Source: Deltaproteobacteria bacterium (GTDB taxonomy: Bacteria > Desulfobacterota > DSM-4660 > Desulfatiglandales > Desulfatiglandaceae). Taken from it: DNA of 64,000 nt. Positions 1 through 64,000 of this stretch are shown here, piece by piece; the stretch's first letter is position 1, and every line of letters starts with the position of its first letter. The position numbers and the translations under genes are program-made. The notes under the pieces are model-generated. The model had not been told where the DNA came from and ran no database searches. It was given only the letters and a program-made list of their open reading frames with translations. The stretch is from the NCBI GenBank assembly GCA_021737785.1, contig JAIPDI010000001.1, positions 1 through 64,000 of the forward strand, in the 5' to 3' direction.

Positions 1-149
1 AAAATTATATCGAAACCCAAAGGGAAATGCAAGAGAAAAGTCGCCCCGAGGTCATTTTTTTAGGCCATTTCTCGGTCGGCAGCTAATGAGTCAGACTCGC
101 GCCAGAGCCGCATAGTAAGTCCGACAGGCTGCTAGAAGGGTGAAAACAG

Positions 150-973
150 ATGATGAAATGGCTGCCACAGGCGGATGCGGAGATCAAAAAAGCGCCGTTT
201 TTTGTTCGGAAAAGGGCCCGTCAGCGGGTGGAGGCGCAGGTTTCGGCGGAGGGCCGGGAAGTGGTGACGGTGGAAGATGTAAGGGCCGTCAAAAAGCGCT
301 TTTTGACCCGAATGGATGAGGAGGTGAAGGGTTTTCAGGTGGACGCCTGCTTCGGTTCCCAGGGGTGCCCCAATCGGATTATTGAAAATGACGGCCTGAT
401 ACGGTCGATTGAAAGGGTCTTTTCAGAGGAAAATTTGCGAGGCTTTTTGGAGCAGACAATAACCGGACCCTTGAAGTTTCACCATGAATTCCGCGTGACC
501 CTGGCGGACTGCCCGAATGCCTGGTCCAACCGCAAATAAGGGATATCGGGATTATCGGTGCAGCCGCGCCGGAGCGAACGGAGGCCGTGTGCAGTGAATG
601 CGGCGCCTGCCAGGACGTGTGCAGGGAGGCGGCCGTGGCGATTGATCCGGCCGCCTCCGGCCCGGTATTTGACTGGGATCGATGCGTCCAATGCGGCCAG
701 TGCATTAAGGTCTGCTCCACCGGCACGATACGCTGCCGGGAGCAGGGGTATCGCCTGCTGGTGGGCGGCAAACTCGGCCGTCATCCAAGACTTGCGACCC
801 AACTCACCGGCCTCTATGATACGGATACAGTGCGCCATCTGGTCAAATGGTGTGTCCGGAACTATAAGGCGCACAGCAGCGGCGGTGAAAGGTTTGCAGC
901 CCTGGTGGAAAAAGCCGGGGCAGAATTTTTTGACCTCCTGTTGGCCGAGGCGAATGGAAAGAAAATTCGTTGA
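150..973 (+). pseudogene. Frameshifted PCP-reductase / siroheme sulfite reductase-like ferredoxin protein
   Basis: Two reading frames together make one protein. The first (150-539) starts with a PCP_red-like region (MKWLPQADAEIKKAPFF...) and continues into a siroheme/4Fe-4S reductase half with the cluster pair C-x5-C (ACFGSQGC). It stops soon after LADCPNAW. The second frame (read from about 527 to 973) continues with SQPQIRDIGIIG, then two ferredoxin motifs (CSECGACQDVC and CVQCGQCIKVC). Joining them needs one extra base near 527. At the same spot the fourth siroheme-cluster cysteine expected in CPNAC is Trp (TGG). Known members of this family are sulfite or nitrite reductase-type proteins. 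The gene is either inactivated or affected by a local sequence error. Its stop overlaps the start of rarD. Confidence 0.75.
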
Positions 974-1863
974 TGATGGCAAATGATCAAAGAACAGGTT
1001 TTCTGCTGGCAGGCGCCGCATTCGTCTTCTGGGGACTCACACCCTTCTATTTCAAGGCGCTTTCGACAGTCTCACCCATGGAGATCGTATCCCATCGGAT
1101 TATCTGGTCCACCGTGGTATTGGTGATTTTACTGCTGATCACCGATAGGGCCTTTTTCGGAGAAGTCTTCAATCAGATCAAACGCAATGGGTGGCCGCTT
1201 GTGGCCAGCGCCCTACTGCTGACGGTCAATTGGCTGACATATATTTATGCCGTCGTATCGGGAAGAGTGCTCGAGGCCAGCCTTGGATATTTCATCAATC
1301 CGTTGGTGAACGTGGCGCTCGCAGCCGTGTTTCTCAGGGAAAGCCTGACCCGGGTCCAAAAGATTGCAGTATTCCTTGCAGCTGTCGCCGTCACCCAGGA
1401 GATTTGGCGGTTCGGCCAATTTCCCACCCTGGCGCTGATCATGGCGGGCACATTCGGGGTCTACGGGCTGATCCGGAAAAAGACCAATATCGCCGGCAGT
1501 GAGGGATTACTCATTGAAACGTTGATAATGCTGCCCCTTGCAATCGGTTACCTGTTCTACCTGTCCCGAGAAAATTCTCTTGCATTCATGCACCAGGGTG
1601 TCTTGATCAACTGTCTTTTGCTCTCAGCAGGCCTTGTTACGACCCTGCCGCTCATCTGGTTTATCAGGGCCAGCAAAAAACTCAACTACTCCATTATCGG
1701 TATGATGCAGTACATCGCTCCGACCCTCATGGGCATACTGGGATATTGTGTTTATGGAGAAAATTTTCCTTCGGGAAGATTGATCACTTTTTCGCTGGTG
1801 TGGTTTGGCCTTTTGCTGGTACTCATTGAAAGTCTTGAACGCATGCGGAGCAGGAGATATTGA
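973..1863 (+). CDS. rarD: EamA-family permease RarD
   Basis: A 296-residue inner-membrane protein with about ten hydrophobic segments, matching RarD of the drug/metabolite transporter superfamily in length and in conserved blocks such as GLTPFYFKAL, SHRIIWS and LEASLGYFINPL. Substrates of RarD proteins are not well established; the chloramphenicol phenotype gave the name. The ATG at 973 overlaps the upstream TGA in TGATGATG. A TTG at 970 and an ATG at 976 are also possible, and GGAAAG at 956-961 could serve any of them. Translational coupling to the upstream frameshifted gene would be expected. Confidence 0.88.
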   Translation: MMANDQRTGFLLAGAAFVFWGLTPFYFKALSTVSPMEIVSHRIIWSTVVLVILLLITDRAFFGEVFNQIKRNGWPLVASALLLTVNWLTYIYAVVSGRVLEASLGYFINPLVNVALAAVFLRESLTRVQKIAVFLAAVAVTQEIWRFGQFPTLALIMAGTFGVYGLIRKKTNIAGSEGLLIETLIMLPLAIGYLFYLSRENSLAFMHQGVLINCLLLSAGLVTTLPLIWFIRASKKLNYSIIGMMQYIAPTLMGILGYCVYGENFPSGRLITFSLVWFGLLLVLIESLERMRSRRY

Positions 1864-1906
1864 ATGCTGCTGTCTTTATGTCTTTTTAATCACCCTTGGA
1901 GAACCG

Positions 1907-2431
1907 ATGACGTCAAAAAACGATTCCTTTCCGGATAAGAGACTTGCCGCTGTTTGCGGGCTGTTCTGCCCGGCCTGTACGCTCTTTATCGGCACGGCAG
2001 AAAATGAACCCCAACGGTTGAAAGGCGTGGCAGATATTTATCATACCCCGCCGGACGCATGGGAATGTCACGGGTGCCGCTCGGAGAAGCGGAGTTACTT
2101 CTGCAAAAATGAATGCAAAATGGTGGAATGCGCCAAAGAGAAAGGCATCGATTTTTGCGTGGAATGTGACGAATATCCGTGTCGCGAGTTGCGCACCTTC
2201 AAGGAACTGCGACCCCATAGAATTGAAGTGTGGAAGAACCAGAATCGGATAAAAGAGGTGGGATATGCCCGGTGGTATGGAGAAATGCTTGAGCATTACG
2301 CCTGCCCTCAATGCCGGACACTCAACTCGGCCTATGATCTGAAATGCCGTTCATGTGGGACTGAACCCAGCTGTGCCTATGTGGATCGTCACAAAAATGA
2401 AATCTTGCATTATTTGAACAAAAAGAAGTGA
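1907..2431 (+). CDS. DUF3795 domain-containing cysteine-rich protein
   Basis: A 174-residue soluble protein. The N-terminal part has the pattern of DUF3795 proteins (AAVCGLFCPACTLFIG, then CHGCRS, FCKNECKMVECA and CVECDEYPC). The C-terminal tail adds a zinc-ribbon-like pair CPQC...CRSC. The many paired cysteines suggest metal binding; the function is unknown. The ATG at 1907 is chosen because GGAGA (1898-1902) sits just upstream, whereas the longer reading frame from 1805 overlaps rarD and lacks such a site. It may be cotranscribed with rarD, 43 bp upstream. Confidence 0.82.
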   Translation: MTSKNDSFPDKRLAAVCGLFCPACTLFIGTAENEPQRLKGVADIYHTPPDAWECHGCRSEKRSYFCKNECKMVECAKEKGIDFCVECDEYPCRELRTFKELRPHRIEVWKNQNRIKEVGYARWYGEMLEHYACPQCRTLNSAYDLKCRSCGTEPSCAYVDRHKNEILHYLNKKK

Positions 2432-2499
2432 GGTCAAGCCGTTGATCGGGGCGATGGTAAGCCTTCCCATCCCCCGCCGCGCCTGAGAAGAACCCCTTA

Positions 2500-3234
2500 T
2501 TACTTCATTTTCCTGATGCGTACATCTATTTCATTCACATCTTTTAGTAAATCCACAATCTTTGATACATCCGTATCACTGTAATGGTAGGGATAAAGGA
2601 TTTTCGGTTTGAAAGCCCTCACAGCGTCGGCTACCATTTCCGGCGTCATCGTGTAAGGGAGGTTCATCGGAAGGAATGCAATATCTATCCCCGAAAGTCC
2701 CTTCATTTCCGGGATATTTTCAGTGTCGCCGGCCACATAAACCTTTTTGTCGCCGAAGGTCATCACATAGCCATTGCCGATCCCCTTTGGATGGAAAGGT
2801 ACCCCTTCACCGCGCATGTGAACGAGATTGTAGGCGGGCACAGCCTCTATGTGCAATCCTCCCACCGTCTTGGCATCTCCGTTCTTCATCACAATACCAT
2901 CTCTGACCTGACTTGCGCAGGTTTCAGTCAATACCAACAGGCTTTTCTCAGTGCGGATCAGGTCCAACGCGTTCAGATCCAGGTGGTCACGATGCTCATG
3001 GGTCAACAGGATAATATCGGCTTTCGGCATCTTGGAATAATCGGCTAATCTGCTCCAAGGATCAATATGGATAACCTTCTCCCCAAAAACAAACATCAGC
3101 GAACCATGGCCTATAAAGGTGATTCTCAAATCACCGGCGGATGTTTCAATAATATCCACCTCAAATTCCTGTGCCATCGCAGTAATCGCAGAAGATGCAA
3201 CCAGCAAATTGGCGATTAAAAATAATCTGGCCAT
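2500..3234 (-). CDS. Exported metallo-beta-lactamase-fold hydrolase (UlaG/UPF0173 type)
   Basis: A 244-residue protein with an N-terminal signal peptide (hydrophobic residues 3-20, ending AMAQE), so probably periplasmic. The metal site is visible: H79-x-H81-x-D83-H84 in LLTHEHRDHLD, with an early GHGS (about H43), VAGDTE (about residue 167) and a late His in YPYHYSD. This is the layout of the small UlaG/YtnP-like metal-dependent hydrolases, whose substrates vary. An AAGGAGG Shine-Dalgarno sequence lies just upstream of ATG 3234. It is convergent with the DUF3795 gene and stands alone. Confidence 0.85.
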   Translation of the reverse strand: MARLFLIANLLVASSAITAMAQEFEVDIIETSAGDLRITFIGHGSLMFVFGEKVIHIDPWSRLADYSKMPKADIILLTHEHRDHLDLNALDLIRTEKSLLVLTETCASQVRDGIVMKNGDAKTVGGLHIEAVPAYNLVHMRGEGVPFHPKGIGNGYVMTFGDKKVYVAGDTENIPEMKGLSGIDIAFLPMNLPYTMTPEMVADAVRAFKPKILYPYHYSDTDVSKIVDLLKDVNEIDVRIRKMK

Positions 3235-3823
3235 GCGACACCTCCTTATTAGCTTTTTTCCGCCAATTGACGTCTCTTACGCCACCCCATCTCTCCTGCA
3301 CTTGTCCTGCAGCCCGGATCAGCGGAAATTCGGGCCGTGTTCAAGAGAACGCCAAGACTGCTATTTGACAACTCGAATTGCGCCGATTTAGGGTCAATTT
3401 ACCACATGGTACGGCCGGCTGCAAACCATTTGATTGCAGCCATGTCGGTGGCTTTTTCTATTCATAATCTGCGATTGGCGAAAGTTATGGTAAGGTGGGG
3501 CAGGCTTTGTATGACACAGGAGCTATCACCTGGATATCTCCAGAAGTCAGCAACTCCGAAATTTCAGAAGTTACCTATTTCCATTGCGCCAACATGCGGG
3601 ATATCGGATTATTCATGATGACTTCGATGTTTAGAATCTTTTTTTGCAATACCGTCCTCTGGGACACCATGCCGAGAGGTTGATGTCTTATCGGTTAAGA
3701 TCCTCATAGGCGCGCGCCCAGAAAGTTCTTGGATTTTGTGCCATGCCGCGAGATTGGCCTGGGTGTGATCGCTCTGCCGGACCAGGTTGTCGGGTTTCAG
3801 ATGCGGCCGATTTCGCGGGCCTT
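3235..3823. other. Gene-poor 589-bp spacer
   Basis: Lies between the hydrolase and the NIPSNAP gene, both on the minus strand. Short open frames on the plus strand (for example 3495-3683) have no Shine-Dalgarno sequence and no family I recognise. No tRNA, repeat or convincing promoter was identified. It may hold decayed coding sequence. Confidence 0.5.
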
Positions 3824-4138
3824 TTAGGGTATTTTAAAGAACGGTGCCGGCACGAGGAGCTTGTTTTCCACATGCGCCACGAGTGGACGCATCTTTTTCG
3901 CATAGGCCTGCCATTCGGCCGAGGCCTGTAATTTTTTTCGGCGTTCAAACCGGTCGTCAAGGCTTTCGTACCCCCACATATGCACGATCTGGTTCAGCGG
4001 ACCTATATCAGTGAAATAATAGCCCACCATCTTGCCGAGAATACGCAGCTGGCATTCCATCCCCTCCTCCTCGTAGAGTTTGAGAAAAACAGGCACCTGG
4101 CCCGCATGCAGCGTATAGATCCGTTCATCGACAAACAT
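3824..4138 (-). CDS. NIPSNAP family protein
   Basis: A 104-residue single-domain protein with the NIPSNAP dimeric alpha-beta barrel pattern: ERIYTLHAGQVPVFLKLYEE at the N-terminus, then IVHMWGYESLDDRFERR and a C-terminal LLVPAPFF. Bacterial members are small soluble proteins, mostly of unknown role, often found beside acyl-CoA or aromatic catabolism genes. GGGAGG lies four bases before the ATG at 4138. It is 153 bp upstream of nothing transcribed the same way except the preceding sdh operon (sdhA ends at 4292), so it could be the last gene of that transcript. Confidence 0.85.
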   Translation of the reverse strand: MFVDERIYTLHAGQVPVFLKLYEEEGMECQLRILGKMVGYYFTDIGPLNQIVHMWGYESLDDRFERRKKLQASAEWQAYAKKMRPLVAHVENKLLVPAPFFKIP

Positions 4139-4291
4139 AGTTCCTCCCTTGTGTCATGGTCATCTTGACCATGGCCGCATTAACGCTTCAAATAGGCGCG
4201 GCATCTAAGACCTTTCCAGAGTTTATCCAAACTGTCGTCTTTTTGTTCCCGAAGCCCACGATTGAAACCGAGTTTCTCTTTCACCATTTCC

Positions 4292-6031
4292 TCAGCGTTT
4301 CTTGACTCTCTCAAAAAATCGGTCTTCTATTTTCTCCCGCTCAAACCGATTGAACTCAACGGGCTTTTCTGTTAATTCCAGCTCAAATCCATCAGCCTTT
4401 TTCTGGTAGATATTTTTCAACCACTTCTCATTATCAGTTGCTGGAAAATCTTCTCTGTAATGAGCGCCCCGGCTCTCCTCCCTGTGGCGCGCCGAATTGA
4501 CAACCAGCCTGCACACGGTGATCAGGTTGGTCACATCAATGATATGGTTCCATTCCAGATTGTATCGAGAAAGATATCTGTCCGCCACGTTGGCCTTATC
4601 AATCTTTTCCATGAACTGGACCAGGCAATCCCAGGCCTCTGCCAATTGCTTACCCGTACGTACCAGACCCGCCTTTTCCCACATGAGATTTTCAATTTCA
4701 TCTCGAATCTCATAGACGTTTTCTCCTGTGCCTCTCAAAAAAGGCTTCAGCCAGTGCATTCTCATCTTCTCGGCCTCGGTCTCCTGATAGGGGTGAAGAT
4801 CTTCTTCGAATGCCATAGCCGCGGCCGCGTCTCCCGCCCTCCGACCGTAGACCGTTGAATCGCAGATGCCGTTTCCCCCAAGCCTGTTGGCCCCATGAAC
4901 CCCGCCCGCATCTTCACCACACACCAGCAGGCCCTCTAAATTGCTCTGGCAGTGGGTATTTATCCTGACCCCCCCCATCTGGTAATGCGCCGTAGGGGTG
5001 ACCTCCACCTTTTCCCTGGCCAGATCCTTTCCGATATCTTTTACCCTCTCCACCATGCCCGGAAATTTTTGCTCCACAAATTCGGCTCCCAGATGGCTTG
5101 CATCCAGATATACGGCATTGTTCTCCGTCCCTCTTCCTGCCATGATCTCCATAAAACTGGAGCGCGCAACCCGATCTCGGGTCGATCTTTCCAGACGATC
5201 AGGATCGTATCGTTCCATAAATCGTTCACCCAGGCCGTTATAGAGCCTGGCGCCTGAACCCCTGAGACCTTCTTCCAGGAGACTGCCGTTCAGTCGGGAC
5301 CGTCCGGCGACCAGGCCCGTGGGGTGAAACTGGACCATCTCCATATCAACGAATTCTGCCCCGGCCCTGAAACAGATGGCCATCCCGTCACCGGTCTTGT
5401 CAAAAGACGGCGCTGATATTTTGTACATGGATGCACAGCCTCCCGTGGCAACAATCGTCACTTTGGCGTTCACAACGAAGATCTCTCCGGTCCTGATATC
5501 GGATAGGAGTGCCCCCACGATTCGATGCCCGTCCTTGGAACTCAGTAAATCAAGCCCCCTGGTTTCTTCAAGCACCTGTATCTCGCGGGCATATATTTGA
5601 TCCGTCATCCGGCTGATAATCTGGATCCCTGTCAGGTCAGCCACATGAACTGTGCGGTCAAAAGACTGGCCTGCAAAAGGCTTCTGATGAATTTTTCCAT
5701 CTTCACCGCGATCGAAGAAACACCCAATTTTTACCTCCAGTTCGTGAACCGCTTTGGGCGCATCACTCACCAGTGTCCAGGCCAGTTCCTGGTTATTGAT
5801 GAACCCGCCGCCTTTGAGGGTGTCTTGAAAATGATTCTCCAGGGAATCCATTTTGTTCAGGACCACATTAAGGCCTCCCTGTACCATCCTGCTGCATCCA
5901 CCCTTCCCGAGCAATCCCTTGGTCGCCATGACGACCTTGAGACGAGGATTGCTGTCGTATGCATGCAAGGCGGCAAAGAGTCCTGCGCCCCCTGCGCCAA
6001 GGATCAGTATGTCGGCCTTTAAGACTTCCAC
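4292..6031 (-). CDS. sdhA: Succinate dehydrogenase/fumarate reductase flavoprotein subunit
   Basis: A 579-residue flavoprotein. It has the N-terminal dinucleotide-binding motif GAGGAGL, the capping-domain block FHPTGLVAGRSRLNG, the catalytic-region block TPTAHYQMGG and the C-terminal GEDAGGVHGANRLGGNGI. These are diagnostic of the SdhA/FrdA/NadB superfamily; the neighbours make it SdhA or FrdA, and sequence alone does not give direction. The segment that normally carries the covalently flavinylated histidine (SHTxxAQGG) reads GCSRMVQGG here, so C46 sits at the His position and FAD may be bound differently. The start is GTG at 6031 behind AAGGAG. It is the last gene of sdhCDBA. Confidence 0.93.
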   Translation of the reverse strand: MEVLKADILILGAGGAGLFAALHAYDSNPRLKVVMATKGLLGKGGCSRMVQGGLNVVLNKMDSLENHFQDTLKGGGFINNQELAWTLVSDAPKAVHELEVKIGCFFDRGEDGKIHQKPFAGQSFDRTVHVADLTGIQIISRMTDQIYAREIQVLEETRGLDLLSSKDGHRIVGALLSDIRTGEIFVVNAKVTIVATGGCASMYKISAPSFDKTGDGMAICFRAGAEFVDMEMVQFHPTGLVAGRSRLNGSLLEEGLRGSGARLYNGLGERFMERYDPDRLERSTRDRVARSSFMEIMAGRGTENNAVYLDASHLGAEFVEQKFPGMVERVKDIGKDLAREKVEVTPTAHYQMGGVRINTHCQSNLEGLLVCGEDAGGVHGANRLGGNGICDSTVYGRRAGDAAAAMAFEEDLHPYQETEAEKMRMHWLKPFLRGTGENVYEIRDEIENLMWEKAGLVRTGKQLAEAWDCLVQFMEKIDKANVADRYLSRYNLEWNHIIDVTNLITVCRLVVNSARHREESRGAHYREDFPATDNEKWLKNIYQKKADGFELELTEKPVEFNRFEREKIEDRFFERVKKR

Positions 6032-6059
6032 AATGCATTCACTCCTTATTTAAGGTCCT

Positions 6060-6782
6060 TTACTTGAATATGCCGAACTTTTTCAATACGCAACGTCGTT
6101 TCAAGCGCTGAATAGACCGGGTGGGAACAATATTCTTGGGGCAGACTTCCGCACAATTGAACTGTGTGTGACAGCGCCAAACACCGTATGATCTATCCAC
6201 GGCCTTCAATCTTTCAACCCTTATGGCATCCCGTTTATCAGCAATTAAGGTGTAGGCCCTGTTAAGTGCTGCCGGCCCTAAATAGTCCTTGTTGGTCGCG
6301 ACCATGGAACAGGCCGAATAGCAGCAACCGCAACTGATACAATCCAGCATATCATCGATGAACTCCCGTTCGTTTGACTCGGGCTGGACAGTGACCGGCG
6401 CATCTATCTCCCTTTTGGGAATATAATAAGGCTTTATTTTTTTCCATTTATCAAAAAACGGCTCCATATCAACAACCAGATCCCGGATGATAGGGAAGTT
6501 AGGCAGCGGCATAATGGTGATGTCTCGGGTTTTTAGAGAAGATACCTGGGTCCTGCAGGCCAGGCGGGCCCTGCCGTTCACATACATGGCGCACGACCCG
6601 CACATCCCGATACGACAGGAAAACCGAAAAGAAAGTGAGCGATCAAGGTAATTTTGAATATAAATGACTACATCCAACACAGCCATATTATCGAAAACAG
6701 GCACTTCGAAATCGTCAAACCTGGGTGCGACGTCACTCTCAGGGTTGAAACGGAAAACCTTTACTTGCAGTGGCTTAGACAT
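6060..6782 (-). CDS. sdhB: Succinate dehydrogenase/fumarate reductase iron-sulfur subunit
   Basis: A 240-residue protein with the three cluster motifs in order: a [2Fe-2S] site CRIGMCGSC followed by a further Cys at about residue 75, then CISCGCCYSAC, then NCAEVCPKN. This matches SdhB/FrdB, which passes electrons between the flavoprotein and the membrane quinone site. GGAGATAAGAA precedes the ATG at 6782. It lies 28 bp upstream of sdhA and 40 bp downstream of sdhD, within one operon. Confidence 0.95.
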   Translation of the reverse strand: MSKPLQVKVFRFNPESDVAPRFDDFEVPVFDNMAVLDVVIYIQNYLDRSLSFRFSCRIGMCGSCAMYVNGRARLACRTQVSSLKTRDITIMPLPNFPIIRDLVVDMEPFFDKWKKIKPYYIPKREIDAPVTVQPESNEREFIDDMLDCISCGCCYSACSMVATNKDYLGPAALNRAYTLIADKRDAIRVERLKAVDRSYGVWRCHTQFNCAEVCPKNIVPTRSIQRLKRRCVLKKFGIFK

Positions 6783-6822
6783 TTCTTATCTCCAACAAAT
6801 GGACCCTTTCCTTATGAACCGT

Positions 6823-7161
6823 TCAAAGCGAACGGGCAGTGTAAAGGAGGCCGAAGATTCCAAAACCCACAATACCCAGTCCCACGACGACAAAGAGTCC
6901 CAGCACAATCACCCTTTCTTTCTTACCGGAATCAAAGTCGAGGAAAACAGAATATAGGCCGTACAAGGCATGATATAGACCGAAGGTCAACAGCAGGATA
7001 TCGAACACGATAAGAACCGGCGTCTTGAGACGGGCGACAACTTCGCCGTAATTGAGGGGTTCTCCGGTATTAGAGAAGTGAAGAAATCCTATGTGCAATC
7101 CTAATGCAATGATTAAGATAACGGCGCTGATTCTTTGTAAAACCCACGTCCAAGCATGCAT
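6823..7161 (-). CDS. sdhD: Succinate dehydrogenase/fumarate reductase membrane anchor (second)
   Basis: A 112-residue protein with three transmembrane helices. Residues that could bind heme or quinone are seen in WVLQRISAV, GLHIGFLHF and LYHALYGLYS. It pairs with the upstream anchor gene; two small anchors of this size are the usual arrangement when SdhC and SdhD are separate. The start ATG at 7161 follows GGAGACC. Assignment as SdhD rather than SdhC is by position only. Confidence 0.85.
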   Translation of the reverse strand: MHAWTWVLQRISAVILIIALGLHIGFLHFSNTGEPLNYGEVVARLKTPVLIVFDILLLTFGLYHALYGLYSVFLDFDSGKKERVIVLGLFVVVGLGIVGFGIFGLLYTARSL

Positions 7162-7173
7162 TCTCTGGTCTCC

Positions 7174-7572
7174 TCAATAACCGAGTTTCACCAAAATGAA
7201 CCAAAACCACAGGATAGCCCCTACACCCATGAATATCCAAAATAAGTTCTTTTGAGTTTGAACCCGTACACCTATGCCTATATCGAACAACAATATTCGA
7301 ATACCGTTGAGGCCATGGTAAAGCACTGTTCCAAGCAACAAGATGTCCAGAGATTCGAAAACAGGATGACCCATTAAAATCGATAGGGTTGAATCAAAAT
7401 TCTCTTTGCCGGCCAAAAGAGATGTCCCCATAAGGCCCGTGTGCAGCAAGATGTAAAACACAAGGCCAAGACCGGTGATTCGATGCAGCACCCAGGCCCA
7501 CATGCCGGTTGCGTCCCACATTTGACTCCTTGTCATATAGGCGTCCGTGGACATCACGTGAGTATTGGGCAT
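7174..7572 (-). CDS. sdhC: Succinate dehydrogenase/fumarate reductase membrane anchor, cytochrome b556-like
   Basis: A 132-residue protein with three transmembrane helices and the anchor motifs WAWVLHRITGLGLV and YHGLNGIRILLFD, where the conserved His residues are heme or quinone-site candidates. The strong GGAGGAGACATAAT just before the ATG at 7572 fixes the start; the open frame continues upstream to 7770 but that extension is basic and not conserved-looking. It is the first gene of sdhCDBA. Confidence 0.88.
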   Translation of the reverse strand: MPNTHVMSTDAYMTRSQMWDATGMWAWVLHRITGLGLVFYILLHTGLMGTSLLAGKENFDSTLSILMGHPVFESLDILLLGTVLYHGLNGIRILLFDIGIGVRVQTQKNLFWIFMGVGAILWFWFILVKLGY

Positions 7573-7945
7573 ATTATGTCTCCTCCTTTTTGTTGCTCGT
7601 TTTGACAGCAGGCACCTTGTACAAGACGGCCGTCGACGAATATCTAACAAAATATCAATCGCTTTCCAGTCTGCCCAACGCCTCCTTATGCTCATCACAT
7701 TTGATATCAATTTTTTTGAATGGATGAACCTCCCATACCCGCAATCATTCCAGCAAATTCTGTGCCGCATCTTTTTTACATATAACAGGTTAACTTTATT
7801 GCTAATTTTCAGTCGCTAGTCACATAAGTGCTCCAAATAGCCGAATTTTCGATTTGTCCGCCGACTTTTGGGCTTGAACAATTATTTCACTTTCATTATA
7901 AGAACATAGATCCTACCAAAATCACCTTCGCACTGGAGGAGCCAA
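7573..7945. other. Divergent regulatory spacer between sdhCDBA and a sigma-54 activator
   Basis: 373 bp, AT-rich towards the right half. It must contain the promoters of both the sdh operon (minus) and the regulator at 7946 (plus). No clear GG-N10-GC sigma-54 promoter was found on the minus strand by eye, so control of sdh by the divergent regulator is only suggested by position. Confidence 0.5.
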
Positions 7946-9487
7946 ATGCCTTGGCAATCGAAACAAAAATATGAATGCCTATTGAACATTAACAATGCAA
8001 TTATTGCAAAGAAGACACGGGAGGGCCTTTTTGAAGCAATCGCCACCCAGCTCACGAAGGTTTGTCTTTGCGACCGTTGCAGCATTCAACTTTACGACCC
8101 CATGGACAGTTCCATTACCTATTTTGCAACTGCAAAAGGAATTAAACCGAATGGCATCAGCTGTGAAACCAGTCGCCCTTTATCAGCAGGGGCGGTGGCC
8201 AATATGGTTATAGAATCGGGAAAACCGATCGTTATCCAAGATCTCTCAAGTGTTGGGCATTGGACTTCGGCGGATTCCATGCTCATGGCAGGTTTAACAT
8301 CCACGATGGCCTTTCCACTTATTATTCGAGATAAAATCATAGGTTCGCTGCATTGCTCTTTCAAGAAGTGCCCGGAAAACATAATGGAATTGGCTGGTTT
8401 TGTGGAAGAATTGTGTAAACAGGTATCTATTGCAATTGACAATATGCTTTCTTATGAGAAGCTAAGAAACATAAATGAGGCACTTGAGAAACAAAAGGGA
8501 TTTGTATTAGAAAAAATAAATAAGGCAAATGAGGCGTTCTACTTTACGAGCCGCAAGATGAGCAAACTCAAGAATGATATGGATTTGGTTGCAGAATCCA
8601 ACGCCCCGGTATTGATTATTGGCGAAACAGGAACCGGGAAGGATCTTGTTGCAAGATACATACACAATCATAGTCCACGGAACCAGAACTTGTTCGTTAA
8701 AGTGAACTGTGCGTCGTTAGCCTCGTCACTGATTGAGAGCGAATTCTTTGGACACGCGAAAGGCTCCTTCACCGGTGCGACAGTTAAAAGAATAGGGCGT
8801 TTTGAGATGGCGAATGGGGGAACCATTTTTCTCGATGAGATAGGAGAGCTTCCTCTGCAAAACCAAGCGAAGCTCCTTCAGGTGCTTGAGGATAAAGCCT
8901 TTGAACGCGTCGGAGAAAGCACTCCCATCTCAGCTGATTTCAGAATCATCTCCGCCACGAATCAAAACTTGACAAAAAACATAAGGGCCGGAAAATTCCG
9001 TCGAGATCTTTTTTATCGCATCAACACAATCCTTCTTGAGATCCCCCCGTTGAGAGAACGCATTGAAGATATTGAACTTTTAGTTCGATGTTTCTCCTCC
9101 AATTTTGCAAAAATAATGCAAAGGCCCGAGGCACAATACTCCTCATCGGCAATGGACGCGCTTCGTCAGTATCATTGGCCGGGGAATGTCAGGGAACTCC
9201 AAAATGCCGTTGAAAAAATAACGATTCTCAGCAATGGTCAAAAGCTTACTGAAGCGGATATCGAACGGCTTCTCCATCCATTTGCTTTCGAAGAAGGCCC
9301 AACACAGGAAATCCAATTTTTGACAAGAGATGAGATGGAAAAAAAGCATATTCAACAGGCCTTGGAACGATGTGGAGGGCGCACTGGAGGAAAACATGGC
9401 GCCTCCCAGTTATTGGGGATCCCCAGATCCACCCTTCAGTATCGGATGAAAAAATTAGGCATATCCCCTAATTCGGATACCTTTTGA
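7946..9487 (+). CDS. GAF-domain sigma-54-dependent transcriptional activator
   Basis: A 513-residue bacterial enhancer-binding protein. Residues about 10-165 form a GAF-type sensor domain. The AAA+ domain (about 200-440) shows the Walker A GETGTGKD, the sigma-54 contact loop in the variant form GSFTGA, and the Walker B FLDEIGEL. The C-terminus has a Fis-type helix-turn-helix ([20 protein letters not shown]). Such proteins respond to a small ligand bound by GAF, as in FhlA. GGAGG lies seven bases before ATG 7946. The divergent position relative to sdhCDBA makes that operon a plausible target. Confidence 0.93.
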
Positions 9488-9770
9488 CGAAATGGCTATT
9501 TTTTGATGGGTCACGTAACTCTAAATCGTATTGTAGTCGATGGAATAAAGTTTGGTCAGAATAGGTTGGCCGGATGTTGATCCATGGGCCAAAGATGAGA
9601 ATAGCGCTCACTTCGGAGTCTTAAATTGGCTCATACTGGAATGAATGTTTCGAAAACAGAATATAAGAGTGGCGTGGCCAGAAAACCGGTAGTTTTTCCT
9701 GAGCAGATAGATTTCGCTTAGGACTGAAGTACACTCATTTTGGGTGAAGCCACAACAGAAAGGGGTTACG

Positions 9771-10256
9771 ATGTCAAACAAACATATGTTGGAGGGTAAA
9801 AAGGTCCTTGTTGTGGATGATGAGAAGGATGTCCTGGAATCATTGGAAGCGCTGCTGCCCATGTGCGATGTGGTAAAGGCTCACAACTTTGAAGAAGCCA
9901 AAAAGCATCTCGAAAATGAATATTTTGATATAAGCATACTGGATATTATGGGGGTTGACGGGTATCAACTACTGGACATCGCCAACGAAAAAAACGTCAT
10001 CGCGGTGATGCTTACCGGTCACAGCCTGAGTGTGGATGATACCGTAAAATCATTTAAAAGGGGGGCCGCCTTTTATGTGCCCAAGGAAAAAATGGCCGAT
10101 ATTGCTATTTATCTAAACGATGTCCTTGAGGCCAAGAAGGAGAATAAGGGCTTTTTGGAGCGCTGGCTGGACAGGTTCGTGGGATACTATGACACTAAAT
10201 TCGGACAAGATTGGCAAGATGAAGACAAAGCATTTTGGAAACGATTTCGTATCTGA
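9771..10256 (+). CDS. Single-domain response regulator with a short C-terminal tail
   Basis: A 161-residue protein. The receiver domain shows the acidic pair in VVDDEKD, the phosphoacceptor Asp in ISILDIMG, the Thr of LTGH and the Lys of VPKE. About 45 extra residues follow the receiver, ending in an aromatic-rich segment (FLERWLDRFVGYYDTKF) without a recognised output domain. The ATG at 9771 behind AAAGGGG is preferred to an in-frame GTG at 9744. No kinase gene is adjacent. Confidence 0.88.
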   Translation: MSNKHMLEGKKVLVVDDEKDVLESLEALLPMCDVVKAHNFEEAKKHLENEYFDISILDIMGVDGYQLLDIANEKNVIAVMLTGHSLSVDDTVKSFKRGAAFYVPKEKMADIAIYLNDVLEAKKENKGFLERWLDRFVGYYDTKFGQDWQDEDKAFWKRFRI

Positions 10257-10331
10257 TCTCGGGATACCGGCCAAATAGTCAAGCCTCAATTCCGGTTAAA
10301 TCATACATTACTGTTATTACTGTTACGGATA

Positions 10332-11105
10332 TCAATGCCCGGCGAACATAAGTCTCATCCCGATGAGAAAAATGATCATGAGCACGATAATCCTAAATAA
10401 GTCTTGCGAGAATCGCTTGTTCAGGAGATTCCCAAACCATCCCCCAAGAATGATGATGGGAGACATCGCAGCCACCAACAAGGCAACCTCGGAACTAATA
10501 ATGCCGATTTTTAAATAAGCACCTAACTTGAGAACATTGAGAACAGCAAAAAATGAGACGAGGGTCCCAACAAAGGCCCTCTTGTCTACCGGCTGCTGAA
10601 GCAGATAAATGGACATGACCATGCCCCCGGCATGGATGACGGTGCTTGCCGTTCCTCCGAGAAATCCGAAAAGAAGCGTCACGTATCTATTGGTATTGGC
10701 GGACTGCCCGACCCGTTTGAGACCCTTGTCTTTCCCCTTAAAGACAGCTTTACTTATGTGGTAGGCGGAAAAGAGTATCGCCACAACGCCCACACTGAAT
10801 TTAAACATTGTGTCTGGAACCATTTTGATAATGATGACACCGACGAACACACCCATTACAGCAGGCGGGATGAGAGTGCCCAGCTCCTTTTTGTTCCACT
10901 CTCTCCAATAGTTCCTGAGCCCTACCACGTCAGAGATCAACATCGCCGGCGCTCCCAACCCCAATGCCAGCTTGGCGGGAAATACCAAGGCGAGAAAAGG
11001 AAGGAGGAAAATTCCCGCTCCGATGCCGACACTGTTCTTGATTATTGCTGAACCGAACACGGCCAGAGCGACAAGCGCTATTTCGTTATAGCCAAGGCCT
11101 ACCAT
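10332..11105 (-). CDS. TSUP-family transporter (TauE/SafE-like)
   Basis: A 257-residue integral membrane protein with about eight helices and the TauE/SafE pattern: an N-terminal half with VGIGAGIFLLPFL and a second half with GFLGGTASTVIHAGG. Family members export sulfite, sulfoacetate or other sulfur-containing organic anions; the substrate here is not known. The Shine-Dalgarno sequence at ATG 11105 is weak. It follows a second TSUP gene on the same strand. Confidence 0.88.
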   Translation of the reverse strand: MVGLGYNEIALVALAVFGSAIIKNSVGIGAGIFLLPFLALVFPAKLALGLGAPAMLISDVVGLRNYWREWNKKELGTLIPPAVMGVFVGVIIIKMVPDTMFKFSVGVVAILFSAYHISKAVFKGKDKGLKRVGQSANTNRYVTLLFGFLGGTASTVIHAGGMVMSIYLLQQPVDKRAFVGTLVSFFAVLNVLKLGAYLKIGIISSEVALLVAAMSPIIILGGWFGNLLNKRFSQDLFRIIVLMIIFLIGMRLMFAGH

Positions 11106-11244
11106 GGAGCGGATTCAAAGCCTCTTTTTTCGTATCAAAGCAAGTGGCAGCATATTCAACCCCTCCTGCAAATAATCGAGAGAAAATACCTCCCCCTTAA
11201 CCCATTCATATGAAAGGATGGCTATCTCGTTCGCCCGGGATGAC

Positions 11245-12000
11245 TCAAAATATCCTGAATAGATTTATAATGAGGGAGATAAGACCTGTAATAAAAATCA
11301 GTGATAGGGATATTTTCATAAACAGGAATGAACTCACCCTATTAAATATAACATTGCCAATATAAAACCCAATTATTCCTGCAGGGACCAATGACAAGCT
11401 CTCAATTACGCGAGAATTTGTTGCTATGCCCGCAAGTACGTATAAGATAATAGACAGGGTGCCGGTAAGTAGGAAAAGCACGGCAATTGTGCCCCTGAAT
11501 ATCTCTTTTGGCCACTTCTGGTTAGACAGGAATAAAATGAGAGGAGGTCCGCCCATACCAACCGCTGCACACATGACACCGCTAGCGAACCCTACGCCTA
11601 ACGATGCCATGGCCTCCCTTTTAATGGGCATATGATACCCCATTAACAAGAGAATGGAAAAGATGATAGAAATGAAGGCAATGGCAAGACTCGTTCCAGA
11701 AGACGCCACCATATAAAGAATGTACGTTCCGAGAGGGACGCCGAGGATAGCAGGAATTATTAGGGGCAAGGCTCGGGCGGCATATATATGCCTTCTGGCA
11801 TGGTAGACGACGAAAAGCAAATTGGCGATACCGGTAAACATTAGAATAATTACGACTCGTTTCGGTTCCAAGAAAAGAACAAGTGTAGGACCAGCGAGCA
11901 ACCCCGCACCAAAGCCGGTCATCCCTTGAATTATACTTGCGAATAAAATGACAAAAAAAATGAAGGTCCAGTAGTAACTCCAAAGAGGGAGGCTTTCCAT
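11245..12000 (-). CDS. TSUP-family transporter (TauE/SafE-like)
   Basis: A 251-residue membrane protein of the same family as its downstream neighbour: GMTGFGAGLLAGPTLVLF near residue 27 and GFASGVMCAAVGMGGPPLIL near residue 137 are the two repeated half-motifs. The two neighbours are clearly diverged paralogs rather than a recent duplication. AGGGAAATTTA precedes ATG 12000. It lies 69 bp behind the thiolase gene and may belong to that operon. Confidence 0.88.
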   Translation of the reverse strand: MESLPLWSYYWTFIFFVILFASIIQGMTGFGAGLLAGPTLVLFLEPKRVVIILMFTGIANLLFVVYHARRHIYAARALPLIIPAILGVPLGTYILYMVASSGTSLAIAFISIIFSILLLMGYHMPIKREAMASLGVGFASGVMCAAVGMGGPPLILFLSNQKWPKEIFRGTIAVLFLLTGTLSIILYVLAGIATNSRVIESLSLVPAGIIGFYIGNVIFNRVSSFLFMKISLSLIFITGLISLIINLFRIF

Positions 12001-12069
12001 TAAATTTCCCTGTTGTCAACAAATCTCACTTTTTGCGGTTAAATATCAACAGTTTTACCACGGAATTCT

Positions 12070-13332
12070 CTACTTCCTCTCCAGAATCGTACAGATCCCC
12101 AATCCTCCACCCCCACAGATGGTCAGGAGGCCATAGCGGGCCTCTTGTCTGATCATTTCATGGATGAGCGTTGTGAGGCGGATGGAACCCGTTGCCCCGA
12201 TAGGATGTCCCAAGGAAATTCCGGATCCATTCACATTTACCTTTTTATCCAAATCCTTTTCGTCGATACCCATCAATTTGGCATCTGCCAGGGCCTGCGC
12301 GGCAAAGGCCTCCTGAATCTCGATGAGATCGATCTGATTCATGTTTAAAGAGGCCTTCTTAAGCGCCCTGTTTACCGCCGCCGGCACGGCTGGATACGTC
12401 AGGGTAGGATCGGCTGCGGCAACAGCGAATGACCTGACATGGGCCAACGGTTCCTGGCCACGTTCTCTGGCCTTTTCAGGAGTTGTCAACACCAGGGCCG
12501 CCGCACCGTCATTTTCACTGGAAGAGTTACCTGCCGTGCAAATCCCATCTTCGTAAACCGTTTTGAGTCCCGCCAGCTTCTCCAGGGTGGTGTCACGGCG
12601 TGGGGTTTCGTCTGTATCCAAAAGGACCTGTTCCTTTTTCTGTCTCACCTCCACAGGCACAATTTCCGCCTTGAATTTTCCCGAATCAATGGCAGCGATC
12701 GCGCGCTGGTGAGAGCGGAACGCCCATTTGTCCGCCTCTTCCCGGCTGATCCCCTCGTTCTTTGCCGCGGTCTCGGCCCAGGTCATCATCGAATTCAACT
12801 CCCCGAATCTTTTTATGGGCTGGTGCATCGGCCTGCCCCGCTGGATCCTGTCATAAAATGGGAGTCCCCAGAGCGCCAGGCTGCCGTGCTGTCGAGGGAA
12901 AAACCCCCACTTCGGGTCCACCCTGCCGCCAACCCCCCATTTGAGGAACTCACCGGGGATGTAGAATTCGGCCCGGCTCATGCTTTCGACCCCACCGGCA
13001 ACGATCCACGCTGCATCTCCTTCCTTGATCTGCAGGTTTGCAGACCAGATGGATTGCAACCCCGAACAACACCGCCTGTCTATGGTAAAACCGGGGATTT
13101 CAACGGGCCACCCGGCCTCAAGAAGGGCCAGCCGTGCGGCATTGGGGCATTCCCCGTTTGGAAACGATTGCCCCAGAATCACCTCATCCACTTCCTCCGG
13201 CTTGATATGTGCCCTCTTGATGGCTTCAGCAAGGACAATTGCGCCAAGCTTTTCCACAGGGACATCTCGCAGCATGCCGCAATATGCGCCGATGGGCGTC
13301 CGAACGGCACTGACGATCACTACCTCTTGCAT
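12070..13332 (-). CDS. Acetyl-CoA C-acyltransferase (thiolase)
   Basis: A 420-residue thiolase. The nucleophile is Cys88 in DRRCCSGLQS; the second half carries the His motif GHPIGATGS and the C-terminal Cys in CGGGGLGI. It would cleave or form a 3-ketoacyl-CoA or acetoacetyl-CoA in the cytoplasm. The ATG at 13332 is preceded by GGAGGAGGAGACC, which overlaps the upstream in-frame ATG at 13347, so 13332 is the better start. It sits downstream of a biotin-dependent carboxylase and a CoA-transferase, in keeping with CoA-ester metabolism. Confidence 0.93.
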   Translation of the reverse strand: MQEVVIVSAVRTPIGAYCGMLRDVPVEKLGAIVLAEAIKRAHIKPEEVDEVILGQSFPNGECPNAARLALLEAGWPVEIPGFTIDRRCCSGLQSIWSANLQIKEGDAAWIVAGGVESMSRAEFYIPGEFLKWGVGGRVDPKWGFFPRQHGSLALWGLPFYDRIQRGRPMHQPIKRFGELNSMMTWAETAAKNEGISREEADKWAFRSHQRAIAAIDSGKFKAEIVPVEVRQKKEQVLLDTDETPRRDTTLEKLAGLKTVYEDGICTAGNSSSENDGAAALVLTTPEKARERGQEPLAHVRSFAVAAADPTLTYPAVPAAVNRALKKASLNMNQIDLIEIQEAFAAQALADAKLMGIDEKDLDKKVNVNGSGISLGHPIGATGSIRLTTLIHEMIRQEARYGLLTICGGGGLGICTILERK

Positions 13333-13347
13333 GGTCTCCTCCTCCAT

Positions 13348-13854
13348 TCATTGGGTGAAGATTATAAGCTGACGACGACCGATCGCACTCCCCAAGGGGA
13401 TTGAGGCGTTCCATATCCCCATGATCCTGGCGCGCTTTTCCCCGGGGAAGAGGGCGGAGATCATGGCCGTCCCTCCAGGGGCATAGCCTGCCTCGCCGAC
13501 CCCGATAACGGTCCTCGCCACAAAGAGCTGAACATAATTGCGGGTAAAGGCGCAGGCGGCTGTGGCAAGGCTCCAGAGCAAAGCCATCAGTCCGATACTC
13601 TTTTTTCGGCTCCATCTGTCGATGAATATGGAAACAGGAAATGTCAGGACCACAATCGACCACGACACACCGGAGATCAACATGCCGCACTCGGTATCGG
13701 TCAATCCCCAATCGGCCTTAATGAAAGGGAAGAGGGAGACCACCACCATCCTGTCAAGCCAGTCAAACATGTAGAGGAGGAAGAGGAGGGCAAAGATATA
13801 ATGGGAGTACCCCTTTGAAATCAGATACCCGTCATCGGATCCGTTGTCGATCAT
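13348..13854 (-). pseudogene. Truncated MFS transporter (N-terminal part)
   Basis: 168 codons encode the first five or so helices of a major facilitator protein, including the loop-2/3 motif region DRWSRKKSIGLMALLWS and a motif-like RTVIGVGEAGYAPGG. The frame then leaves the family pattern after IPLGSAIG and ends with RRQLIIFTQ. Complete MFS proteins are about 400-430 residues, so more than half the gene is missing. The break abuts the thiolase gene, which suggests an internal deletion that joined the two genes. Confidence 0.8.
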
Positions 13855-13922
13855 GGGCCATCCCCCCTTACGCAGATACGGGCCGCTGTTTCAAAATCGG
13901 CTCCTTCCGATGGAATCTCCGT

Positions 13923-15392
13923 TCAGACAGATCCCCTTTTCAGGCTCAGCGAAAACCCCTCTTTTTGGACGCGGATATGGGAAATATCCTGCTGCTTCGT
14001 CAACTCGTGGACGAGGGCCATGACCGGTTTATCTCCTCGGGGATAATCCTTTTTTATAGGACCGGCGGAGATGGTCGCCTCCACATGCTCTTCCGGAAAC
14101 AGAACCCGGAGCAGGAGTTCATCATCTGATATCCCCGGTCGCCCGATCTCTTTTCTCAGCTCCTGGATTGACGGCTGGGGCTGTTCCCAGTTCAGAAGTC
14201 CCTTCGCCTCGGGAAGTCCTGACATCTTATCCAGGACATTCGGATCAACTGGCGCAGGCGTCTTGCCGTAATGTCCCAACACATACCGGATGCCTTCCTC
14301 TGTCGCCACTTTGTAACGTTCCCCCAGGAGGACATTCAATACCGCCTGTGTGCCTACCAGCTGCGAAAATGGCGTGATCATGACCGGATAGCCCCACTCC
14401 TCCCGTATCACGCTGACCTCTTCCAGGACCTCTTCCAATCGGTGGGCCATGCCTCTCTCGGAAAGCATGAATTCAAGGTTGGAAATCATGCCGCCGGGCA
14501 CCTGATGGATGTACTGGAAGGCATCGTACTCGACAGGGGCCCCCATGGGCTTGCCTTCCCTTCTGGCCACATATCTGAAATGCTCGGATATCTTCCTGAC
14601 CCGACCCATGTCCACCTTGGGTGAAAAACCCAGCCTTTCAAGGTTCATGGCCATGTTTTCTATGGATGGGTGGGATGGGCCGTTCGCCAGAGGCGAGACA
14701 CACGTGTCAATGATCCCAACGCCCAGTTTTACAGAATCAAGGCAGCATAGGGGAGCAAGTCCGGTGGTGCAGTGAGAATGCATTTCAAGCGGCAGATCTC
14801 CGATCTCTCCCTTGATCATCGGCACCAGAGTCTTGACACGCTCCGGGGTCAGAAGACCGATTGAATCCTTGATCATTACATAATCCGGATTCAATGTCCT
14901 CATCATTTCAGCTGTTTTTTTGGCGTAGAATTCGTCTGTGTGGACAGGACTGAGGGAATACACCAACGGGACCACCACTTGAATCCCCACCGCCTTTGCT
15001 ATGGGCACCGATTTCGAGAGATTGTTCCAGTCGTGTAAGGCATCAAATATCATCAGGTGCCTGATCCCGTTGGCGCCACACCGCTCTATCCAGAGCTTAA
15101 TCACGGAATCGGGTACAATATTGAAACTGGTGAGGGACCTGCTTCGAATCAAGGCGCGTAAGGGGGTATTGGGCAATGCCTCCGAAACCAGCCGGATTCG
15201 CTCCCATGGGTCTTCACGTAGATAACGAAGGCAGGCGTCGAAATGGACGGTTCCCATCAGCTCCGCAGCCATGAATCCGGCTTCGTCCAATAAAGGTGCA
15301 ATGGGGAGCATGTGGGCGGTTCTCATCCGTGTTGCCCATAGACTCTGGTGACCATCTCTCAATGTGGTATCAACGAAACGGATTTCCTCCAT
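13923..15392 (-). CDS. Biotin-dependent carboxylase carboxyltransferase subunit (OadA/PycB/5S type)
   Basis: An HMG-CoA-lyase-like TIM-barrel carboxyltransferase: DTTLRDGHQSLWATRM at the N-terminus and the metal-binding HSHCTTG near residue 205 are the family hallmarks. It then has the conserved carboxylase domain (AFQYIHQVPGGMISNL and PVMITPFSQLVGTQA). Relatives act on pyruvate or oxaloacetate, or are the 5S subunit of transcarboxylase. No biotin-carrier domain is fused; it is encoded separately. The ATG at 15392 fits AAGGAG better than the ATG at 15401. Without beta and gamma membrane decarboxylase genes, a pyruvate carboxylase or transcarboxylase role is likelier than a sodium pump. Confidence 0.88.
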   Translation of the reverse strand: MEEIRFVDTTLRDGHQSLWATRMRTAHMLPIAPLLDEAGFMAAELMGTVHFDACLRYLREDPWERIRLVSEALPNTPLRALIRSRSLTSFNIVPDSVIKLWIERCGANGIRHLMIFDALHDWNNLSKSVPIAKAVGIQVVVPLVYSLSPVHTDEFYAKKTAEMMRTLNPDYVMIKDSIGLLTPERVKTLVPMIKGEIGDLPLEMHSHCTTGLAPLCCLDSVKLGVGIIDTCVSPLANGPSHPSIENMAMNLERLGFSPKVDMGRVRKISEHFRYVARREGKPMGAPVEYDAFQYIHQVPGGMISNLEFMLSERGMAHRLEEVLEEVSVIREEWGYPVMITPFSQLVGTQAVLNVLLGERYKVATEEGIRYVLGHYGKTPAPVDPNVLDKMSGLPEAKGLLNWEQPQPSIQELRKEIGRPGISDDELLLRVLFPEEHVEATISAGPIKKDYPRGDKPVMALVHELTKQQDISHIRVQKEGFSLSLKRGSV

Positions 15393-16752
15393 TTTTTTCA
15401 TACTCCTTAACCAAACGGTTTTCTATCCAATTGGTGCTGACGTTCCCGTTCAGATAGTCGGTGTGCCTCATGATAAACTGATGGAAAGGGATGGTCGTAT
15501 CAATGCCCGAAACAACAAAATTGGCAAGGGCGTATTGCATCAAACCAATGGCCTCACGACGGTCGGTTCCTCGGGTGATGAGCTTCGCAAGAAGCGAATC
15601 ATAATATGGCGGAACAAAATAGCCTGGATAACAGTGGGAATCAACGCGTACGTCTTTTCCTGTTGGGGCCTTCCATTCCCTAATGTAACCGGGGCAGGGT
15701 GAAAACCCCGCACCCGGCGACTCCGCGTTGATGCGGCACTCGATGGCGTGCCCGGTCAATCGGACCTCATCTTGTGAAACGCTGAAGGACTCCCCGGCAG
15801 CCACCCTGAATTGCTCCTTGACCAGGTCTATACCGCTGATCATCTCGGTCACCGGGTGTTCCACCTGAATACGGGTATTCATCTCAAGAAAATAGAACCG
15901 GCCGTGATCCTGATCCAACATGAATTCGACGGTTCCGGCGTTTTCGTATCCGATCTGTTTGCCGATCCTGACGGCTGCTTCACAGATTTCTCTTCTGAGT
16001 TCAGGAGACACGGCAGGGGACGGCGCCTCTTCGACCATCTTCTGATACCTGCGTTGAAGCGAGCAATCCCTTTCAAACAGATGAATGATATTGCCGAAAC
16101 GATCCCCGATGATCTGAACCTCTATATGCCGGGCGTTTGCGATATAATGCTCCACATATATCCTATCGTCCCCAAAGGCGCTCAGTGCCTCGCCAGAAGC
16201 CTCGTCAAAGACGCTCCTCAGATCCTCGGCGCGTGCAACGATCTTCATCCCCTTTCCACCGCCGCCCGCGGCGGCCTTTAATAAAACAGGAAATCCAACC
16301 CGTCTTGCTGTCTCTGCCGCCTCTTCATGATGGTGTACAAGCTCCGATCCTGGAATGATTGAAACCCCAGCCCCACCTGCCAGTTTTCGTGCGTAGAGTT
16401 TATCTCCCATCCTCCTGAGATCATCCGCCTTCGGCCCCACAAAGATCAGACCGTGCGTGACGCATGCCTCGGCGAGTTGAGGCTGTTCCGCAAGGAAACC
16501 GTATCCGGGATGGATGGCATCCGAACCCGTGCCCAGGGCAGCGGCGATAATGGTATCCACCTTCAGGTAACTTTCCATGGGGGATGGAGGGCCGATGCAT
16601 ACCGCTCTGTCGGCCAGTCTTGCCGGAAGACTGTTTTTGTCAGCCTCAGAAACGGTGACGACCGACTCCAGACCCAGTTCCCGGCATGCGCGAAGGATTC
16701 GAACAGCGATTTCCCCCCTGTTGGCCACCAGAACACGGGAGATACCCTTCAT
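15370..16752 (-). CDS. accC: Biotin carboxylase subunit
   Basis: A 460-residue ATP-grasp enzyme with the full AccC pattern: VLVANRGEIAVRI at the N-terminus, the glycine-rich loop KAAAGGGGKGMKIV, and the catalytic EMNTRIQVEHPVTEMISG. It carboxylates the biotin of the neighbouring carrier protein with ATP and bicarbonate. It overlaps the carrier gene by four bases (ATGA) and the carboxyltransferase gene by about 23, so the three are one coupled operon. Confidence 0.93.
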   Translation of the reverse strand: MKGISRVLVANRGEIAVRILRACRELGLESVVTVSEADKNSLPARLADRAVCIGPPSPMESYLKVDTIIAAALGTGSDAIHPGYGFLAEQPQLAEACVTHGLIFVGPKADDLRRMGDKLYARKLAGGAGVSIIPGSELVHHHEEAAETARRVGFPVLLKAAAGGGGKGMKIVARAEDLRSVFDEASGEALSAFGDDRIYVEHYIANARHIEVQIIGDRFGNIIHLFERDCSLQRRYQKMVEEAPSPAVSPELRREICEAAVRIGKQIGYENAGTVEFMLDQDHGRFYFLEMNTRIQVEHPVTEMISGIDLVKEQFRVAAGESFSVSQDEVRLTGHAIECRINAESPGAGFSPCPGYIREWKAPTGKDVRVDSHCYPGYFVPPYYDSLLAKLITRGTDRREAIGLMQYALANFVVSGIDTTIPFHQFIMRHTDYLNGNVSTNWIENRLVKEYEKNGGNPFR

Positions 16753-17324
16753 GTGGCGATTTCCTCCTCCGCTGTCTCTACCGCCTCATCCACCTCTTCC
16801 ACCAGAAAAAGCGTCTGCTGATATTCTACCATTTGTCCGTTTTCTGCGCAGATCTTGGCAATGCGTCCCCGAACGTTTGCCTTGACCGTATTAAAGAGTT
16901 TCATGACCTCGATAATGCACACCGAATCATCCGCGGATACCCATCGACCCACTTCCACAAATGGCGGCGCACCCGGTTTGGGCGCTCGATAGAAAGTCCC
17001 AAGCATGGGTGATCGTATGGGGATGTAACCCTCCTCCTGGTTCCCCTCGATCACCTCTATTTCATGCCTATCTTTTTCCGGGACAGAGGCCAACTTCCCA
17101 GGTTTCCTCTGTTTTACATCCATGGGTGCAGATTGCCGCTCTTGGTCGACTTCAGGATGAGTGACTATTTCTCCAGACTGAGAAGGCCTTTGGTTAATTT
17201 CGCTGCCCCCGTGCTTTTTTAATACCAGCTTGAAGTTCCCCATCTCCAGGCATAGTTCATCAAAACTCGATTCCTCAACAATTTTCAAAATCTGAACCAC
17301 TTCATCTTGACTGATCGTATCCAT
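16749..17324 (-). CDS. Biotin carboxyl carrier protein
   Basis: A 191-residue protein with an AccB-like N-terminal segment, a charged linker, and a C-terminal biotinyl domain. The biotin-attachment lysine is K142 in IIEVMKLFNTVKA, where the more common EAMKM reads EVMKL. The ATG at 17324 follows GGAGG at a good distance; the open frame extends two codons further to a TTG. It serves as the mobile carrier between the biotin carboxylase and carboxyltransferase encoded next. Confidence 0.92.
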   Translation of the reverse strand: MDTISQDEVVQILKIVEESSFDELCLEMGNFKLVLKKHGGSEINQRPSQSGEIVTHPEVDQERQSAPMDVKQRKPGKLASVPEKDRHEIEVIEGNQEEGYIPIRSPMLGTFYRAPKPGAPPFVEVGRWVSADDSVCIIEVMKLFNTVKANVRGRIAKICAENGQMVEYQQTLFLVEEVDEAVETAEEEIAT

Positions 17325-17456
17325 TAACAACCTCCATTCGCACGATTTTGAAGAAGGGAACTCGTCACGACTATTTAACTGCTCAGGCTGAAAGAGCGCA
17401 TCGGCCGCACAGCTACCTGGTGAGCATCGAATTTCCTTATTGATCCTGTCCGATTT

Positions 17457-18686
17457 TCAAATAATATTTTCTTCCTTCAACTCTTCCAGTTCCTCATCGG
17501 AAATTCCTAAAAGTCCCTTGTACACCTCCTCATTGTGCTCACCACAGTAAGGTGCCGGCCGTTCAAACCCGGCTTCCGAATCGGTAAACTTAATAGGAAA
17601 ACCTGCGACTTTTAGGCCCGTATTTCCGCTGACCGGATGGATGACATCTTGAATCATATTTCTGTGATTGAGTTGAGGGGATTCCAGGACTTCCTCATAT
17701 TCTAATACGGCATCACATGGAACTTTGTACTCTCTCAACCGTTTCAGTGCTTCCTGCCTGGTGAGATTCTCCAGCCACTGGTTCACTATATGTTCCACAT
17801 CATCTGAGTATTTAAATCGTCCTTCTTGATTTTTGAATCGATCATCACCTTCAAGGTCCTCCCGTCCGGTGGCCTTCAGAAATGCATTCCACTGTGTATT
17901 GTTGGCAACACATATGATGAGATGCCCGTCTTTTGCTTTGTATGAATTCCACGGCGCCAATCTGGGGTTCCGATTCCCGGTCCTGACCGGCATTCCCAGA
18001 GACATATTATAATCCAAGGCTTCGTCGGTAACCACTGAGAAACAAGCGGCCTGCATCGCTATATCTATTTTGTCTCCTTGACCGGTTTTTTCTCTTGAAT
18101 AAAGCGCCGCCAGGATACCCACCACACTATACAGAGAAGGGATCATATCCCCGATCCACGCCCCACACCTTGTGGGGGGCCCGTCCGGGTATCCTGTAAT
18201 TCCCATAATGCCGCTTGTTGCCTGAATGGTAAGATCAAATGCGGTCCGATCCCTGAAAGGGCCGTCCTGACCATAACCTGAGATGGAACAATAGATAATT
18301 CCGGGGTTGATCTTCTTTAAATCCGGATAATCAAGTCCCATTCGTTCCATAACACCCGGGCTGAAGTTTTCTATAACGATATCACTCATGTTGACCAGGC
18401 GCCTGAATAGCTCTTTCCCCCTTTCATCCTTTAAGTTCAAAAAGATACTCCTTTTCCCCCGGTTTCTTTTAAGATAGAGGATAGACATATCCGTATTATT
18501 TTTCATTTCAAAGCTGACACCGTTGGGACCGGCAAAAGGCGGATTCCATCGGCATGGATCCCCGATTTTAGGCCTCTCAACTTTGATAACATCGGCACCC
18601 AATGCGGCAAGATTAAGTGTCGCATAGGGCCCGGACAGGTAAGCGGTTAAATCGAGGACTTTAACCCCTTCCAGGTGTTTTTTCAT
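17457..18686 (-). CDS. CaiB/BaiF family III CoA-transferase
   Basis: A 409-residue enzyme with the family III pattern: GVKVLDLTAYLSGPYAT at the N-terminus, ADVIKVERP, and the catalytic Asp151 in TAFDLTIQATSG. It would move CoA between an acyl-CoA donor and a carboxylic acid. GGAGG precedes the ATG at 18686. It lies between a TRAP transporter and the carboxylase operon, so activation of an imported organic acid is a reasonable inference; the actual acid cannot be read from the sequence. Confidence 0.93.
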   Translation of the reverse strand: MKKHLEGVKVLDLTAYLSGPYATLNLAALGADVIKVERPKIGDPCRWNPPFAGPNGVSFEMKNNTDMSILYLKRNRGKRSIFLNLKDERGKELFRRLVNMSDIVIENFSPGVMERMGLDYPDLKKINPGIIYCSISGYGQDGPFRDRTAFDLTIQATSGIMGITGYPDGPPTRCGAWIGDMIPSLYSVVGILAALYSREKTGQGDKIDIAMQAACFSVVTDEALDYNMSLGMPVRTGNRNPRLAPWNSYKAKDGHLIICVANNTQWNAFLKATGREDLEGDDRFKNQEGRFKYSDDVEHIVNQWLENLTRQEALKRLREYKVPCDAVLEYEEVLESPQLNHRNMIQDVIHPVSGNTGLKVAGFPIKFTDSEAGFERPAPYCGEHNEEVYKGLLGISDEELEELKEENII

Positions 18687-18776
18687 GTTTCGCCTCCATT
18701 CTGACGCTCATGCAAACAATTTTCGCTTATATGGATCCTTCCGGGGAGCCCGTCATGTTAACCGCACGCCAAGGCC

Positions 18777-20093
18777 TTATCGTGCCAGCAGGGAAGGAAG
18801 CCAGAGAACGATCTGGGGAAAGAAAAGGAGAAGCAGCGTCCCCACCGCTTGAAGCCCCATGAACTGTAACATACCGATGTAAATGTCTTTAAGGTCCCAT
18901 TCGGGCACGACACCCTTCAGCCAGTAGGAGGCCAATGCCACCGGGGGAGACAGCCACGCCGTCTGGAGGCATACCGCCACCAGAATGCTGAACCAGACAA
19001 GGTTGATCTCGAATGCCTGGACCACAGGGAGCACGATCGGAACCACGATAAGGACAATCGGGATCCATTCAAGGGGCCACCCCAGGATGAATATGACCAG
19101 CAGGATGATCAAAATGGTCCCGAATGGTCCCAGACCCAGCCCGATGAGGGCCTCGGTAATCATGGTCGGAGTTCCAAGGCGCGAGAAGACGGCCCCGAAA
19201 AAATTGGAGGCACCAACAAGAAAGACGACCATGCCGGTCACCTCCAGGGTCTGCATCCCTGCCTTGTAGACTCTGGCCCACGTGAATCGGCGGTATGCCA
19301 GGATGAGGACCACCGACCCGCATGCGCCCATCGCCGCGCCTTCGGTCGTGGTGGCCCATCCGAACAGGATACTCCCCAGGCACGCCATAACCAGCCCTGC
19401 GGGAGGCACGAGACCCACGCCGAGTTCTTTAAGGATGAGGAGGAAGGAACTCGCCCGCTGGTCCTTGGAAAGGGCCGGGCCCATATGAGGCTGGATGAAG
19501 CTCCGCAGCAGGGCATAGCCTCCGAAGAGAGTGGTCAACAGGAGTCCGGGCACTATGGCCGCAGCGAACAGGTCCACCACCGACACTCCCACGATAGGCC
19601 CCATGACCACCAGCATGACGCTCGGTGGAATAAGGATACCGAGCGTTCCGCCCGCAGTGATGATTCCGGAGGACATGCGCACGTCGTACCCGCACTTATT
19701 CATGGTGGGCGCGGCCATGACGCCGAGGAGCACGACCGAGGCGCCAACGATCCCGGTGGCGACGGCAAAAATCGCGGCGCTGATTGCCACTGCCAGGTAG
19801 AGGGACCCCCGCACCGGTGCCAGGAGAAGTTGGAATGCCCTGAACAGGCGTTCCATCATCCCCGATTCCTCCAAAATCAGCCCCATAAAAAGAAACAGCG
19901 GCACCGCCGCCCAGATCGGGTCCTCCATTAGCGAGAAGTATTGATATACCATCAGGTCGAAGACAATCCAACCGAAACCGATGTATCCAAACACGATTGA
20001 CAGGATGATGAGAGTGAATGCAACGGGAAAGCCGATGAACAGCGCCACTGAAAGGACGCATATGTAAACGAGGCCGAGCATCTCCGGGCTCAT
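18777..20093 (-). CDS. dctM: TRAP transporter large permease
   Basis: A 438-residue membrane protein with about twelve helices. It has DctM features such as GFPVAFTLIILS near the N-terminus, WAAVPLFLFMGLIL and GTLGILIPPSVMLVV. The ATG at 20093 overlaps the TGA of dctQ in ATGA, which fixes the start; the open frame running back to 20246 lies inside dctQ. Together with DctQ and DctP it forms a sodium-coupled importer for an organic acid. Confidence 0.93.
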   Translation of the reverse strand: MSPEMLGLVYICVLSVALFIGFPVAFTLIILSIVFGYIGFGWIVFDLMVYQYFSLMEDPIWAAVPLFLFMGLILEESGMMERLFRAFQLLLAPVRGSLYLAVAISAAIFAVATGIVGASVVLLGVMAAPTMNKCGYDVRMSSGIITAGGTLGILIPPSVMLVVMGPIVGVSVVDLFAAAIVPGLLLTTLFGGYALLRSFIQPHMGPALSKDQRASSFLLILKELGVGLVPPAGLVMACLGSILFGWATTTEGAAMGACGSVVLILAYRRFTWARVYKAGMQTLEVTGMVVFLVGASNFFGAVFSRLGTPTMITEALIGLGLGPFGTILIILLVIFILGWPLEWIPIVLIVVPIVLPVVQAFEINLVWFSILVAVCLQTAWLSPPVALASYWLKGVVPEWDLKDIYIGMLQFMGLQAVGTLLLLFFPQIVLWLPSLLAR

Positions 20094-20605
20094 AACCGAT
20101 GCCCCCGGAGCAATACATACAGGTTTTTCAGGAACTCGGAAATCCCCTGAAGAAGCAAGAGCGCCATTGCCACGGCCATCACCATCTTCAACGGATATAT
20201 GGGGGCCATCCACGCACTCGTGATTGCCCGTTCCCTTATCATCCACGATTCATGCGCGAACCGCAAGGCGAACCACAGGAAGATGGAGATCCCAGGGAAG
20301 AAACAGGTGACATAGAATACGGCGTTCAATGCCGCCTGGGTCCGGAGCGACCACTTATCCGAGATAAAGTCGATGGCGATATGCCCGCCTCGATAGAGGG
20401 CGTAAACCGCACCTGTCATCCCCAAGAGGCCGTTGAGCATATAACTGAGGTCCATCGCCCAAATTGTCGGGCTGATGAATAACTTGCGGACCATCACCTC
20501 ATAGACGAGAACGGCCATGAGAGGGATGACCAGCCACCAGGTGAGCCGTGCCAGCCAGAGCGTGATACTGTCCAGAACCTTTACGATCCTCTTAAGTGCG
20601 TGCAT
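20090..20605 (-). CDS. dctQ: TRAP transporter small permease
   Basis: A 171-residue protein with four transmembrane helices and the DctQ-type block GAVYALYRGGHIAIDFI. The ATG at 20605 has GAGG a few bases further upstream than usual; longer in-frame starts reach back to 20662 but add a soluble, unconserved stretch. It is translationally coupled to dctM. The gap of 246 bp to dctP is unusually long for a TRAP operon and has no gene in it. Confidence 0.88.
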   Translation of the reverse strand: MHALKRIVKVLDSITLWLARLTWWLVIPLMAVLVYEVMVRKLFISPTIWAMDLSYMLNGLLGMTGAVYALYRGGHIAIDFISDKWSLRTQAALNAVFYVTCFFPGISIFLWFALRFAHESWMIRERAITSAWMAPIYPLKMVMAVAMALLLLQGISEFLKNLYVLLRGHRL

Positions 20606-20851
20606 CCTAAAAACCTCAGTCCATGTCCATCCCAACGACCTCACCGAGGGTTCGACCTCCACTTGTTACGCCGTCATTGGCCGCTTCACGCTATCTACAC
20701 TTCGTTTTCACCCACCTCTCGATAGCCGAAGCCTGCGGCACCGGCACAGCAAACTCCCCACTCAGTTTCAGCTTTAATATTGCATACAAGGCTGCGCCGG
20801 GTGCCGCAAAGGAAATTCGCGGTGCCCCTGATCCTTACGGCGTTGGAATTG

Positions 20852-21976
20852 CTACTTTTTGCCCTCCACCAGGAAAACGGAGCTATTGAGGGACGCCTTC
20901 CAATACGGGCGGATCAGGTCAGCGTAATCGCGTTGAGAGTCCAAAACCTTCTTGAAGAAGGGGTCTTTGGTATACTTTTCCAGCACCTCGTCAGTCGCCT
21001 TCATGTAGGCGGTGAAGATTTCTGGCGGCACATCGTGAACGATGACGCCATATTCTTCTGTGGCCTTCTTCAAGAGCTTGCCGTTATCTTCAAGCAATCG
21101 ATAAAAAGTTTCCAAAACAGTAGCCCGGGAACAGATCTCTATCATCTTCTGCAAATCGGGTGAAAGCTTGTTCCAAAAATCCTTGTTGATGATCAACTCC
21201 CACGTCGAGATCGGGAAGTGTGCGCCCTGGAGATAGTAGTGTTTCCATATCTGGTGGAAACCCAAGGGGATATCATCGTATGGGCTCCCCCACTGCGCGC
21301 CGTCGATGACGCCCCGCTGACCCGCCGGAAGAATTTCACCGCCAGGCAAAAATGTTGCCGGAACTCCGATCTTCTTCCAGGTCTCGGCCACAAGACCCGG
21401 GCCCGACCGATAGCGGCGGCCCTGAAGATCCTTCAGGCTTTCTATCGGTTTCTTGAACCATCCCACGCTGAGCGGGCCATGGAAGCCCACCGGAAAGGCC
21501 ACCAGGTTCATCTTGATGATGTCACGAAAATACTCTTCATGAAGCTCACGGCCAGGCCCGAATATCAGCCAGGTCATATGGCCGAACTGATCAATGCCGA
21601 CTTTGCTCCCGCCACCCGCGGGCGGTGCGCCGAAGAGGGCGCCGGCCATGTTCTTTCCCGCGAAATATTGGGCATACGTAGCGCCTGCTTCCACCGTACC
21701 TGTGTTCACCGCGTCTGGGATCCGCGCCGTCGGGACGATGGCGCCGTCCGGGAAGACCTCAATGTCAAGGCGTCCGTCCGACATGACCCGAACCGCCTCT
21801 GCGAGCCGAGCCACCGATTGAAAGGATAGACTGACATTTGGCGCAGCCGTTTGTACCCGCATCTTTATGGCGGCGGCCATCACCGACGGCGTGGACCACG
21901 CGCCAAGAAGAAGGCATACTGCGGGTATCACCAAAAGCAAAACAATAACCCTGTCCCTCAATTTCTGCCAATCCAT
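20852..21976 (-). CDS. dctP: TRAP transporter substrate-binding protein
   Basis: A 374-residue periplasmic protein. An N-terminal signal peptide (hydrophobic residues 9-27) is followed by the DctP/TtgY fold pattern: VFPDGAIVPTARIPDAVNTG, SLKDLQGRRYRSGPG and a binding-helix region with GAQWGSPYDD. The latter is reminiscent of TRAP binding proteins for keto acids or aromatic acids, but the ligand is not determined. AAGGAGG precedes ATG 21976. It is the first gene of the dctPQM set. Confidence 0.93.
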   Translation of the reverse strand: MDWQKLRDRVIVLLLVIPAVCLLLGAWSTPSVMAAAIKMRVQTAAPNVSLSFQSVARLAEAVRVMSDGRLDIEVFPDGAIVPTARIPDAVNTGTVEAGATYAQYFAGKNMAGALFGAPPAGGGSKVGIDQFGHMTWLIFGPGRELHEEYFRDIIKMNLVAFPVGFHGPLSVGWFKKPIESLKDLQGRRYRSGPGLVAETWKKIGVPATFLPGGEILPAGQRGVIDGAQWGSPYDDIPLGFHQIWKHYYLQGAHFPISTWELIINKDFWNKLSPDLQKMIEICSRATVLETFYRLLEDNGKLLKKATEEYGVIVHDVPPEIFTAYMKATDEVLEKYTKDPFFKKVLDSQRDYADLIRPYWKASLNSSVFLVEGKK

Positions 21977-22019
21977 AACCGAACCTCCTTAAAAGTTAAA
22001 GGTTAGTAAAAATTTAACA

Positions 22020-22034
22020 GCAATCGCCTTTCCA
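22020..22034 (-). promoter_or_regulatory. Candidate sigma-54 promoter for dctPQM
   Basis: The minus strand reads TGGAAAGGCGATTGC, with GG and GC separated by ten bases as needed for sigma-54 recognition; the -12 half (TTGC) is a full match and the -24 half (TGGAAA) partial. The dctP start codon lies 43 bp downstream. The rest of the 350-bp spacer (21977-22326) shows no gene. Confidence 0.4.
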
Positions 22035-22326
22035 TCAATCCATACGACCATTTTAAAAGGGACACTTTAAATTGTTATTTCACCCCGACTATAGGCGTTA
22101 ACTGGACTGGCAAATGGGACTAAAGCTCGCTGTTTTACGAACAGATTATTATCAGAGGCTCCATATCCCGGCTTGTAGGTCTGCTTGGCAGGCTCAATAT
22201 TAAGGTACGTCAATGGTTTCCTCGGATCCAGGCTTTAACATTATGATCGCCGAATTCGAAAAAATTGAAATGGCCCAAGTGGCATGGACCACCAGATAAA
22301 AAATTCTACGTGTTATGCCGCTCCAA

Positions 22327-23010
22327 TTACATAATTTCCTCCTCCGCTGAAGCGATTTCTCCCATTCGTTTCATCGCAAACCTCGGAAGTCCTTCGTAGA
22401 GTCCTAAAAAGTTGTCATTAATCTCGTTATTCACCCGTTCAAACAGATTCTCCCCCTGGGCATCGCACTCAACTATAAAGGGGCCGAATTTTTCCACTTC
22501 CAGAACCCATATCGCCTGAGCGAGTCCCAGCTCCTTTTTCCAGGCAACGTCTTTCACACTTAAGATTCCCCTGCCATAAATCGCACCCATTCCGTAACCG
22601 ATAGTCGTCAGATAGATGGCACCATTTGGCTGGAAGCATTTCTTGTATACTTCTGAGGACATTCCGCCTTTTCCGATGAGTATGCGAATTTTGTACCGCT
22701 TTAGAAACTCTGACATATACTTGGCAAACCGAAAGCTTGCGGTTCCGGTAATAGATGGCACATGGTAAACCCCGGGCTCGATCTCTTTCACCGTGGGCGA
22801 GGCGTTGATTGTTGCTCCTCCAAGGGCGCCTATATCGATAGGCGGCTCTTTCTTCTTCTCAAAAATCATATCATAGAGACCTTCGCGTCCGGTAAACACA
22901 AGTCCATTCAAGAAAACGGCATCCCCAACCTTGAGGGGTGAAATATCACTCTCGCTCACAGGAAGCGTTAGATTGAACTCACGCAGCACTTTTTGATTTT
23001 TACCTTCCAT
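22327..23010 (-). CDS. Class I fumarate hydratase, C-terminal (beta) subunit
   Basis: A 227-residue protein matching the beta half of iron-sulfur fumarases and related L(+)-tartrate dehydratases: the conserved block LNGLVFTGREGLYD, then GPTINASP-like GGATINASPT and GKGGMSSEVYKKC. In class I enzymes this domain completes the active site of the alpha subunit. GGAGG precedes ATG 23010. The linked alpha gene and the sdh operon nearby favour fumarase over tartrate dehydratase. Confidence 0.9.
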   Translation of the reverse strand: MEGKNQKVLREFNLTLPVSESDISPLKVGDAVFLNGLVFTGREGLYDMIFEKKKEPPIDIGALGGATINASPTVKEIEPGVYHVPSITGTASFRFAKYMSEFLKRYKIRILIGKGGMSSEVYKKCFQPNGAIYLTTIGYGMGAIYGRGILSVKDVAWKKELGLAQAIWVLEVEKFGPFIVECDAQGENLFERVNNEINDNFLGLYEGLPRFAMKRMGEIASAEEEIM

Positions 23011-23072
23011 GTAATCAGACCTCCGGTCATCAAACTGAGATTGCGATTAGAATTCAATAATTGATTCTGGTA

Positions 23073-24002
23073 TTATTCAATGGTTTCTCTTCGGTAGTAC
23101 GGTGTAAACCAACGGGGATCTTCTCTAAATTCCGTGATATTGTCGGCAAAAATGCGTACCGTTTTTCTTCTCTGGGCATAACAGAACTGCTGAATACCGA
23201 CCGGCATTCCGCCTGTATGCGCATAGGCGACTTCAATATGAACATCCAGTACCGCTGAGTTCCCTGGAAACCCCATCGGCCCGAAACCGGCGTTGGCCCC
23301 AATTTCTGCCAATTCCTCTTCCAGGCTTGCAATTTCGGGATCCGGGTTTCGATCTCCCACAATGCGCAAGCAGGCCGCTTCTTTTGCCAACCGGACACAT
23401 ACATCTTTTGTGCCGCCCACACCGACCCCTATGGTTGCCGGCTGGCATGCCATGCCCCGGCGAAGGAACTCGGCTAATGAATCGAGAAAGAAGCGCTTTA
23501 GACCGGGAATGCCGTCTGCGGGGAATAGCATCCGATAATCGCCGCCGAACAGACCGCCTTTATGCGTCACCGTGATATCCATCCAATCTGCATTAGGTTC
23601 AAAACTGTAATCCACCGTGGGAGCGTGAATGCCCACGTTATTATTATTATCCTTTCTTGTAAATGGATGAACCCGGTTGGGGCGTAATGGGATGCTGGCG
23701 GTTGTGTCCGCAGTAGCCTGTCGAAGCGATTTCTCAAGTTGAACCATCCCACCCTCTATGACTGCATGATTTCCGATCTTTACGTAATAACGCGGTAGAC
23801 CCGTATCTGCACACATGGCAACGCGATCCTCAGTGGCGGCATCGTAATTTTCCAGAATCTTTCCCAACACGTAGCTTGAAAGCTGATTTGTCTCATTTTT
23901 TGAAAGTTGCTCGACTTTTTGATAAGCATCCTTTGGGATATCAATGGCCGCCCTGACATTCAGTTCCCGCGCAGCATCCAGTATAATATTTTCTCTTATC
24001 AT
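23073..24002 (-). CDS. Class I fumarate hydratase, N-terminal (alpha) subunit
   Basis: A 309-residue protein with the oxygen-sensitive [4Fe-4S] fumarase alpha pattern: MCADTGLPRYYVKIG holds a cluster-ligand Cys, and GVGVGGTKDVCVRLAKEA a second. It hydrates fumarate to malate in the cytoplasm, linking to the Sdh/Frd complex. AAGGAG precedes the ATG at 24002. The beta subunit begins 62 bp downstream. Confidence 0.92.
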   Translation of the reverse strand: MIRENIILDAARELNVRAAIDIPKDAYQKVEQLSKNETNQLSSYVLGKILENYDAATEDRVAMCADTGLPRYYVKIGNHAVIEGGMVQLEKSLRQATADTTASIPLRPNRVHPFTRKDNNNNVGIHAPTVDYSFEPNADWMDITVTHKGGLFGGDYRMLFPADGIPGLKRFFLDSLAEFLRRGMACQPATIGVGVGGTKDVCVRLAKEAACLRIVGDRNPDPEIASLEEELAEIGANAGFGPMGFPGNSAVLDVHIEVAYAHTGGMPVGIQQFCYAQRRKTVRIFADNITEFREDPRWFTPYYRRETIE

Positions 24003-24216
24003 TATTAATGACTCCTTAGGACATTATTGTGGTGATATCCGTCGTTCTTAGTTGACGTAAACGGAGTGAGTCGACAGTCCTTTTCTAGCCTATTTATACT
24101 TCTTATGGTCGCTATCTTCCCCCATTGCATGATGGAAGAAAATTTAGATGTCTTATCTTTTAAGCAAACTCTGTACCAACTGCATGCCACGCTGTAACCC
24201 ATCGGAAATTCACCTT

Positions 24217-24231
24217 GTTTTGTTTCAAAAC
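24217..24231. promoter_or_regulatory. 15-bp perfect inverted repeat upstream of fumarase
   Basis: GTTTTG-TTT-CAAAAC, six-base arms around three bases, 215 bp upstream of the fumarase alpha start. It could be an operator; no regulator can be assigned. The surrounding spacer (24003-24361) otherwise shows no gene. Confidence 0.3.
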
Positions 24232-24361
24232 GCATAAATGACTTCCATCGATCAAAACATAAACCCAATAACTGACGGATTTGCCCAATTTTGGGCATAT
24301 ACAAAAATGGAACGAACGTACGGGGAGTCACTTGATATGGATGTGGCAGGTTTCAGATGTT

Positions 24362-24621
24362 TCAACGAGTACATAAGAACAGTGCCATGCCCTGTGTATT
24401 GATAACCTTCTGAACTGGACAACCACTCGATCCCCTTCCCAAAACGGAAACCCACTGACCGCCCCCCACGGTTCTTCATGGACGAAAGCCTTCCCGTCGG
24501 ATTTCTTCCAGTACCTGATTCCTCCTTCTTTTCCCAGAATACCCGGAACCCCGCAGACCGATTTTTCTTTCCGCTTTTGATGAATCATATTGCAGGAAAC
24601 ACCGCATGTTCCATTTGACAT
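24362..24621 (-). pseudogene. Decayed NfeD-like C-terminal domain fragment
   Basis: The translated block KEKSVCGVPGILGKEGGIRY followed by WKKSDGKAFVHEEPWGAVSG closely matches the intact NfeD-like protein encoded at 33517-33825. The transmembrane N-terminus present there is missing, and after GDRVVVQ the match continues in another frame (QKVINTQGMALF then stop at 24362), so there is also a frameshift. It is a remnant of a paralog or of a duplicated segment. Confidence 0.7.
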
Positions 24622-24797
24622 AAGGGTGCTTTTTCGAACGCATCAATTGATCAGAGGGCATTGTTTCTTTATTGCCAGTTGGATGCAAAAAGTGTATTTA
24701 ATATTGATTAAGGAACGCCACGCGATGTCGATTCAGAGGGTAACCCCTCAAAGCATCCAGGTTGGAAAATTTATCCGTTTTTCAGAGGAGTAAGAGC

Positions 24798-26258
24798 TTG
24801 CATCCCATCCGCATGACCATTCGCGCGCAGATTATGATCGCGTTTATTATCACTTTCGCGTTCATGGCCGGGATTATTGCGGTCAACTATGGATACATCC
24901 ACCGCCTGTCGCGATCCATGCAGTTGTTCGAGGTGGCCGGTGAACTCAACAGCACCCTTTTGGAGATGCGACGGTATGAGAAAAACTACTTCCTCTACCG
25001 TCAGGAGTTCAACTACGAAGAGAATGTCACCTATACCAACCGGCTGGCCATGATCCTTCAGCGGGAGAAGGAGGCCCTGGTCGAGGCCATCGGCAGTGAA
25101 AACTACGGGAAAGCCCTCAAAAATGTCGAGGAGTATTCGACGAAGATGGTCCAACTTCGCGAGGCCTCCTGCGCGGTGGGGGATTGCGCCCCGCTCGAAA
25201 GCCTGATCCGCGGTATCGGGCATAATCTCCTTCTCCTGGCCGATGAATTTCTCGCTACGGAGCGCAGAGACATTGACAGGCTTCTCGTGCAGATGACGCC
25301 CCTTCCCCTCATCGGTTTTCTGATGCTCGTGCTGTTGTCGGGATTTGTTCTATTTTTTATCGGTGAAAAGGTCATCCGTCCTCTGGCAAGAATCACCCGA
25401 GAGTCCGAAGCCGTGGCCCGAGGTGCTTTTCAGCGCATCACGCCCTATGGGGATGCCAAAAACGAGATTCACCACCTGGTGTCAGCCATCAACCGGATGA
25501 TGGAGGAGTTGGAAAAACGGCAGGAACAGCTCATCCAGTCCCGCAAGATTGCCTCCATCGGCACCCTGACCGCGGGCATCGCCCACGAAATCAACAATCC
25601 GGTCAACAACCTTTCGCTGATTCTGGAATCCCTGGTGGAAGACGGCGACAACATGGACAACGATGAACGCCGGGGGCTTTATCAGGAGGCCATGGATCAG
25701 GCCGACAGGACCAGCGAGATCGTCAAAAATCTCCTCGAATTTTCAAGGGCGAGCCACCCGCGTCTGGAAGACGTGGATCCCTCGGAAGTGGTGGAAAAAA
25801 CCGCCCGTCTGCTCCGCAATGAGATGGAATTGCGAAAAATCCGGTTCACTAAAGAAATCCAGCCTGGGTTGCCCAAGGTCCGCATGGACAAGGACGGCCT
25901 CCAGCAGGTCCTGCTCAATCTGTTCATGAATGCCATTCAGGCCATGGAATCCGATGGCGAGCTGAAGGCAATGGTAGGACCGGCGGACACACCCGGCGAG
26001 ATCCGTATCGACGTCGTTGATAACGGGCCGGGCATCCCACCGGAAATTATTGAGCAGATCTTCGACCCCTTTTTCACCACCAAGAAAGAAGGTGTGGGAA
26101 CCGGGTTGGGCCTTTCGGTGAGCTACAACATCATTAAAAAGAACGGGGGCAGGATCGAATTGGAGAGCCAGCCCGGCCATGGGGCACGCTTTTCCATTTT
26201 TCTGCCGCTGACAGGTGCATTGTTCAACGGGGAACAGGAATGGACCGATTCAAGATAG
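24798..26258 (+). CDS. Membrane sensor histidine kinase (NtrB-like)
   Basis: About 486 residues. A first transmembrane helix ([16 protein letters not shown]) is followed by a roughly 150-residue helical periplasmic sensor, a second helix near residue 185, a HAMP linker, then HisKA with the phosphoacceptor His in [14 protein letters not shown]. The HATPase domain has [16 protein letters not shown] and [14 protein letters not shown] at 24798 is the chosen start because GAGGAG (24785-24790) is seven bases before it; an earlier TTG (24762) has no such site. It overlaps the next gene by 19 bases and is the evident partner of that NtrC-type regulator. Confidence 0.92.
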
Positions 26259-27586
26259 CCATAATAGACGATGAATCCATTGTCTGCAGGGAGATCAAAC
26301 GGGGCCTGTCCAGGGAAGGCTACCATGTGGAAACCTTTGCGGACGCCGAGTCGGGTCTGAGCGCCTTTGAACGGGAGGCCTTCGATCTGGTGCTCTGCGA
26401 CCTCCGGCTCCCGGGACTGGGCGGACAGGATGTGCTGAAGCACATCCGCACCCATTACCCCCGCACCGAGGTCATCCTCATCACCGGATACGGCTCCGTG
26501 GATTCAGCCATCGAGGCGATCCGGGCCGGGGCCTTCCATTATGTGGCAAAACCGGTGAAAATGGCCGAGATCCGGCTTCTGGTCAAACGGGCACTGGATA
26601 AGGTGGCCCTGGTTCGCGAAAAGGAGGCCCTCAAGGAGGCCCTCTTCGCCAGGGACCGACCGACTGAGATCGTAGGGCGCAGCAAGGCGATGAATGAGGT
26701 GTTTCGGCTCATCGAAAAGGTTGCGCCGTTGGACTGCACTGTGCTCATCCAGGGAGAAAGCGGCACCGGCAAGGAGATGGTTGCCCGGGCCCTGCACCGT
26801 CGAAGTCAAAGAAACAAGGGGCCTTTTGTGTCTTTCAACTGCGGCGGTTTTACCGAGGAGTTGATCAGCAACGAGCTGTTCGGCCATGAAAAGGGCGCTT
26901 TTACCGGCGCCAACGAAACAAAAATCGGCCTCCTGGAGGCCGCCCACACGGGGACCATCTTCCTCGACGAAATCAGCGAGATGCCGGCCACCATGCAGGT
27001 CAAACTGCTTCGGTTTGTCGAAGAACGCGTGTTGCTGCGTGTGGGCGGCGTAAAGCCGCTGCCGGTGGATGTCCGTCTGCTCGCAGCCAGCAATCAGGAT
27101 CTGGCGGACATGGTCAAGAGACGCGCGTTCCGGGAAGACCTCTTCTACCGACTCAATGTCGTGGGCATCACCTTGCCGCCGCTCCGGACCCGGCGGGACG
27201 ATATTCCCCTCCTTGTGCGGCATTTTCTCGAAAAATACAGCCACGCCTTTGCCAAGGAGGTCAAGGGGGTTTCCTCCGAGGTCATGCAGATCCTCTCCAG
27301 ATATCCCTTTCCCGGCAATGTAAGAGAACTGGAAAACATTGTCGAGCGCGCCATCGCCCTGTCCGAAGAAACCGAGATCTCGGTGCGCGATCTCCCTTCC
27401 GATCTCCAGGCGCTTTCCATCAGCAGTCTGGAAAAAAATCACTGGCTGTCATTGGAAGAGAAAGAAAAAGAATATATCCGCGAGGTGTTGGTCCAGACCG
27501 ATTACAACAGGAACCTCGCCGCCGAAATTCTGGGCCTGCCCCGGACCACTCTCTGGCGCAAGATGAAGCGCTTCGGCCTCGAATGA
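26240..27586 (+). CDS. NtrC-family sigma-54-dependent response regulator
   Basis: A 448-residue protein: an N-terminal receiver (acidic pair in IIDDES, phosphoacceptor Asp in LVLCDLRLPG, Lys in VAKPVK), a AAA+ sigma-54 activation domain with GESGTGKE, GAFTGA and FLDEISEM, and a Fis-type helix-turn-helix (LAAEILGLPRTTLWRKMKRF). It overlaps the kinase gene. The likely target is the operon starting at 27836, where two identical-type palindromes lie between this gene and the next. Confidence 0.95.
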   Translation: MDRFKIAIIDDESIVCREIKRGLSREGYHVETFADAESGLSAFEREAFDLVLCDLRLPGLGGQDVLKHIRTHYPRTEVILITGYGSVDSAIEAIRAGAFHYVAKPVKMAEIRLLVKRALDKVALVREKEALKEALFARDRPTEIVGRSKAMNEVFRLIEKVAPLDCTVLIQGESGTGKEMVARALHRRSQRNKGPFVSFNCGGFTEELISNELFGHEKGAFTGANETKIGLLEAAHTGTIFLDEISEMPATMQVKLLRFVEERVLLRVGGVKPLPVDVRLLAASNQDLADMVKRRAFREDLFYRLNVVGITLPPLRTRRDDIPLLVRHFLEKYSHAFAKEVKGVSSEVMQILSRYPFPGNVRELENIVERAIALSEETEISVRDLPSDLQALSISSLEKNHWLSLEEKEKEYIREVLVQTDYNRNLAAEILGLPRTTLWRKMKRFGLE

Positions 27587-27622
27587 GGCCTTTCCCATTG
27601 CCCTGTCGACGTCTATCATCCT

Positions 27623-27635
27623 TTTCAGTATGAAA
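27623..27635. promoter_or_regulatory. Palindromic candidate enhancer site, copy 1
   Basis: TTTCA-GTA-TGAAA, a perfect inverted repeat with three central bases. With copy 2 it gives the consensus TTTCAGWATGAAAC. Placed directly after the NtrC-type gene and about 155 bp upstream of the promoter-like element at 27783, as expected for an upstream activating sequence. Confidence 0.55.
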
Positions 27636-27702
27636 CATGGGTCTTAACCTATTTAAATCCTTAGCTATCCTTCCAGATTAACTCCATTTCTTGTCCCCGC
27701 CT

Positions 27703-27717
27703 GTTTCAGAATGAAAC
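27703..27717. promoter_or_regulatory. Palindromic candidate enhancer site, copy 2
   Basis: GTTTCA-GAA-TGAAAC, perfect six-base arms. Centre-to-centre distance to copy 1 is 81 bp, and about 80 bp separate it from the promoter-like element at 27783. Confidence 0.55.
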
Positions 27718-27782
27718 CTTTTAGAAACCCCCGCCAATGGCTCTTAGGATTAAGCTATTGATATAAAAAGAGTTATTTCGTT

Positions 27783-27797
27783 TGGTATGCATATTGT
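27783..27797 (+). promoter_or_regulatory. Candidate sigma-54 promoter of the usp-RR-SLC13 operon
   Basis: TGGTATGCATATTGT has GG and G separated as in sigma-54 promoters, but the -12 element reads TTGT rather than TTGC. It lies 38 bp before the start of the UspA-like gene, downstream of two palindromes. A sigma-70 promoter in the same AT-rich stretch cannot be excluded. Confidence 0.4.
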
Positions 27798-27835
27798 ATA
27801 TTTGCAGGCGACAGGCACAGGCAGGGGAGACCGCA

Positions 27836-28282
27836 ATGCTGCAAAAGAAGATACTCGTCCCGCTAAGGACCTCGGAAAAAAGTCTCAAGGGTGTCCATCA
27901 TGCCCTGGCCCTGGCCAAACGACTCGGGGCCCGGGTTTACATTCTTCAGCAGGCCGCATCCACGGAAGCGGAAGACCCCCTTGGATCGGTTCTGGAGGAG
28001 GCCCTGATCGACCTGATCAACAGCGCCCGGGACGCCGGCCTGACCTTGTCGCACCATGTCGCAACCAGGAATTTGAAAGAGGAGATCGTGGGCATGGCGA
28101 GGGAAGAGGGGATTGACCTGATGGTGTTCGAGACAGACGACGAGATCGGCAGGCGGCTCCTGGGACAGGTCAAACCCCTGGTGGCGAGCCAGATCATTCA
28201 GGTCAAGGAAAAGGTTGTCAGCGATTGCCTGATCGGCGATGCCCCACAGGAAACTTATGGGATCGGCATTGAAAATGTTTAG
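27836..28282 (+). CDS. UspA-like universal stress protein
   Basis: A 148-residue soluble protein starting KKILVPLRTSEKS, typical of the first strand of the Usp fold, with a helix HHALALAKRLGARVYIL after it. The C-terminal ATP-binding motif G-2x-G-9x-G(S/T) of UspA is not well preserved here (VFETDDEIGRRLLGQV), so it may not bind ATP. GGGGAG precedes the ATG at 27836; the longer frame from 27782 would include the promoter. It opens a co-directional set of seven genes. Confidence 0.72.
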   Translation: MLQKKILVPLRTSEKSLKGVHHALALAKRLGARVYILQQAASTEAEDPLGSVLEEALIDLINSARDAGLTLSHHVATRNLKEEIVGMAREEGIDLMVFETDDEIGRRLLGQVKPLVASQIIQVKEKVVSDCLIGDAPQETYGIGIENV

Positions 28283-28560
28283 GGAGGATGGGGACGATCG
28301 GGTCAGGGCGGCGAACCCCAAGAACGGCCGGGGCATCCCCAGAAGAAATGCTGAGCAAGTTCCCAAGGCGGCCTAACAGCCGCAATCAAAAAGGTATTGG
28401 TGCAGATCCCGGCAATTTTTCGAGCGCTTACCCATATGGCACCAACTTCTCCGCATGGTGCAGAGAAGTTACAACCAAAGATGTCTGAAACCGTGCAGCA
28501 AGGCATTTTCTGAACCGGACCCGGCGGCACATAACCCGGCATCAGGAAAAGGAGGGAATC

Positions 28561-28971
28561 ATGAGAGATCCTATCAAAATAGTCGTTATCGATGACGAGC
28601 CTATCGTGGGGGAGCGCCTCAAGGCGATGCTGGTGAGGGACGGGCACCGGGTCGAAAACTTTGTCAATCCGCTGAGGGCCATCGATCGTCTGCAAGAAAC
28701 GGATGTTGACATCGTGATCACCGATATCCGCATGGCGGAAATGGACGGGATTCAGGTCTTGGAGAAGGTCTTGGAGAAATCCCGGCATACCCGGGTTATC
28801 ATGATCAGCGGGTATGCTACCCTGGACCTGGCAAAGGAATCATTGACCAAGGGGGCCTTTGACTTCATTGCAAAGCCTTTTAAGCTGAAGGAACTTCGAA
28901 ACACCATTAAAAAGGCGGTCAAATCCCTGGACCGGGAAAATGACCAACCTGCCAGCGCGGCATCAGCCTGA
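28561..28971 (+). CDS. Single-domain response regulator
   Basis: A 136-residue receiver protein without output domain: acidic pair in VVIDDEPIVG, phosphoacceptor Asp in IVITDIRM, switch residue in MISGYA and Lys in IAKPFK. AGGAGGG precedes the ATG. It is strikingly similar in length and motifs to the receiver protein at 33065 that ends the same gene set (both have DDEPIVG and TDIRM). The 278-bp gap before it has an inverted repeat (AACTTCTC/GAGAAGTT near 28445-28470) but no gene seen. Confidence 0.92.
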   Translation: MRDPIKIVVIDDEPIVGERLKAMLVRDGHRVENFVNPLRAIDRLQETDVDIVITDIRMAEMDGIQVLEKVLEKSRHTRVIMISGYATLDLAKESLTKGAFDFIAKPFKLKELRNTIKKAVKSLDRENDQPASAASA

Positions 28972-29091
28972 AGCAAATGACGTGTGGGGCGCTTCACTGT
29001 GCATTCGACTTTTTTTTGGGTTTGACTTTGTCATGCAGAGAGGGGCGGCCAGGGAACCGAAAAGAAAAGTGCAATATGGAGGAAAATTGAA

Positions 29092-29253
29092 ATGGAAGTA
29101 TACAGAAGTCCGATGGAAAAAATCCTCAAGCAGCTCGAAGACAGCCTTGTGATCACCAATCCCAAGGATCGCTGCAAGGCCTTCCGGCTCAAGGTGATTT
29201 ACCGCTGCGCCTACTGGGCCGATCGCGTTGCAGGGTTTTTTCACAGGCGTTGA
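29092..29253 (+). CDS. Small basic protein, 53 residues, unknown function
   Basis: A short frame, MEVYRSPMEKILKQLEDSLV at the start and ending GFFHRR, too small for most gene finders. GGAGG lies six to seven bases before the ATG at 29092, and the codon use resembles that of neighbours. It is rich in Lys and Arg with a helical, amphipathic look and two cysteines (RCKAF and YRCAYW). No family recognised. Its place between a receiver gene and the SLC13 permease suggests it belongs to the operon. Confidence 0.6.
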   Translation: MEVYRSPMEKILKQLEDSLVITNPKDRCKAFRLKVIYRCAYWADRVAGFFHRR

Positions 29254-29407
29254 AAGGCCTACGCTCCCCTTCAGGCAACCCCCGGGGATTGAGGCATGAA
29301 AGAAATGAAAGGGTTGGCCTTGACCAAAGGGGTGACATCTGAATTCCTGATTGGACCTCGGATTTCGGACACAATTCCTTCATGATAAACCCAGAGGAAA
29401 TACGCTT

Positions 29408-31216
29408 ATGGAGCAACTGACACCGGAAATGATCTTGGTAATGGGGATGATCGGCGTGGCCGTATTCCTGTTTATTGTGGAGTGGGTGCGCGTGGATGTG
29501 GTGGCCATTCTGATGATGGTCGCCCTCCCCCTCCTCCATCTGGTCACCCCCAAGGAGGCCTTTATCGGCTTGAGCAGCAACGCCGTGGTTTCCATTATTG
29601 CGGTGATCATCATCGGGGCCGGACTGGATAGAACAGGCATTATCAACAAGATGGTAACCCCCATCGTCCGCATTGCCGGCAACAGCCCTTCGCGGATTGT
29701 GATCGCCATCTCCTTTACAGTGGCCATCATCTCCAGTTTCATGCAAAACATCGGCGCCGCCGCGCTTTTCCTGCCTGCCATACAGCGCGTGAGCAAGTCC
29801 CTCAGGATCCCCATCAGCAGACTCCTGATGCCCATCGGCTTCAGCGCCATCCTGGGCGGGACCGTGACACTCGTGGGCTCCAGCCCCCTGATCCTGCTGA
29901 ACGATCTCATGGCGCCCTTCAATCTCAAGCCCTTCGGGTTGTTCGATGTGACCCCCATCGGACTGGGGCTGGTGATCAGCGGCATCGCCTGTTTCGTCCT
30001 GTTTGGGAGGTTCATCCTGCCGAAGGGCGTGGACCCCACATCCGACCAGCAGGGACAGGAAGACAGTTCCAGCCCGCTGGAAGACATCGGCGAGGCATAT
30101 GAACTCAAGGCGCCCGATGACTTTACCCACTACCGGGACCCGGTTCGGATCGACGATCTTCGCCGGAGATACCTGGTGCACGTGGTGGCCATTATCGAAC
30201 CCCCTGATTTCAAGATCGTCAGCCCGCCCCCGGACATGGAGGTGCGGTCCGGCATGGACCTGGCGGTCTACGGCGCGGAAAGAGACGTGAAGCGGATGGC
30301 CGAACAGGAGGGGATGTTTCTGAAAGGCTCCCTTCAGGTCTTCCGGAATGAAGTGGCGGAAAGCGCTTCGGGGGCGGTGGAAGCGGTCGTGGCGCCCCGT
30401 TCTCCCCTGGTGGGAAAGACGTTGAGGCAGATAGACCTTCAGGATCGTTTCCGCGTGACGCCGCTGGCCGTTTATCGGCACGGGGAGACCTATCGCGCCG
30501 AGATCGGCGACCTTGCCCTCGGGGTGGGCGACGCCATCCTGCTTCACGGGACGTGGAAGCGGCTGAAAGCCCTTCAGGGAGAAAAGAGTCTCCTGTTCAC
30601 CACCCCGGTTGATGTGGACCTGATGCGGCCCGAAAAGGCCGCTTTTGCGGGGTTCTGGCTGGCTACCGCCCTGATTATGATCATGGTTTTTAAAATCCAG
30701 TTGTCCGTCTGTCTGATGACCGGTGCCCTCGGGATGATTGTCACCAAGGTCCTCACCATCGACGAGGCATACCAGTCCGTGGACTGGAGAACCATCTTTT
30801 TGCTGGCGGGCCTGATCCCGTTGGGGATTGCAACCGAAAAAACAGGTACCGCGGCGTGGATCGCCCACGCGGTCCTGAGCGCCATCGGCACGGTGAGTCC
30901 CATCGTCCTGCTGGCGATTATCGGCGTGCTGGCCACTGTCTTTACCCTGGTCATCTCCAATGTGGGCGCCACCGTTCTGCTGGTCCCCCTGGTGGTGAAC
31001 ATGGCCATCGCGGCCAATGCCGATCCCCGGATGGCGGCCCTGGTGGTGGGACTGGCCACGAGCAACTCCTTCATCCTCCCCACCCACCAGGTCAATGCCC
31101 TCTACATGGGACCCGGCAGGTACAGGAGCGTGGACTTCATGAAGGCCGGCGCAATGGTCAGCGTGGTGTTTCTGGCGGTGATGATCGGCATCATCTCTCT
31201 GGTGTATGGGGTTTGA
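29408..31216 (+). CDS. SLC13-family permease with two central RCK-C (TrkA-C) domains
   Basis: A 602-residue transporter of the ArsB/NhaD/DASS superfamily. The N-terminal half (residues 1-205) has five or six helices with SFMQNIGAAALFLPA and the signature-like GGTVTLVGSSPLIL. Residues about 235-415 form two cytoplasmic RCK-C domains (for example PPDMEVRSGMDLAVYG and ALGVGDAILLHG). The C-terminal half repeats the membrane fold with VISNVGATVLLVPL. Such proteins carry inorganic anions (sulfate and related) or dicarboxylates, gated by ligand binding to RCK-C. The substrate is unknown. AGAGGAAA precedes ATG 29408. Confidence 0.9.
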   Translation: MEQLTPEMILVMGMIGVAVFLFIVEWVRVDVVAILMMVALPLLHLVTPKEAFIGLSSNAVVSIIAVIIIGAGLDRTGIINKMVTPIVRIAGNSPSRIVIAISFTVAIISSFMQNIGAAALFLPAIQRVSKSLRIPISRLLMPIGFSAILGGTVTLVGSSPLILLNDLMAPFNLKPFGLFDVTPIGLGLVISGIACFVLFGRFILPKGVDPTSDQQGQEDSSSPLEDIGEAYELKAPDDFTHYRDPVRIDDLRRRYLVHVVAIIEPPDFKIVSPPPDMEVRSGMDLAVYGAERDVKRMAEQEGMFLKGSLQVFRNEVAESASGAVEAVVAPRSPLVGKTLRQIDLQDRFRVTPLAVYRHGETYRAEIGDLALGVGDAILLHGTWKRLKALQGEKSLLFTTPVDVDLMRPEKAAFAGFWLATALIMIMVFKIQLSVCLMTGALGMIVTKVLTIDEAYQSVDWRTIFLLAGLIPLGIATEKTGTAAWIAHAVLSAIGTVSPIVLLAIIGVLATVFTLVISNVGATVLLVPLVVNMAIAANADPRMAALVVGLATSNSFILPTHQVNALYMGPGRYRSVDFMKAGAMVSVVFLAVMIGIISLVYGV

Positions 31217-31303
31217 TGTCCAATCGCACCCGTCGGCATTGTGAACATCTCATTGCGGGATGTCGAAGGCGGTTCCCAACCTTATGAAAGGAGCAATCGT
31301 CAC

Positions 31304-32116
31304 ATGTCAATCATAACCATCTCAAGGGGTTCATACAGCAAAGGCAAGGAGGTGGCGGAAAAGGTGGCCGCGCAATTGGGCTATGCGTGCATCAGCCGGG
31401 AAGTGCTCCTGGATGCCGGCGACCGGTTTGATATCCCTGAAGTGAGGCTCATCCGGGCCATTCACGACGCGCCGTCCATTCTGGAACGGTTCAGTCACGG
31501 CAAGCAGGCCTTCATGGCCTACATACGATATGCCCTCGCCCGCCGGGCACAGAAGGACAACCTGGTATATCACGGCCTGGCCGGCCACCTCCTGCTCAAG
31601 GGCATACCCCATATCCTGAAGGTTAGGATTATTGCAAACCTGGAAGACCGGGTCAAAAGCGAGATGAGCAGGGAAAAGATCAGCGAGGAGGAGGCCCGCT
31701 CCCTCATTCTCCGGGATGACCAGGAAAGACGCAAGTGGACCAGGAGCCTTTATGGCCTGGACCCCTGGGACAGCACGCTCTACGACCTGGTTCTCCACAT
31801 CCATAAATTGACCGTGGACGACGCGGTGGCTTTCATCTGTGAGGCGGCCAGGCTGAAGCAATTCGAATCCACCCCGGAGACGCAGCGGAAGATGGATGAT
31901 CTGGTTACGGCCTGCGAGGTGAAGGCTCTCCTTGCAGACGAATACGTGGATGTGAGCGTTGCATGTGAATTCGGAAACGTACTGATTTACACCCAGTCAG
32001 GGGAACGCCAGCAGCATAAACTGCAAGAGAGGGTGAGAAAATTGGGCCGGGAAATCAAGGGGGTCCATCACGTTGAGGTCCATCCCGGGGTCCCGGCCCC
32101 GGCTCAAGCAGTCTGA
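31304..32116 (+). CDS. Cytidylate kinase-like protein with BON-like C-terminus
   Basis: A 270-residue protein starting MSIITISRGSYSKGKEVAEK, the cytidylate-kinase-like opening in which ISR-GS-GK resembles a P-loop, followed by a kinase-like core (LVYHGLAGHLLL, then a lid-like RDDQERRKW). The last 70 residues (VKALLADEYVDVSV... GVHHVEVHPG) resemble a BON-type alpha-beta domain. The nucleotide substrate is not known, and similar proteins occur in signalling contexts. GAAAGGAGC precedes ATG 31304. The next gene encodes a diverged copy of identical length. Confidence 0.78.
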   Translation: MSIITISRGSYSKGKEVAEKVAAQLGYACISREVLLDAGDRFDIPEVRLIRAIHDAPSILERFSHGKQAFMAYIRYALARRAQKDNLVYHGLAGHLLLKGIPHILKVRIIANLEDRVKSEMSREKISEEEARSLILRDDQERRKWTRSLYGLDPWDSTLYDLVLHIHKLTVDDAVAFICEAARLKQFESTPETQRKMDDLVTACEVKALLADEYVDVSVACEFGNVLIYTQSGERQQHKLQERVRKLGREIKGVHHVEVHPGVPAPAQAV

Positions 32117-32180
32117 CAGGCCGGATTGCGGTCTCCTTAGTGGTGAAGACAAAAAACGCACAGACAGAGGACCCGACATT

Positions 32181-32993
32181 ATGTCCATCATCATTATTTC
32201 ATCGGATTCGTACGAAAAGGGCGAGGAAATTGCCCGTACGACGGCCCAGACCCTGGATTACGCCTGCCTGGGCAGGGAACTTCTGGCCGCTGTCGCAGCG
32301 CAGTACCGGATTCCACAGGACAAGCTGGAGTGGGCCTTGGAATCGCCCCCTTTGTCCTGGGGACGGTCCGCCGGGCTTCAGGGCCGGTGCCTGGCATTTA
32401 TCCAGAGCACGACCTTAGGCGAGTTGCTGAAGGATAACACGGTGTGCCACGGACTGGCCGCCCATCTTTATGTGGTCGGCATTTCCCACGCACTCAGGGT
32501 GCGCATTCTCGCCGACCCGGCCGAACTGGCACGGGATATATCAGGACAGGGAGAGGTCCCCCCTGAACGGGCACCAAGGTTCATCGACCGCCAACGGAAA
32601 TTGCGACAGCACTGGTCCCTGACCCATTATCAACTGGATGAAACCGATCCTTCGCAGTACGATCTGGTCATCAGTCTCAGCCAAATCCATACGGATGAGG
32701 CCATCAAGATCATCGCCCAGACCGCCGGGTACCGCCGGTTTGCGGCCATGACCTATTCCCTCAGGTGTATCAAGGACGCTGAACTGGCAAGCAGGGTTCG
32801 TGCCGGGCTCTTGGAGGCGTACCCCAAGGTGAAGGTGCGTGCCGAGGGAGGGACCGTGATTGTCGAGACACAGGGGACCCGACGCAACAAACTGAAAAAG
32901 GCCGGTGCCATCAAAGAGGAGGTCCAAGCAATGGAGGGAGTGGATTATGTGGAGGTCCACGTCAAGAATGGTTTGTTCAAGAGGGCTCCATGA
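32181..32993 (+). CDS. Cytidylate kinase-like protein, diverged tandem copy
   Basis: Also 270 residues, with the same layout as its neighbour (MSIIIISSDSYEKGEEIART at the start, VCHGLAAHLYVVGISHALRV in the middle, a BON-like end VDYVEVHVKNG). The P-loop-like segment has lost the Arg-Gly and Gly-Lys residues (ISSDSYEKGEE), which suggests loss of phosphotransfer and a regulatory or subunit role. The ATG at 32181 has no strong Shine-Dalgarno sequence. It looks like an old tandem duplication. Confidence 0.75.
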   Translation: MSIIIISSDSYEKGEEIARTTAQTLDYACLGRELLAAVAAQYRIPQDKLEWALESPPLSWGRSAGLQGRCLAFIQSTTLGELLKDNTVCHGLAAHLYVVGISHALRVRILADPAELARDISGQGEVPPERAPRFIDRQRKLRQHWSLTHYQLDETDPSQYDLVISLSQIHTDEAIKIIAQTAGYRRFAAMTYSLRCIKDAELASRVRAGLLEAYPKVKVRAEGGTVIVETQGTRRNKLKKAGAIKEEVQAMEGVDYVEVHVKNGLFKRAP

Positions 32994-33064
32994 GGGTATT
33001 GTTTTCAATCCCCAAAATTTCTAAATCCCCACTTCCGGTTCATCCGGGTTAGGAGGTAATACCT

Positions 33065-33475
33065 ATGTCCGAAAGACTGAGCGTCCTGCTGCTGGATGAC
33101 GAACCGATCGTCGGCAGGCGGCTGGGACCGGCCCTGGCCAAAATCGGCTGCCATGTGGAGGCATTTGAAGACCCGAAAAAGGCGCTGGAGCGCATCGATC
33201 ATAAGACTTTTGACGTGGTGGTGACAGACATCCGCATGGGTGAGATCGACGGCATGCAGGTCCTGGATCGCGTCAGGAGCAAGTCGCCGCGAACCAAGGT
33301 GATTCTGATCACGGGCTATGCCATGATGGAACTTGCGAGGGAAGCCATGGAAAAGGGGGCCTTTGATTTCATCTCAAAGCCCTTCAAGGCCAATGATTTG
33401 AGACAAGTGGTTGCCAGGGCCGCCCAGGCCCTGGGGGTATCGATGGACTTGGAAAAGGCAGCCATTTCAGGCTAA
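33065..33475 (+). CDS. Single-domain response regulator
   Basis: A 136-residue receiver domain: LLLDDEPIVGRRL, phosphoacceptor Asp in VVVTDIRMGEIDG, Thr in LITGYA and Lys in ISKPFK. TTAGGAGGT precedes the ATG at 33065. It is a close paralog of the receiver at 28561 and, like it, has no output domain. It ends the gene set that begins at 27836. Confidence 0.92.
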   Translation: MSERLSVLLLDDEPIVGRRLGPALAKIGCHVEAFEDPKKALERIDHKTFDVVVTDIRMGEIDGMQVLDRVRSKSPRTKVILITGYAMMELAREAMEKGAFDFISKPFKANDLRQVVARAAQALGVSMDLEKAAISG

Positions 33476-33516
33476 TAACCCATTTGATTGGCCACCCTCC
33501 CGAGAATTCAGGCTGT

Positions 33517-33825
33517 TCAGGTTGCCCCCCTTTCCCTGAACGGTATCACGCGCAGCGTGAGTCTGTCCACCTTTTGGACAAGCACTCGATCCCCTTCCGA
33601 CAACGGAAACTCACTGACCGCCCCCCATAGTTCTCCATGGACAAAGACCTGCCCTTCGGATTCCTTCCAGTATCTGATTTCGCCTACTTTTCCCAACATA
33701 CCCGTCACCCCGCAGACGGATTTTTTCTTCCGGTCTTTGATATACCAGATTAGAGGAAAAACCACATGCTCTATAATCTCAAACAAGACAATCCCTGCTA
33801 TCACAATGATAATGGTATTTTTCAC
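33517..33825 (-). CDS. NfeD-like single-pass membrane protein
   Basis: A 102-residue protein with one N-terminal transmembrane helix (TIIIVIAGIVLFEIIEHVV) and an OB-fold domain typical of the NfeD C-terminus (GMLGKVGEIRYWKESEGQVF, then GDRVLVQKVDRLTLRV). NfeD-like proteins are associated with membrane stomatin/flotillin homologs; no such partner is adjacent. The start is GTG at 33825 behind GAGGGG. A damaged copy of this domain lies at 24362-24621. Confidence 0.82.
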   Translation of the reverse strand: MKNTIIIVIAGIVLFEIIEHVVFPLIWYIKDRKKKSVCGVTGMLGKVGEIRYWKESEGQVFVHGELWGAVSEFPLSEGDRVLVQKVDRLTLRVIPFRERGAT

Positions 33826-33836
33826 CGCGGTTCCCC

Positions 33837-34460
33837 TCAGTCCATAATCAGGTGCCCTGCGACCAGCACCAGAATCCATGCTGAAAACACTGCCGGAGAC
33901 GCATGCAAGCGACAAATGACGCCGCGCATCCACTTGGGCGCTATTTTGAATTTTACCATCACTCCCAGCAGAACCATTATCGCCACCATGAGCAGGCCCC
34001 ATTCAGGAAGGGATGATTTGCCACAGGAAGACAATAAAAAGTGAAGACCGGCGATGCCCAGGGCTGCGGGATTTAAAACATAATGAAATCGCATCAGGTG
34101 CTTTTTTTGGAACTGATTGAAGCTCTTGATAACGCTTCTGGTTTCCGGCTGTAGACGAAGGTAGCGGCAGGCACCTTTCATAAGCATGCTCAGCGCCACA
34201 GTCATGTTCGCCGCCAAAAAGAGCCATGCGGCGGTTTGACCCGTCAGGGCATTCCCGTCATCTCCTCTTTTCAACCGTGGGCTTTTCTGGCCCTCGTTAT
34301 CATGGTTTTCTATTCCCCTTTCCGGTCGGATGCGATGCCTCTCGCTCCCCTGGTCATCATTTCCTCCCACGGCCCCCGGCCAGATGGAGGAAACAAACAA
34401 AAGCAAAACCACCAAACCAAAGAATATCCTTCTATTCCTTCTTGAGCGTGTCACGAGCAT
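33837..34460 (-). CDS. Four-helix membrane protein with paired histidines, unknown
   Basis: A 207-residue protein: an N-terminal signal-like helix, a polar stretch of about 45 residues, then four helices. Histidines lie within or beside helices in MRFHYVLNPAALGIAGLHFL and in RLHASPAVFSAWILVLVAGH, a spacing that would suit b-type heme binding as in small ferric-reductase-like or cytochrome b561-like proteins. This is an inference from residue placement only. GGAGAATCT precedes ATG 34460. It ends 11 bp before the NfeD-like gene and may be cotranscribed with it. Confidence 0.6.
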   Translation of the reverse strand: MLVTRSRRNRRIFFGLVVLLLFVSSIWPGAVGGNDDQGSERHRIRPERGIENHDNEGQKSPRLKRGDDGNALTGQTAAWLFLAANMTVALSMLMKGACRYLRLQPETRSVIKSFNQFQKKHLMRFHYVLNPAALGIAGLHFLLSSCGKSSLPEWGLLMVAIMVLLGVMVKFKIAPKWMRGVICRLHASPAVFSAWILVLVAGHLIMD

Positions 34461-34637
34461 AGATTCTCCTTTTCAGAGGCATTTTTAACACATGGTGGGG
34501 ACTCTCCTTTCATATCATTGGTTCCTTAATCCGAAACGTTAAATCCTTGTCGACCTCAGTCATTCTGTGTTTTCGTGAATGCGGTCAGGAAGTGATAGAA
34601 AAATTGCTTAAACCAGCGGGAAGAGAGGCCTCAAGGA

Positions 34638-35027
34638 TTAGCAGAGGATCGATAGGGTTTCCAGGTAGGTGGGTGCCGATGGGATTATTCTGCTGATATA
34701 ATTTGCCTCAAAATTCATAATAGGATGATAAGTGGAGGGAGAATCGAAGAGAGCAGATGAACTCAATAGGGCATCAATGAATTTCGCACTGAATGTCAGT
34801 CCCGCAGAATTGACTGCTTTTAATGTCCGGCCCCTTTCCAACTCGCAGCTCTTACAGGGGATATCCGAGCACTGCATATGAACCGGAGAAGGTGCCTTTG
34901 CGTCCGGTCGAAGACAATGCAGACAGGCCTCTCCGCAGAAACAGGCTTCCGGCAATGCGCTGTTTGTGAAAACCCCCAATATCAGGAGCAATGCAATCAA
35001 TATATTCGGGGCTTTCCCACATCCCAT
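34638..35027 (-). CDS. Exported cysteine-rich protein, unknown
   Basis: A 129-residue protein with a signal peptide (hydrophobic residues 8-24, ending ALPEA). The mature N-terminus has four closely spaced cysteines (CFCGEACLHC), then CSDIPCKSC. These could bind a metal or form disulfides. The C-terminal half has no recognisable domain. It follows the nickel/cobalt transport genes on the same strand, so a metal-handling role in the periplasm is possible but unproven. Confidence 0.55.
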   Translation of the reverse strand: MGCGKAPNILIALLLILGVFTNSALPEACFCGEACLHCLRPDAKAPSPVHMQCSDIPCKSCELERGRTLKAVNSAGLTFSAKFIDALLSSSALFDSPSTYHPIMNFEANYISRIIPSAPTYLETLSILC

Positions 35028-35137
35028 AAGGATTTCCCCATCAAGGTTAAAAAGTCAGATTATTTTTCTGCCGGGCTGAGACAAGAGACAGTCACAGTGA
35101 ACGGCCCGATTTAAAAACAGGTCGAAAATTCACCGGC

Positions 35138-35662
35138 TCAGCGTACCGTCCTGGCGATAATCTTGGCGATCTCTCCGTCCGACGCCGACATCACCTCGAC
35201 CACCTCCGGGCGCATCATACTTGCGAGAGCGCCTGTATTCATCCGGGAGATGAACACCTTCCCATCGGATAGCTGGTAGATGCTCACACGGCAGGGCATG
35301 AAGACGGAAAAGGGGCGATAATCATCGTTGCTCAATATTCGCACGCTGTATTTGCTGCTGCAAAGATCGAGGATCACCACCGGATGCAAGGTAAAGCCAC
35401 GCTCGGAAAGCACCCCTGCCAGGTTGTTGACGTTCAGTAGACTCCAGCCTGCCCTGGTCACTTCTTCCTTGAAGGCCTTTAAGGTTGCTGGAAACGACTT
35501 CTGACTCTGTACCACATGGACCGGCTGGGGCGGATCACCTGCGGCGTCCTGGGCCACGGCAAGGCCGGGCAGCATGCAGATCACAAGGAACACCATGAGG
35601 CCGGCAGTCACCAGCATGGAAATTGTGTGCCTGGGTTCTGGGAACATGATTTTCTTAATCAT
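35138..35662 (-). CDS. DUF302 domain-containing exported protein
   Basis: A 174-residue protein with an N-terminal signal or anchor helix (residues about 15-36) and a DUF302 domain: TLKAFKEEVTRAGWSLL, a central VVILDLCSSKYS and the typical MPCRVSIYQLSDGKVFIS. DUF302 proteins have a heme- or metal-binding-like fold without a clear function. AAAGGAG precedes ATG 35662, favouring it over the in-frame start at 35701. Confidence 0.82.
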   Translation of the reverse strand: MIKKIMFPEPRHTISMLVTAGLMVFLVICMLPGLAVAQDAAGDPPQPVHVVQSQKSFPATLKAFKEEVTRAGWSLLNVNNLAGVLSERGFTLHPVVILDLCSSKYSVRILSNDDYRPFSVFMPCRVSIYQLSDGKVFISRMNTGALASMMRPEVVEVMSASDGEIAKIIARTVR

Positions 35663-35719
35663 CGAAAACGCTCCTTTACTGGGGTTGGGTGAATCCACCA
35701 AGTTTTACGAATGACGCGA

Positions 35720-36052
35720 TTAACACTCACATGAAACCCGACTCGCTGTGTATCGGCTGCTATCGTTCTTCTGGCCACGGGGCACATTGGTCGCTTCGGC
35801 ATATTCGCACTGCTCAGCCCTCTTCAACTTCATCATAATGAATATCATACCAGGTTTTCCAAATCCCTGCAACAACCCATGGCTGGAATAGGAGCTCAGG
35901 CCCAAACCCATCATCTGCTGAGAGATCGCTGAAAGGATGTCATCAACGAAATCATCTTCCCAACGGTAAAACCGAGAAACCGCCTCATCCTGGAAACCAC
36001 GACCAGAGGCGGAACGAACCATAAACCGGTCCCCGCCCGTCTCAATATGCAT
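35720..36052 (-). CDS. Small unknown protein coupled to cbiO
   Basis: About 110 residues, starting MHIETGGDRFMVRSASGRGF. Its ATG at 36052 overlaps the end of the CbiO gene in another frame by 11 bases, which suggests translational coupling. The middle (DDILSAISQQMMGLGLSSYS) looks helical. No domain or signal peptide recognised. The extension back to 36133 lies wholly within cbiO. Confidence 0.5.
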   Translation of the reverse strand: MHIETGGDRFMVRSASGRGFQDEAVSRFYRWEDDFVDDILSAISQQMMGLGLSSYSSHGLLQGFGKPGMIFIMMKLKRAEQCEYAEATNVPRGQKNDSSRYTASRVSCEC

Positions 36053-36755
36053 GGGGATGCCTTGTCCAGTGATGCTTGTGGGAATGGCTGTGCAGCGTTG
36101 CCGGTCCTCCGTTATGAACAATCTGTCCGGCATTCATGCTGTAGATCTGACGGGTGGTCTCGGCCAGGAAATCGTATTCGTGGGAAACGATGACGTAGCT
36201 GATCGTGAGATGGTTCAGGATGGATACGATTGTGCCCCGGGCATCTTCATCCAGACCAGTGGTGGGTTCGTCCAAAAGGAGCGCTTTCGGGTGCATGACC
36301 AGCACCGTTGCCAGGGAAACGAGCTTTTTTTCGCCGCCTGAGAGCCTGTGGGTGACGCGATTTTCAAATCCTTTGAGGTTCAGCATCTCAAGCGTTTCCA
36401 TTGCCATGGCCCGAGCCTCTTTGGGCGATTTTCCCAGATTGAGGGGGCCGAAAGTCACATCTTCCAGTACGGTGGGACAGAAAAGTTGATCATCAGCGTT
36501 TTGAAAAAGAAAACCGATGGTTCGTCTGACCGCCACAAAATCCTTTTTGTTTTGAACCGGTTTTCCCAATACCCGGATCCTTCCGGATGAGGGTTTGAGA
36601 AGCCCCATAATGATATACATCAGCGTGGTCTTGCCACTGCCGTTGTATCCGATCAATCCCACTTTTTCTTCTTGGTGGAGGTAAAATTCCAGGTTATTCA
36701 GTACGGGTTTGTTTTTTTCATAGGAAAAGCAGATGTCATCAAGTTCGATAATCAT
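36042..36755 (-). CDS. cbiO: Cobalt/nickel ECF transporter ATPase
   Basis: A 237-residue ABC ATPase: Walker A GYNGSGKTT, signature LSGGEKKLV, Walker B ALLLDEPTTG and the switch His in VIVSHEYD. It powers the CbiMQ membrane part. The ATG at 36755 shares one base with the cbiQ stop (TAATG), which fixes the start. The C-terminus is His-rich (HSHSHKHHW), possibly metal-binding. Confidence 0.93.
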   Translation of the reverse strand: MIIELDDICFSYEKNKPVLNNLEFYLHQEEKVGLIGYNGSGKTTLMYIIMGLLKPSSGRIRVLGKPVQNKKDFVAVRRTIGFLFQNADDQLFCPTVLEDVTFGPLNLGKSPKEARAMAMETLEMLNLKGFENRVTHRLSGGEKKLVSLATVLVMHPKALLLDEPTTGLDEDARGTIVSILNHLTISYVIVSHEYDFLAETTRQIYSMNAGQIVHNGGPATLHSHSHKHHWTRHPHAY

Positions 36756-37510
36756 TATAAGTGTACCCATTCAAGGATAAATATCCCCAATATGATCGTT
36801 ATTGTGAAGGAGAGCCAGAAGATATCATGCTGTGATCGGGAAAACTCGTAAAGGGAATGAAACTTCCCCTTGAAGCCACGACAAAGCATGGCCATGTACA
36901 CCCGCTCGGCCCGCTCCGAGGCACGTACAAACAGCATTCCCACCAGATAGGCGAATGTCCTGTAGGTGTGCAGCCGGGTGGACCGCTGAAACCCGCGGAC
37001 CGCCGCCGATCTGACCAGCCGGTGAAATTCCTCTTGCATAACGAAGAGGTACCGGTAGTTCAACAGCAGGAGATAGACGATTTTCTGCGGAACACCCAAT
37101 GCACCGAGCGCGGCCCCCAGGGTTGCAACGGCGCTGGTGGCGATCAAAGCAATAAAGGCAAGAAGGATGGCATTGGATTTGAGTGTGATCCTCGCCGAAA
37201 TCAGAACCCCTTCCTGGGTCGCATGGAGCGGTCCCAGCGAAAAGACCGGTTCACCCGGGTAGGTAAAAGGTATCACCAACCAGAAAAAGAGAACGAACCC
37301 GTTCACCAGGGCAACCCGTTTGGCCACTTCCCACAGGGGCAACCGGGATATTCCGATGACCACAAAGGAGAAAGCCAGACCCAGAAAAAGGGCGGGGAAT
37401 CGGTTTGAAAGGGCCACGGCAAAGGCATAGAGCGTCGCCATGACGATCTTGAACCGGGGATCAAGTCTGTGAATCCGGGATGCTCCGTGAGCAAAGGGTT
37501 CCTGCAACAT
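36755..37510 (-). CDS. cbiQ: Cobalt/nickel ECF transporter T component
   Basis: A 251-residue membrane protein with about five to six helices and the coupling motifs of T components (AAVRGFQRSTRL and MLCRGFKGKFHS, both of the A-R-G type) that contact the ATPase. The start at 37510 follows the nikL-like stop by only seven bases; GAAGG lies about ten bases before it. The open frame back to 37570 overlaps that gene. Confidence 0.9.
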   Translation of the reverse strand: MLQEPFAHGASRIHRLDPRFKIVMATLYAFAVALSNRFPALFLGLAFSFVVIGISRLPLWEVAKRVALVNGFVLFFWLVIPFTYPGEPVFSLGPLHATQEGVLISARITLKSNAILLAFIALIATSAVATLGAALGALGVPQKIVYLLLLNYRYLFVMQEEFHRLVRSAAVRGFQRSTRLHTYRTFAYLVGMLFVRASERAERVYMAMLCRGFKGKFHSLYEFSRSQHDIFWLSFTITIILGIFILEWVHL

Positions 37511-37517
37511 GAATTGT

Positions 37518-38168
37518 TCAGCCTTCCTTCTGCGATTCGATTTGACGGGTCTTGCGGCGAAAGTGTACATAGGCTGCCAGCCCCATCAAGCCGAAAACAT
37601 AGCCGATGCCACCCAGAATATCTTGAAGGGTGGGGCCTCGATCCCGGGATTCCGCAAGCAGTTTAAGCACCGGGCCAAGCCGTCGGTCCAGGGATTGCTC
37701 CAGGATGTGCCGTATTTGGTCCAGGTTGACGGAGGATGCGGCCGCCCCTGACTGGGCCGTTTCAGATGGTCCTTCCTGCGATACCGGTGTTTCAGGAATG
37801 GGCGCGCGTGGGTCGATCTCGCTTAATGGAATGGTCCACTCGCCTCGATGCCCCATGCCCGCCTGAACCACGATTTTCATACCGGTTTTTTGGGGAATTC
37901 TAAAGGAAAATTCTCCCTGTGCATCGGTTCTGCCGGAGAGCAGCCGACTGCCTTCCAGGTCATATATAAGAACCTCGCCGTCTTTAACACCCTTTCCACC
38001 GCTGAACTTACTCTCCGTATGGACGGTCCCTCCTTCCACCCACGCAAATACGTTGACCCGATGGGCCATTGCGGAAACAGACCACATCAGGCAAAGGCTG
38101 ACAAGACACGCGGACCCAAAAATAATTTTATGGCACTTAAAAAAAGCAACCGCTGGGAATTTTTTCAT
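37518..38168 (-). CDS. nikL: Nickel ECF transporter auxiliary protein (NikL-like)
   Basis: A 216-residue protein with a signal peptide ending SAMA, followed at once by HRVNVFAWVEGGTVHTESKF, the NikL opening in which the N-terminal His and surrounding residues are thought to deliver the metal to the M component. A central carboxypeptidase-regulatory-like beta domain, a linker with a coiled-coil-like helix and a C-terminal transmembrane helix (GYVFGLMGLAAYVHF) follow. This supports nickel over cobalt as the substrate, without proving it. Confidence 0.83.
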   Translation of the reverse strand: MKKFPAVAFFKCHKIIFGSACLVSLCLMWSVSAMAHRVNVFAWVEGGTVHTESKFSGGKGVKDGEVLIYDLEGSRLLSGRTDAQGEFSFRIPQKTGMKIVVQAGMGHRGEWTIPLSEIDPRAPIPETPVSQEGPSETAQSGAAASSVNLDQIRHILEQSLDRRLGPVLKLLAESRDRGPTLQDILGGIGYVFGLMGLAAYVHFRRKTRQIESQKEG

Positions 38169-38264
38169 AATCTCCTCAACATAATAGGTACGGCCAATGA
38201 TAATGCTCCCCTCTGTTCAATGCTCCTTGGTCTTGCGTCCTGAGCACTCACGGCTCGTTTCGGA

Positions 38265-38870
38265 TCATCGGACATACCCCGGCAACATTTCAGGTTGTAC
38301 CTTTTTCAAAAATGCCACACAGAAAGCGGTGATGATCCCTTCGATGATCATCACGGGAATATGTGCCATGACCACCAGATATGATGCTTTCAGAAAGTGT
38401 TCCTCGGTGAAGGCCAGTGCCAGGCCCACGATGACGGCGCCAAAAAAAACGGAAAGCAGGCCGCACAGAAAAGCCGCCGGCAGTGCAATCCGAGGCCCCT
38501 TTCCCACCAGATTGCGAAATACGTAGTAACATAAGACCGCGGGCAACGCCATGATCACGGTGTTGACCCCGAGGGTTGTGATGCCCCCGAACTGAAAGAA
38601 GACGGACTGAAGGGCGAGCGCTACAAGGATGACGGGGAAGGCTCCACAGCCGAGAATGAGGCCCACAATCCCGTTCAGAATCAGATGAACGCTGGAGGGG
38701 CCGATGGGAATGTGAACCAGGGAGGCCACAAAAAAGGATGCGGAAAGAATTGCGGCACGCGGGATGCGGTCGTAATTCAGTTTTTTGAGCCCAATGGCAG
38801 TGCCGGCCGCAGCCAGGACAATGCCGGAAATCAAAACCGGTCCGGACAGGATCCCTTCGGAAATATGCAT
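38265..38870 (-). CDS. cbiM: Cobalt/nickel ECF transporter substrate-binding component
   Basis: A 201-residue membrane protein beginning MHISEGILSG; in CbiM/NikM the extreme N-terminal Met-His coordinates the metal, so the start at 38870 is decided by this motif rather than the in-frame ATG at 38900. Further conserved blocks are HIPIGPSSVHLILNG and VMAHIPVMIIEGIITA. With NikL, CbiQ and CbiO it forms a group I ECF importer. The genes run cbiM-nikL-cbiQ-cbiO. Confidence 0.92.
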   Translation of the reverse strand: MHISEGILSGPVLISGIVLAAAGTAIGLKKLNYDRIPRAAILSASFFVASLVHIPIGPSSVHLILNGIVGLILGCGAFPVILVALALQSVFFQFGGITTLGVNTVIMALPAVLCYYVFRNLVGKGPRIALPAAFLCGLLSVFFGAVIVGLALAFTEEHFLKASYLVVMAHIPVMIIEGIITAFCVAFLKKVQPEMLPGYVR

Positions 38871-39104
38871 GATGTACCCTTTATCATCAAGTATAATCAA
38901 AGGAGAAACAAAGCCATTTCGCCGAAACCGACCATGCGGCCTTGCTTCTCATAAGACCCGGCAGGGAGAGGGTCGGGCGGCCAAAGAACACAGAGAAAAG
39001 GGGATGTTCCCGTTTCTTTACAAAAAAATCCTTTGTGTGCTTTGTCTCTGTGTGAGTCCCGCCTGGCGGGATTGGTTGCGGGTATCCGCTTTAGTAATAA
39101 AGGT

Positions 39105-40244
39105 CTAAAATTCTGCGGTTGCCCGTAGCCCGAAAATCCAGCCCGATGGGCTGTCCCCAACCTTCATGGAATCCTTCATGTACTGGACGTCACCCGTAAT
39201 GGCGAAGATGTGGTTCAGGACAAAGCGGCCGTAGATCTCAAATACGTCCGTGTGGTCCAAATCCAGATTTCCGCCCCTCAAATGGGCGTAACCGATTCCG
39301 ATATTGTCGCTTTCGCGGCCCCACAAGTTTCCGGCGACGTTCAATCCGCCGGAATAGAGCGTCTTGCAGTCAAGGACCGCCTTATCATCCAGTTGCCAGC
39401 CGAATCGGATCCACGCCCCCAGAATTTCCCCCAGTTGCTGATCAAAGGAGATCATGGTACAGGTCATCCGTTCCTTTTTGGTTCCGGCAACATTACGAAA
39501 GTCGCTGCTGGTGGTATCCACGAGCAGGCGGTAATTGCCTTCACCCAATCCGAAGTCCACATTATACCCGAACTGGAGCCCATAGAAAACATAGGATTCC
39601 TCGAACTCCCCCTCTTCCTCATTGGATCCTATTGCCATGACAGCACCTTTTACGGAAAACGCTCCCAATTCCCATTCCACGGCACCGCCGATATCATAGG
39701 AGGGCAAAAAGGCATTGGGGCCGTTTACCAGGGCCTCGTTCATGAACTGGGTAAATTCGTCGTTGGAAAAAACGTTTTCATCCAGGTAATCCGTTGCGTC
39801 GATGATGCCGCCCGTAAACCCCAGGGTATGGTGCTCACTGAAGGTAAACGTGTGCTTATACCAGGCTGTAAGCAAATAATCACGATTTCGCCCATTGATG
39901 TTTTTGTAATCATCCTGCACATCCGAGGCCCACGGCGCCAGAAAAAAGGGCGATTCCCCTTCTTCCATTAAACCGTTTCCGGCCCCGAATCCGAATTTGG
40001 CAAAAACTTCGTCGCTGTCAGTGGGCGTGAAACTCACCTCCGGCTGAAAGACCAGAACGCCTCTGCCTTCACTCTCAAAGCCGGGCGCATCATTGATCCC
40101 TTGATGCTGGTACACGCCGGCGATAATGCCGCCGATTGACAGGGTGTCATTAATATCGTAAGCATATCCACTGCTTCCATAAAACAGAAAGATTCCCAGG
40201 ATCGCCAGCAACAGCCCCGGATCAGGTTTCTTGATGTTGCCCAT
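39105..40244 (-). CDS. Outer-membrane porin-like protein (OprB-like)
   Basis: A 379-residue protein with a signal peptide (about residues 12-30) and alternating polar/hydrophobic beta-strand segments throughout, ending in Phe (RATAEF) as outer-membrane barrel proteins do. Segments such as DIGGAVEWELGAFSVKGAVM and GWIFGLRATAEF resemble carbohydrate-porin-type barrels. In this position it probably lets metal complexes through the outer membrane. Two Shine-Dalgarno-like sequences (GGAGG, AGAGG) precede the ATG at 40244. Confidence 0.72.
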   Translation of the reverse strand: MGNIKKPDPGLLLAILGIFLFYGSSGYAYDINDTLSIGGIIAGVYQHQGINDAPGFESEGRGVLVFQPEVSFTPTDSDEVFAKFGFGAGNGLMEEGESPFFLAPWASDVQDDYKNINGRNRDYLLTAWYKHTFTFSEHHTLGFTGGIIDATDYLDENVFSNDEFTQFMNEALVNGPNAFLPSYDIGGAVEWELGAFSVKGAVMAIGSNEEEGEFEESYVFYGLQFGYNVDFGLGEGNYRLLVDTTSSDFRNVAGTKKERMTCTMISFDQQLGEILGAWIRFGWQLDDKAVLDCKTLYSGGLNVAGNLWGRESDNIGIGYAHLRGGNLDLDHTDVFEIYGRFVLNHIFAITGDVQYMKDSMKVGDSPSGWIFGLRATAEF

Positions 40245-40270
40245 AACCTCTTTCCTCCGCAACGATTATG

Positions 40271-41047
40271 CTATTTTCCTTTCCAGTCGAGAAATTTCAC
40301 CCAGAGCACCGCTCCCAGCTCCACATCCTTTTCCTCCCCATCATGCCTGATTTTTTCGTCAGAGGTATTCAAGGCGGCAAATCCCCACCAGCCGGCCTTT
40401 GGCGCCGCATAGGTGAAAACGCCGTTTTGATCCGCCTTGATGGTTTGGGTAACCATGTATTCGGTGGGCGCCTCTGTCTTCTTTTCTTGATTGTAATATT
40501 CGATCTCAACCTCGGCAAAGGGAACCGGGTTTCCATCCAGTTTCACGATCCCCTGAAAAACGTTTCCGGCATAAAGGCCGAAAGGCCTTGACAGGGAAAC
40601 GATCTCGGTTTTGAGTCCGATCTCCTGATCCCACCCCTCCTCATCCCCAAAGGCCGCGACAACGGTCTTCGTCATGTGAACGATGAAACAGTCTTCCGCC
40701 GGTTCCCAGTAGGGGCTGGGAAGCATGTAAAACACATAGACGCCGGGCCGTTTGATGGTGTAGTCGGCTTTCCAGGACATATGTCCCATGACCTTTGTTT
40801 GTTTCAGATCTCCCAGAAGATCCTGTTTTTTACCGTCTTTCATGACGCCGAACGCCTGAGGCTTTACCAGCTCCATCCCTACGCTTTCGAAAGGGTGGGA
40901 AAAAGACAGAACCAGTGAAATGGTCCTGGGGTCTCCCTGCATGATCATGGTATCCGAGGGAATGAGCATTCCGAAATGGGCCGTGGCCACGTGGCCGGTA
41001 CACAGAAAAGACACTCCCAATACCAGGCTGAACAGATTTTTTTTCAT
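40271..41047 (-). CDS. DUF4198 domain-containing periplasmic protein
   Basis: A 258-residue protein with a signal peptide ending VATA, followed by [13 protein letters not shown], the DUF4198 start. The family (related to NikK-like proteins) is linked with nickel and cobalt transporters and binds metal near its N-terminal His. Beta-rich blocks such as [18 protein letters not shown] follow. GGAGGGATCATA precedes ATG 41047. It is the first gene of the metal transport set and is preceded by a hairpin-containing leader. Confidence 0.85.
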
Positions 41048-41179
41048 TATGATCCCTCCGCTTATCTTTTCACTGCAATTATGATACGTCGCAGCCGCCC
41101 GCTGCGACATTTCCGTTCTGAAACGATTTGATCGGTTCACCACACGGTCCGCAGCCGATGCCTTCCTGAAAAACAGCCC

Positions 41180-41233
41180 AAAAAAAAAGCCAAAAAGGCG
41201 GTTTCGGGATACACCCGATCCAGCCTTCTTGGC
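41180..41233 (-). terminator. Terminator-like hairpin in the leader of the nickel/cobalt gene set
   Basis: On the minus strand GCCAAGAAGGC pairs with GCCTTTTTGGC, enclosing a second hairpin TCGGG/CCCGA, and is followed by nine T residues. It is a textbook intrinsic terminator, 133 bp before the DUF4198 start and downstream of a sigma-70-like promoter, so it could act as an attenuator or riboswitch expression platform. It could also end the sor transcript, which stops 430 bp upstream. Confidence 0.75.
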
Positions 41234-41298
41234 TCGTTTGGTTTATGCCTCAGATTAAACTTCTATGTGCAATTTCGTTTTGCACGGTTTGATGGGTC

Positions 41299-41327
41299 TG
41301 AATAAACCTTTGTCCCACTGTTGTCAA
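41299..41327 (-). promoter_or_regulatory. Sigma-70-like promoter for the DUF4198/porin/cbiM set
   Basis: Minus strand: TTGACA (41322-41327), 17 bp, then TATTCA (41299-41304). The -35 matches the consensus fully, the -10 partly. Transcription would start near 41292 and give a 245-nt leader that contains the terminator-like hairpin. Confidence 0.45.
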
Positions 41328-41404
41328 GGTGTTTTTCAGCCCATATCCTTATTAATCCTCCTGCGGGAGCTCCGTCCCATTCTCCAGGCCGAAAAGCTCA
41401 GATG

Positions 41405-41640
41405 AGTGGGTGAAAATCTGGAATCGTGAGAAGCGCTCAGCACCGGTATCGGCAATGGGGTGGCGCTCCCCCAAACCGTATCGACGGCCTGAGGGAGCTT
41501 ATGGTAGTGGTGGGTTCTCTGAAACCGGGATTGATTTCAACTCACCGGAGCGCAGGCCGGCAAATGTGATTTTTCTGATTCTTACGCCCAGCAACCATCC
41601 CGGCGTTCAACTGGAAAGGGTTGCGTGTTCCCGCTGTAGC
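41405..41640 (+). pseudogene. Decayed PTS EIIA type-2 domain fragment
   Basis: Three frames together spell an EIIA(Ntr/Mtl/Fru)-like domain. STGIGNGVALP (about 41438-41470) is the segment just before the phosphorylated His; NRIDGLRELMVVVGSLKPG (41474-41529) and GIDFNSPERRPANVIFLILT with PSNHPGVQLE (41528-41615) follow. One-base deletions near 41473 and 41529 break the frame, and the first falls at the active-site His codon. No start or upstream partner gene remains. EIIA domains of this kind occur alone (PtsN) or fused to transporters. Confidence 0.7.
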
Positions 41641-41660
41641 CGGATTCAGGTTTCACAATA

Positions 41661-42698
41661 TCACAGCTTGGCCCGCCACCCAGGCTCTTCCATCATCGGC
41701 TGAAAAAACATGATATAGGGCCCCCGGATCAGATGGGCCATAACGCCGTCGTCGTGAATTTTCCGGATCCCCGTATTGACCAGGACCTTGGCAAATCCCA
41801 ATTGAGCCAGTTCGGGCGCATCCCACTCACTGTGAATCAGGTACTCGGGAGGGCTGGGATATGCCTCAGGGGTCTTGAAAAGGGGTTTCGGGTCATCCGG
41901 CGGGTTGGCCCCCAGGGTTTCCAGGGACTGGCCCATGGATTTGGGATCCATCATAAAGCTGCCGAGGGCGCAGACGCCCATCTGCTTCAGGAGCATATAC
42001 CCCAGAAAACCTGTGGAATCGGAGAGTGCCTCCATGGTGGCAACCGCCCCTTCCTCAAACGCTTTTTCAGTGCCGGGACGGACCGTGTGCTCGGCTATGG
42101 CCACACAGCGCTGGGGGGTGGCAAAGCGAATAAAAGGCTTCTGCTCCTGCATGTCTTTGCCCAGGTCGGTGATCTGGCCCATGGATCGGATCGGGGGCAT
42201 CTTGGCCTTGACCACCCGGTACACGGGCTCCCACGGCCCTTCGATCACCATGGAAAGACAGCTCCCGCAGAGTTCGAAGATCCGCTTGAACTGTTGCTGA
42301 TGAAATTCATCGTGATCCTGCCACCGGTTCCACATGGTGTACTGGTAATTGCGGAGAGGGTTCAATTCCTTTTCCATGTGGACCTTTCCGCCCCCGAAAC
42401 GACCGGCCAGGGGGAGGATCCCGGTCTGGATATTGGCCTGAAATCCCACAAATCCGGGATGAGTGGCCGTGGTGATGCAGACCCGGGGGCCGACCTTCTT
42501 CATGATACGGAAGCTCTCCTCATTGTTGGCGACCTTGGACATGTTAAGCGCCAGATAAATAGGGCTTTCAGGTTCGGGTTCGGCCGCCCCGGCCCGCATC
42601 GCGCCCATTCCGACCCCGGACAGCCCGATCGCCCCGGCCGCCAGGGCCGCTGTTCTCATAAAATTCCTGCGATTTATACCCGTGTCAATCTTATGCAT
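41661..42698 (-). CDS. sor: Sulfur oxygenase reductase homolog with Tat signal peptide
   Basis: A 345-residue protein. Residues 1-39 form a twin-arginine signal (NRRNFMRTAALAAGAIG). The rest matches archaeal and bacterial sulfur oxygenase reductase, as in PIYLALNMSKV, VGPRVCITTATHPGFVGFQ and GILPLAGRFGGGK. All active-site residues known from Acidianus SOR are present with the same spacing: Cys74 (C31 there), iron ligands His129, His133 and Glu157 (H86, H90, E114), and Cys144, Cys147 (C101, C104). SOR converts sulfur with O2 to sulfite, thiosulfate and sulfide and is normally a cytoplasmic 24-mer. Export by Tat would place this one in the periplasm. AAAGGAGG precedes ATG 42698. It is transcribed alone, divergent from the tandem Usp gene. 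Confidence 0.88.
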   Translation of the reverse strand: MHKIDTGINRRNFMRTAALAAGAIGLSGVGMGAMRAGAAEPEPESPIYLALNMSKVANNEESFRIMKKVGPRVCITTATHPGFVGFQANIQTGILPLAGRFGGGKVHMEKELNPLRNYQYTMWNRWQDHDEFHQQQFKRIFELCGSCLSMVIEGPWEPVYRVVKAKMPPIRSMGQITDLGKDMQEQKPFIRFATPQRCVAIAEHTVRPGTEKAFEEGAVATMEALSDSTGFLGYMLLKQMGVCALGSFMMDPKSMGQSLETLGANPPDDPKPLFKTPEAYPSPPEYLIHSEWDAPELAQLGFAKVLVNTGIRKIHDDGVMAHLIRGPYIMFFQPMMEEPGWRAKL

Positions 42699-42761
42699 CA
42701 CATGCCTCCTTTCCGTTACCGCGTTTATCGTTCGGCTTTCCTGCCGGAGAATTCCGGGCCT

Positions 42762-42776
42762 GCTCCCGCCATGCCA
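42762..42776 (-). promoter_or_regulatory. Candidate sigma-54 promoter of sor
   Basis: Minus strand TGGCATGGCGGGAGC: the -24 part (TGGCA) is a full match and GG-N10-GC spacing is right, but the -12 part reads GAGC rather than TTGC. It lies 63 bp before the sor start. The palindrome at 42957 lies 180 bp upstream in this direction. Confidence 0.4.
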
Positions 42777-42956
42777 CCTCCATCCAACCGCCGGCAGGCA
42801 TCTCATTGATTGCAAGACATCTTATCACATCAGATAAAAAAGTGGAAGAAGACCCCAGTCCCCGTCGGGCCGAGCAGCGAAATTCCAACATTCACGAAGG
42901 CGCATCGCAATTTTCAAAAGCGAAAGATCGGATCATGGCCCGATTTCACCCAAGCC

Positions 42957-42983
42957 TTTTACAGGTTGTAAAATCATCCGACA
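42957..42983. promoter_or_regulatory. Candidate enhancer element, copy 1 (TTTACA-N3-TGTAAAA-N4-CYGACA)
   Basis: TTTTACA-GGT-TGTAAAA, with seven-base arms, followed eight bases after TGTAAA by GACA. The same palindrome and the same distance to GACA occur at 49304 and 57514. It lies 108 bp upstream of a sigma-54 promoter for the tandem Usp gene, in the sor/usp divergent spacer (42699-43134), which holds no other gene. Confidence 0.7.
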
Positions 42984-43079
42984 TGCGCATCTTCCTCATC
43001 CAGATGTGCCTCTGCTTTTCAAACGGTTTTTTGCCTTATACTTAAACAGGTTAGCCGCTTCCCCTGCCGGATCGATCTT

Positions 43080-43094
43080 TGGCATATCCGTTGC
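43080..43094 (+). promoter_or_regulatory. Sigma-54 promoter of the tandem Usp gene
   Basis: TGGCATATCCGTTGC: TGGCA and TTGC with exact GG-N10-GC spacing. It lies 41 bp before the start codon at 43135. Confidence 0.7.
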
Positions 43095-43134
43095 TTTACA
43101 TGTTTTATATCGGAATTGCAGAGGAGGGAATACC

Positions 43135-44040
43135 ATGAAACAAAACAAGGGCAAGAAGATATTGGTGGCGCTGGACGGTTCAGAGTCTGCGCTTCAGACG
43201 GTCGAATACCTCTCCAAACTCCCTTCACTACAGGACAGGGAGATTGTGCTGTTCACGGTATTTGCCAAGGTGCCGGAAGCTTACTGGGACCTCAAGTCTG
43301 CGCCTGCCTTGAAGCCGAGGGTCATGGAAATACAGTCGTGGCAATCCCAGCGATCCCTGGATCTGGATGCCTATATGAAGGCTGCCGGAGATGTTCTTCT
43401 GAACGCGGGATTTTCCCCGGAACGGGTGAACATCGTTATCCACGAACGGCAGACAGGGATTGCCCGGGACATCATCCAGGAGGCCCGAAAAGGCTACGAG
43501 GCCGTGGTCGCAGGCAAGCGGGGGATGGGAAAGATAGCGGGTATTGTTCTGGGAAGTGTCGCCATGAAACTGCTTCAGGGCATAACTTTTGCCCCCCTTA
43601 TTCTGGTGGGGAAAGACCCGCGCTCCGGAAAGATCATGGTTGGGTTTGACGGATCCGAAGACGCAATGGATGCAGTCAGGGTCGTTGCCGCCATCCTGGG
43701 TGGAAGCGGATGGGAGGTCAATCTGACCCATATCATCCGATATGGAGAGGAGCAAAGGGAGGCCATCGCCGAGGCGGAACAGCAGATCGCAGGGGCAATG
43801 GATCAGGCCATGGAACTCCTCATGGCCGCCGATGTTTCCCGTGACCTCATAACAACACAAATCATTACGGGCGTGACCAGCCGTTCGGAGACCCTTGTCA
43901 AGGAGGCCCGCCAGGGGGGATACGGTACCATCGCCGTGGGCAGGCGGGGGCTCTCAAGGGTCTCAGCCTTCTTTATGGGAAGGGTCAGCAATAAGGTCGT
44001 TCAAATAGCCCGGGGACATGCGGTATGGGTGGTCAGTTGA
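43135..44040 (+). CDS. Tandem-domain universal stress protein
   Basis: A 301-residue protein with two Usp domains. Domain 1 begins KKILVALDGSESAL and ends with the nucleotide-binding pattern GKRGMGKIAGIVLGSVAMKL. Domain 2 begins KIMVGFDGSEDAMDA and ends GRRGLSRVSAFFMGRVSNKV. The G-2x-G-9x-G-S/N pattern in both suggests ATP binding. GGAGGG precedes ATG 43135; the longer frame from 43006 would span the promoter. A sigma-54 promoter and an enhancer-like palindrome lie upstream, and an intrinsic terminator downstream, so it is probably transcribed alone. Confidence 0.92.
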   Translation: MKQNKGKKILVALDGSESALQTVEYLSKLPSLQDREIVLFTVFAKVPEAYWDLKSAPALKPRVMEIQSWQSQRSLDLDAYMKAAGDVLLNAGFSPERVNIVIHERQTGIARDIIQEARKGYEAVVAGKRGMGKIAGIVLGSVAMKLLQGITFAPLILVGKDPRSGKIMVGFDGSEDAMDAVRVVAAILGGSGWEVNLTHIIRYGEEQREAIAEAEQQIAGAMDQAMELLMAADVSRDLITTQIITGVTSRSETLVKEARQGGYGTIAVGRRGLSRVSAFFMGRVSNKVVQIARGHAVWVVS

Positions 44041-44095
44041 CCGATTGATGGTATTTGGGGCACTGCAACGGTTAAACTCCTGCAGGAGAGCTGTC

Positions 44096-44135
44096 GCAAG
44101 CTCCGAAGGGGGTTTCGCGGTTTGCCTTTTTTTTT
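44096..44135 (+). terminator. Intrinsic terminator after the tandem Usp gene
   Basis: GCAAGCTCCGAAG pairs with TTTCGCGGTTTGC (GU pairs allowed, one mismatch), followed by nine T residues. It lies 56 bp after the stop codon. Confidence 0.75.
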
Positions 44136-44203
44136 CAGGTTCAGGACGGCGATATTTTCGGCCCTCACAGAGGGCCGGAGAGGATGGCCGATAGGCCGAT
44201 CAC

Positions 44204-45532
44204 ATGACGGCATTGGACAATAAATACATCACCCTCGAGGTGGGCGAGGCATCCCTTAGGTCCAGAAATCCCGAGATGTCGCTTCTCTATGAAGTGAGTG
44301 ATCTCCTGGCCACCCCTTTGCGGGTGGCGGATCTGATGGGACAGTGCCTCTCCAAGATCATGGCGTTTTTTGAAATTGACGCGGGACGCATATACCTGCT
44401 GAACGAGGAGGGGGTCCAGCTGCATCTGTTTGCCCATCAGGGAATAGACCCCCGCGGTCTCGAGAGGGTCAGCATCCATACGGGGTTCTCAGGCAAAGCC
44501 ATCAGGACCAGATCGTTTATCGCACAGCACGTTTCGGAACTGGAAGACAAGGAACGGGTGGATCTTCTCACGAAAAGGGGGCTGGAAATCGTCATGTGTG
44601 TGCCATTGATGAGCAGGAACAAGGTGTTGGGGGTCATGAATCTGGCTGCTAAACACACCATACAACTTGACCACGGCAAGATCGATCTCTTGACCACCCT
44701 CGGCAACCAGATGGCCGTTGCCGTGGACAACGCAAAGCTTTATGTGGATTTGGAGAGACAGTTGGCTGCCCTCAGTGAGAAGAAAGAGCTGATCACCTTT
44801 TTCGCCTACTCCATCTCCCATGATCTTAAGAGCCCCGCCACGAGCCTGTACGGCCTTGCCAGCCGGCTCATCAATAAATATGCCTCCGGCCTGGATGCCA
44901 AGGGGAAGGAACACTGTGAACTGATTCTCAAGACGGCACAGCAGATCCTTTCGCTGGTGGAGATGATCAATGCCTACATCGCCGCCAAAGAGGCGCCCCT
45001 GTACCTGGAAGAGGTCTCCCTGGGCGATGTGGTGGATGCCATTCGGGAAGAGTTCTCCCAGCAGCTGGAAGCGCGCGGCGTTCAGATTCTGGGCTCGGAA
45101 GCACTCCCCTCGGTTGTTGCGGACAGGATGGGCATGACCCGCATCTTCCGCAATCTCGTGGACAATGCCCTTAAGTACGGGGGGGATGCGCTCTCGGAAA
45201 TACGTCTTGAATGCCGGGATAATGGGGCCTTTTATGTGCTCTCCATCACCGATGACGGCGTCGGCCTCCCCGATGGAGGGAGTGAGAGACTTTTTGAGCT
45301 TTTCCAACGAAGGCTGAATTCAAACAAGGTGGCCGGGACGGGCATGGGCCTGGCTATTGTGAAGGAGATGGTCAGGAGACATGGGGGTCATATCTGGCTG
45401 GACCCAGACTACCGGGAAGGGGCTCGATTTTACCTCACCCTCTGTTCAGACTTAAAACCAGGACCGTCCGATACCCCCTTACCTGATATGCAGGAAAAAT
45501 CCATCTTGGGCGAGGGTAAAGAGGTGCCCTGA
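44204..45532 (+). CDS. Cytoplasmic GAF-domain sensor histidine kinase
   Basis: A 442-residue soluble kinase. Residues about 25-180 form a GAF domain (MAFFEIDAGRIYLLNEEGVQ, then VPLMSRNKVLGVMNLA). HisKA has the phosphoacceptor His in AYSISHDLKSPATSL, and HATPase has NLVDNALKYG, DDGVGLPDGG and GTGMGLAIVKEM. No transmembrane helix is visible. The Shine-Dalgarno sequence at ATG 44204 is weak. The next gene encodes a receiver-like protein, likely its partner. Confidence 0.92.
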   Translation: MTALDNKYITLEVGEASLRSRNPEMSLLYEVSDLLATPLRVADLMGQCLSKIMAFFEIDAGRIYLLNEEGVQLHLFAHQGIDPRGLERVSIHTGFSGKAIRTRSFIAQHVSELEDKERVDLLTKRGLEIVMCVPLMSRNKVLGVMNLAAKHTIQLDHGKIDLLTTLGNQMAVAVDNAKLYVDLERQLAALSEKKELITFFAYSISHDLKSPATSLYGLASRLINKYASGLDAKGKEHCELILKTAQQILSLVEMINAYIAAKEAPLYLEEVSLGDVVDAIREEFSQQLEARGVQILGSEALPSVVADRMGMTRIFRNLVDNALKYGGDALSEIRLECRDNGAFYVLSITDDGVGLPDGGSERLFELFQRRLNSNKVAGTGMGLAIVKEMVRRHGGHIWLDPDYREGARFYLTLCSDLKPGPSDTPLPDMQEKSILGEGKEVP

Positions 45533-45714
45533 AACCCGACATGCCTGCGATCGCACGCAATGGCCTCCTGTCCACAGGGTGTTACCATGAAAATGGGTTT
45601 GCGCGCATTTATCAGTAAGTTATTATCGATCATTGGGTGTCGGTGTGTGATTCTTACTCGGGGGCCAAAGGGACCCTGTAATGGGCGTCCATCAAAAAAG
45701 AAAGGGGATATTCC

Positions 45715-46131
45715 GTGGACACAAATTCCCCAGACAGAAGATTCACCATACTGGCGGCGGACCGGAACCCCCATGTCAGGGATTTCCTGAAGCGGGAAAT
45801 GATGGCCGAGGGGTTCCGCGTGGATCTGGCCAAGAACGCGAAAGAGGTCCTTGAAAAGGTTTACCGGAACGAATCCATCGATCTCGTCATCATCGATCCG
45901 GACCTTCCGGATGCCTCCCAGGAAGAACTCCTGGCACGCATATCCGACCGAATCCCCAACCTGCCGGTAGTCATACATTCTTTCTCCACGGATCCTGCAT
46001 ATCAGAAGAAGGGACCGGTTGATGTCACTTTTGTGGAAAAGGAGGGGAGGAGTATAGAGGCCTTGAAGAAAGTCGTCATCCGGATTCTGAGCAGGAGACG
46101 TCAGCCACCCCCGGGCGATTCTTACCAATGA
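45715..46131 (+). CDS. Degenerate single-domain receiver protein
   Basis: A 138-residue protein with a receiver fold. The phosphoacceptor Asp is probably that of LVIIDPDLPD. The acidic pair is reduced (ILAADRNPH), and the later switch residue and the KP pair of normal receivers are altered (IHSFST; VEKEG). It may bind rather than accept phosphate, or act as a dimerisation partner. The start is GTG at 45715 behind AAGGGGAT. Confidence 0.75.
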   Translation: MDTNSPDRRFTILAADRNPHVRDFLKREMMAEGFRVDLAKNAKEVLEKVYRNESIDLVIIDPDLPDASQEELLARISDRIPNLPVVIHSFSTDPAYQKKGPVDVTFVEKEGRSIEALKKVVIRILSRRRQPPPGDSYQ

Positions 46132-46247
46132 CGCCCCGGCCCTCAAACAGATAACCCGTCAAATTTCTTGACAGAAGAAAGGGCCGGCCCTAAGATGCTT
46201 CCACATCTTTTTAAGAGGGGGGCCGTGGTAAAGGCGAAGGACCAACT

Positions 46248-47729
46248 ATGTGGAGAGGGATCAATCTGCGAATTCGTATTTACCTCATCCTGGCCTGTCT
46301 TGTAGCCATTACCATGGGGGGCGGCGGGGTAATGGTCTGGTATACTTACCGGATGCAGCATCTCCTCTCCCATATCGTGGACAAAAATGTGGCGACCTTC
46401 CGCGCAGCCCTGACCCTTGAAAACGCCTTGGCCAATCAGAAGGGCTTTCTCACCTATTTTCTCCTGGATGGCGATCCCGACTGGCTTCGACAATTGGGGG
46501 AATACCGGCAGATTTTCAGACAACGCCTGGAGCATATCCGGCGACTTGTGACGGCGCCGGAGGAAAAAGCGGCCCTTGATATTATCGAGTCGGAATACGA
46601 CGACTACATCCGAATCAAGGATCAAGTCATAACTAATTACCGGACAGGGAATCACCCCCCTGCCGCCAGACTGCACAAGGAGGTTCGGGATCGGTTCTTC
46701 AGTCTCCTGAACCGCTGTGAACAGTTCAACAACCTGGCCCTGCAGAAGATGTCCGAGGTACGGAGCAGAAGCCGTGCAGAGGCAGGGGAACTCCGGGTCA
46801 TTGCCGTGGCGGTCATGGGGGTGGCCCTCCTTTTGGGGATTGCCCTGGCCTTTGTCCTGGTCAACCAGATCCTGAGGCCTCTCCGGATGCTGGCATCGGA
46901 AACCCGCCCCGAGGGGGTATTGGATGAATCCAACAATGAGGTAAAGGCCCTGACCCAAAGCGTCCGGGGTCTCATGGAGGATGCGGATCAAACCCAGGTG
47001 GCCCTGGCCAGGAGCCGGGAAAATCTGCTCCAGGCCGAAAAAATGGCCCTGGTGGGCAAGCTGGCCGCGGGCATGGCCCACAGCATTCGCAACCCCCTCA
47101 CGTCTGTAAAAATGCGCCTGTTTTCCATGGGCCGGGGCCGTACCCTGTCCAAGAGGCAGGAAGAAGACTTTTCGGTGATTTCAGAGGAGATCCGCCACAT
47201 AGACACCCTGGTGGAAAATTTCCTTGAGTTCTCCCGGCCTCCCAAGCTCAAGATACAGGCGATCAACCCATCCATGGTCGTGGACCGGGCCCTTCAACTG
47301 CTGCACCACCGGATCAAATCCTTCGGGGTGACCATCCAGACCGAGAGCAAGGGCTTGATTCCTGACATTCAGGGGGATATTGAACAATTGACCGAGGTCC
47401 TGGTCAATCTCGTCGTAAATGCCTGTGAGGCCATGGAAGGGGATGGATCGATCCTGATCCGGCAGGAGGTCGTGGAAGGGGAAGACGGCCCGGTCATGCG
47501 TATCGAGGTCTCCGACACAGGGCCGGGGATTCCGGAACCCCTCCTGTCCAAAGTTTTCGAACCATTCTTCACCACCAAAGAAGAGGGGACGGGCCTCGGT
47601 CTCAGCATTGTCAGGCGCATTGTGGAAGAACACGGGGGAAGCCTGGAGGTCCATTCCGGGGAAGGGGGCGGCGCCACATTCACCATTATCCTGCCGGTGG
47701 ACCCCGGGACCCCTGAGCCGGTTTTCTGA
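46248..47729 (+). CDS. Membrane sensor histidine kinase (NtrB-like)
   Basis: A 493-residue kinase: helix 1 (residues about 10-30), a helical periplasmic sensor to about residue 185 (four-helix-bundle type, as in CHASE3 or 4HB sensors), helix 2 (VIAVAVMGVALLLGIALAFVL), then a HAMP-like linker. HisKA reads KLAAGMAHSIRNPLTS, with Ser-Ile in place of the more usual Glu-Ile after His. The HATPase domain has NACEAM, DTGPGIPEP and GTGLGLSIVRRI. It is 125 bp upstream of the NtrC-type gene, its likely partner. Confidence 0.92.
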   Translation: MWRGINLRIRIYLILACLVAITMGGGGVMVWYTYRMQHLLSHIVDKNVATFRAALTLENALANQKGFLTYFLLDGDPDWLRQLGEYRQIFRQRLEHIRRLVTAPEEKAALDIIESEYDDYIRIKDQVITNYRTGNHPPAARLHKEVRDRFFSLLNRCEQFNNLALQKMSEVRSRSRAEAGELRVIAVAVMGVALLLGIALAFVLVNQILRPLRMLASETRPEGVLDESNNEVKALTQSVRGLMEDADQTQVALARSRENLLQAEKMALVGKLAAGMAHSIRNPLTSVKMRLFSMGRGRTLSKRQEEDFSVISEEIRHIDTLVENFLEFSRPPKLKIQAINPSMVVDRALQLLHHRIKSFGVTIQTESKGLIPDIQGDIEQLTEVLVNLVVNACEAMEGDGSILIRQEVVEGEDGPVMRIEVSDTGPGIPEPLLSKVFEPFFTTKEEGTGLGLSIVRRIVEEHGGSLEVHSGEGGGATFTIILPVDPGTPEPVF

Positions 47730-47854
47730 CGCTGAACACATCGTAACCGATGCCCGATAACGAATAACCGATAACTCTTTTCTTCTCCCTTTGCCCTTTG
47801 GGCTTTCACCTTTGCGCTTTGGACGTTTACCCCTGACCCATGAAGGGAACACCC

Positions 47855-49285
47855 GTGAGCACCATATTGATCATTGACGATGATGACCAGCTCCGCATCA
47901 GTTTTGAAAGGCTCCTGATCGAGGAAGGCTATGCGGTCCGCACCGCCCCGTCAGGGGAGATGGGGCTTAAGATCTTTGGAGAGCATTCCCTGGACCTCGT
48001 TATCCTCGACATGCGGCTGCCGGGGATGAACGGGCTGGAGGTGTTTCAGACCATCCATGCGCGGGAGCCCAAGCTGCCGGTGATCATCATGACCGCCTAT
48101 GGGACCACGGATACGGCCATAGAAGCTACCAAGTTAGGGGCCTTCGATTATATTCTAAAGCCCTTTGATATCCCTGAAATGTTGAAGGTGATACGGCAGG
48201 CCCTGGACGCGGGCCGATTCATGCGCTCGCCCGTGGCCATGAACGCGGTTCCGGAGGCGACCCCCAGAGAGGCCATTATCGGGAGAAGCAGGCCGATGCA
48301 GGAGGTCTACAAGGCCATCGGCAGGGTCTCTCCCACCGATGCCACCGTTCTGATTCGCGGCGAATCCGGGACCGGAAAGGAACTGGCGGCCAGGGCCGTG
48401 TATCAGCACAGCCTTCGGGCTGAAAGGCCCTTTTTGGTCATCAACTGCGTGGCCATCCCTGAAAACCTTCTGGAGAGCGAGCTGTTCGGCTATGAAAAAG
48501 GGGCCTTCACAGGCGCCGTTCACCGCAGGGTGGGAAAGATCGAACAGGCCGGCAACGGCACGGTCTTTCTCGATGAAATCGGCGATATGCCGCCCGGCAT
48601 TCAGGCCAAGATACTCCGGCTGCTCCAGGAAAGAAGCATAGAACGCCTGGGAGGGCGGGAAACCATTCCGGTGGACGTCCGCATCATCGCCGCCACCAAC
48701 CGTGACCTGGAGGCCGCCCTGGAACAGGGTCGGTTTCGCGGGGACCTCTACTATCGCCTAAAAGTGGTAACCATCCATTTGCCGGCCCTGCGAGACAGGG
48801 CCGAGGATATCCCTTCCCTTGTCGATTACTTTCTTGCGCGGTTTTCCCATGAGATCGGGATGGACAACCCCGGAATCTCAAAAGAGGCCCTTGCCATCCT
48901 CAAGGGCCACCCCTGGCCGGGAAACATCCGAGAGCTGAGCAACACCATCCACAAGGCCTTGATCTTCAACCGTGGGGCCCCTGTCTCGCCGGAGGATATC
49001 TCACAGGTCTTTGAGTCGAGGGACACAGGCCAGGCAGTAATGCCGGAAGAAGATATTGAGCGCATCCGGCAGTGGGTTGGCCGTATGCTTGCCTCACAGA
49101 AGAGCGATGCCCTCTTTGATTCAATCATGGATACCTTTACGACAATCGTACTTGAAGAGGCCCTCAATCTTACCGGGGGAAACCGGAGCCGCGCCGCCAG
49201 GCTCCTGGGACTGTCCAGGCCCACGCTCCACTCCAAGATCGAAAAGTACGGGATCAAATTGGAAACCTCTGTCAGGGGTTCCTGA
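47855..49285 (+). CDS. NtrC-family sigma-54-dependent response regulator
   Basis: About 476 residues: a receiver (LIIDDDDQLR, phosphoacceptor Asp in VILDMRLPG, Lys in ILKPFD), an AAA+ domain with GESGTGKE, GAFTGA and FLDEIGDM, and a Fis-type helix-turn-helix (RSRAARLLGLSRPTLHSKI). The GTG at 47855 is placed six bases after AAGGGA, better than the ATG at 47840. A palindrome with a sigma-54 promoter lies immediately downstream and two similar ones are at 42957 and 57514, so this protein is the best candidate for the regulator that binds them. Confidence 0.94.
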   Translation: MSTILIIDDDDQLRISFERLLIEEGYAVRTAPSGEMGLKIFGEHSLDLVILDMRLPGMNGLEVFQTIHAREPKLPVIIMTAYGTTDTAIEATKLGAFDYILKPFDIPEMLKVIRQALDAGRFMRSPVAMNAVPEATPREAIIGRSRPMQEVYKAIGRVSPTDATVLIRGESGTGKELAARAVYQHSLRAERPFLVINCVAIPENLLESELFGYEKGAFTGAVHRRVGKIEQAGNGTVFLDEIGDMPPGIQAKILRLLQERSIERLGGRETIPVDVRIIAATNRDLEAALEQGRFRGDLYYRLKVVTIHLPALRDRAEDIPSLVDYFLARFSHEIGMDNPGISKEALAILKGHPWPGNIRELSNTIHKALIFNRGAPVSPEDISQVFESRDTGQAVMPEEDIERIRQWVGRMLASQKSDALFDSIMDTFTTIVLEEALNLTGGNRSRAARLLGLSRPTLHSKIEKYGIKLETSVRGS

Positions 49286-49303
49286 TTGCCCCGTCCTTCC
49301 CCC

Positions 49304-49329
49304 TTTACAGGGTGTAAAAAAAGCTGACA
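49304..49329. promoter_or_regulatory. Candidate enhancer element, copy 2
   Basis: TTTACA-GGG-TGTAAA, then GACA beginning eight bases after the palindrome, as in copies 1 and 3. Lies 19 bp after the NtrC-type gene and 56 bp upstream of the promoter-like element at 49374. Confidence 0.7.
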
Positions 49330-49373
49330 TTCCTTTTCCCCATTCCGATCCCTTCAATCTGCCGCTTTGCCAT

Positions 49374-49388
49374 TGACATAATAATTGC
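49374..49388 (+). promoter_or_regulatory. Candidate sigma-54 promoter of the kinase-receiver array
   Basis: TGACATAATAATTGC has the right overall length and a full TTGC, but the -24 element is TGACAT, with GA in place of GG. It lies 115 bp before the kinase start. Confidence 0.5.
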
Positions 49389-49502
49389 AACAGGTTATGG
49401 TTTGAGTTGTCATCATTTTTCCGGCATGTTCCTTGCTGAGAAAATGAGAGAGGCCTGCGACCCGTTTGCATGGCAGGGATGACCCGTTAAGAGAGGATGC
49501 CC

Positions 49503-51242
49503 TTGAGAAATCAGCCGAGTCAGCGCGATCAGAATAGCGAAACCAAGGGGTATTATCGTTCCCTCACCCGAAACATGGTACTGACGATCATTCTCGTATC
49601 ATTCATTCCCTACTTCATCGTCACCGCCATCCTACTGCAACAGTTTCATGCGTCCCACCGGGAAAAGGTCATCGCCCATCTCGAAAGTTTGGTCAAAAAG
49701 CATAAGCAGAATATCGACGCGTTCCTGAAAGAGAAGCTGGGGAACCTCAGCTTGCTTGCCAAGACCTATAGTTACGAAGAGCTTGCCAGCGATGAGTTTC
49801 TGAGGGACAGACTGGAGATGCTGCAACAGACCTACGGCCCCTTTTTCGTGGACCTCGGGGTGATCAATGCGAGGGGCATTCAGATGGGCTATGCAGGCCC
49901 GTTTCAACTGGTAAAGGCATCCTATGGGGACGCGGAGTGGTTCAGAAATGCCATGAGCAGGGAGTACTATATCAGCGATGTCTTTTCCGGCCTCCGGGGT
50001 CTTCCCCATTTTATCATAGCGGTGAGGGATAACTGGGAGGGAGACCCCTGGATATTGAGGGGGACCATTGACTTCGTGGCCTTCAACAGATTGGTCGAAA
50101 ACATCCGCATCGGCCAGACCGGCTTTGCCTTCATTCTCAATAGAAAAGGAGAGCTCCAGACCAAGCCTTCGTACCCTGTACATCCCGATCACGAGCCCTA
50201 TGCGGCGATTCTGAAAGAGGAGAATGTCCCCGAAGGCCTAATCCGGGACTTTGAATGGACGGATGAATCCGGGGTGAAACAGATCTATGTAACGGCCTTT
50301 CTCAAGGGCGGAGACTGGCTCCTGGTTTTTCAGCAGAAGGTTTCGGACGCCTTTTCAGATTTTGAGAGGGCACTGCGGGTAACCATGGGGGTATTGGCGT
50401 TGGGTCTTCTGGTCATACTGACAACGGCATTTCTACTGTCCAGAAGGATGGTGGGCCGGATCGCCAGGGCCGACCGGGAAAAACACATGATGAACGAACA
50501 GGTGGTGGAGACCGGGAAACTCGCCTCTGTGGGTGAACTGGCGGCCGGCATCGCCCATGAGATTAACAACCCCGTGGCCATCATGGTGGAAGAGGCGGGG
50601 TGGATAGGAGATCTCCTGGAAGAAGAGGATTTCAAGGACGGGGAAAATCTGAAGGAGTTCAGGCGCGCACTTGCACAGATAAGTACCCAGGGCAAACGCT
50701 GCAAGGAAATCACCCACAAACTCTTGAGCTTTGCCCGGAGGACGGATGAAAGGGTCCAGGAACTCGATATCGAGGAAATCATTCAGGATATCGTGGCGCT
50801 TTCAGCCCAGAGGGCCAAATACAGCAATGTGACGGTCAACTTAAATCTTGCGGAGGATCTTCCCAGGGTCAGGCTGTCGCAGGCGGAACTCCAGCAGGTG
50901 CTCCTCAATCTGATCAACAACGCCCTTGACGCAATGGAAAAGGAGGGGGGAACCCTTGAAGTAAACAGCAGGGAGGAGGAAGGGAACCTGGTGATAGAGA
51001 TAGCCGATAACGGTCCGGGCATACCTGCCGCAAACCTGGGACGCATATTCGACCCTTTCTTTACCACCAAGCCAGTCGGCAAAGGAACGGGTCTGGGGCT
51101 GTCCATATGTTACGGAATAGTAAAAAAACTCGGCGGAGAGATCGAGGTGGCAAGCACAATAGGCGTCGGAACCACATTTCGCATAAAGATGCCTCTGGAA
51201 AAAATTAAGGCCCAAGGGTCTGCGAACGGGAAAGGAGAATAG
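49503..51242 (+). CDS. dCache-domain sensor histidine kinase
   Basis: About 579 residues. Helix 1 (VLTIILVSFIPYFIVTAILL) leads to a double-Cache-type periplasmic sensor (GVINARGIQMGYAGP; RGTIDFVAFNRLVENIRIGQ), helix 2 (GVLALGLLVILTTAFLL), then HisKA with [15 protein letters not shown] and HATPase with NNALDAM, DNGPGIPAAN and GTGLGLSICYGI. The TTG at 49503 has GAGAGG six bases before it, whereas the ATG at 49497 directly abuts it, so TTG is preferred. Three receiver genes follow at once. It is a paralog of the kinase at 59567. Confidence 0.92.
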   Translation: MRNQPSQRDQNSETKGYYRSLTRNMVLTIILVSFIPYFIVTAILLQQFHASHREKVIAHLESLVKKHKQNIDAFLKEKLGNLSLLAKTYSYEELASDEFLRDRLEMLQQTYGPFFVDLGVINARGIQMGYAGPFQLVKASYGDAEWFRNAMSREYYISDVFSGLRGLPHFIIAVRDNWEGDPWILRGTIDFVAFNRLVENIRIGQTGFAFILNRKGELQTKPSYPVHPDHEPYAAILKEENVPEGLIRDFEWTDESGVKQIYVTAFLKGGDWLLVFQQKVSDAFSDFERALRVTMGVLALGLLVILTTAFLLSRRMVGRIARADREKHMMNEQVVETGKLASVGELAAGIAHEINNPVAIMVEEAGWIGDLLEEEDFKDGENLKEFRRALAQISTQGKRCKEITHKLLSFARRTDERVQELDIEEIIQDIVALSAQRAKYSNVTVNLNLAEDLPRVRLSQAELQQVLLNLINNALDAMEKEGGTLEVNSREEEGNLVIEIADNGPGIPAANLGRIFDPFFTTKPVGKGTGLGLSICYGIVKKLGGEIEVASTIGVGTTFRIKMPLEKIKAQGSANGKGE

Positions 51243-51245
51243 TTT

Positions 51246-51677
51246 ATGGCAATGGCAAAAGTCATGCTCGTGGACGACGAGGTCCCCTTTGTGGAGACCA
51301 TGACAAAGCGTCTCACAAAGAGGGATCTGGAGGTTACCACCGCATTCAGCGGAAAACAGGCGCTGGATGCCCTGGCAAAAGACCAGGGCGTTGAAGTGGT
51401 GATTCTCGACGTCAAGATGCCGGGAATGGACGGTATAGACGTCTTGAGGGAGATAAAACGCCTGCATCCCCTGATCGAGGTGGTCATGCTCACCGGACAT
51501 GCCACGGTGGAATCTGCCATAGAAGGGATGAAACTGGGTGCATTTGACTATCTTATGAAGCCGTGCGATGTGGATGTGCTTCTGGGGAAGGTCCAGGAAG
51601 CGGCAGGCAAAAAGAGGCAGCACGAAAACAAAATTGTGGAGGCGCGCCTCAAGGAGATCACCACACGGCGGGGGTAG
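51246..51677 (+). CDS. Single-domain response regulator
   Basis: A 143-residue receiver: MLVDDEVPFVE, phosphoacceptor Asp in VVILDVKMPGMDG, Thr in MLTGHA and Lys in LMKPCD. The C-terminal 20 residues are basic. It starts four bases after the kinase stop, behind GGAGAA. First of three receiver genes in a row, all in the same frame direction. Confidence 0.93.
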   Translation: MAMAKVMLVDDEVPFVETMTKRLTKRDLEVTTAFSGKQALDALAKDQGVEVVILDVKMPGMDGIDVLREIKRLHPLIEVVMLTGHATVESAIEGMKLGAFDYLMKPCDVDVLLGKVQEAAGKKRQHENKIVEARLKEITTRRG

Positions 51678-51689
51678 AAGGATAAGAGG

Positions 51690-52085
51690 ATGTCCGAGCG
51701 TATCAAACTTCTTCTTGTGGACGATGAAGAGGCCTATGTCAATGTCCTGGCAAACAGGCTTATTCGCAGGGGTATGGATGTGACCAAGGCCTACAGCGGC
51801 TCCGAAGGCATCCAGGCCCTCAGGGGCCGGGATTTTGATCTGGCCGTACTCGATCTCAAGATGGAGGACATGGACGGCATCGAGGTGCTCAAGATATTCA
51901 AGAAGATGGCGCCGGACCTCAAGGTCATTATGCTGACAGGGCACGGATCGGCCCAGGCAGCCAGGGAGGGGATAGCCCTGGGGGCCTCCGGGTATCTGAC
52001 CAAACCCTGTGAGTTGGAAGAACTGGTAGAGAAAATTCGAGAGACTACTCGATTAGGGGAGGGTGAATCCATTGGACGGCGTTAG
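51690..52085 (+). CDS. Single-domain response regulator
   Basis: A 131-residue receiver: LLVDDEEAYVN, phosphoacceptor Asp in LAVLDLKMEDMDG, Thr in MLTGHG and Lys in LTKPCE. Starts 13 bp after the previous receiver gene and overlaps the next by 14-23 bases. Confidence 0.93.
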   Translation: MSERIKLLLVDDEEAYVNVLANRLIRRGMDVTKAYSGSEGIQALRGRDFDLAVLDLKMEDMDGIEVLKIFKKMAPDLKVIMLTGHGSAQAAREGIALGASGYLTKPCELEELVEKIRETTRLGEGESIGRR

Positions 52086-52491
52086 GGTATTGTTGGTGGA
52101 TGATGAGGCGGAGTTTGTGAACACCCTGGCCAAACGGATAAACAAACGAAACGTCAACGCCTCATCTGTGGAGAGCGGCGAGGCGGCCCTTGAGTTCTTG
52201 GAGAAGCATCCCATAGACGTGGTGGTGCTGGATGTGAAGATGCCGGGAATGGACGGCATCGGGACGCTGAGGAAAATCAAGGAACGACATCCGCTGATAG
52301 AGGTCATTATGCTCACCGGCCATGCCAATGTGGAGGTGGCGATCCAGGGGATGGAGCTGGGGGCCTTTGACTATCTTATGAAGCCGATGGCCATCGACGA
52401 CCTCTTGTACAAGATCGAGGACGCCTCGAAAAGGAAATTCCTTCATGAAAAAAAGATCGGGGAACGGGCCGGTGTTTCCATTGAAGATTGA
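52072..52491 (+). CDS. Single-domain response regulator
   Basis: A receiver of about 139 residues: VLLVDDEAEFVN, phosphoacceptor Asp in VVVLDVKMPGMDG, Thr in MLTGHA and Lys in LMKPMA. A TTG at 52072 follows GGAGG at nine bases; the alternative GTG at 52063 lies inside the ribosome-binding sequence itself. Very similar to the receivers at 51246 and 61273 (shared VVxLDVKMPG and GMxLGAFDYL). Confidence 0.92.
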   Translation: MDGVRVLLVDDEAEFVNTLAKRINKRNVNASSVESGEAALEFLEKHPIDVVVLDVKMPGMDGIGTLRKIKERHPLIEVIMLTGHANVEVAIQGMELGAFDYLMKPMAIDDLLYKIEDASKRKFLHEKKIGERAGVSIED

Positions 52492-52563
52492 GGTCCGTCA
52501 CGCCTCGGCGTAACCGGTGATCCTTGAAGGTCCATGGCGTTGAAAATGGATGCCGGACAAATT

Positions 52564-52685
52564 ATTAACCGTCTCATAGTTGTCTTTACACCGTCATTCC
52601 GGCGAAGGCCGGAATCCAGTTCCCGTACTTGCGGGGATCGAGTCCGGCATGACGAAGATGTCGGTACTATTTCGAGACAGTTAAT
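52564..52685. repeat. REP-like hairpin element bounded by 12-bp inverted repeats
   Basis: ATTAACCGTCTC (52564-52575) and GAGACAGTTAAT (52674-52685) are inverted copies with one mismatch. Between them lie nested palindromes: GTCATTCCGG...CCGGAAT, CCCG...CGGG and a distal CCGGCATGAC that can pair with the first GTCATTCCGG. The inner part resembles the dispersed GTCATTCCGGCGAAGG repeats common in proteobacterial genomes. The whole looks like a small non-coding mobile (MITE/REP-type) element. It lies upstream of the TSUP gene; a further GGTCTCATTAACC follows at about 52716. Confidence 0.6.
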
Positions 52686-52763
52686 ATGATTACAGCAGTT
52701 TTAGAAATTCCGAGAGGTCTCATTAACCAGAGGTGTTGAATCCGCGAAAGGAGCAAACTGAAA

Positions 52764-54071
52764 ATGAATTTCTTCAGAGCGTGGGGAAAATTTATGATGA
52801 TGGGCGCGATGGCCCATGCAAGATGGGAGATCGATACATCCAGGACCATACTTGGAGACAGACGTCGATTGATCCTGTTGGGCCTTCTCACAATCCCGAT
52901 CATATGGGGGGGGATTGCGTTTGCCGAAGAAATCGGCGCGGCCCTCCCCGAATTGTTGGGCGGGAAGAAGGCCTACAGCCCTGCCTTTTACAGTACGGGA
53001 ATCTTCATCGTGTCTATTCTCATCGGGCTCGGGGCCGGCCTGATTACCGGCTGCATCGGCGCCGGAGGCGGCTTTATCATCGCTCCCGCCCTCATGAGCG
53101 CCGGAATCAAAGGCATCCTGGCAGTGGGAACGGATCTTTTCCATATCTTTGCCAAGGCGATTATGGGGAGCGTTATTCACAGGAAACTGGGGAATGTCTC
53201 GGTCCCCCTGGCCGTCGTCTTCCTGATCGGCGCCATCATCGGCGCGACCGCGGGAGGCCTGATCAACCGGGTGCTTTACGAGATCAACCCGGTGCTCAGC
53301 GACGCGTTTATTACAACCATTTACTCCCTCATGTTGGGTTTCCTGGGCATCTACTCCATGACCGATTTCCTCCGCGCAAGAAGCGCCGATAAGCGGGTTA
53401 ACGCCCCCCATGGCGGCGGAGACGCCCACGGCGGTAGGGCTGAGGGCGCGGAAATGGGCAATCTCCCCAGAAAGCTCCAGGCCATGAAGATCCCGCCCAT
53501 GGTGAAGTTCGATCATGATCTGGCCCCGGGAGGAAGGAGCATTTCATGGGTGTTCCTGGTCCTCAGCGGGGCACTGGTGGGACTGGCCGCGGGCATCATG
53601 GGGGTGGGCGGCGGGTTCCTGACCTTCCCGATCTTCGTTTACATGCTGGGCGTCTCCTCCATGACCACGGTGGGAACCGATATCTTCCAGATCGTCTTCA
53701 CCGCCGGGTATGCCGCCATCAGCCAGTACGCCGTCTACGGGTTCATTTTCTATACCCTGGCCATGGGCATGCTGTTAGGATCTCTGATCGGGATCCAGGT
53801 GGGGGCCATGGTGACCAAGGTGGTCCCCGGCATCACCATTCGGGGGTTTTATGCCATGGCGGTGATGGCAGGATTTGTGAACCGGATCTTCGCGCTGCCG
53901 GCCAAACTGGGGGAAATGGACGTCATTCCCATCTCACGGCAGACCGGGGCCGTCCTGGAGACCATCGGTGTATGGGCCTTTTTTATTGTCATCGGTGGGT
54001 TTTCAGCCTGGGTGATCGGCACGTTTTTAGTCAATATCCGTGTACTCAAAGGAGAGGGGGTGCGATCATGA
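52764..54071 (+). CDS. Large TSUP-family transporter (TauE/SafE-like)
   Basis: A 435-residue protein. After a soluble N-terminus and a first helix (about residues 34-52), two sets of TauE/SafE helices are visible: GAGLITGCIGAGGGFIIAPA near residue 92 and GLAAGIMGVGGGFLTFPIFV near residue 275, joined by a long Gly/His-rich cytoplasmic loop (residues about 210-255). The usual TSUP length is about 250-270, so this belongs to the larger subtype. Members move sulfite or sulfur-containing anions. It is coupled to the next gene by ATGA and has AAAGGAG upstream. Confidence 0.88.
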   Translation: MNFFRAWGKFMMMGAMAHARWEIDTSRTILGDRRRLILLGLLTIPIIWGGIAFAEEIGAALPELLGGKKAYSPAFYSTGIFIVSILIGLGAGLITGCIGAGGGFIIAPALMSAGIKGILAVGTDLFHIFAKAIMGSVIHRKLGNVSVPLAVVFLIGAIIGATAGGLINRVLYEINPVLSDAFITTIYSLMLGFLGIYSMTDFLRARSADKRVNAPHGGGDAHGGRAEGAEMGNLPRKLQAMKIPPMVKFDHDLAPGGRSISWVFLVLSGALVGLAAGIMGVGGGFLTFPIFVYMLGVSSMTTVGTDIFQIVFTAGYAAISQYAVYGFIFYTLAMGMLLGSLIGIQVGAMVTKVVPGITIRGFYAMAVMAGFVNRIFALPAKLGEMDVIPISRQTGAVLETIGVWAFFIVIGGFSAWVIGTFLVNIRVLKGEGVRS

Positions 54072-54754
54072 TTGCGAACAAAAAGGAGTTTTTCGGCGGC
54101 CTGGCCATGCTGGCGGCATTTGTCGTGGTGCTGATCATCATATTCTCCCCTGTATTCAAAGGACATAACGGTCTCGAGTACCTGGATGCCCTGTACAATT
54201 CCATATCCAAGGGATCGGCCTACTATATCCCGGACGTCCTGAAAGAGACCGCTCAATTCAACGGCCGGTCCATAGATGCGACCATTGCTCTGGAGGATGA
54301 GAATCAGGCACAGGAGACGGCCCTCCTCTTCCGGAAAGGGGGCGCATCCGCCACCGTTGCCGGGACGTCCCTGCACGTCAGCGGCGATCTGGGGGGGATA
54401 CTCGAAAACACGCTGGCCGACGCAGAAGCGATGTATCACAACAAGGGAGAAGCGGTGTCGGAGAAATACGGCTATAACGAGCGGCAGGTCCTTTTCAACT
54501 GGTGGAAGGCCCTCAATGCAATGGAGAAGGCGTTACAGAAACAGAAAAAATTCAAAGAGGACAAGGTGGTGGCCCTGGTGGTCAAAAAGGGGGTGGAGCC
54601 CTCTTACAACTATTACACGATTGAACCTCAGAAGATCTCGGATCGAATGGGGGTTGTCATTTTCTCCCTGGTTTTTTATGTGGTTTACACCTTGTGGTAT
54701 GGCTTTGCTATCCTCTACATGTTTGAGGGGTGGGGCATGAGGCTGGAACACTGA
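54068..54754 (+). CDS. Two-helix membrane protein coupled to the TSUP transporter, unknown
   Basis: A 228-residue protein with a helix at residues about 12-31 (GGLAMLAAFVVVLIIIFSPV) and another near the C-terminus (VVIFSLVFYVVYTLWYGFAI); the roughly 150 residues between would be extracytoplasmic. No family recognised. The start codon overlaps the TSUP stop in ATGA, so both are made together. It probably is an accessory subunit of the transporter. The long frame that continues upstream (from 53546) is an artefact inside the TSUP gene. Confidence 0.72.
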   Translation: MIANKKEFFGGLAMLAAFVVVLIIIFSPVFKGHNGLEYLDALYNSISKGSAYYIPDVLKETAQFNGRSIDATIALEDENQAQETALLFRKGGASATVAGTSLHVSGDLGGILENTLADAEAMYHNKGEAVSEKYGYNERQVLFNWWKALNAMEKALQKQKKFKEDKVVALVVKKGVEPSYNYYTIEPQKISDRMGVVIFSLVFYVVYTLWYGFAILYMFEGWGMRLEH

Positions 54755-54790
54755 TGAATTGACAATTGAAAGAAACGGCATGGTCTGATA

Positions 54791-54833
54791 AAAAGGCTAA
54801 AGGCTGGCAGTATAGTGAGCCTTTAGCCTTTTT
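54791..54833 (+). terminator. Intrinsic terminator after the TSUP pair
   Basis: AAAAGGCTAAAGGCT pairs with AGCCTTTAGCCTTTTT; a perfect stem of about 15 bp, 36 bp after the stop codon at 54754. Confidence 0.88.
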
Positions 54834-54896
54834 GATTCATGACCCAACCGCCAATGCGCCAAGGTCGGGCAGGGCATAACGAGCAACCAGGAAACC

Positions 54897-57503
54897 ATGA
54901 GCCGCATATTCACTGTCATAAGGGGTCTCTTTCCAAAAGTGAAAGAGGATGTCGCGATGGATGTCGATGCCATTCGCAATGACTTCAAGACCCGGTATCA
55001 TCATTTCAAGCTCCTCCTGAATGCCAATAACAAGGCCCTCGAAATCATGGCTGAAATGGAGGAAGGCCTCAGGGGAACAAAACCCTTCGGTATGAACTTT
55101 GTTCGGTCCCGGTGCACGGCCGTGTCCACCTCTGTCTGGCAGATTGCAAAGAACCTGAACGAACTCGCCCCCGGAAAATATGAAGGCCTTTACGATCGTT
55201 TCAAAGCGATCCAGTTAAAGATCAATCCTTTTCTTGCCCACTCCGATGCAGCCAGGGAAGGACCTCCGGTCATCTCTTTGGATGATATAGACACGGAAAC
55301 AGCGGACCAGGTGGGGGGCAAGATGGCCAATCTGGGCGAGATCCGAAATCGACTTTCCATGCGGGTCCAGAATGGTTTTGCAGTCACTGCCGGGGGCTAT
55401 TACCGGTTCATGGAATATAACGACCTTCAATCCGAGATCGATCGACGCATTCAGGCGACTGACGTGGACCGCCTGGACCAACTTCATGCCCTCAGCACCG
55501 CCATTCGGCAGTTGATTATCGGATCCCCCCTGCCGGAAGATCTCAGCGAAGCCGTTATGGAGGCGTATCACCGCCTGGAGGAGATGGACGGGAAAGACAT
55601 CCGGGTTGCCATGCGAAGCAGCGCCCTGGGAGAGGATTTTGCCGGGACGTCCTTTGCCGGCCAGTACCTCTCGGAATTGAATGTAAACCGTGAGTTCATA
55701 CCGGATGTCTATAAGGAGATTGTGGCCAGCAAGTACGGCCTGGCGGCCATGGCCTATCGTCTGAACCGGGGAATCCGTGACGAGGATGTGGCCATGTGCG
55801 TGGGGTGCATGAGCATGGTGGACCCTGTCTCGGGGGGCGTCCTCTATTCCAGGAACCCGCTCGATATCCGTGACGACGCCATTGTCATCAACTCGGTCTG
55901 GGGGTTGCCCAAGTCAGTGGTTGACGGCAGTTCCGCCACGGATCTTTTCATGGTCTCCCGCAAGGCGCCCATGACAATCCTGAGAAAAGAGATTGCCGTC
56001 AAGGAGCAGAAGTTCGTGTGCTATCCGGATGCAGGGGTGTGCCGATTGGATGCCACGGGGGATGAAAAGGAACTCCCCTCTCTTACGGACGATCAGGCCC
56101 TGGAACTGGCCCGCCTGGCAGTAGAGCTGGAAAGGCACTATGGCGTGCCGCAGGACATTGAATGGGCGATCCAAAACGATGGCGCCATCGTTTTGCTGCA
56201 ATGCCGTGCGCTGCAGCAGGTCGAAGCATTCAGAGGCCGAGATCTCGAAACATATCTCGAAGAGGCGCACGAACCGGTGATTCTCAAGGGGGGCGTCCCG
56301 GCGAGCCCCGGAACAGCGGCAGGTCCGGTGTTTATTGTGAAAAAGGATGTGGATATGCTCCGGTTCCCTAAGGGGGCCATCCTGGTGACGGCCCAGGCCC
56401 TCCCTCGATGGGCCTCTCTGATGAACCGGGCCGCCGCCGTGATTACCGAGAAGGGGGGCGTGACCGGTCATCTGGCCAATGTGGCCAGGGAGTTCGGCGT
56501 CCCCGGCTTGTTCGGGGTGGAAGAGGCCGTCAGCCTGTTGAAAAACGGGCAGATGGCGACCGTGGATGCCGGCGGCCGGCGGGTGTACGAGGGAAAGGTC
56601 GACTCCCTGCTTGAAGAAACGCGGGAGCCCAGGAATCTCATGGAGGGGAGCCCGGTCCATGAGGCCCTGAAAGGGGTGTCGCAACATATTATCCCGTTGA
56701 ACCTGTTAGATCCAGACGCCCCTGCCTTTACACCCAAAAACTGTCAAACGTTTCATGATATCACCCGCTTCTGCCACGAAAAGGCGGTGCATGAGATGTT
56801 CCGTTTCGGCAAGGATCACCGGTTTCCCGAGCGTTCCAGCAAACAGCTTTTCGTGGATGTACCGATGCAGTGGTGGGTCTTGAACCTGGATGACGGGTTC
56901 ACGGAAGAGGTCGAGGAGAAGTACATCCGATTGGAAAACATCGCCTCAATCCCGATGCGGGCCTTGTGGGAAGGAATCGCTGCGGTGCCCTGGGAAGGCC
57001 CCCCTGCAATGGACGGAAAAGGATTCGCATCTGTCATGTTCCAGGCCACCACCAACCGGGCCTTTATCCCCACGGTCCGTTCCAAGTTCGCCAATCGAAA
57101 CTATTTTATGATTTCAAAGAACTACTGCAGTCTCTATTCGCGACTCGGTTTCCATTTTTCCAGTGTGGAAACCCTGGTAAGCGAACGATCCGGTGAAAAC
57201 TATATCAGCTTCCAGTTCAAGGGAGGGGCCGCGGATTACGAGAGACGGTATAAAAGAACGCTGTTTGTGGGAGATATCTTGGAAGAACTCGGATTCAGGA
57301 TCTCCATAAAGGAAGACACCCTCATGGCCAGGCTGGAGGATCGGGACATGGACTTCATGAAGGGGAGATTAAAGGCGCTTGGCTATCTGACCATTCACAC
57401 CCGCCAGTTGGATATGATCATGCTCCGAACGGCATCCGTCGACCATTACAGGGCAAAACTCACCGCAGATATCGCCGCGCTTCTCGGCCTCCAAAAACAG
57501 TAA
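54897..57503 (+). CDS. PEP-synthase-like phosphotransferase with a novel C-terminal region
   Basis: An 868-residue protein. Residues 1-120 are helical and unassigned. Residues about 135-440 form the ATP-grasp PEP/pyruvate-binding domain (VGGKMANLGEIRNR, RSSALGEDFAGTSFAGQY, SMVDPVSGGVLYSRNP). Residues about 485-570 are the swivelling phosphohistidine domain with His525 in EKGGVTGHLANVARE. The last 280 residues lack the TIM-barrel PEP-binding domain of PpsA and show no known family. The chemistry (ATP to phosphohistidine to an acceptor) is thus inferred for the first half only, as in rifampin phosphotransferase-like proteins. The acceptor is unknown. The Shine-Dalgarno sequence is weak. Confidence 0.82.
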   Translation: MSRIFTVIRGLFPKVKEDVAMDVDAIRNDFKTRYHHFKLLLNANNKALEIMAEMEEGLRGTKPFGMNFVRSRCTAVSTSVWQIAKNLNELAPGKYEGLYDRFKAIQLKINPFLAHSDAAREGPPVISLDDIDTETADQVGGKMANLGEIRNRLSMRVQNGFAVTAGGYYRFMEYNDLQSEIDRRIQATDVDRLDQLHALSTAIRQLIIGSPLPEDLSEAVMEAYHRLEEMDGKDIRVAMRSSALGEDFAGTSFAGQYLSELNVNREFIPDVYKEIVASKYGLAAMAYRLNRGIRDEDVAMCVGCMSMVDPVSGGVLYSRNPLDIRDDAIVINSVWGLPKSVVDGSSATDLFMVSRKAPMTILRKEIAVKEQKFVCYPDAGVCRLDATGDEKELPSLTDDQALELARLAVELERHYGVPQDIEWAIQNDGAIVLLQCRALQQVEAFRGRDLETYLEEAHEPVILKGGVPASPGTAAGPVFIVKKDVDMLRFPKGAILVTAQALPRWASLMNRAAAVITEKGGVTGHLANVAREFGVPGLFGVEEAVSLLKNGQMATVDAGGRRVYEGKVDSLLEETREPRNLMEGSPVHEALKGVSQHIIPLNLLDPDAPAFTPKNCQTFHDITRFCHEKAVHEMFRFGKDHRFPERSSKQLFVDVPMQWWVLNLDDGFTEEVEEKYIRLENIASIPMRALWEGIAAVPWEGPPAMDGKGFASVMFQATTNRAFIPTVRSKFANRNYFMISKNYCSLYSRLGFHFSSVETLVSERSGENYISFQFKGGAADYERRYKRTLFVGDILEELGFRISIKEDTLMARLEDRDMDFMKGRLKALGYLTIHTRQLDMIMLRTASVDHYRAKLTADIAALLGLQKQ

Positions 57504-57513
57504 GCCATTCCGC

Positions 57514-57539
57514 TTTACACTGTGTAAAAACTGCTGACA
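57514..57539. promoter_or_regulatory. Candidate enhancer element, copy 3
   Basis: TTTACA-CTG-TGTAAA, then GACA beginning eight bases after the palindrome. Lies 107 bp upstream of the promoter at 57635. A half-site TTTACATGC lies between them at 57574. Confidence 0.7.
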
Positions 57540-57634
57540 GATGGCTGCTCCCACCACCCTCCAGTTCTGCTGTCTTTACATGCAATCCGATTAATTTTCA
57601 AACGGTTATCACATATGACCGCCTTCCTTGGGGT

Positions 57635-57649
57635 TGGCACATTAATTGC
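57635..57649 (+). promoter_or_regulatory. Sigma-54 promoter of the SLC13 permease-kinase-receiver operon
   Basis: TGGCACATTAATTGC: full TGGCAC and TTGC with exact GG-N10-GC spacing, the best match in the window. The leader to the start at 57880 is about 220 nt and contains no gene I can support. Confidence 0.82.
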
Positions 57650-57879
57650 CACAACCTCATACTGACTTTAAATAAAAGATAATGCAGTTCAGAACTTTTT
57701 GCACAGAAGTCCATCGTATGTGAAGCAATCTCTGGACTGCATGTTTTCCGTGAAGACCTTCCAGAAGACGGGTAAAGAGGCTTTAGAGGAAAAACCTGTG
57801 GGCCATCTTGATGTCAGGGATGGTGAGATTTTCGGGGTCGGTTTTCATGAGGCCCTGCAGACAAGGCAAGGAGGTTCAA

Positions 57880-59538
57880 ATGGCATATCATTCAGCAGCA
57901 ACAACCGCCGTTCAAACCGGCAGCATATGGAAGAGCAGACCGGGCTACAAGCCCTTGATTATCGTTCCCGCTGCCATACTGTTTTTTGTTCTCGTCATCA
58001 TGCCTGCTCCTAAGAGCATGATCGATCTTGTGAGCATGGAAAAGCCGTCAGGCTATTCTTTGCCGTCCGACTGCAGGAACATCACGGACAGTGTGAACAA
58101 GAAACTGAGTCCTGCGGCTTTCAATGCGGCCCAGAAGGGAGAACCCCTTGCTGACTCACACGAAAAAGGGCTGTTGACTGAGACAGACGCGGCGCAACTG
58201 GCCAAGGTGATGTTGCTTATCTTTTGTCTGGCCGTGCTTTTTTGGGGCACGGAGGCCCTTCCCCTGGGGGCAACGGATCTTCTGGTCGCCGTCATGCTCT
58301 ACGTTTTCAGCATATTGCCCATGCAGGAAATAGGGAAGGCCTATATGAGCGATGCCGTCTTTTTCATATTCGGCATACTGGTTGTGGCGGTGGGAGTGGC
58401 CAAGACGGGGTTGGACAAACGTATTGGGCTCATACTCTTAAGCCGCATCCACAGCGCAAAGGGCTTTGCCCTTATCTTTATGCCGCTTCTTGCCATTTCT
58501 GCAAGCTTTCTTTCCGAGCATGCCCTGGTTGCCCTCCTGATCCCGGTACTTTTGGGTGTCTATAAAGTCACATGCAAAATGCATGGTGTTGAAAAAGACA
58601 GGGCTTTGGCCATATTCCTTCTCCTCGGGGTATGCTTTGCGGCCAACCACGGCGGCCCGGGTTCCCCTGCTGCAGGGGGAAGGAATGCCATTATGGTAGG
58701 CTATTTCATGCAACAGGGGGTTCCCCTGTCGTTTCTGCAATGGATGAAGTACGGTATGCCCTTTGTTCCCCTCATGGGGGTTGTTATAGGGGCCTACATG
58801 TATATCCGCCTCAAGCCCAAGTTCATCGTAAAGGACATGAACCCGGGAGAGGTGGTCAAATCCGAGGTGGCCAGGATGCCCAAGTTTGGCGGCCAGGAAG
58901 CCTTGATGGCAGGCATTCTCATACTCCTGGTGGCGGCGTGGGTCATCCTGGGCGAGCACTCGGGACTTGGGGGTCCAACCCTGTACGCCGTATTGGCAAT
59001 GTTTTTGGGTCGAATAATCACATGGGATGATGTTCAGGAGGGAGTCGCCTTTGACGTTGTAGGCCTGTACGCAGCGGCAACGGCCATGGGCGTTGCCCTT
59101 AAGTTCACTGGAGGCGCCCTGTGGCTGGCCACAAGCTTTGTGAGCATTTTGCCGGATTTTATGGCGAAAGGAGATATGCTGGTTATCGGCGTGAGTATAT
59201 TGACGGGTACCATGACCAATTTCATGAGCGACGGCGCCACGGTAGCGGCCCTTGGCCCCATCGTCCTTCCCATGGCGGCCTTAAGCGGGGCCCATGTGTG
59301 GAAGCTGGGTCTTGCCTGCGCCTTTTCTTCTTCCTTTGCCAACTTCCTGGTTGTTGGAACTCCCAACAATGCCATTGCCTTCGGTATGGGAAGGGATCCG
59401 GTGACAGGGGAGAGACTTTTGGATATAATGGATTTCGTAAAGTACGGTCTGCCAGTTACCATCCTGGCATGGCTTGTGCTCTGGTTCTGGACCATTCTGG
59501 GTTATTGGCAGTTCATGTCTTGGCCGGTGATGAAATAG
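57880..59538 (+). CDS. SLC13/DASS-family anion permease
   Basis: A 552-residue membrane protein with about 12 helices. DASS-type features are FWGTEALPLGATDLLVAVML, ANHGGPGSPAAGGRNAIMVG and the second-half SSFANFLVVGTPNNAIAFG. A periplasmic loop of about 70 residues follows helix 1. Substrates of the family are dicarboxylates, tricarboxylates or sulfate. AAGGAGG precedes ATG 57880. It is followed by its own kinase and receiver genes, so transport and sensing of the same compound are plausible. Confidence 0.88.
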   Translation: MAYHSAATTAVQTGSIWKSRPGYKPLIIVPAAILFFVLVIMPAPKSMIDLVSMEKPSGYSLPSDCRNITDSVNKKLSPAAFNAAQKGEPLADSHEKGLLTETDAAQLAKVMLLIFCLAVLFWGTEALPLGATDLLVAVMLYVFSILPMQEIGKAYMSDAVFFIFGILVVAVGVAKTGLDKRIGLILLSRIHSAKGFALIFMPLLAISASFLSEHALVALLIPVLLGVYKVTCKMHGVEKDRALAIFLLLGVCFAANHGGPGSPAAGGRNAIMVGYFMQQGVPLSFLQWMKYGMPFVPLMGVVIGAYMYIRLKPKFIVKDMNPGEVVKSEVARMPKFGGQEALMAGILILLVAAWVILGEHSGLGGPTLYAVLAMFLGRIITWDDVQEGVAFDVVGLYAAATAMGVALKFTGGALWLATSFVSILPDFMAKGDMLVIGVSILTGTMTNFMSDGATVAALGPIVLPMAALSGAHVWKLGLACAFSSSFANFLVVGTPNNAIAFGMGRDPVTGERLLDIMDFVKYGLPVTILAWLVLWFWTILGYWQFMSWPVMK

Positions 59539-59566
59539 GGTTTGCGCGAGGCAGGCGGAGAGGCAG

Positions 59567-61228
59567 ATGAGGAATGCCATTTATACAGGTCTTCGAAGAA
59601 AAATTACGGCCATTACTCTGGCAGTCTCCCTCGCCCCGCTCGTAGCCCTCGGGACAACGATTTACTATCAATTCTCCGGCATGTACCGCGATAAGATTCG
59701 GGAACAGATATATTACCGGGCAAGATCCCAGGCGAGGGCCGTAGACCTGTTTCTGAAGGAGAGAACCGCCATTCTGGCGGCCATGGCGGATACAAATCAT
59801 TTCAACGAGATTGTCCGGGAATCAAATCTTTCAGCCATCTTCTCTATCATGAATCAGCGGGCAGGGGCCTTTGTGGACCTTGGAGTAATAGACATTGGAG
59901 GCCGGCACGCCGCCTATATCGGCCCTTACGAGCTTTCCGGCCTCAATTACTACCAGCAGCCATGGTTTGGGGAGGCCATGACCAAGGGTGTCTTCATCAG
60001 CGATGTCTACACGGGTTTCAGGAAGATCCCTCATTTCGTCATAGCGGTGAAGCGACAGGAGAACCAGCACAGTTGGATCCTGAGGGCCACCATCGATTCA
60101 GACGTCTTCGGCGCAAGCATCAAGGCGGCGCAGGTCGGCCGTACCGGGGATGCATATATCATTAATCGAGAAGGATATTACCAGACGCGGCCTCGTTTTG
60201 CAGGGGAGATTATGGAAAAATCCCCTGTCGATCCGTCCCTGTTCGGAGGTGGAACCACCATACTGGAAGGGGGTAATGGACATGGAAAACCGATGCTTTA
60301 TGCCGGAAGCTGGCTCAACAACGACAAGTGGCTCCTGGTTGTCTCCCAGGAGATCCGGGAGGAAATGGCGTCGTTTTATGCCACCGGGAGTGTGGAGATC
60401 GCCATTATGCTGGCAGGTATCATGGCCATTGTCATCGTTACCGTCTTAACCACCGGAGTGACGGTGAAACGACTGAGGGAAAGCGATGAACGGATTGATG
60501 AACTCAACGCCCAACTGGTACAATCGGACAAGCTGGCGGCCTTAGGTAAAATGGCCGCCGGGGTTGCCCATGAGATAAACAATCCCCTTGCGGTGATACT
60601 TCAGAAGACAGGCTGGATAGAGGATCTCTTGGAGGAGGAAGATCTGGCTCAGAGCAAGAGCCACGAAGAGCTGAAGGCCTCCATTGCCAAGATAGAAGAG
60701 CATGTGGAACGTGCCAGAAAAGTGGTGCATGGCATGCTGGGATATGCCAGGAAGATGGAACCGAGGTTGGAGGATGTGGATGTCAACGAAATCATCAGGC
60801 AGACCATCTCTCTTCTGGGTAATTATGCCAGGATCAACAACATAGAGATCAAAACGGATTTCGCAGAGGAACTTCCGATCATAGCCAACGATCAATCCCA
60901 GCTTCAACAGGTCTTTTTAAATATTATCAGCAACGCGATTGACGCAATCGGTAAAGATGGGCATATAGTGGTCAAGAGCCAGCGGGATGGTCCCTTGATA
61001 GCTGTTGACATAACGGACACAGGACCCGGAATTCCCCCTGAGCAGAAAAAAAGGGTGTTCGATCCTTTCTATACCACCAAAGATCCCGGCAAAGGAACGG
61101 GGCTGGGTCTGTGGATCAGTTACACCATAATGAAAAAGATGGGCGGCGACATCCATCTTGAGACAGAGGCCGGGAAGGGCACCACCTTTACCATAAAGAT
61201 ACCGGCAGTGGCGCCTGAGAAGAAATAA
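59567..61228 (+). CDS. dCache-domain sensor histidine kinase
   Basis: A 553-residue kinase: helix 1 (ITLAVSLAPLVALGTTIYY), a double-Cache periplasmic sensor (GVIDIGGRHAAYIGPYELSG; RATIDSDVFGASIKAAQVGR), helix 2 (IAIMLAGIMAIVIVTVLTTG), HisKA with MAAGVAHEINNPLAV, and HATPase with SNAIDAI, DTGPGIPPEQ and GTGLGLWISYTI. It is a clear paralog of the kinase at 49503 (GWIEDLLEEEDL versus GWIGDLLEEEDF after the His box). GGAGAGG precedes ATG 59567. It lies 28 bp after the permease gene. Confidence 0.93.
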   Translation: MRNAIYTGLRRKITAITLAVSLAPLVALGTTIYYQFSGMYRDKIREQIYYRARSQARAVDLFLKERTAILAAMADTNHFNEIVRESNLSAIFSIMNQRAGAFVDLGVIDIGGRHAAYIGPYELSGLNYYQQPWFGEAMTKGVFISDVYTGFRKIPHFVIAVKRQENQHSWILRATIDSDVFGASIKAAQVGRTGDAYIINREGYYQTRPRFAGEIMEKSPVDPSLFGGGTTILEGGNGHGKPMLYAGSWLNNDKWLLVVSQEIREEMASFYATGSVEIAIMLAGIMAIVIVTVLTTGVTVKRLRESDERIDELNAQLVQSDKLAALGKMAAGVAHEINNPLAVILQKTGWIEDLLEEEDLAQSKSHEELKASIAKIEEHVERARKVVHGMLGYARKMEPRLEDVDVNEIIRQTISLLGNYARINNIEIKTDFAEELPIIANDQSQLQQVFLNIISNAIDAIGKDGHIVVKSQRDGPLIAVDITDTGPGIPPEQKKRVFDPFYTTKDPGKGTGLGLWISYTIMKKMGGDIHLETEAGKGTTFTIKIPAVAPEKK

Positions 61229-61272
61229 TCATCGTCGGTTGGGTCATGCGTAGCGAAAGGAGGGAGGAGCAA

Positions 61273-61734
61273 ATGGATCTTTTTAGAGTACTTGTTGTGG
61301 ATGACGAAAAGGATTTTCTGGAGACCCTGGTGAATCGTCTCAAGAAGAGGAATGTGGATGCCATCGGGGTCCTGAGCGGCGAGGCTGCCGTCGAAGAGAT
61401 GAAAAAGCAGCTTTTTGACGTGGTGATACTGGATGTGAAGATGCCCGGAGGGATGGACGGCATCGAGGCCCTGCGAGAGATGAAAAAAATACAACCCCTG
61501 TGCGAGGTCATCCTGTTGACCGGGCATGCTTCTGTTGAAACGAGCATCGAGGGGATGAAGTTGGGGGCCTTTGACTATCTGCTGAAACCCGTAAGGCTGG
61601 AGGACCTGATGATCAAACTCGGGCAGGCCTTTGAAAAAAAGAACGCCCACGAACAGAAGATACGGGGGGCAAGGATCAAACAGCTCATGCGGTTTCCGGG
61701 AAGGGTCTTTGATCAGGAAAAGGAGGATGCCTAA
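61273..61734 (+). CDS. Single-domain response regulator
   Basis: A 153-residue receiver: VLVVDDEKDFLE, phosphoacceptor Asp in VVILDVKMPGGMDG (one Gly more than usual after MPG), Thr in LLTGHA and Lys in LLKPVR. The C-terminal 30 residues are basic. GGAGG precedes ATG 61273. It is the last gene of the permease-kinase-receiver operon; 234 bp of gene-free sequence separate it from the convergent next gene. Confidence 0.92.
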   Translation: MDLFRVLVVDDEKDFLETLVNRLKKRNVDAIGVLSGEAAVEEMKKQLFDVVILDVKMPGGMDGIEALREMKKIQPLCEVILLTGHASVETSIEGMKLGAFDYLLKPVRLEDLMIKLGQAFEKKNAHEQKIRGARIKQLMRFPGRVFDQEKEDA

Positions 61735-61968
61735 CCATACCCACAAATCCCCTTTCTGAAGCCCCTGGGAATAGGCCTGCGGTCGGTCGTCAGCGCCGAG
61801 GGCTTTTGCTTCTCAGATGCGATGACCCAACCAGGGGTCCGTCGGCGGAGGATCGGCTGTGAGTGTCCGGCCTTGAAACTTACGGACATATGTCTATGAA
61901 GGGATAAAGAACCTTTTTCAAATGGAGGGCTCCTTCCGGATACGGCTGGCGGGTATTCCTTCAGGATG

Positions 61969-64000
61969 TCATTTTGTTGCCTGCCCGCCGCCTTGGTTGT
62001 CATCCCCTTGGCCGGATAATCGCAATGCCACCCGGTAGACGCGACGATCTTCCGAAGGCCTTATGGAGAAGCCCAGCTTTTGTGCAAGGTTCAGCATGGT
62101 CTTGTTTTCGGGAAGCACCAGCCCCCAGATTTCTTCCATTCCCCTCTCCTTTCCGATAGCCAGGAGATCCTCCATGAGACGGGCCCCGATACCCAGCCCC
62201 TGCCAACTGTCCCCGATGACTACGGCGAATTCGCCCCGTTCTCCGCCGGGCTCCACCATCAGCCTGGCCACACCGAGAAGCCTTTCTTCTCCGTCCCGGT
62301 GCTCCACGGCCACCAGGGCCATATCGCGGTCGTAGTCTATCTGGGTGAACAGCGAAACCATCTGAGGGGGCAACGCCTTTAGAGGACTCAGAAACCGGTA
62401 GTACACCGACTTCCTTGAAAGGGTGCTGAAAAGCTGGATCAGTAAAGATGCATCCTCCGGTTTTATGGGCCGGATGCCGTAAGGTCGGCCATCCCGGGTA
62501 ACGGCATCGGATTCATATTGTTCGGGATAGGGGCTGATCACCAGATGGGAAGGTGCCTTCACCGCCGTGGGAGTGACAACCACCCTCGCATCAACGGCAA
62601 CTGCCTCTTTACCCCTGAGGATCAGCGGATTGATATCCAGTTCCCACACCTCAGGCAGATCGGTGAGGAGCTGAGAAAGACGTATCAGGATTTCCTCCAG
62701 GAGGGGCATATTTGCGGCCTCCCTGTTTCGGAATCCCTTCAGGACCTGATAACAGAGGGTTTTTTCCATGAGCCGCCGGGCGAGCAGCCGGTTGAGAGGA
62801 GGAAGTCCCAGGGCCCTGTCTTTGAAAATTTCGGTCATCACGCCGCCCATGCCGAAGAGGATCACGGGGCCGAATTCCGTGTCCTGCTTGGCGCCGACGA
62901 TGAGTTCATGTTCTCCACCCAGGATCATCGGCTGGAGGGTCGCTCCATCGATCTCCGCCTCCGGAAAGTGTTGCCTTGCGCCTTGGATAATTTTTTGAAA
63001 GGCGGAGGCAACGGCGCGGTCGCCTTCGAGATTCAATAACACCCCTCCGATATCGCTCTTATGGGTGATCTGTCGCGACAAGACCTTCATGACGACCGGA
63101 CCCCTCATTTCCCTGGCTGCTGAGACAGCGGCCTCAGCAGAGGCGACCGCTCGAGTCGGATTCACCGGGATCCCATAAGCGCAAAGAAGGGCCTTCGATT
63201 CCATCTCCGTGAGAAGTCCGCCTCCTTTTTCCAGGACAGGGGTCAGAATGTCTCTTGCCTTGTTTCGATCAAACAGGAGGGTCGTTTCAAGTCTCGGGGG
63301 GACCTCTCCCAGCAGCTCCAGCTCCCTGGCATATCTCCGGAGATGGACAAAGGCCCTGACCGCCCTTTCAGGGGTGTCGTAGGTCGGGATGCCGGCGCGG
63401 TTGAGGAGTTGCCTCGGCTCCCTGGCGCTCTTCCCCCCCATCCACACGCCCAGAACCGGATAATGGGGGCCGGCCCCGAGACGTTCCACAAGCGCCCTGG
63501 CCACCTCGGTTCCAGGGGTCAGGGCCTGGGGGACAAAGATGATGAGAAGGGCCTGAATCTCCCGGGCCTCCAGCATGATTCCGACCACCTTCCGCCATCG
63601 TTCAATGGTGGCGTCTCCCAGCATATCGATGGGATTCCCCCTGCTCCAGTAGGAAGGGAGCACGCCATTCAGCTGCTGGATGGTTGAGGATTCGAGTTGG
63701 GCGGGCACCAGACCGCTGGTTGCCAGGGCATCGGCGGCCATTACGCCGGGGCCCCCGCCGTTTGTCAGGATGGCAAGGCTGGATCCCTTGGCCGGGGTCT
63801 GTTTGGCAACGAGTTCCGCACAGTCGAATAGCTCCTGAATGGTATCCACACGTATGATTCCGGCGCGTTCAAAGGCGGCATCATAGATGGCGTCTTCTCC
63901 GGCCAGCGCCCCCGTGTGTGAGGAGGCGGCCTTGGCCCCTGCCGGGGACCTTCCGGATTTGAGCACGATGATCGGCTTGAAGCGGGTCACTGTCCTGGCC
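61969..64000 (-). CDS. Pat-type protein: ADP-forming acyl-CoA synthetase fused to GNAT acetyltransferase (partial)
   Basis: 677 codons in the window; the open frame runs past 64000, where the N-terminal CoA-binding domain is expected. Seen are the succinyl-CoA-ligase-like part with the phosphohistidine motif SSHTGALAG, an ATP-grasp part (LLCAYGIPVNPTRAV, VVMKVLSRQITHKSDIGGV) and a C-terminal GNAT domain with RGEFAVVIGDSWQGLGIGAR, the acetyl-CoA-binding loop. Pat/PatZ proteins acetylate lysines, for example in acetyl-CoA synthetase. A GTG at 63990 is not the true start. It is convergent with the preceding operon. Confidence 0.9.
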   Translation of the reverse strand, partial: ARTVTRFKPIIVLKSGRSPAGAKAASSHTGALAGEDAIYDAAFERAGIIRVDTIQELFDCAELVAKQTPAKGSSLAILTNGGGPGVMAADALATSGLVPAQLESSTIQQLNGVLPSYWSRGNPIDMLGDATIERWRKVVGIMLEAREIQALLIIFVPQALTPGTEVARALVERLGAGPHYPVLGVWMGGKSAREPRQLLNRAGIPTYDTPERAVRAFVHLRRYARELELLGEVPPRLETTLLFDRNKARDILTPVLEKGGGLLTEMESKALLCAYGIPVNPTRAVASAEAAVSAAREMRGPVVMKVLSRQITHKSDIGGVLLNLEGDRAVASAFQKIIQGARQHFPEAEIDGATLQPMILGGEHELIVGAKQDTEFGPVILFGMGGVMTEIFKDRALGLPPLNRLLARRLMEKTLCYQVLKGFRNREAANMPLLEEILIRLSQLLTDLPEVWELDINPLILRGKEAVAVDARVVVTPTAVKAPSHLVISPYPEQYESDAVTRDGRPYGIRPIKPEDASLLIQLFSTLSRKSVYYRFLSPLKALPPQMVSLFTQIDYDRDMALVAVEHRDGEERLLGVARLMVEPGGERGEFAVVIGDSWQGLGIGARLMEDLLAIGKERGMEEIWGLVLPENKTMLNLAQKLGFSIRPSEDRRVYRVALRLSGQGDDNQGGGQATK

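Follow-up and report, generated by a model that had tools for sequence, protein, structure and literature searches.

The 64,000-nucleotide stretch of a Desulfobacterota genome analyzed here (the window) carries a gene whose product is, by its sequence, a bona fide sulfur oxygenase reductase (SOR). The enzyme domain is preceded by a predicted twin-arginine (Tat) signal peptide that is conserved in a group of relatives and that we consider real. The coordinates of the gene and its parts are collected in Table 1.

Table 1. Features of the SOR gene, with positions counted along the window
Feature	Position	Strand	Basis
SOR coding sequence, 345 aa + stop	41661..42698	-	Intact ORF
SOR domain PF07682, residues 47-342, with H129, H133, E157, C74, C144, C147	41673..42560	-	Pfam match and alignment
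Predicted twin-arginine signal peptide, residues 1-39	42582..42698	-	By-eye placement of the cleavage site after A38 or A39
Hydrophobic region of the signal peptide, residues 16-34	42597..42653	-	Alignment, sequence rule
Tat motif NRRNFMR, residues 9-15 (RR codons 42666-42671)	42654..42674	-	RR kept in 7/7 tagged homologues, counting the window protein
AGGAGG ribosome-binding site, 6 nt ahead of ATG	42705..42710	-	Sequence; L003 with equal context

Family membership and active site

The Pfam model PF07682 covered its domain end to end with an E value of 1.1e-142 and 474.7 bits (curated cut-off 25), and a phmmer search of the PDB with the window protein returned SORs only, with 6qpa at the top (E 7.6e-96). 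The protein is a member of the PF07682 family; membership in the NCBIfam sulfur oxygenase/reductase equivalog NF047630 is not claimed, its 317 bits lying below the cut-off of 400. Alignment with solved SORs placed the iron ligands H86, H90 and E114 of the Acidianus enzyme and its active-site cysteines C31, C101 and C104 (PMC9529111, PMC7398979) opposite H129, H133, E157, C74, C144 and C147 of the window protein, exactly the positions given in the initial annotation, and these catalytic residues showed no variation in any full-length alignment row. Phylogenetically, the window protein fell inside the SORs, in a deltaproteobacterial clade beside the Thioalkalivibrio and archaeal enzymes. Family match, aligned active-site residues and tree position together uphold the earlier identification as a genuine SOR rather than a non-SOR protein. 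An AlphaFold2 monomer model built from a 15-row alignment was poor (pLDDT 39.6) and was left unused. Rfam gave no match near the SOR gene, and a plasmid search likewise returned no match.

The signal peptide and its origin

Residues 1-39 (MHKIDTGINRRNFMRTAALAAGAIGLSGVGMGAMRAGAA) follow the standard twin-arginine arrangement ahead of the enzyme domain, with the layout MHKIDTGI-NRRNFMR-TAALAAGAIGLSGVGMGAM-RAGAA/EPEP, where the slash marks the judged cleavage site. The twin arginines, the hydrophobic stretch and the small-residue cleavage region are kept in six relatives from other assemblies (L003, L004, L005, L018, L019 and L016), in agreement with the Tat signal reported in the initial annotation. 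On the TIGR01409 Tat-signal model the window protein scored 16.6 bits, 0.1 bit under the cut-off of 16.7, with 20.9-25.9 bits for L003, L018, L019 and L016, 16.7 for L005 and 16.2 for L004, while the three untagged relatives searched (L006, L007 and L012) gave no match. A stricter sequence rule passed every tagged row except L004, whose hydrophobic stretch contains an arginine, and none of the untagged rows. Shuffling of the window N-terminus yielded a rule-based Tat signature in 97 of 100,000 shuffles, and a chance origin is considered negligible because the signal is conserved across relatives.

Between the window and four more distant tagged relatives, dN was 0.46-0.75 in the signal compared with 0.02-0.12 in the enzyme core. 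The comparison with L003, which belongs to the same genus, gave a dN of 0.11 and a dS of 0.59 for the signal peptide, which argues for purifying selection on it; the dN/dS of the core was about 0.03 (0.021/0.65). Whether the N-terminus might be an unlikely start that homologues lack had been posed as a check in the initial annotation; the extension proved to be conserved, though confined to one subgroup. Other explanations for the extension were rejected, namely a wrong start codon (by the AGGAGG ribosome site together with the conserved N-terminal extension), a contig chimera (by the occurrence of tagged SORs in separate assemblies) and a lipoprotein signal (by a cleavage site that contains no cysteine).

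Other close relatives, L006-L012, share 70-83% core identity with the window protein; they begin with the enzyme domain or close to it and carry no Tat signal. In a maximum-likelihood tree of the core alone, six tagged rows stood on one side of a branch with support 91/87, nested within a clade of untagged deltaproteobacterial SORs. Since the tagged proteins sit inside this untagged clade, the simplest reading is that the tag was probably gained once, with moderate support: dropping the partial row together with the most remote ones lowered the support of the tagged branch to 78/8, and with the reduced row set a grouping of the tagged rows with the untagged L006 was not rejected (p 0.41). A history with loss of the tag from L006, or with several changes, is therefore conceivable. 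SOR genes are rare, with 5/85 genomes of the class and 9/395 sampled genomes of the phylum carrying one; the survey for tagged SORs covered the Desulfobacterota and one pattern-based scan of genome contigs, which finds close relatives only.

Host genomes and gene surroundings

The host genome encodes dsrA and dsrB (contig C7) as well as dsrD, and it carries the cytochrome bd genes cydA and cydB, while a COX1-family search of the genome for a haem-copper oxidase gave no match. The presence of dsrD alongside dsrAB indicates sulfate reduction over sulfur oxidation, short of proof. On the strength of these dsr genes, the cytochrome bd genes and the COX1 result, the host is most likely a sulfate-reducing anaerobe, and the earlier impression of an anaerobic organism stands. 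In Desulfovibrio, bd oxidases have been implied in O2 detoxification (PMC10591310). A Tat translocase is also encoded, with neighbouring tatA/B and tatC genes on contig C69 and a second tatC at C1:81443.

Among the genomes with a tagged SOR, 6/7 had dsrA above the cut-off together with dsrD. The same combination was found in 2/7 of the genomes of the untagged L006-L012 (G468 and G198), the remaining 5/7 being without dsrA above the cut-off; the dsrD search among untagged genomes covered those with any dsrA match (four have none), and for this contrast the numbers are too small and the genomes too related for statistics. Locus L025 of G198 encodes a SOR protein identical to that of L012.

The SOR gene of the window stands alone. 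One flank holds a nickel/cobalt transporter cluster together with genes for a DUF4198 protein and a porin-like protein, the other a divergent universal stress protein gene, and no sulfur-linked gene was found among these neighbours. Because the SOR gene aligns with that of L003 and its flanks do not, the gene has moved. Just past the 3' end of the SOR gene (window 41424-41730), 195 bp of a PTS-EIIA/antiporter-like gene are 91% identical to contig C4 of the host genome, where a SOR 3' remnant is located beside that gene (G000:C4:72860-73336, equivalent to L043 10861-11337); we read the shared piece as left by an earlier exchange or duplication of a segment. Broken or truncated SOR copies were present at L014 (3546-4013), L015 (740-1150), L016 (4251-4693), L028, L029 and L039, and in L016 the Tat signal is kept ahead of the C-terminal part of the enzyme with the frame lost. 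Judging from these copies, the SOR gene appears to be lost often. At L013 (732-2180) and L017 (1523-3106), a 5'-nucleotidase/metallophosphatase-type gene resembling the SoxB superfamily is located directly 3' of SOR.

Proposed role and comparison with known SORs

We consider it reasonably probable that a SOR acquired a Tat signal in one Desulfobacterota lineage consisting mostly of sulfate reducers, and that the exported enzyme provides O2-dependent protection in the periplasm. The Tat pathway passes folded proteins (PMC6708511), and characterized SORs, which are hollow 24-mers, require O2 and yield sulfite, thiosulfate and sulfide from S0 in their interior (PMC7398979, PMC9529111). The mature subunit of about 34 kDa would fold and bind iron in the cytoplasm and be exported as a monomer or small oligomer, with assembly following in the periplasm, because the 24-mer of about 850 kDa is presumably too large for Tat. 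Signal peptidase would cut near residue 38-39, leaving an N-terminus close to that of the untagged SORs. Tat would suit, better than Sec, an enzyme that depends on iron and free thiols held in a closed pocket. On arrival of O2, polysulfide or S0 would arise where sulfide meets O2, and the periplasmic SOR would use O2 to turn it into sulfite and sulfide, removing both O2 and zero-valent sulfur ahead of their entry into the cytoplasm and thereby serving as a defence at oxic-anoxic edges. In a sulfate reducer that has only a bd oxidase, such a periplasmic enzyme would be of most use by removing O2 and polysulfide. More tentatively, the exported subunits might form a periplasmic nanocage, a hollow 24-mer outside the cytoplasm that uses up O2 and polysulfide at the surface of the sulfate reducer and acts as a cofactor-free O2 shield run on sulfur from the cell's own sulfide. 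Anaerobic sulfur disproportionation, which the initial annotation had offered as another role, is not supported, as characterized SORs need O2.

Protection would be one of several possible roles, and its main rival is a nutritional one, in which the exported SOR mainly supplies periplasmic sulfite and thiosulfate as electron acceptors (or detoxifies S0) and is not concerned with O2 defence. Genes of the Sulf_transp family (YeeE/YedE-type, PF04143) adjoin SOR both in the tagged L005 (7188-7990) and in the untagged L007 (2587-3675), an arrangement that plausibly connects the enzyme's function with sulfur uptake; two adjacent genes of the TauE/SafE (sulfite exporter) family are located at 10335-12000 of the window, 30 kb from SOR, and the host has dsrAB. 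However, the window SOR itself has no adjoining sulfur gene, and the reaction would still require O2, to which an anaerobe is exposed only occasionally, leaving this role rather unlikely.

It is improbable that the exported protein is something other than a working 24-mer SOR, either a monomer or small oligomer or an enzyme that has shifted to a different but related sulfur activity dependent on iron. The chimney residues M130, F133 and F141 of Acidianus correspond to M173, I176 and M183 in the window protein, which are hydrophobic with both phenylalanines replaced, and this change together with the score below the equivalog cut-off would fit such a shift; yet the first phenylalanine position (F133) is isoleucine in untagged relatives too, as it is in the Thioalkalivibrio SOR, and the invariance of the catalytic residues likewise argues against it. 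Slightly less probable still is a twin-arginine peptide that does not export, being a relict or a membrane tether, with the enzyme at work in the cytoplasm, as other SORs are. The search for TatC gave no match in 2/7 tagged genomes, G058 (a single contig, 90% complete) and G463, both of which may be incomplete and do have TatA-family genes, and the Tat model score of the window protein is borderline, but the twin arginines, hydrophobic core and small-residue end are still in place in independent assemblies although the peptide has otherwise diverged heavily, and the host has tatA and tatC. That the gene is decaying with little function left in the lineage is very improbable, as its rarity within the class and the broken copies (L014, L015, L016, L028, L039 and the C4 remnant in the same genome as the window) are set against an intact window copy with a core under a low dN/dS.

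If export occurs as predicted, the conserved signal places an O2-dependent sulfur enzyme at the cell envelope of mostly sulfide-making organisms. The tagged SOR suggests a way for sulfate reducers to meet oxygen and polysulfide, and it offers a clean test case for the formation of a large hollow oligomer after Tat export.

SOR genes of Desulfobacterota are already known: in Bohai Sea sediment, 33 of 39 metagenome-assembled genomes with SOR belonged to this phylum, community sor transcripts were up after sulfide addition, and the enzyme was called cytoplasmic (PMC12345210). Our literature search, with most subscription journals outside its reach, found no published report of a Tat-tagged SOR, and we regard the tag as the new part.

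None of the solved SORs compared has an export signal, and SOR is described as a cytoplasmic enzyme. The most distant comparison is the SOR of 9rdn, which together with L037 and L038 has the same catalytic residues as the window protein, but shares just 32% core identity with it and sits on a remote branch of the family, without a Tat signal. The SORs of Acidianus ambivalens (6qne/2cb2), A. tengchongensis (3bxv) and Sulfurisphaera tokodaii (6m35) share 41-44% core identity with it and have all equivalents of C31, H86, H90, C101, C104 and E114, whereas they come from archaeal thermophiles, their solved chains are without a Tat signal, and their chimney carries F133 and F141 in place of isoleucine and methionine. 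The Thioalkalivibrio SOR (6qpa), which comes from an aerobic sulfur oxidizer, is closer, with 49.5% core identity, the same iron ligands and the three active-site cysteines; unlike the window protein, its solved chain begins at the enzyme domain and is untagged. Closer still are the untagged deltaproteobacterial SORs L006-L012, which belong to the same clade at 70-83% core identity and from which the window protein is set apart by its Tat signal.
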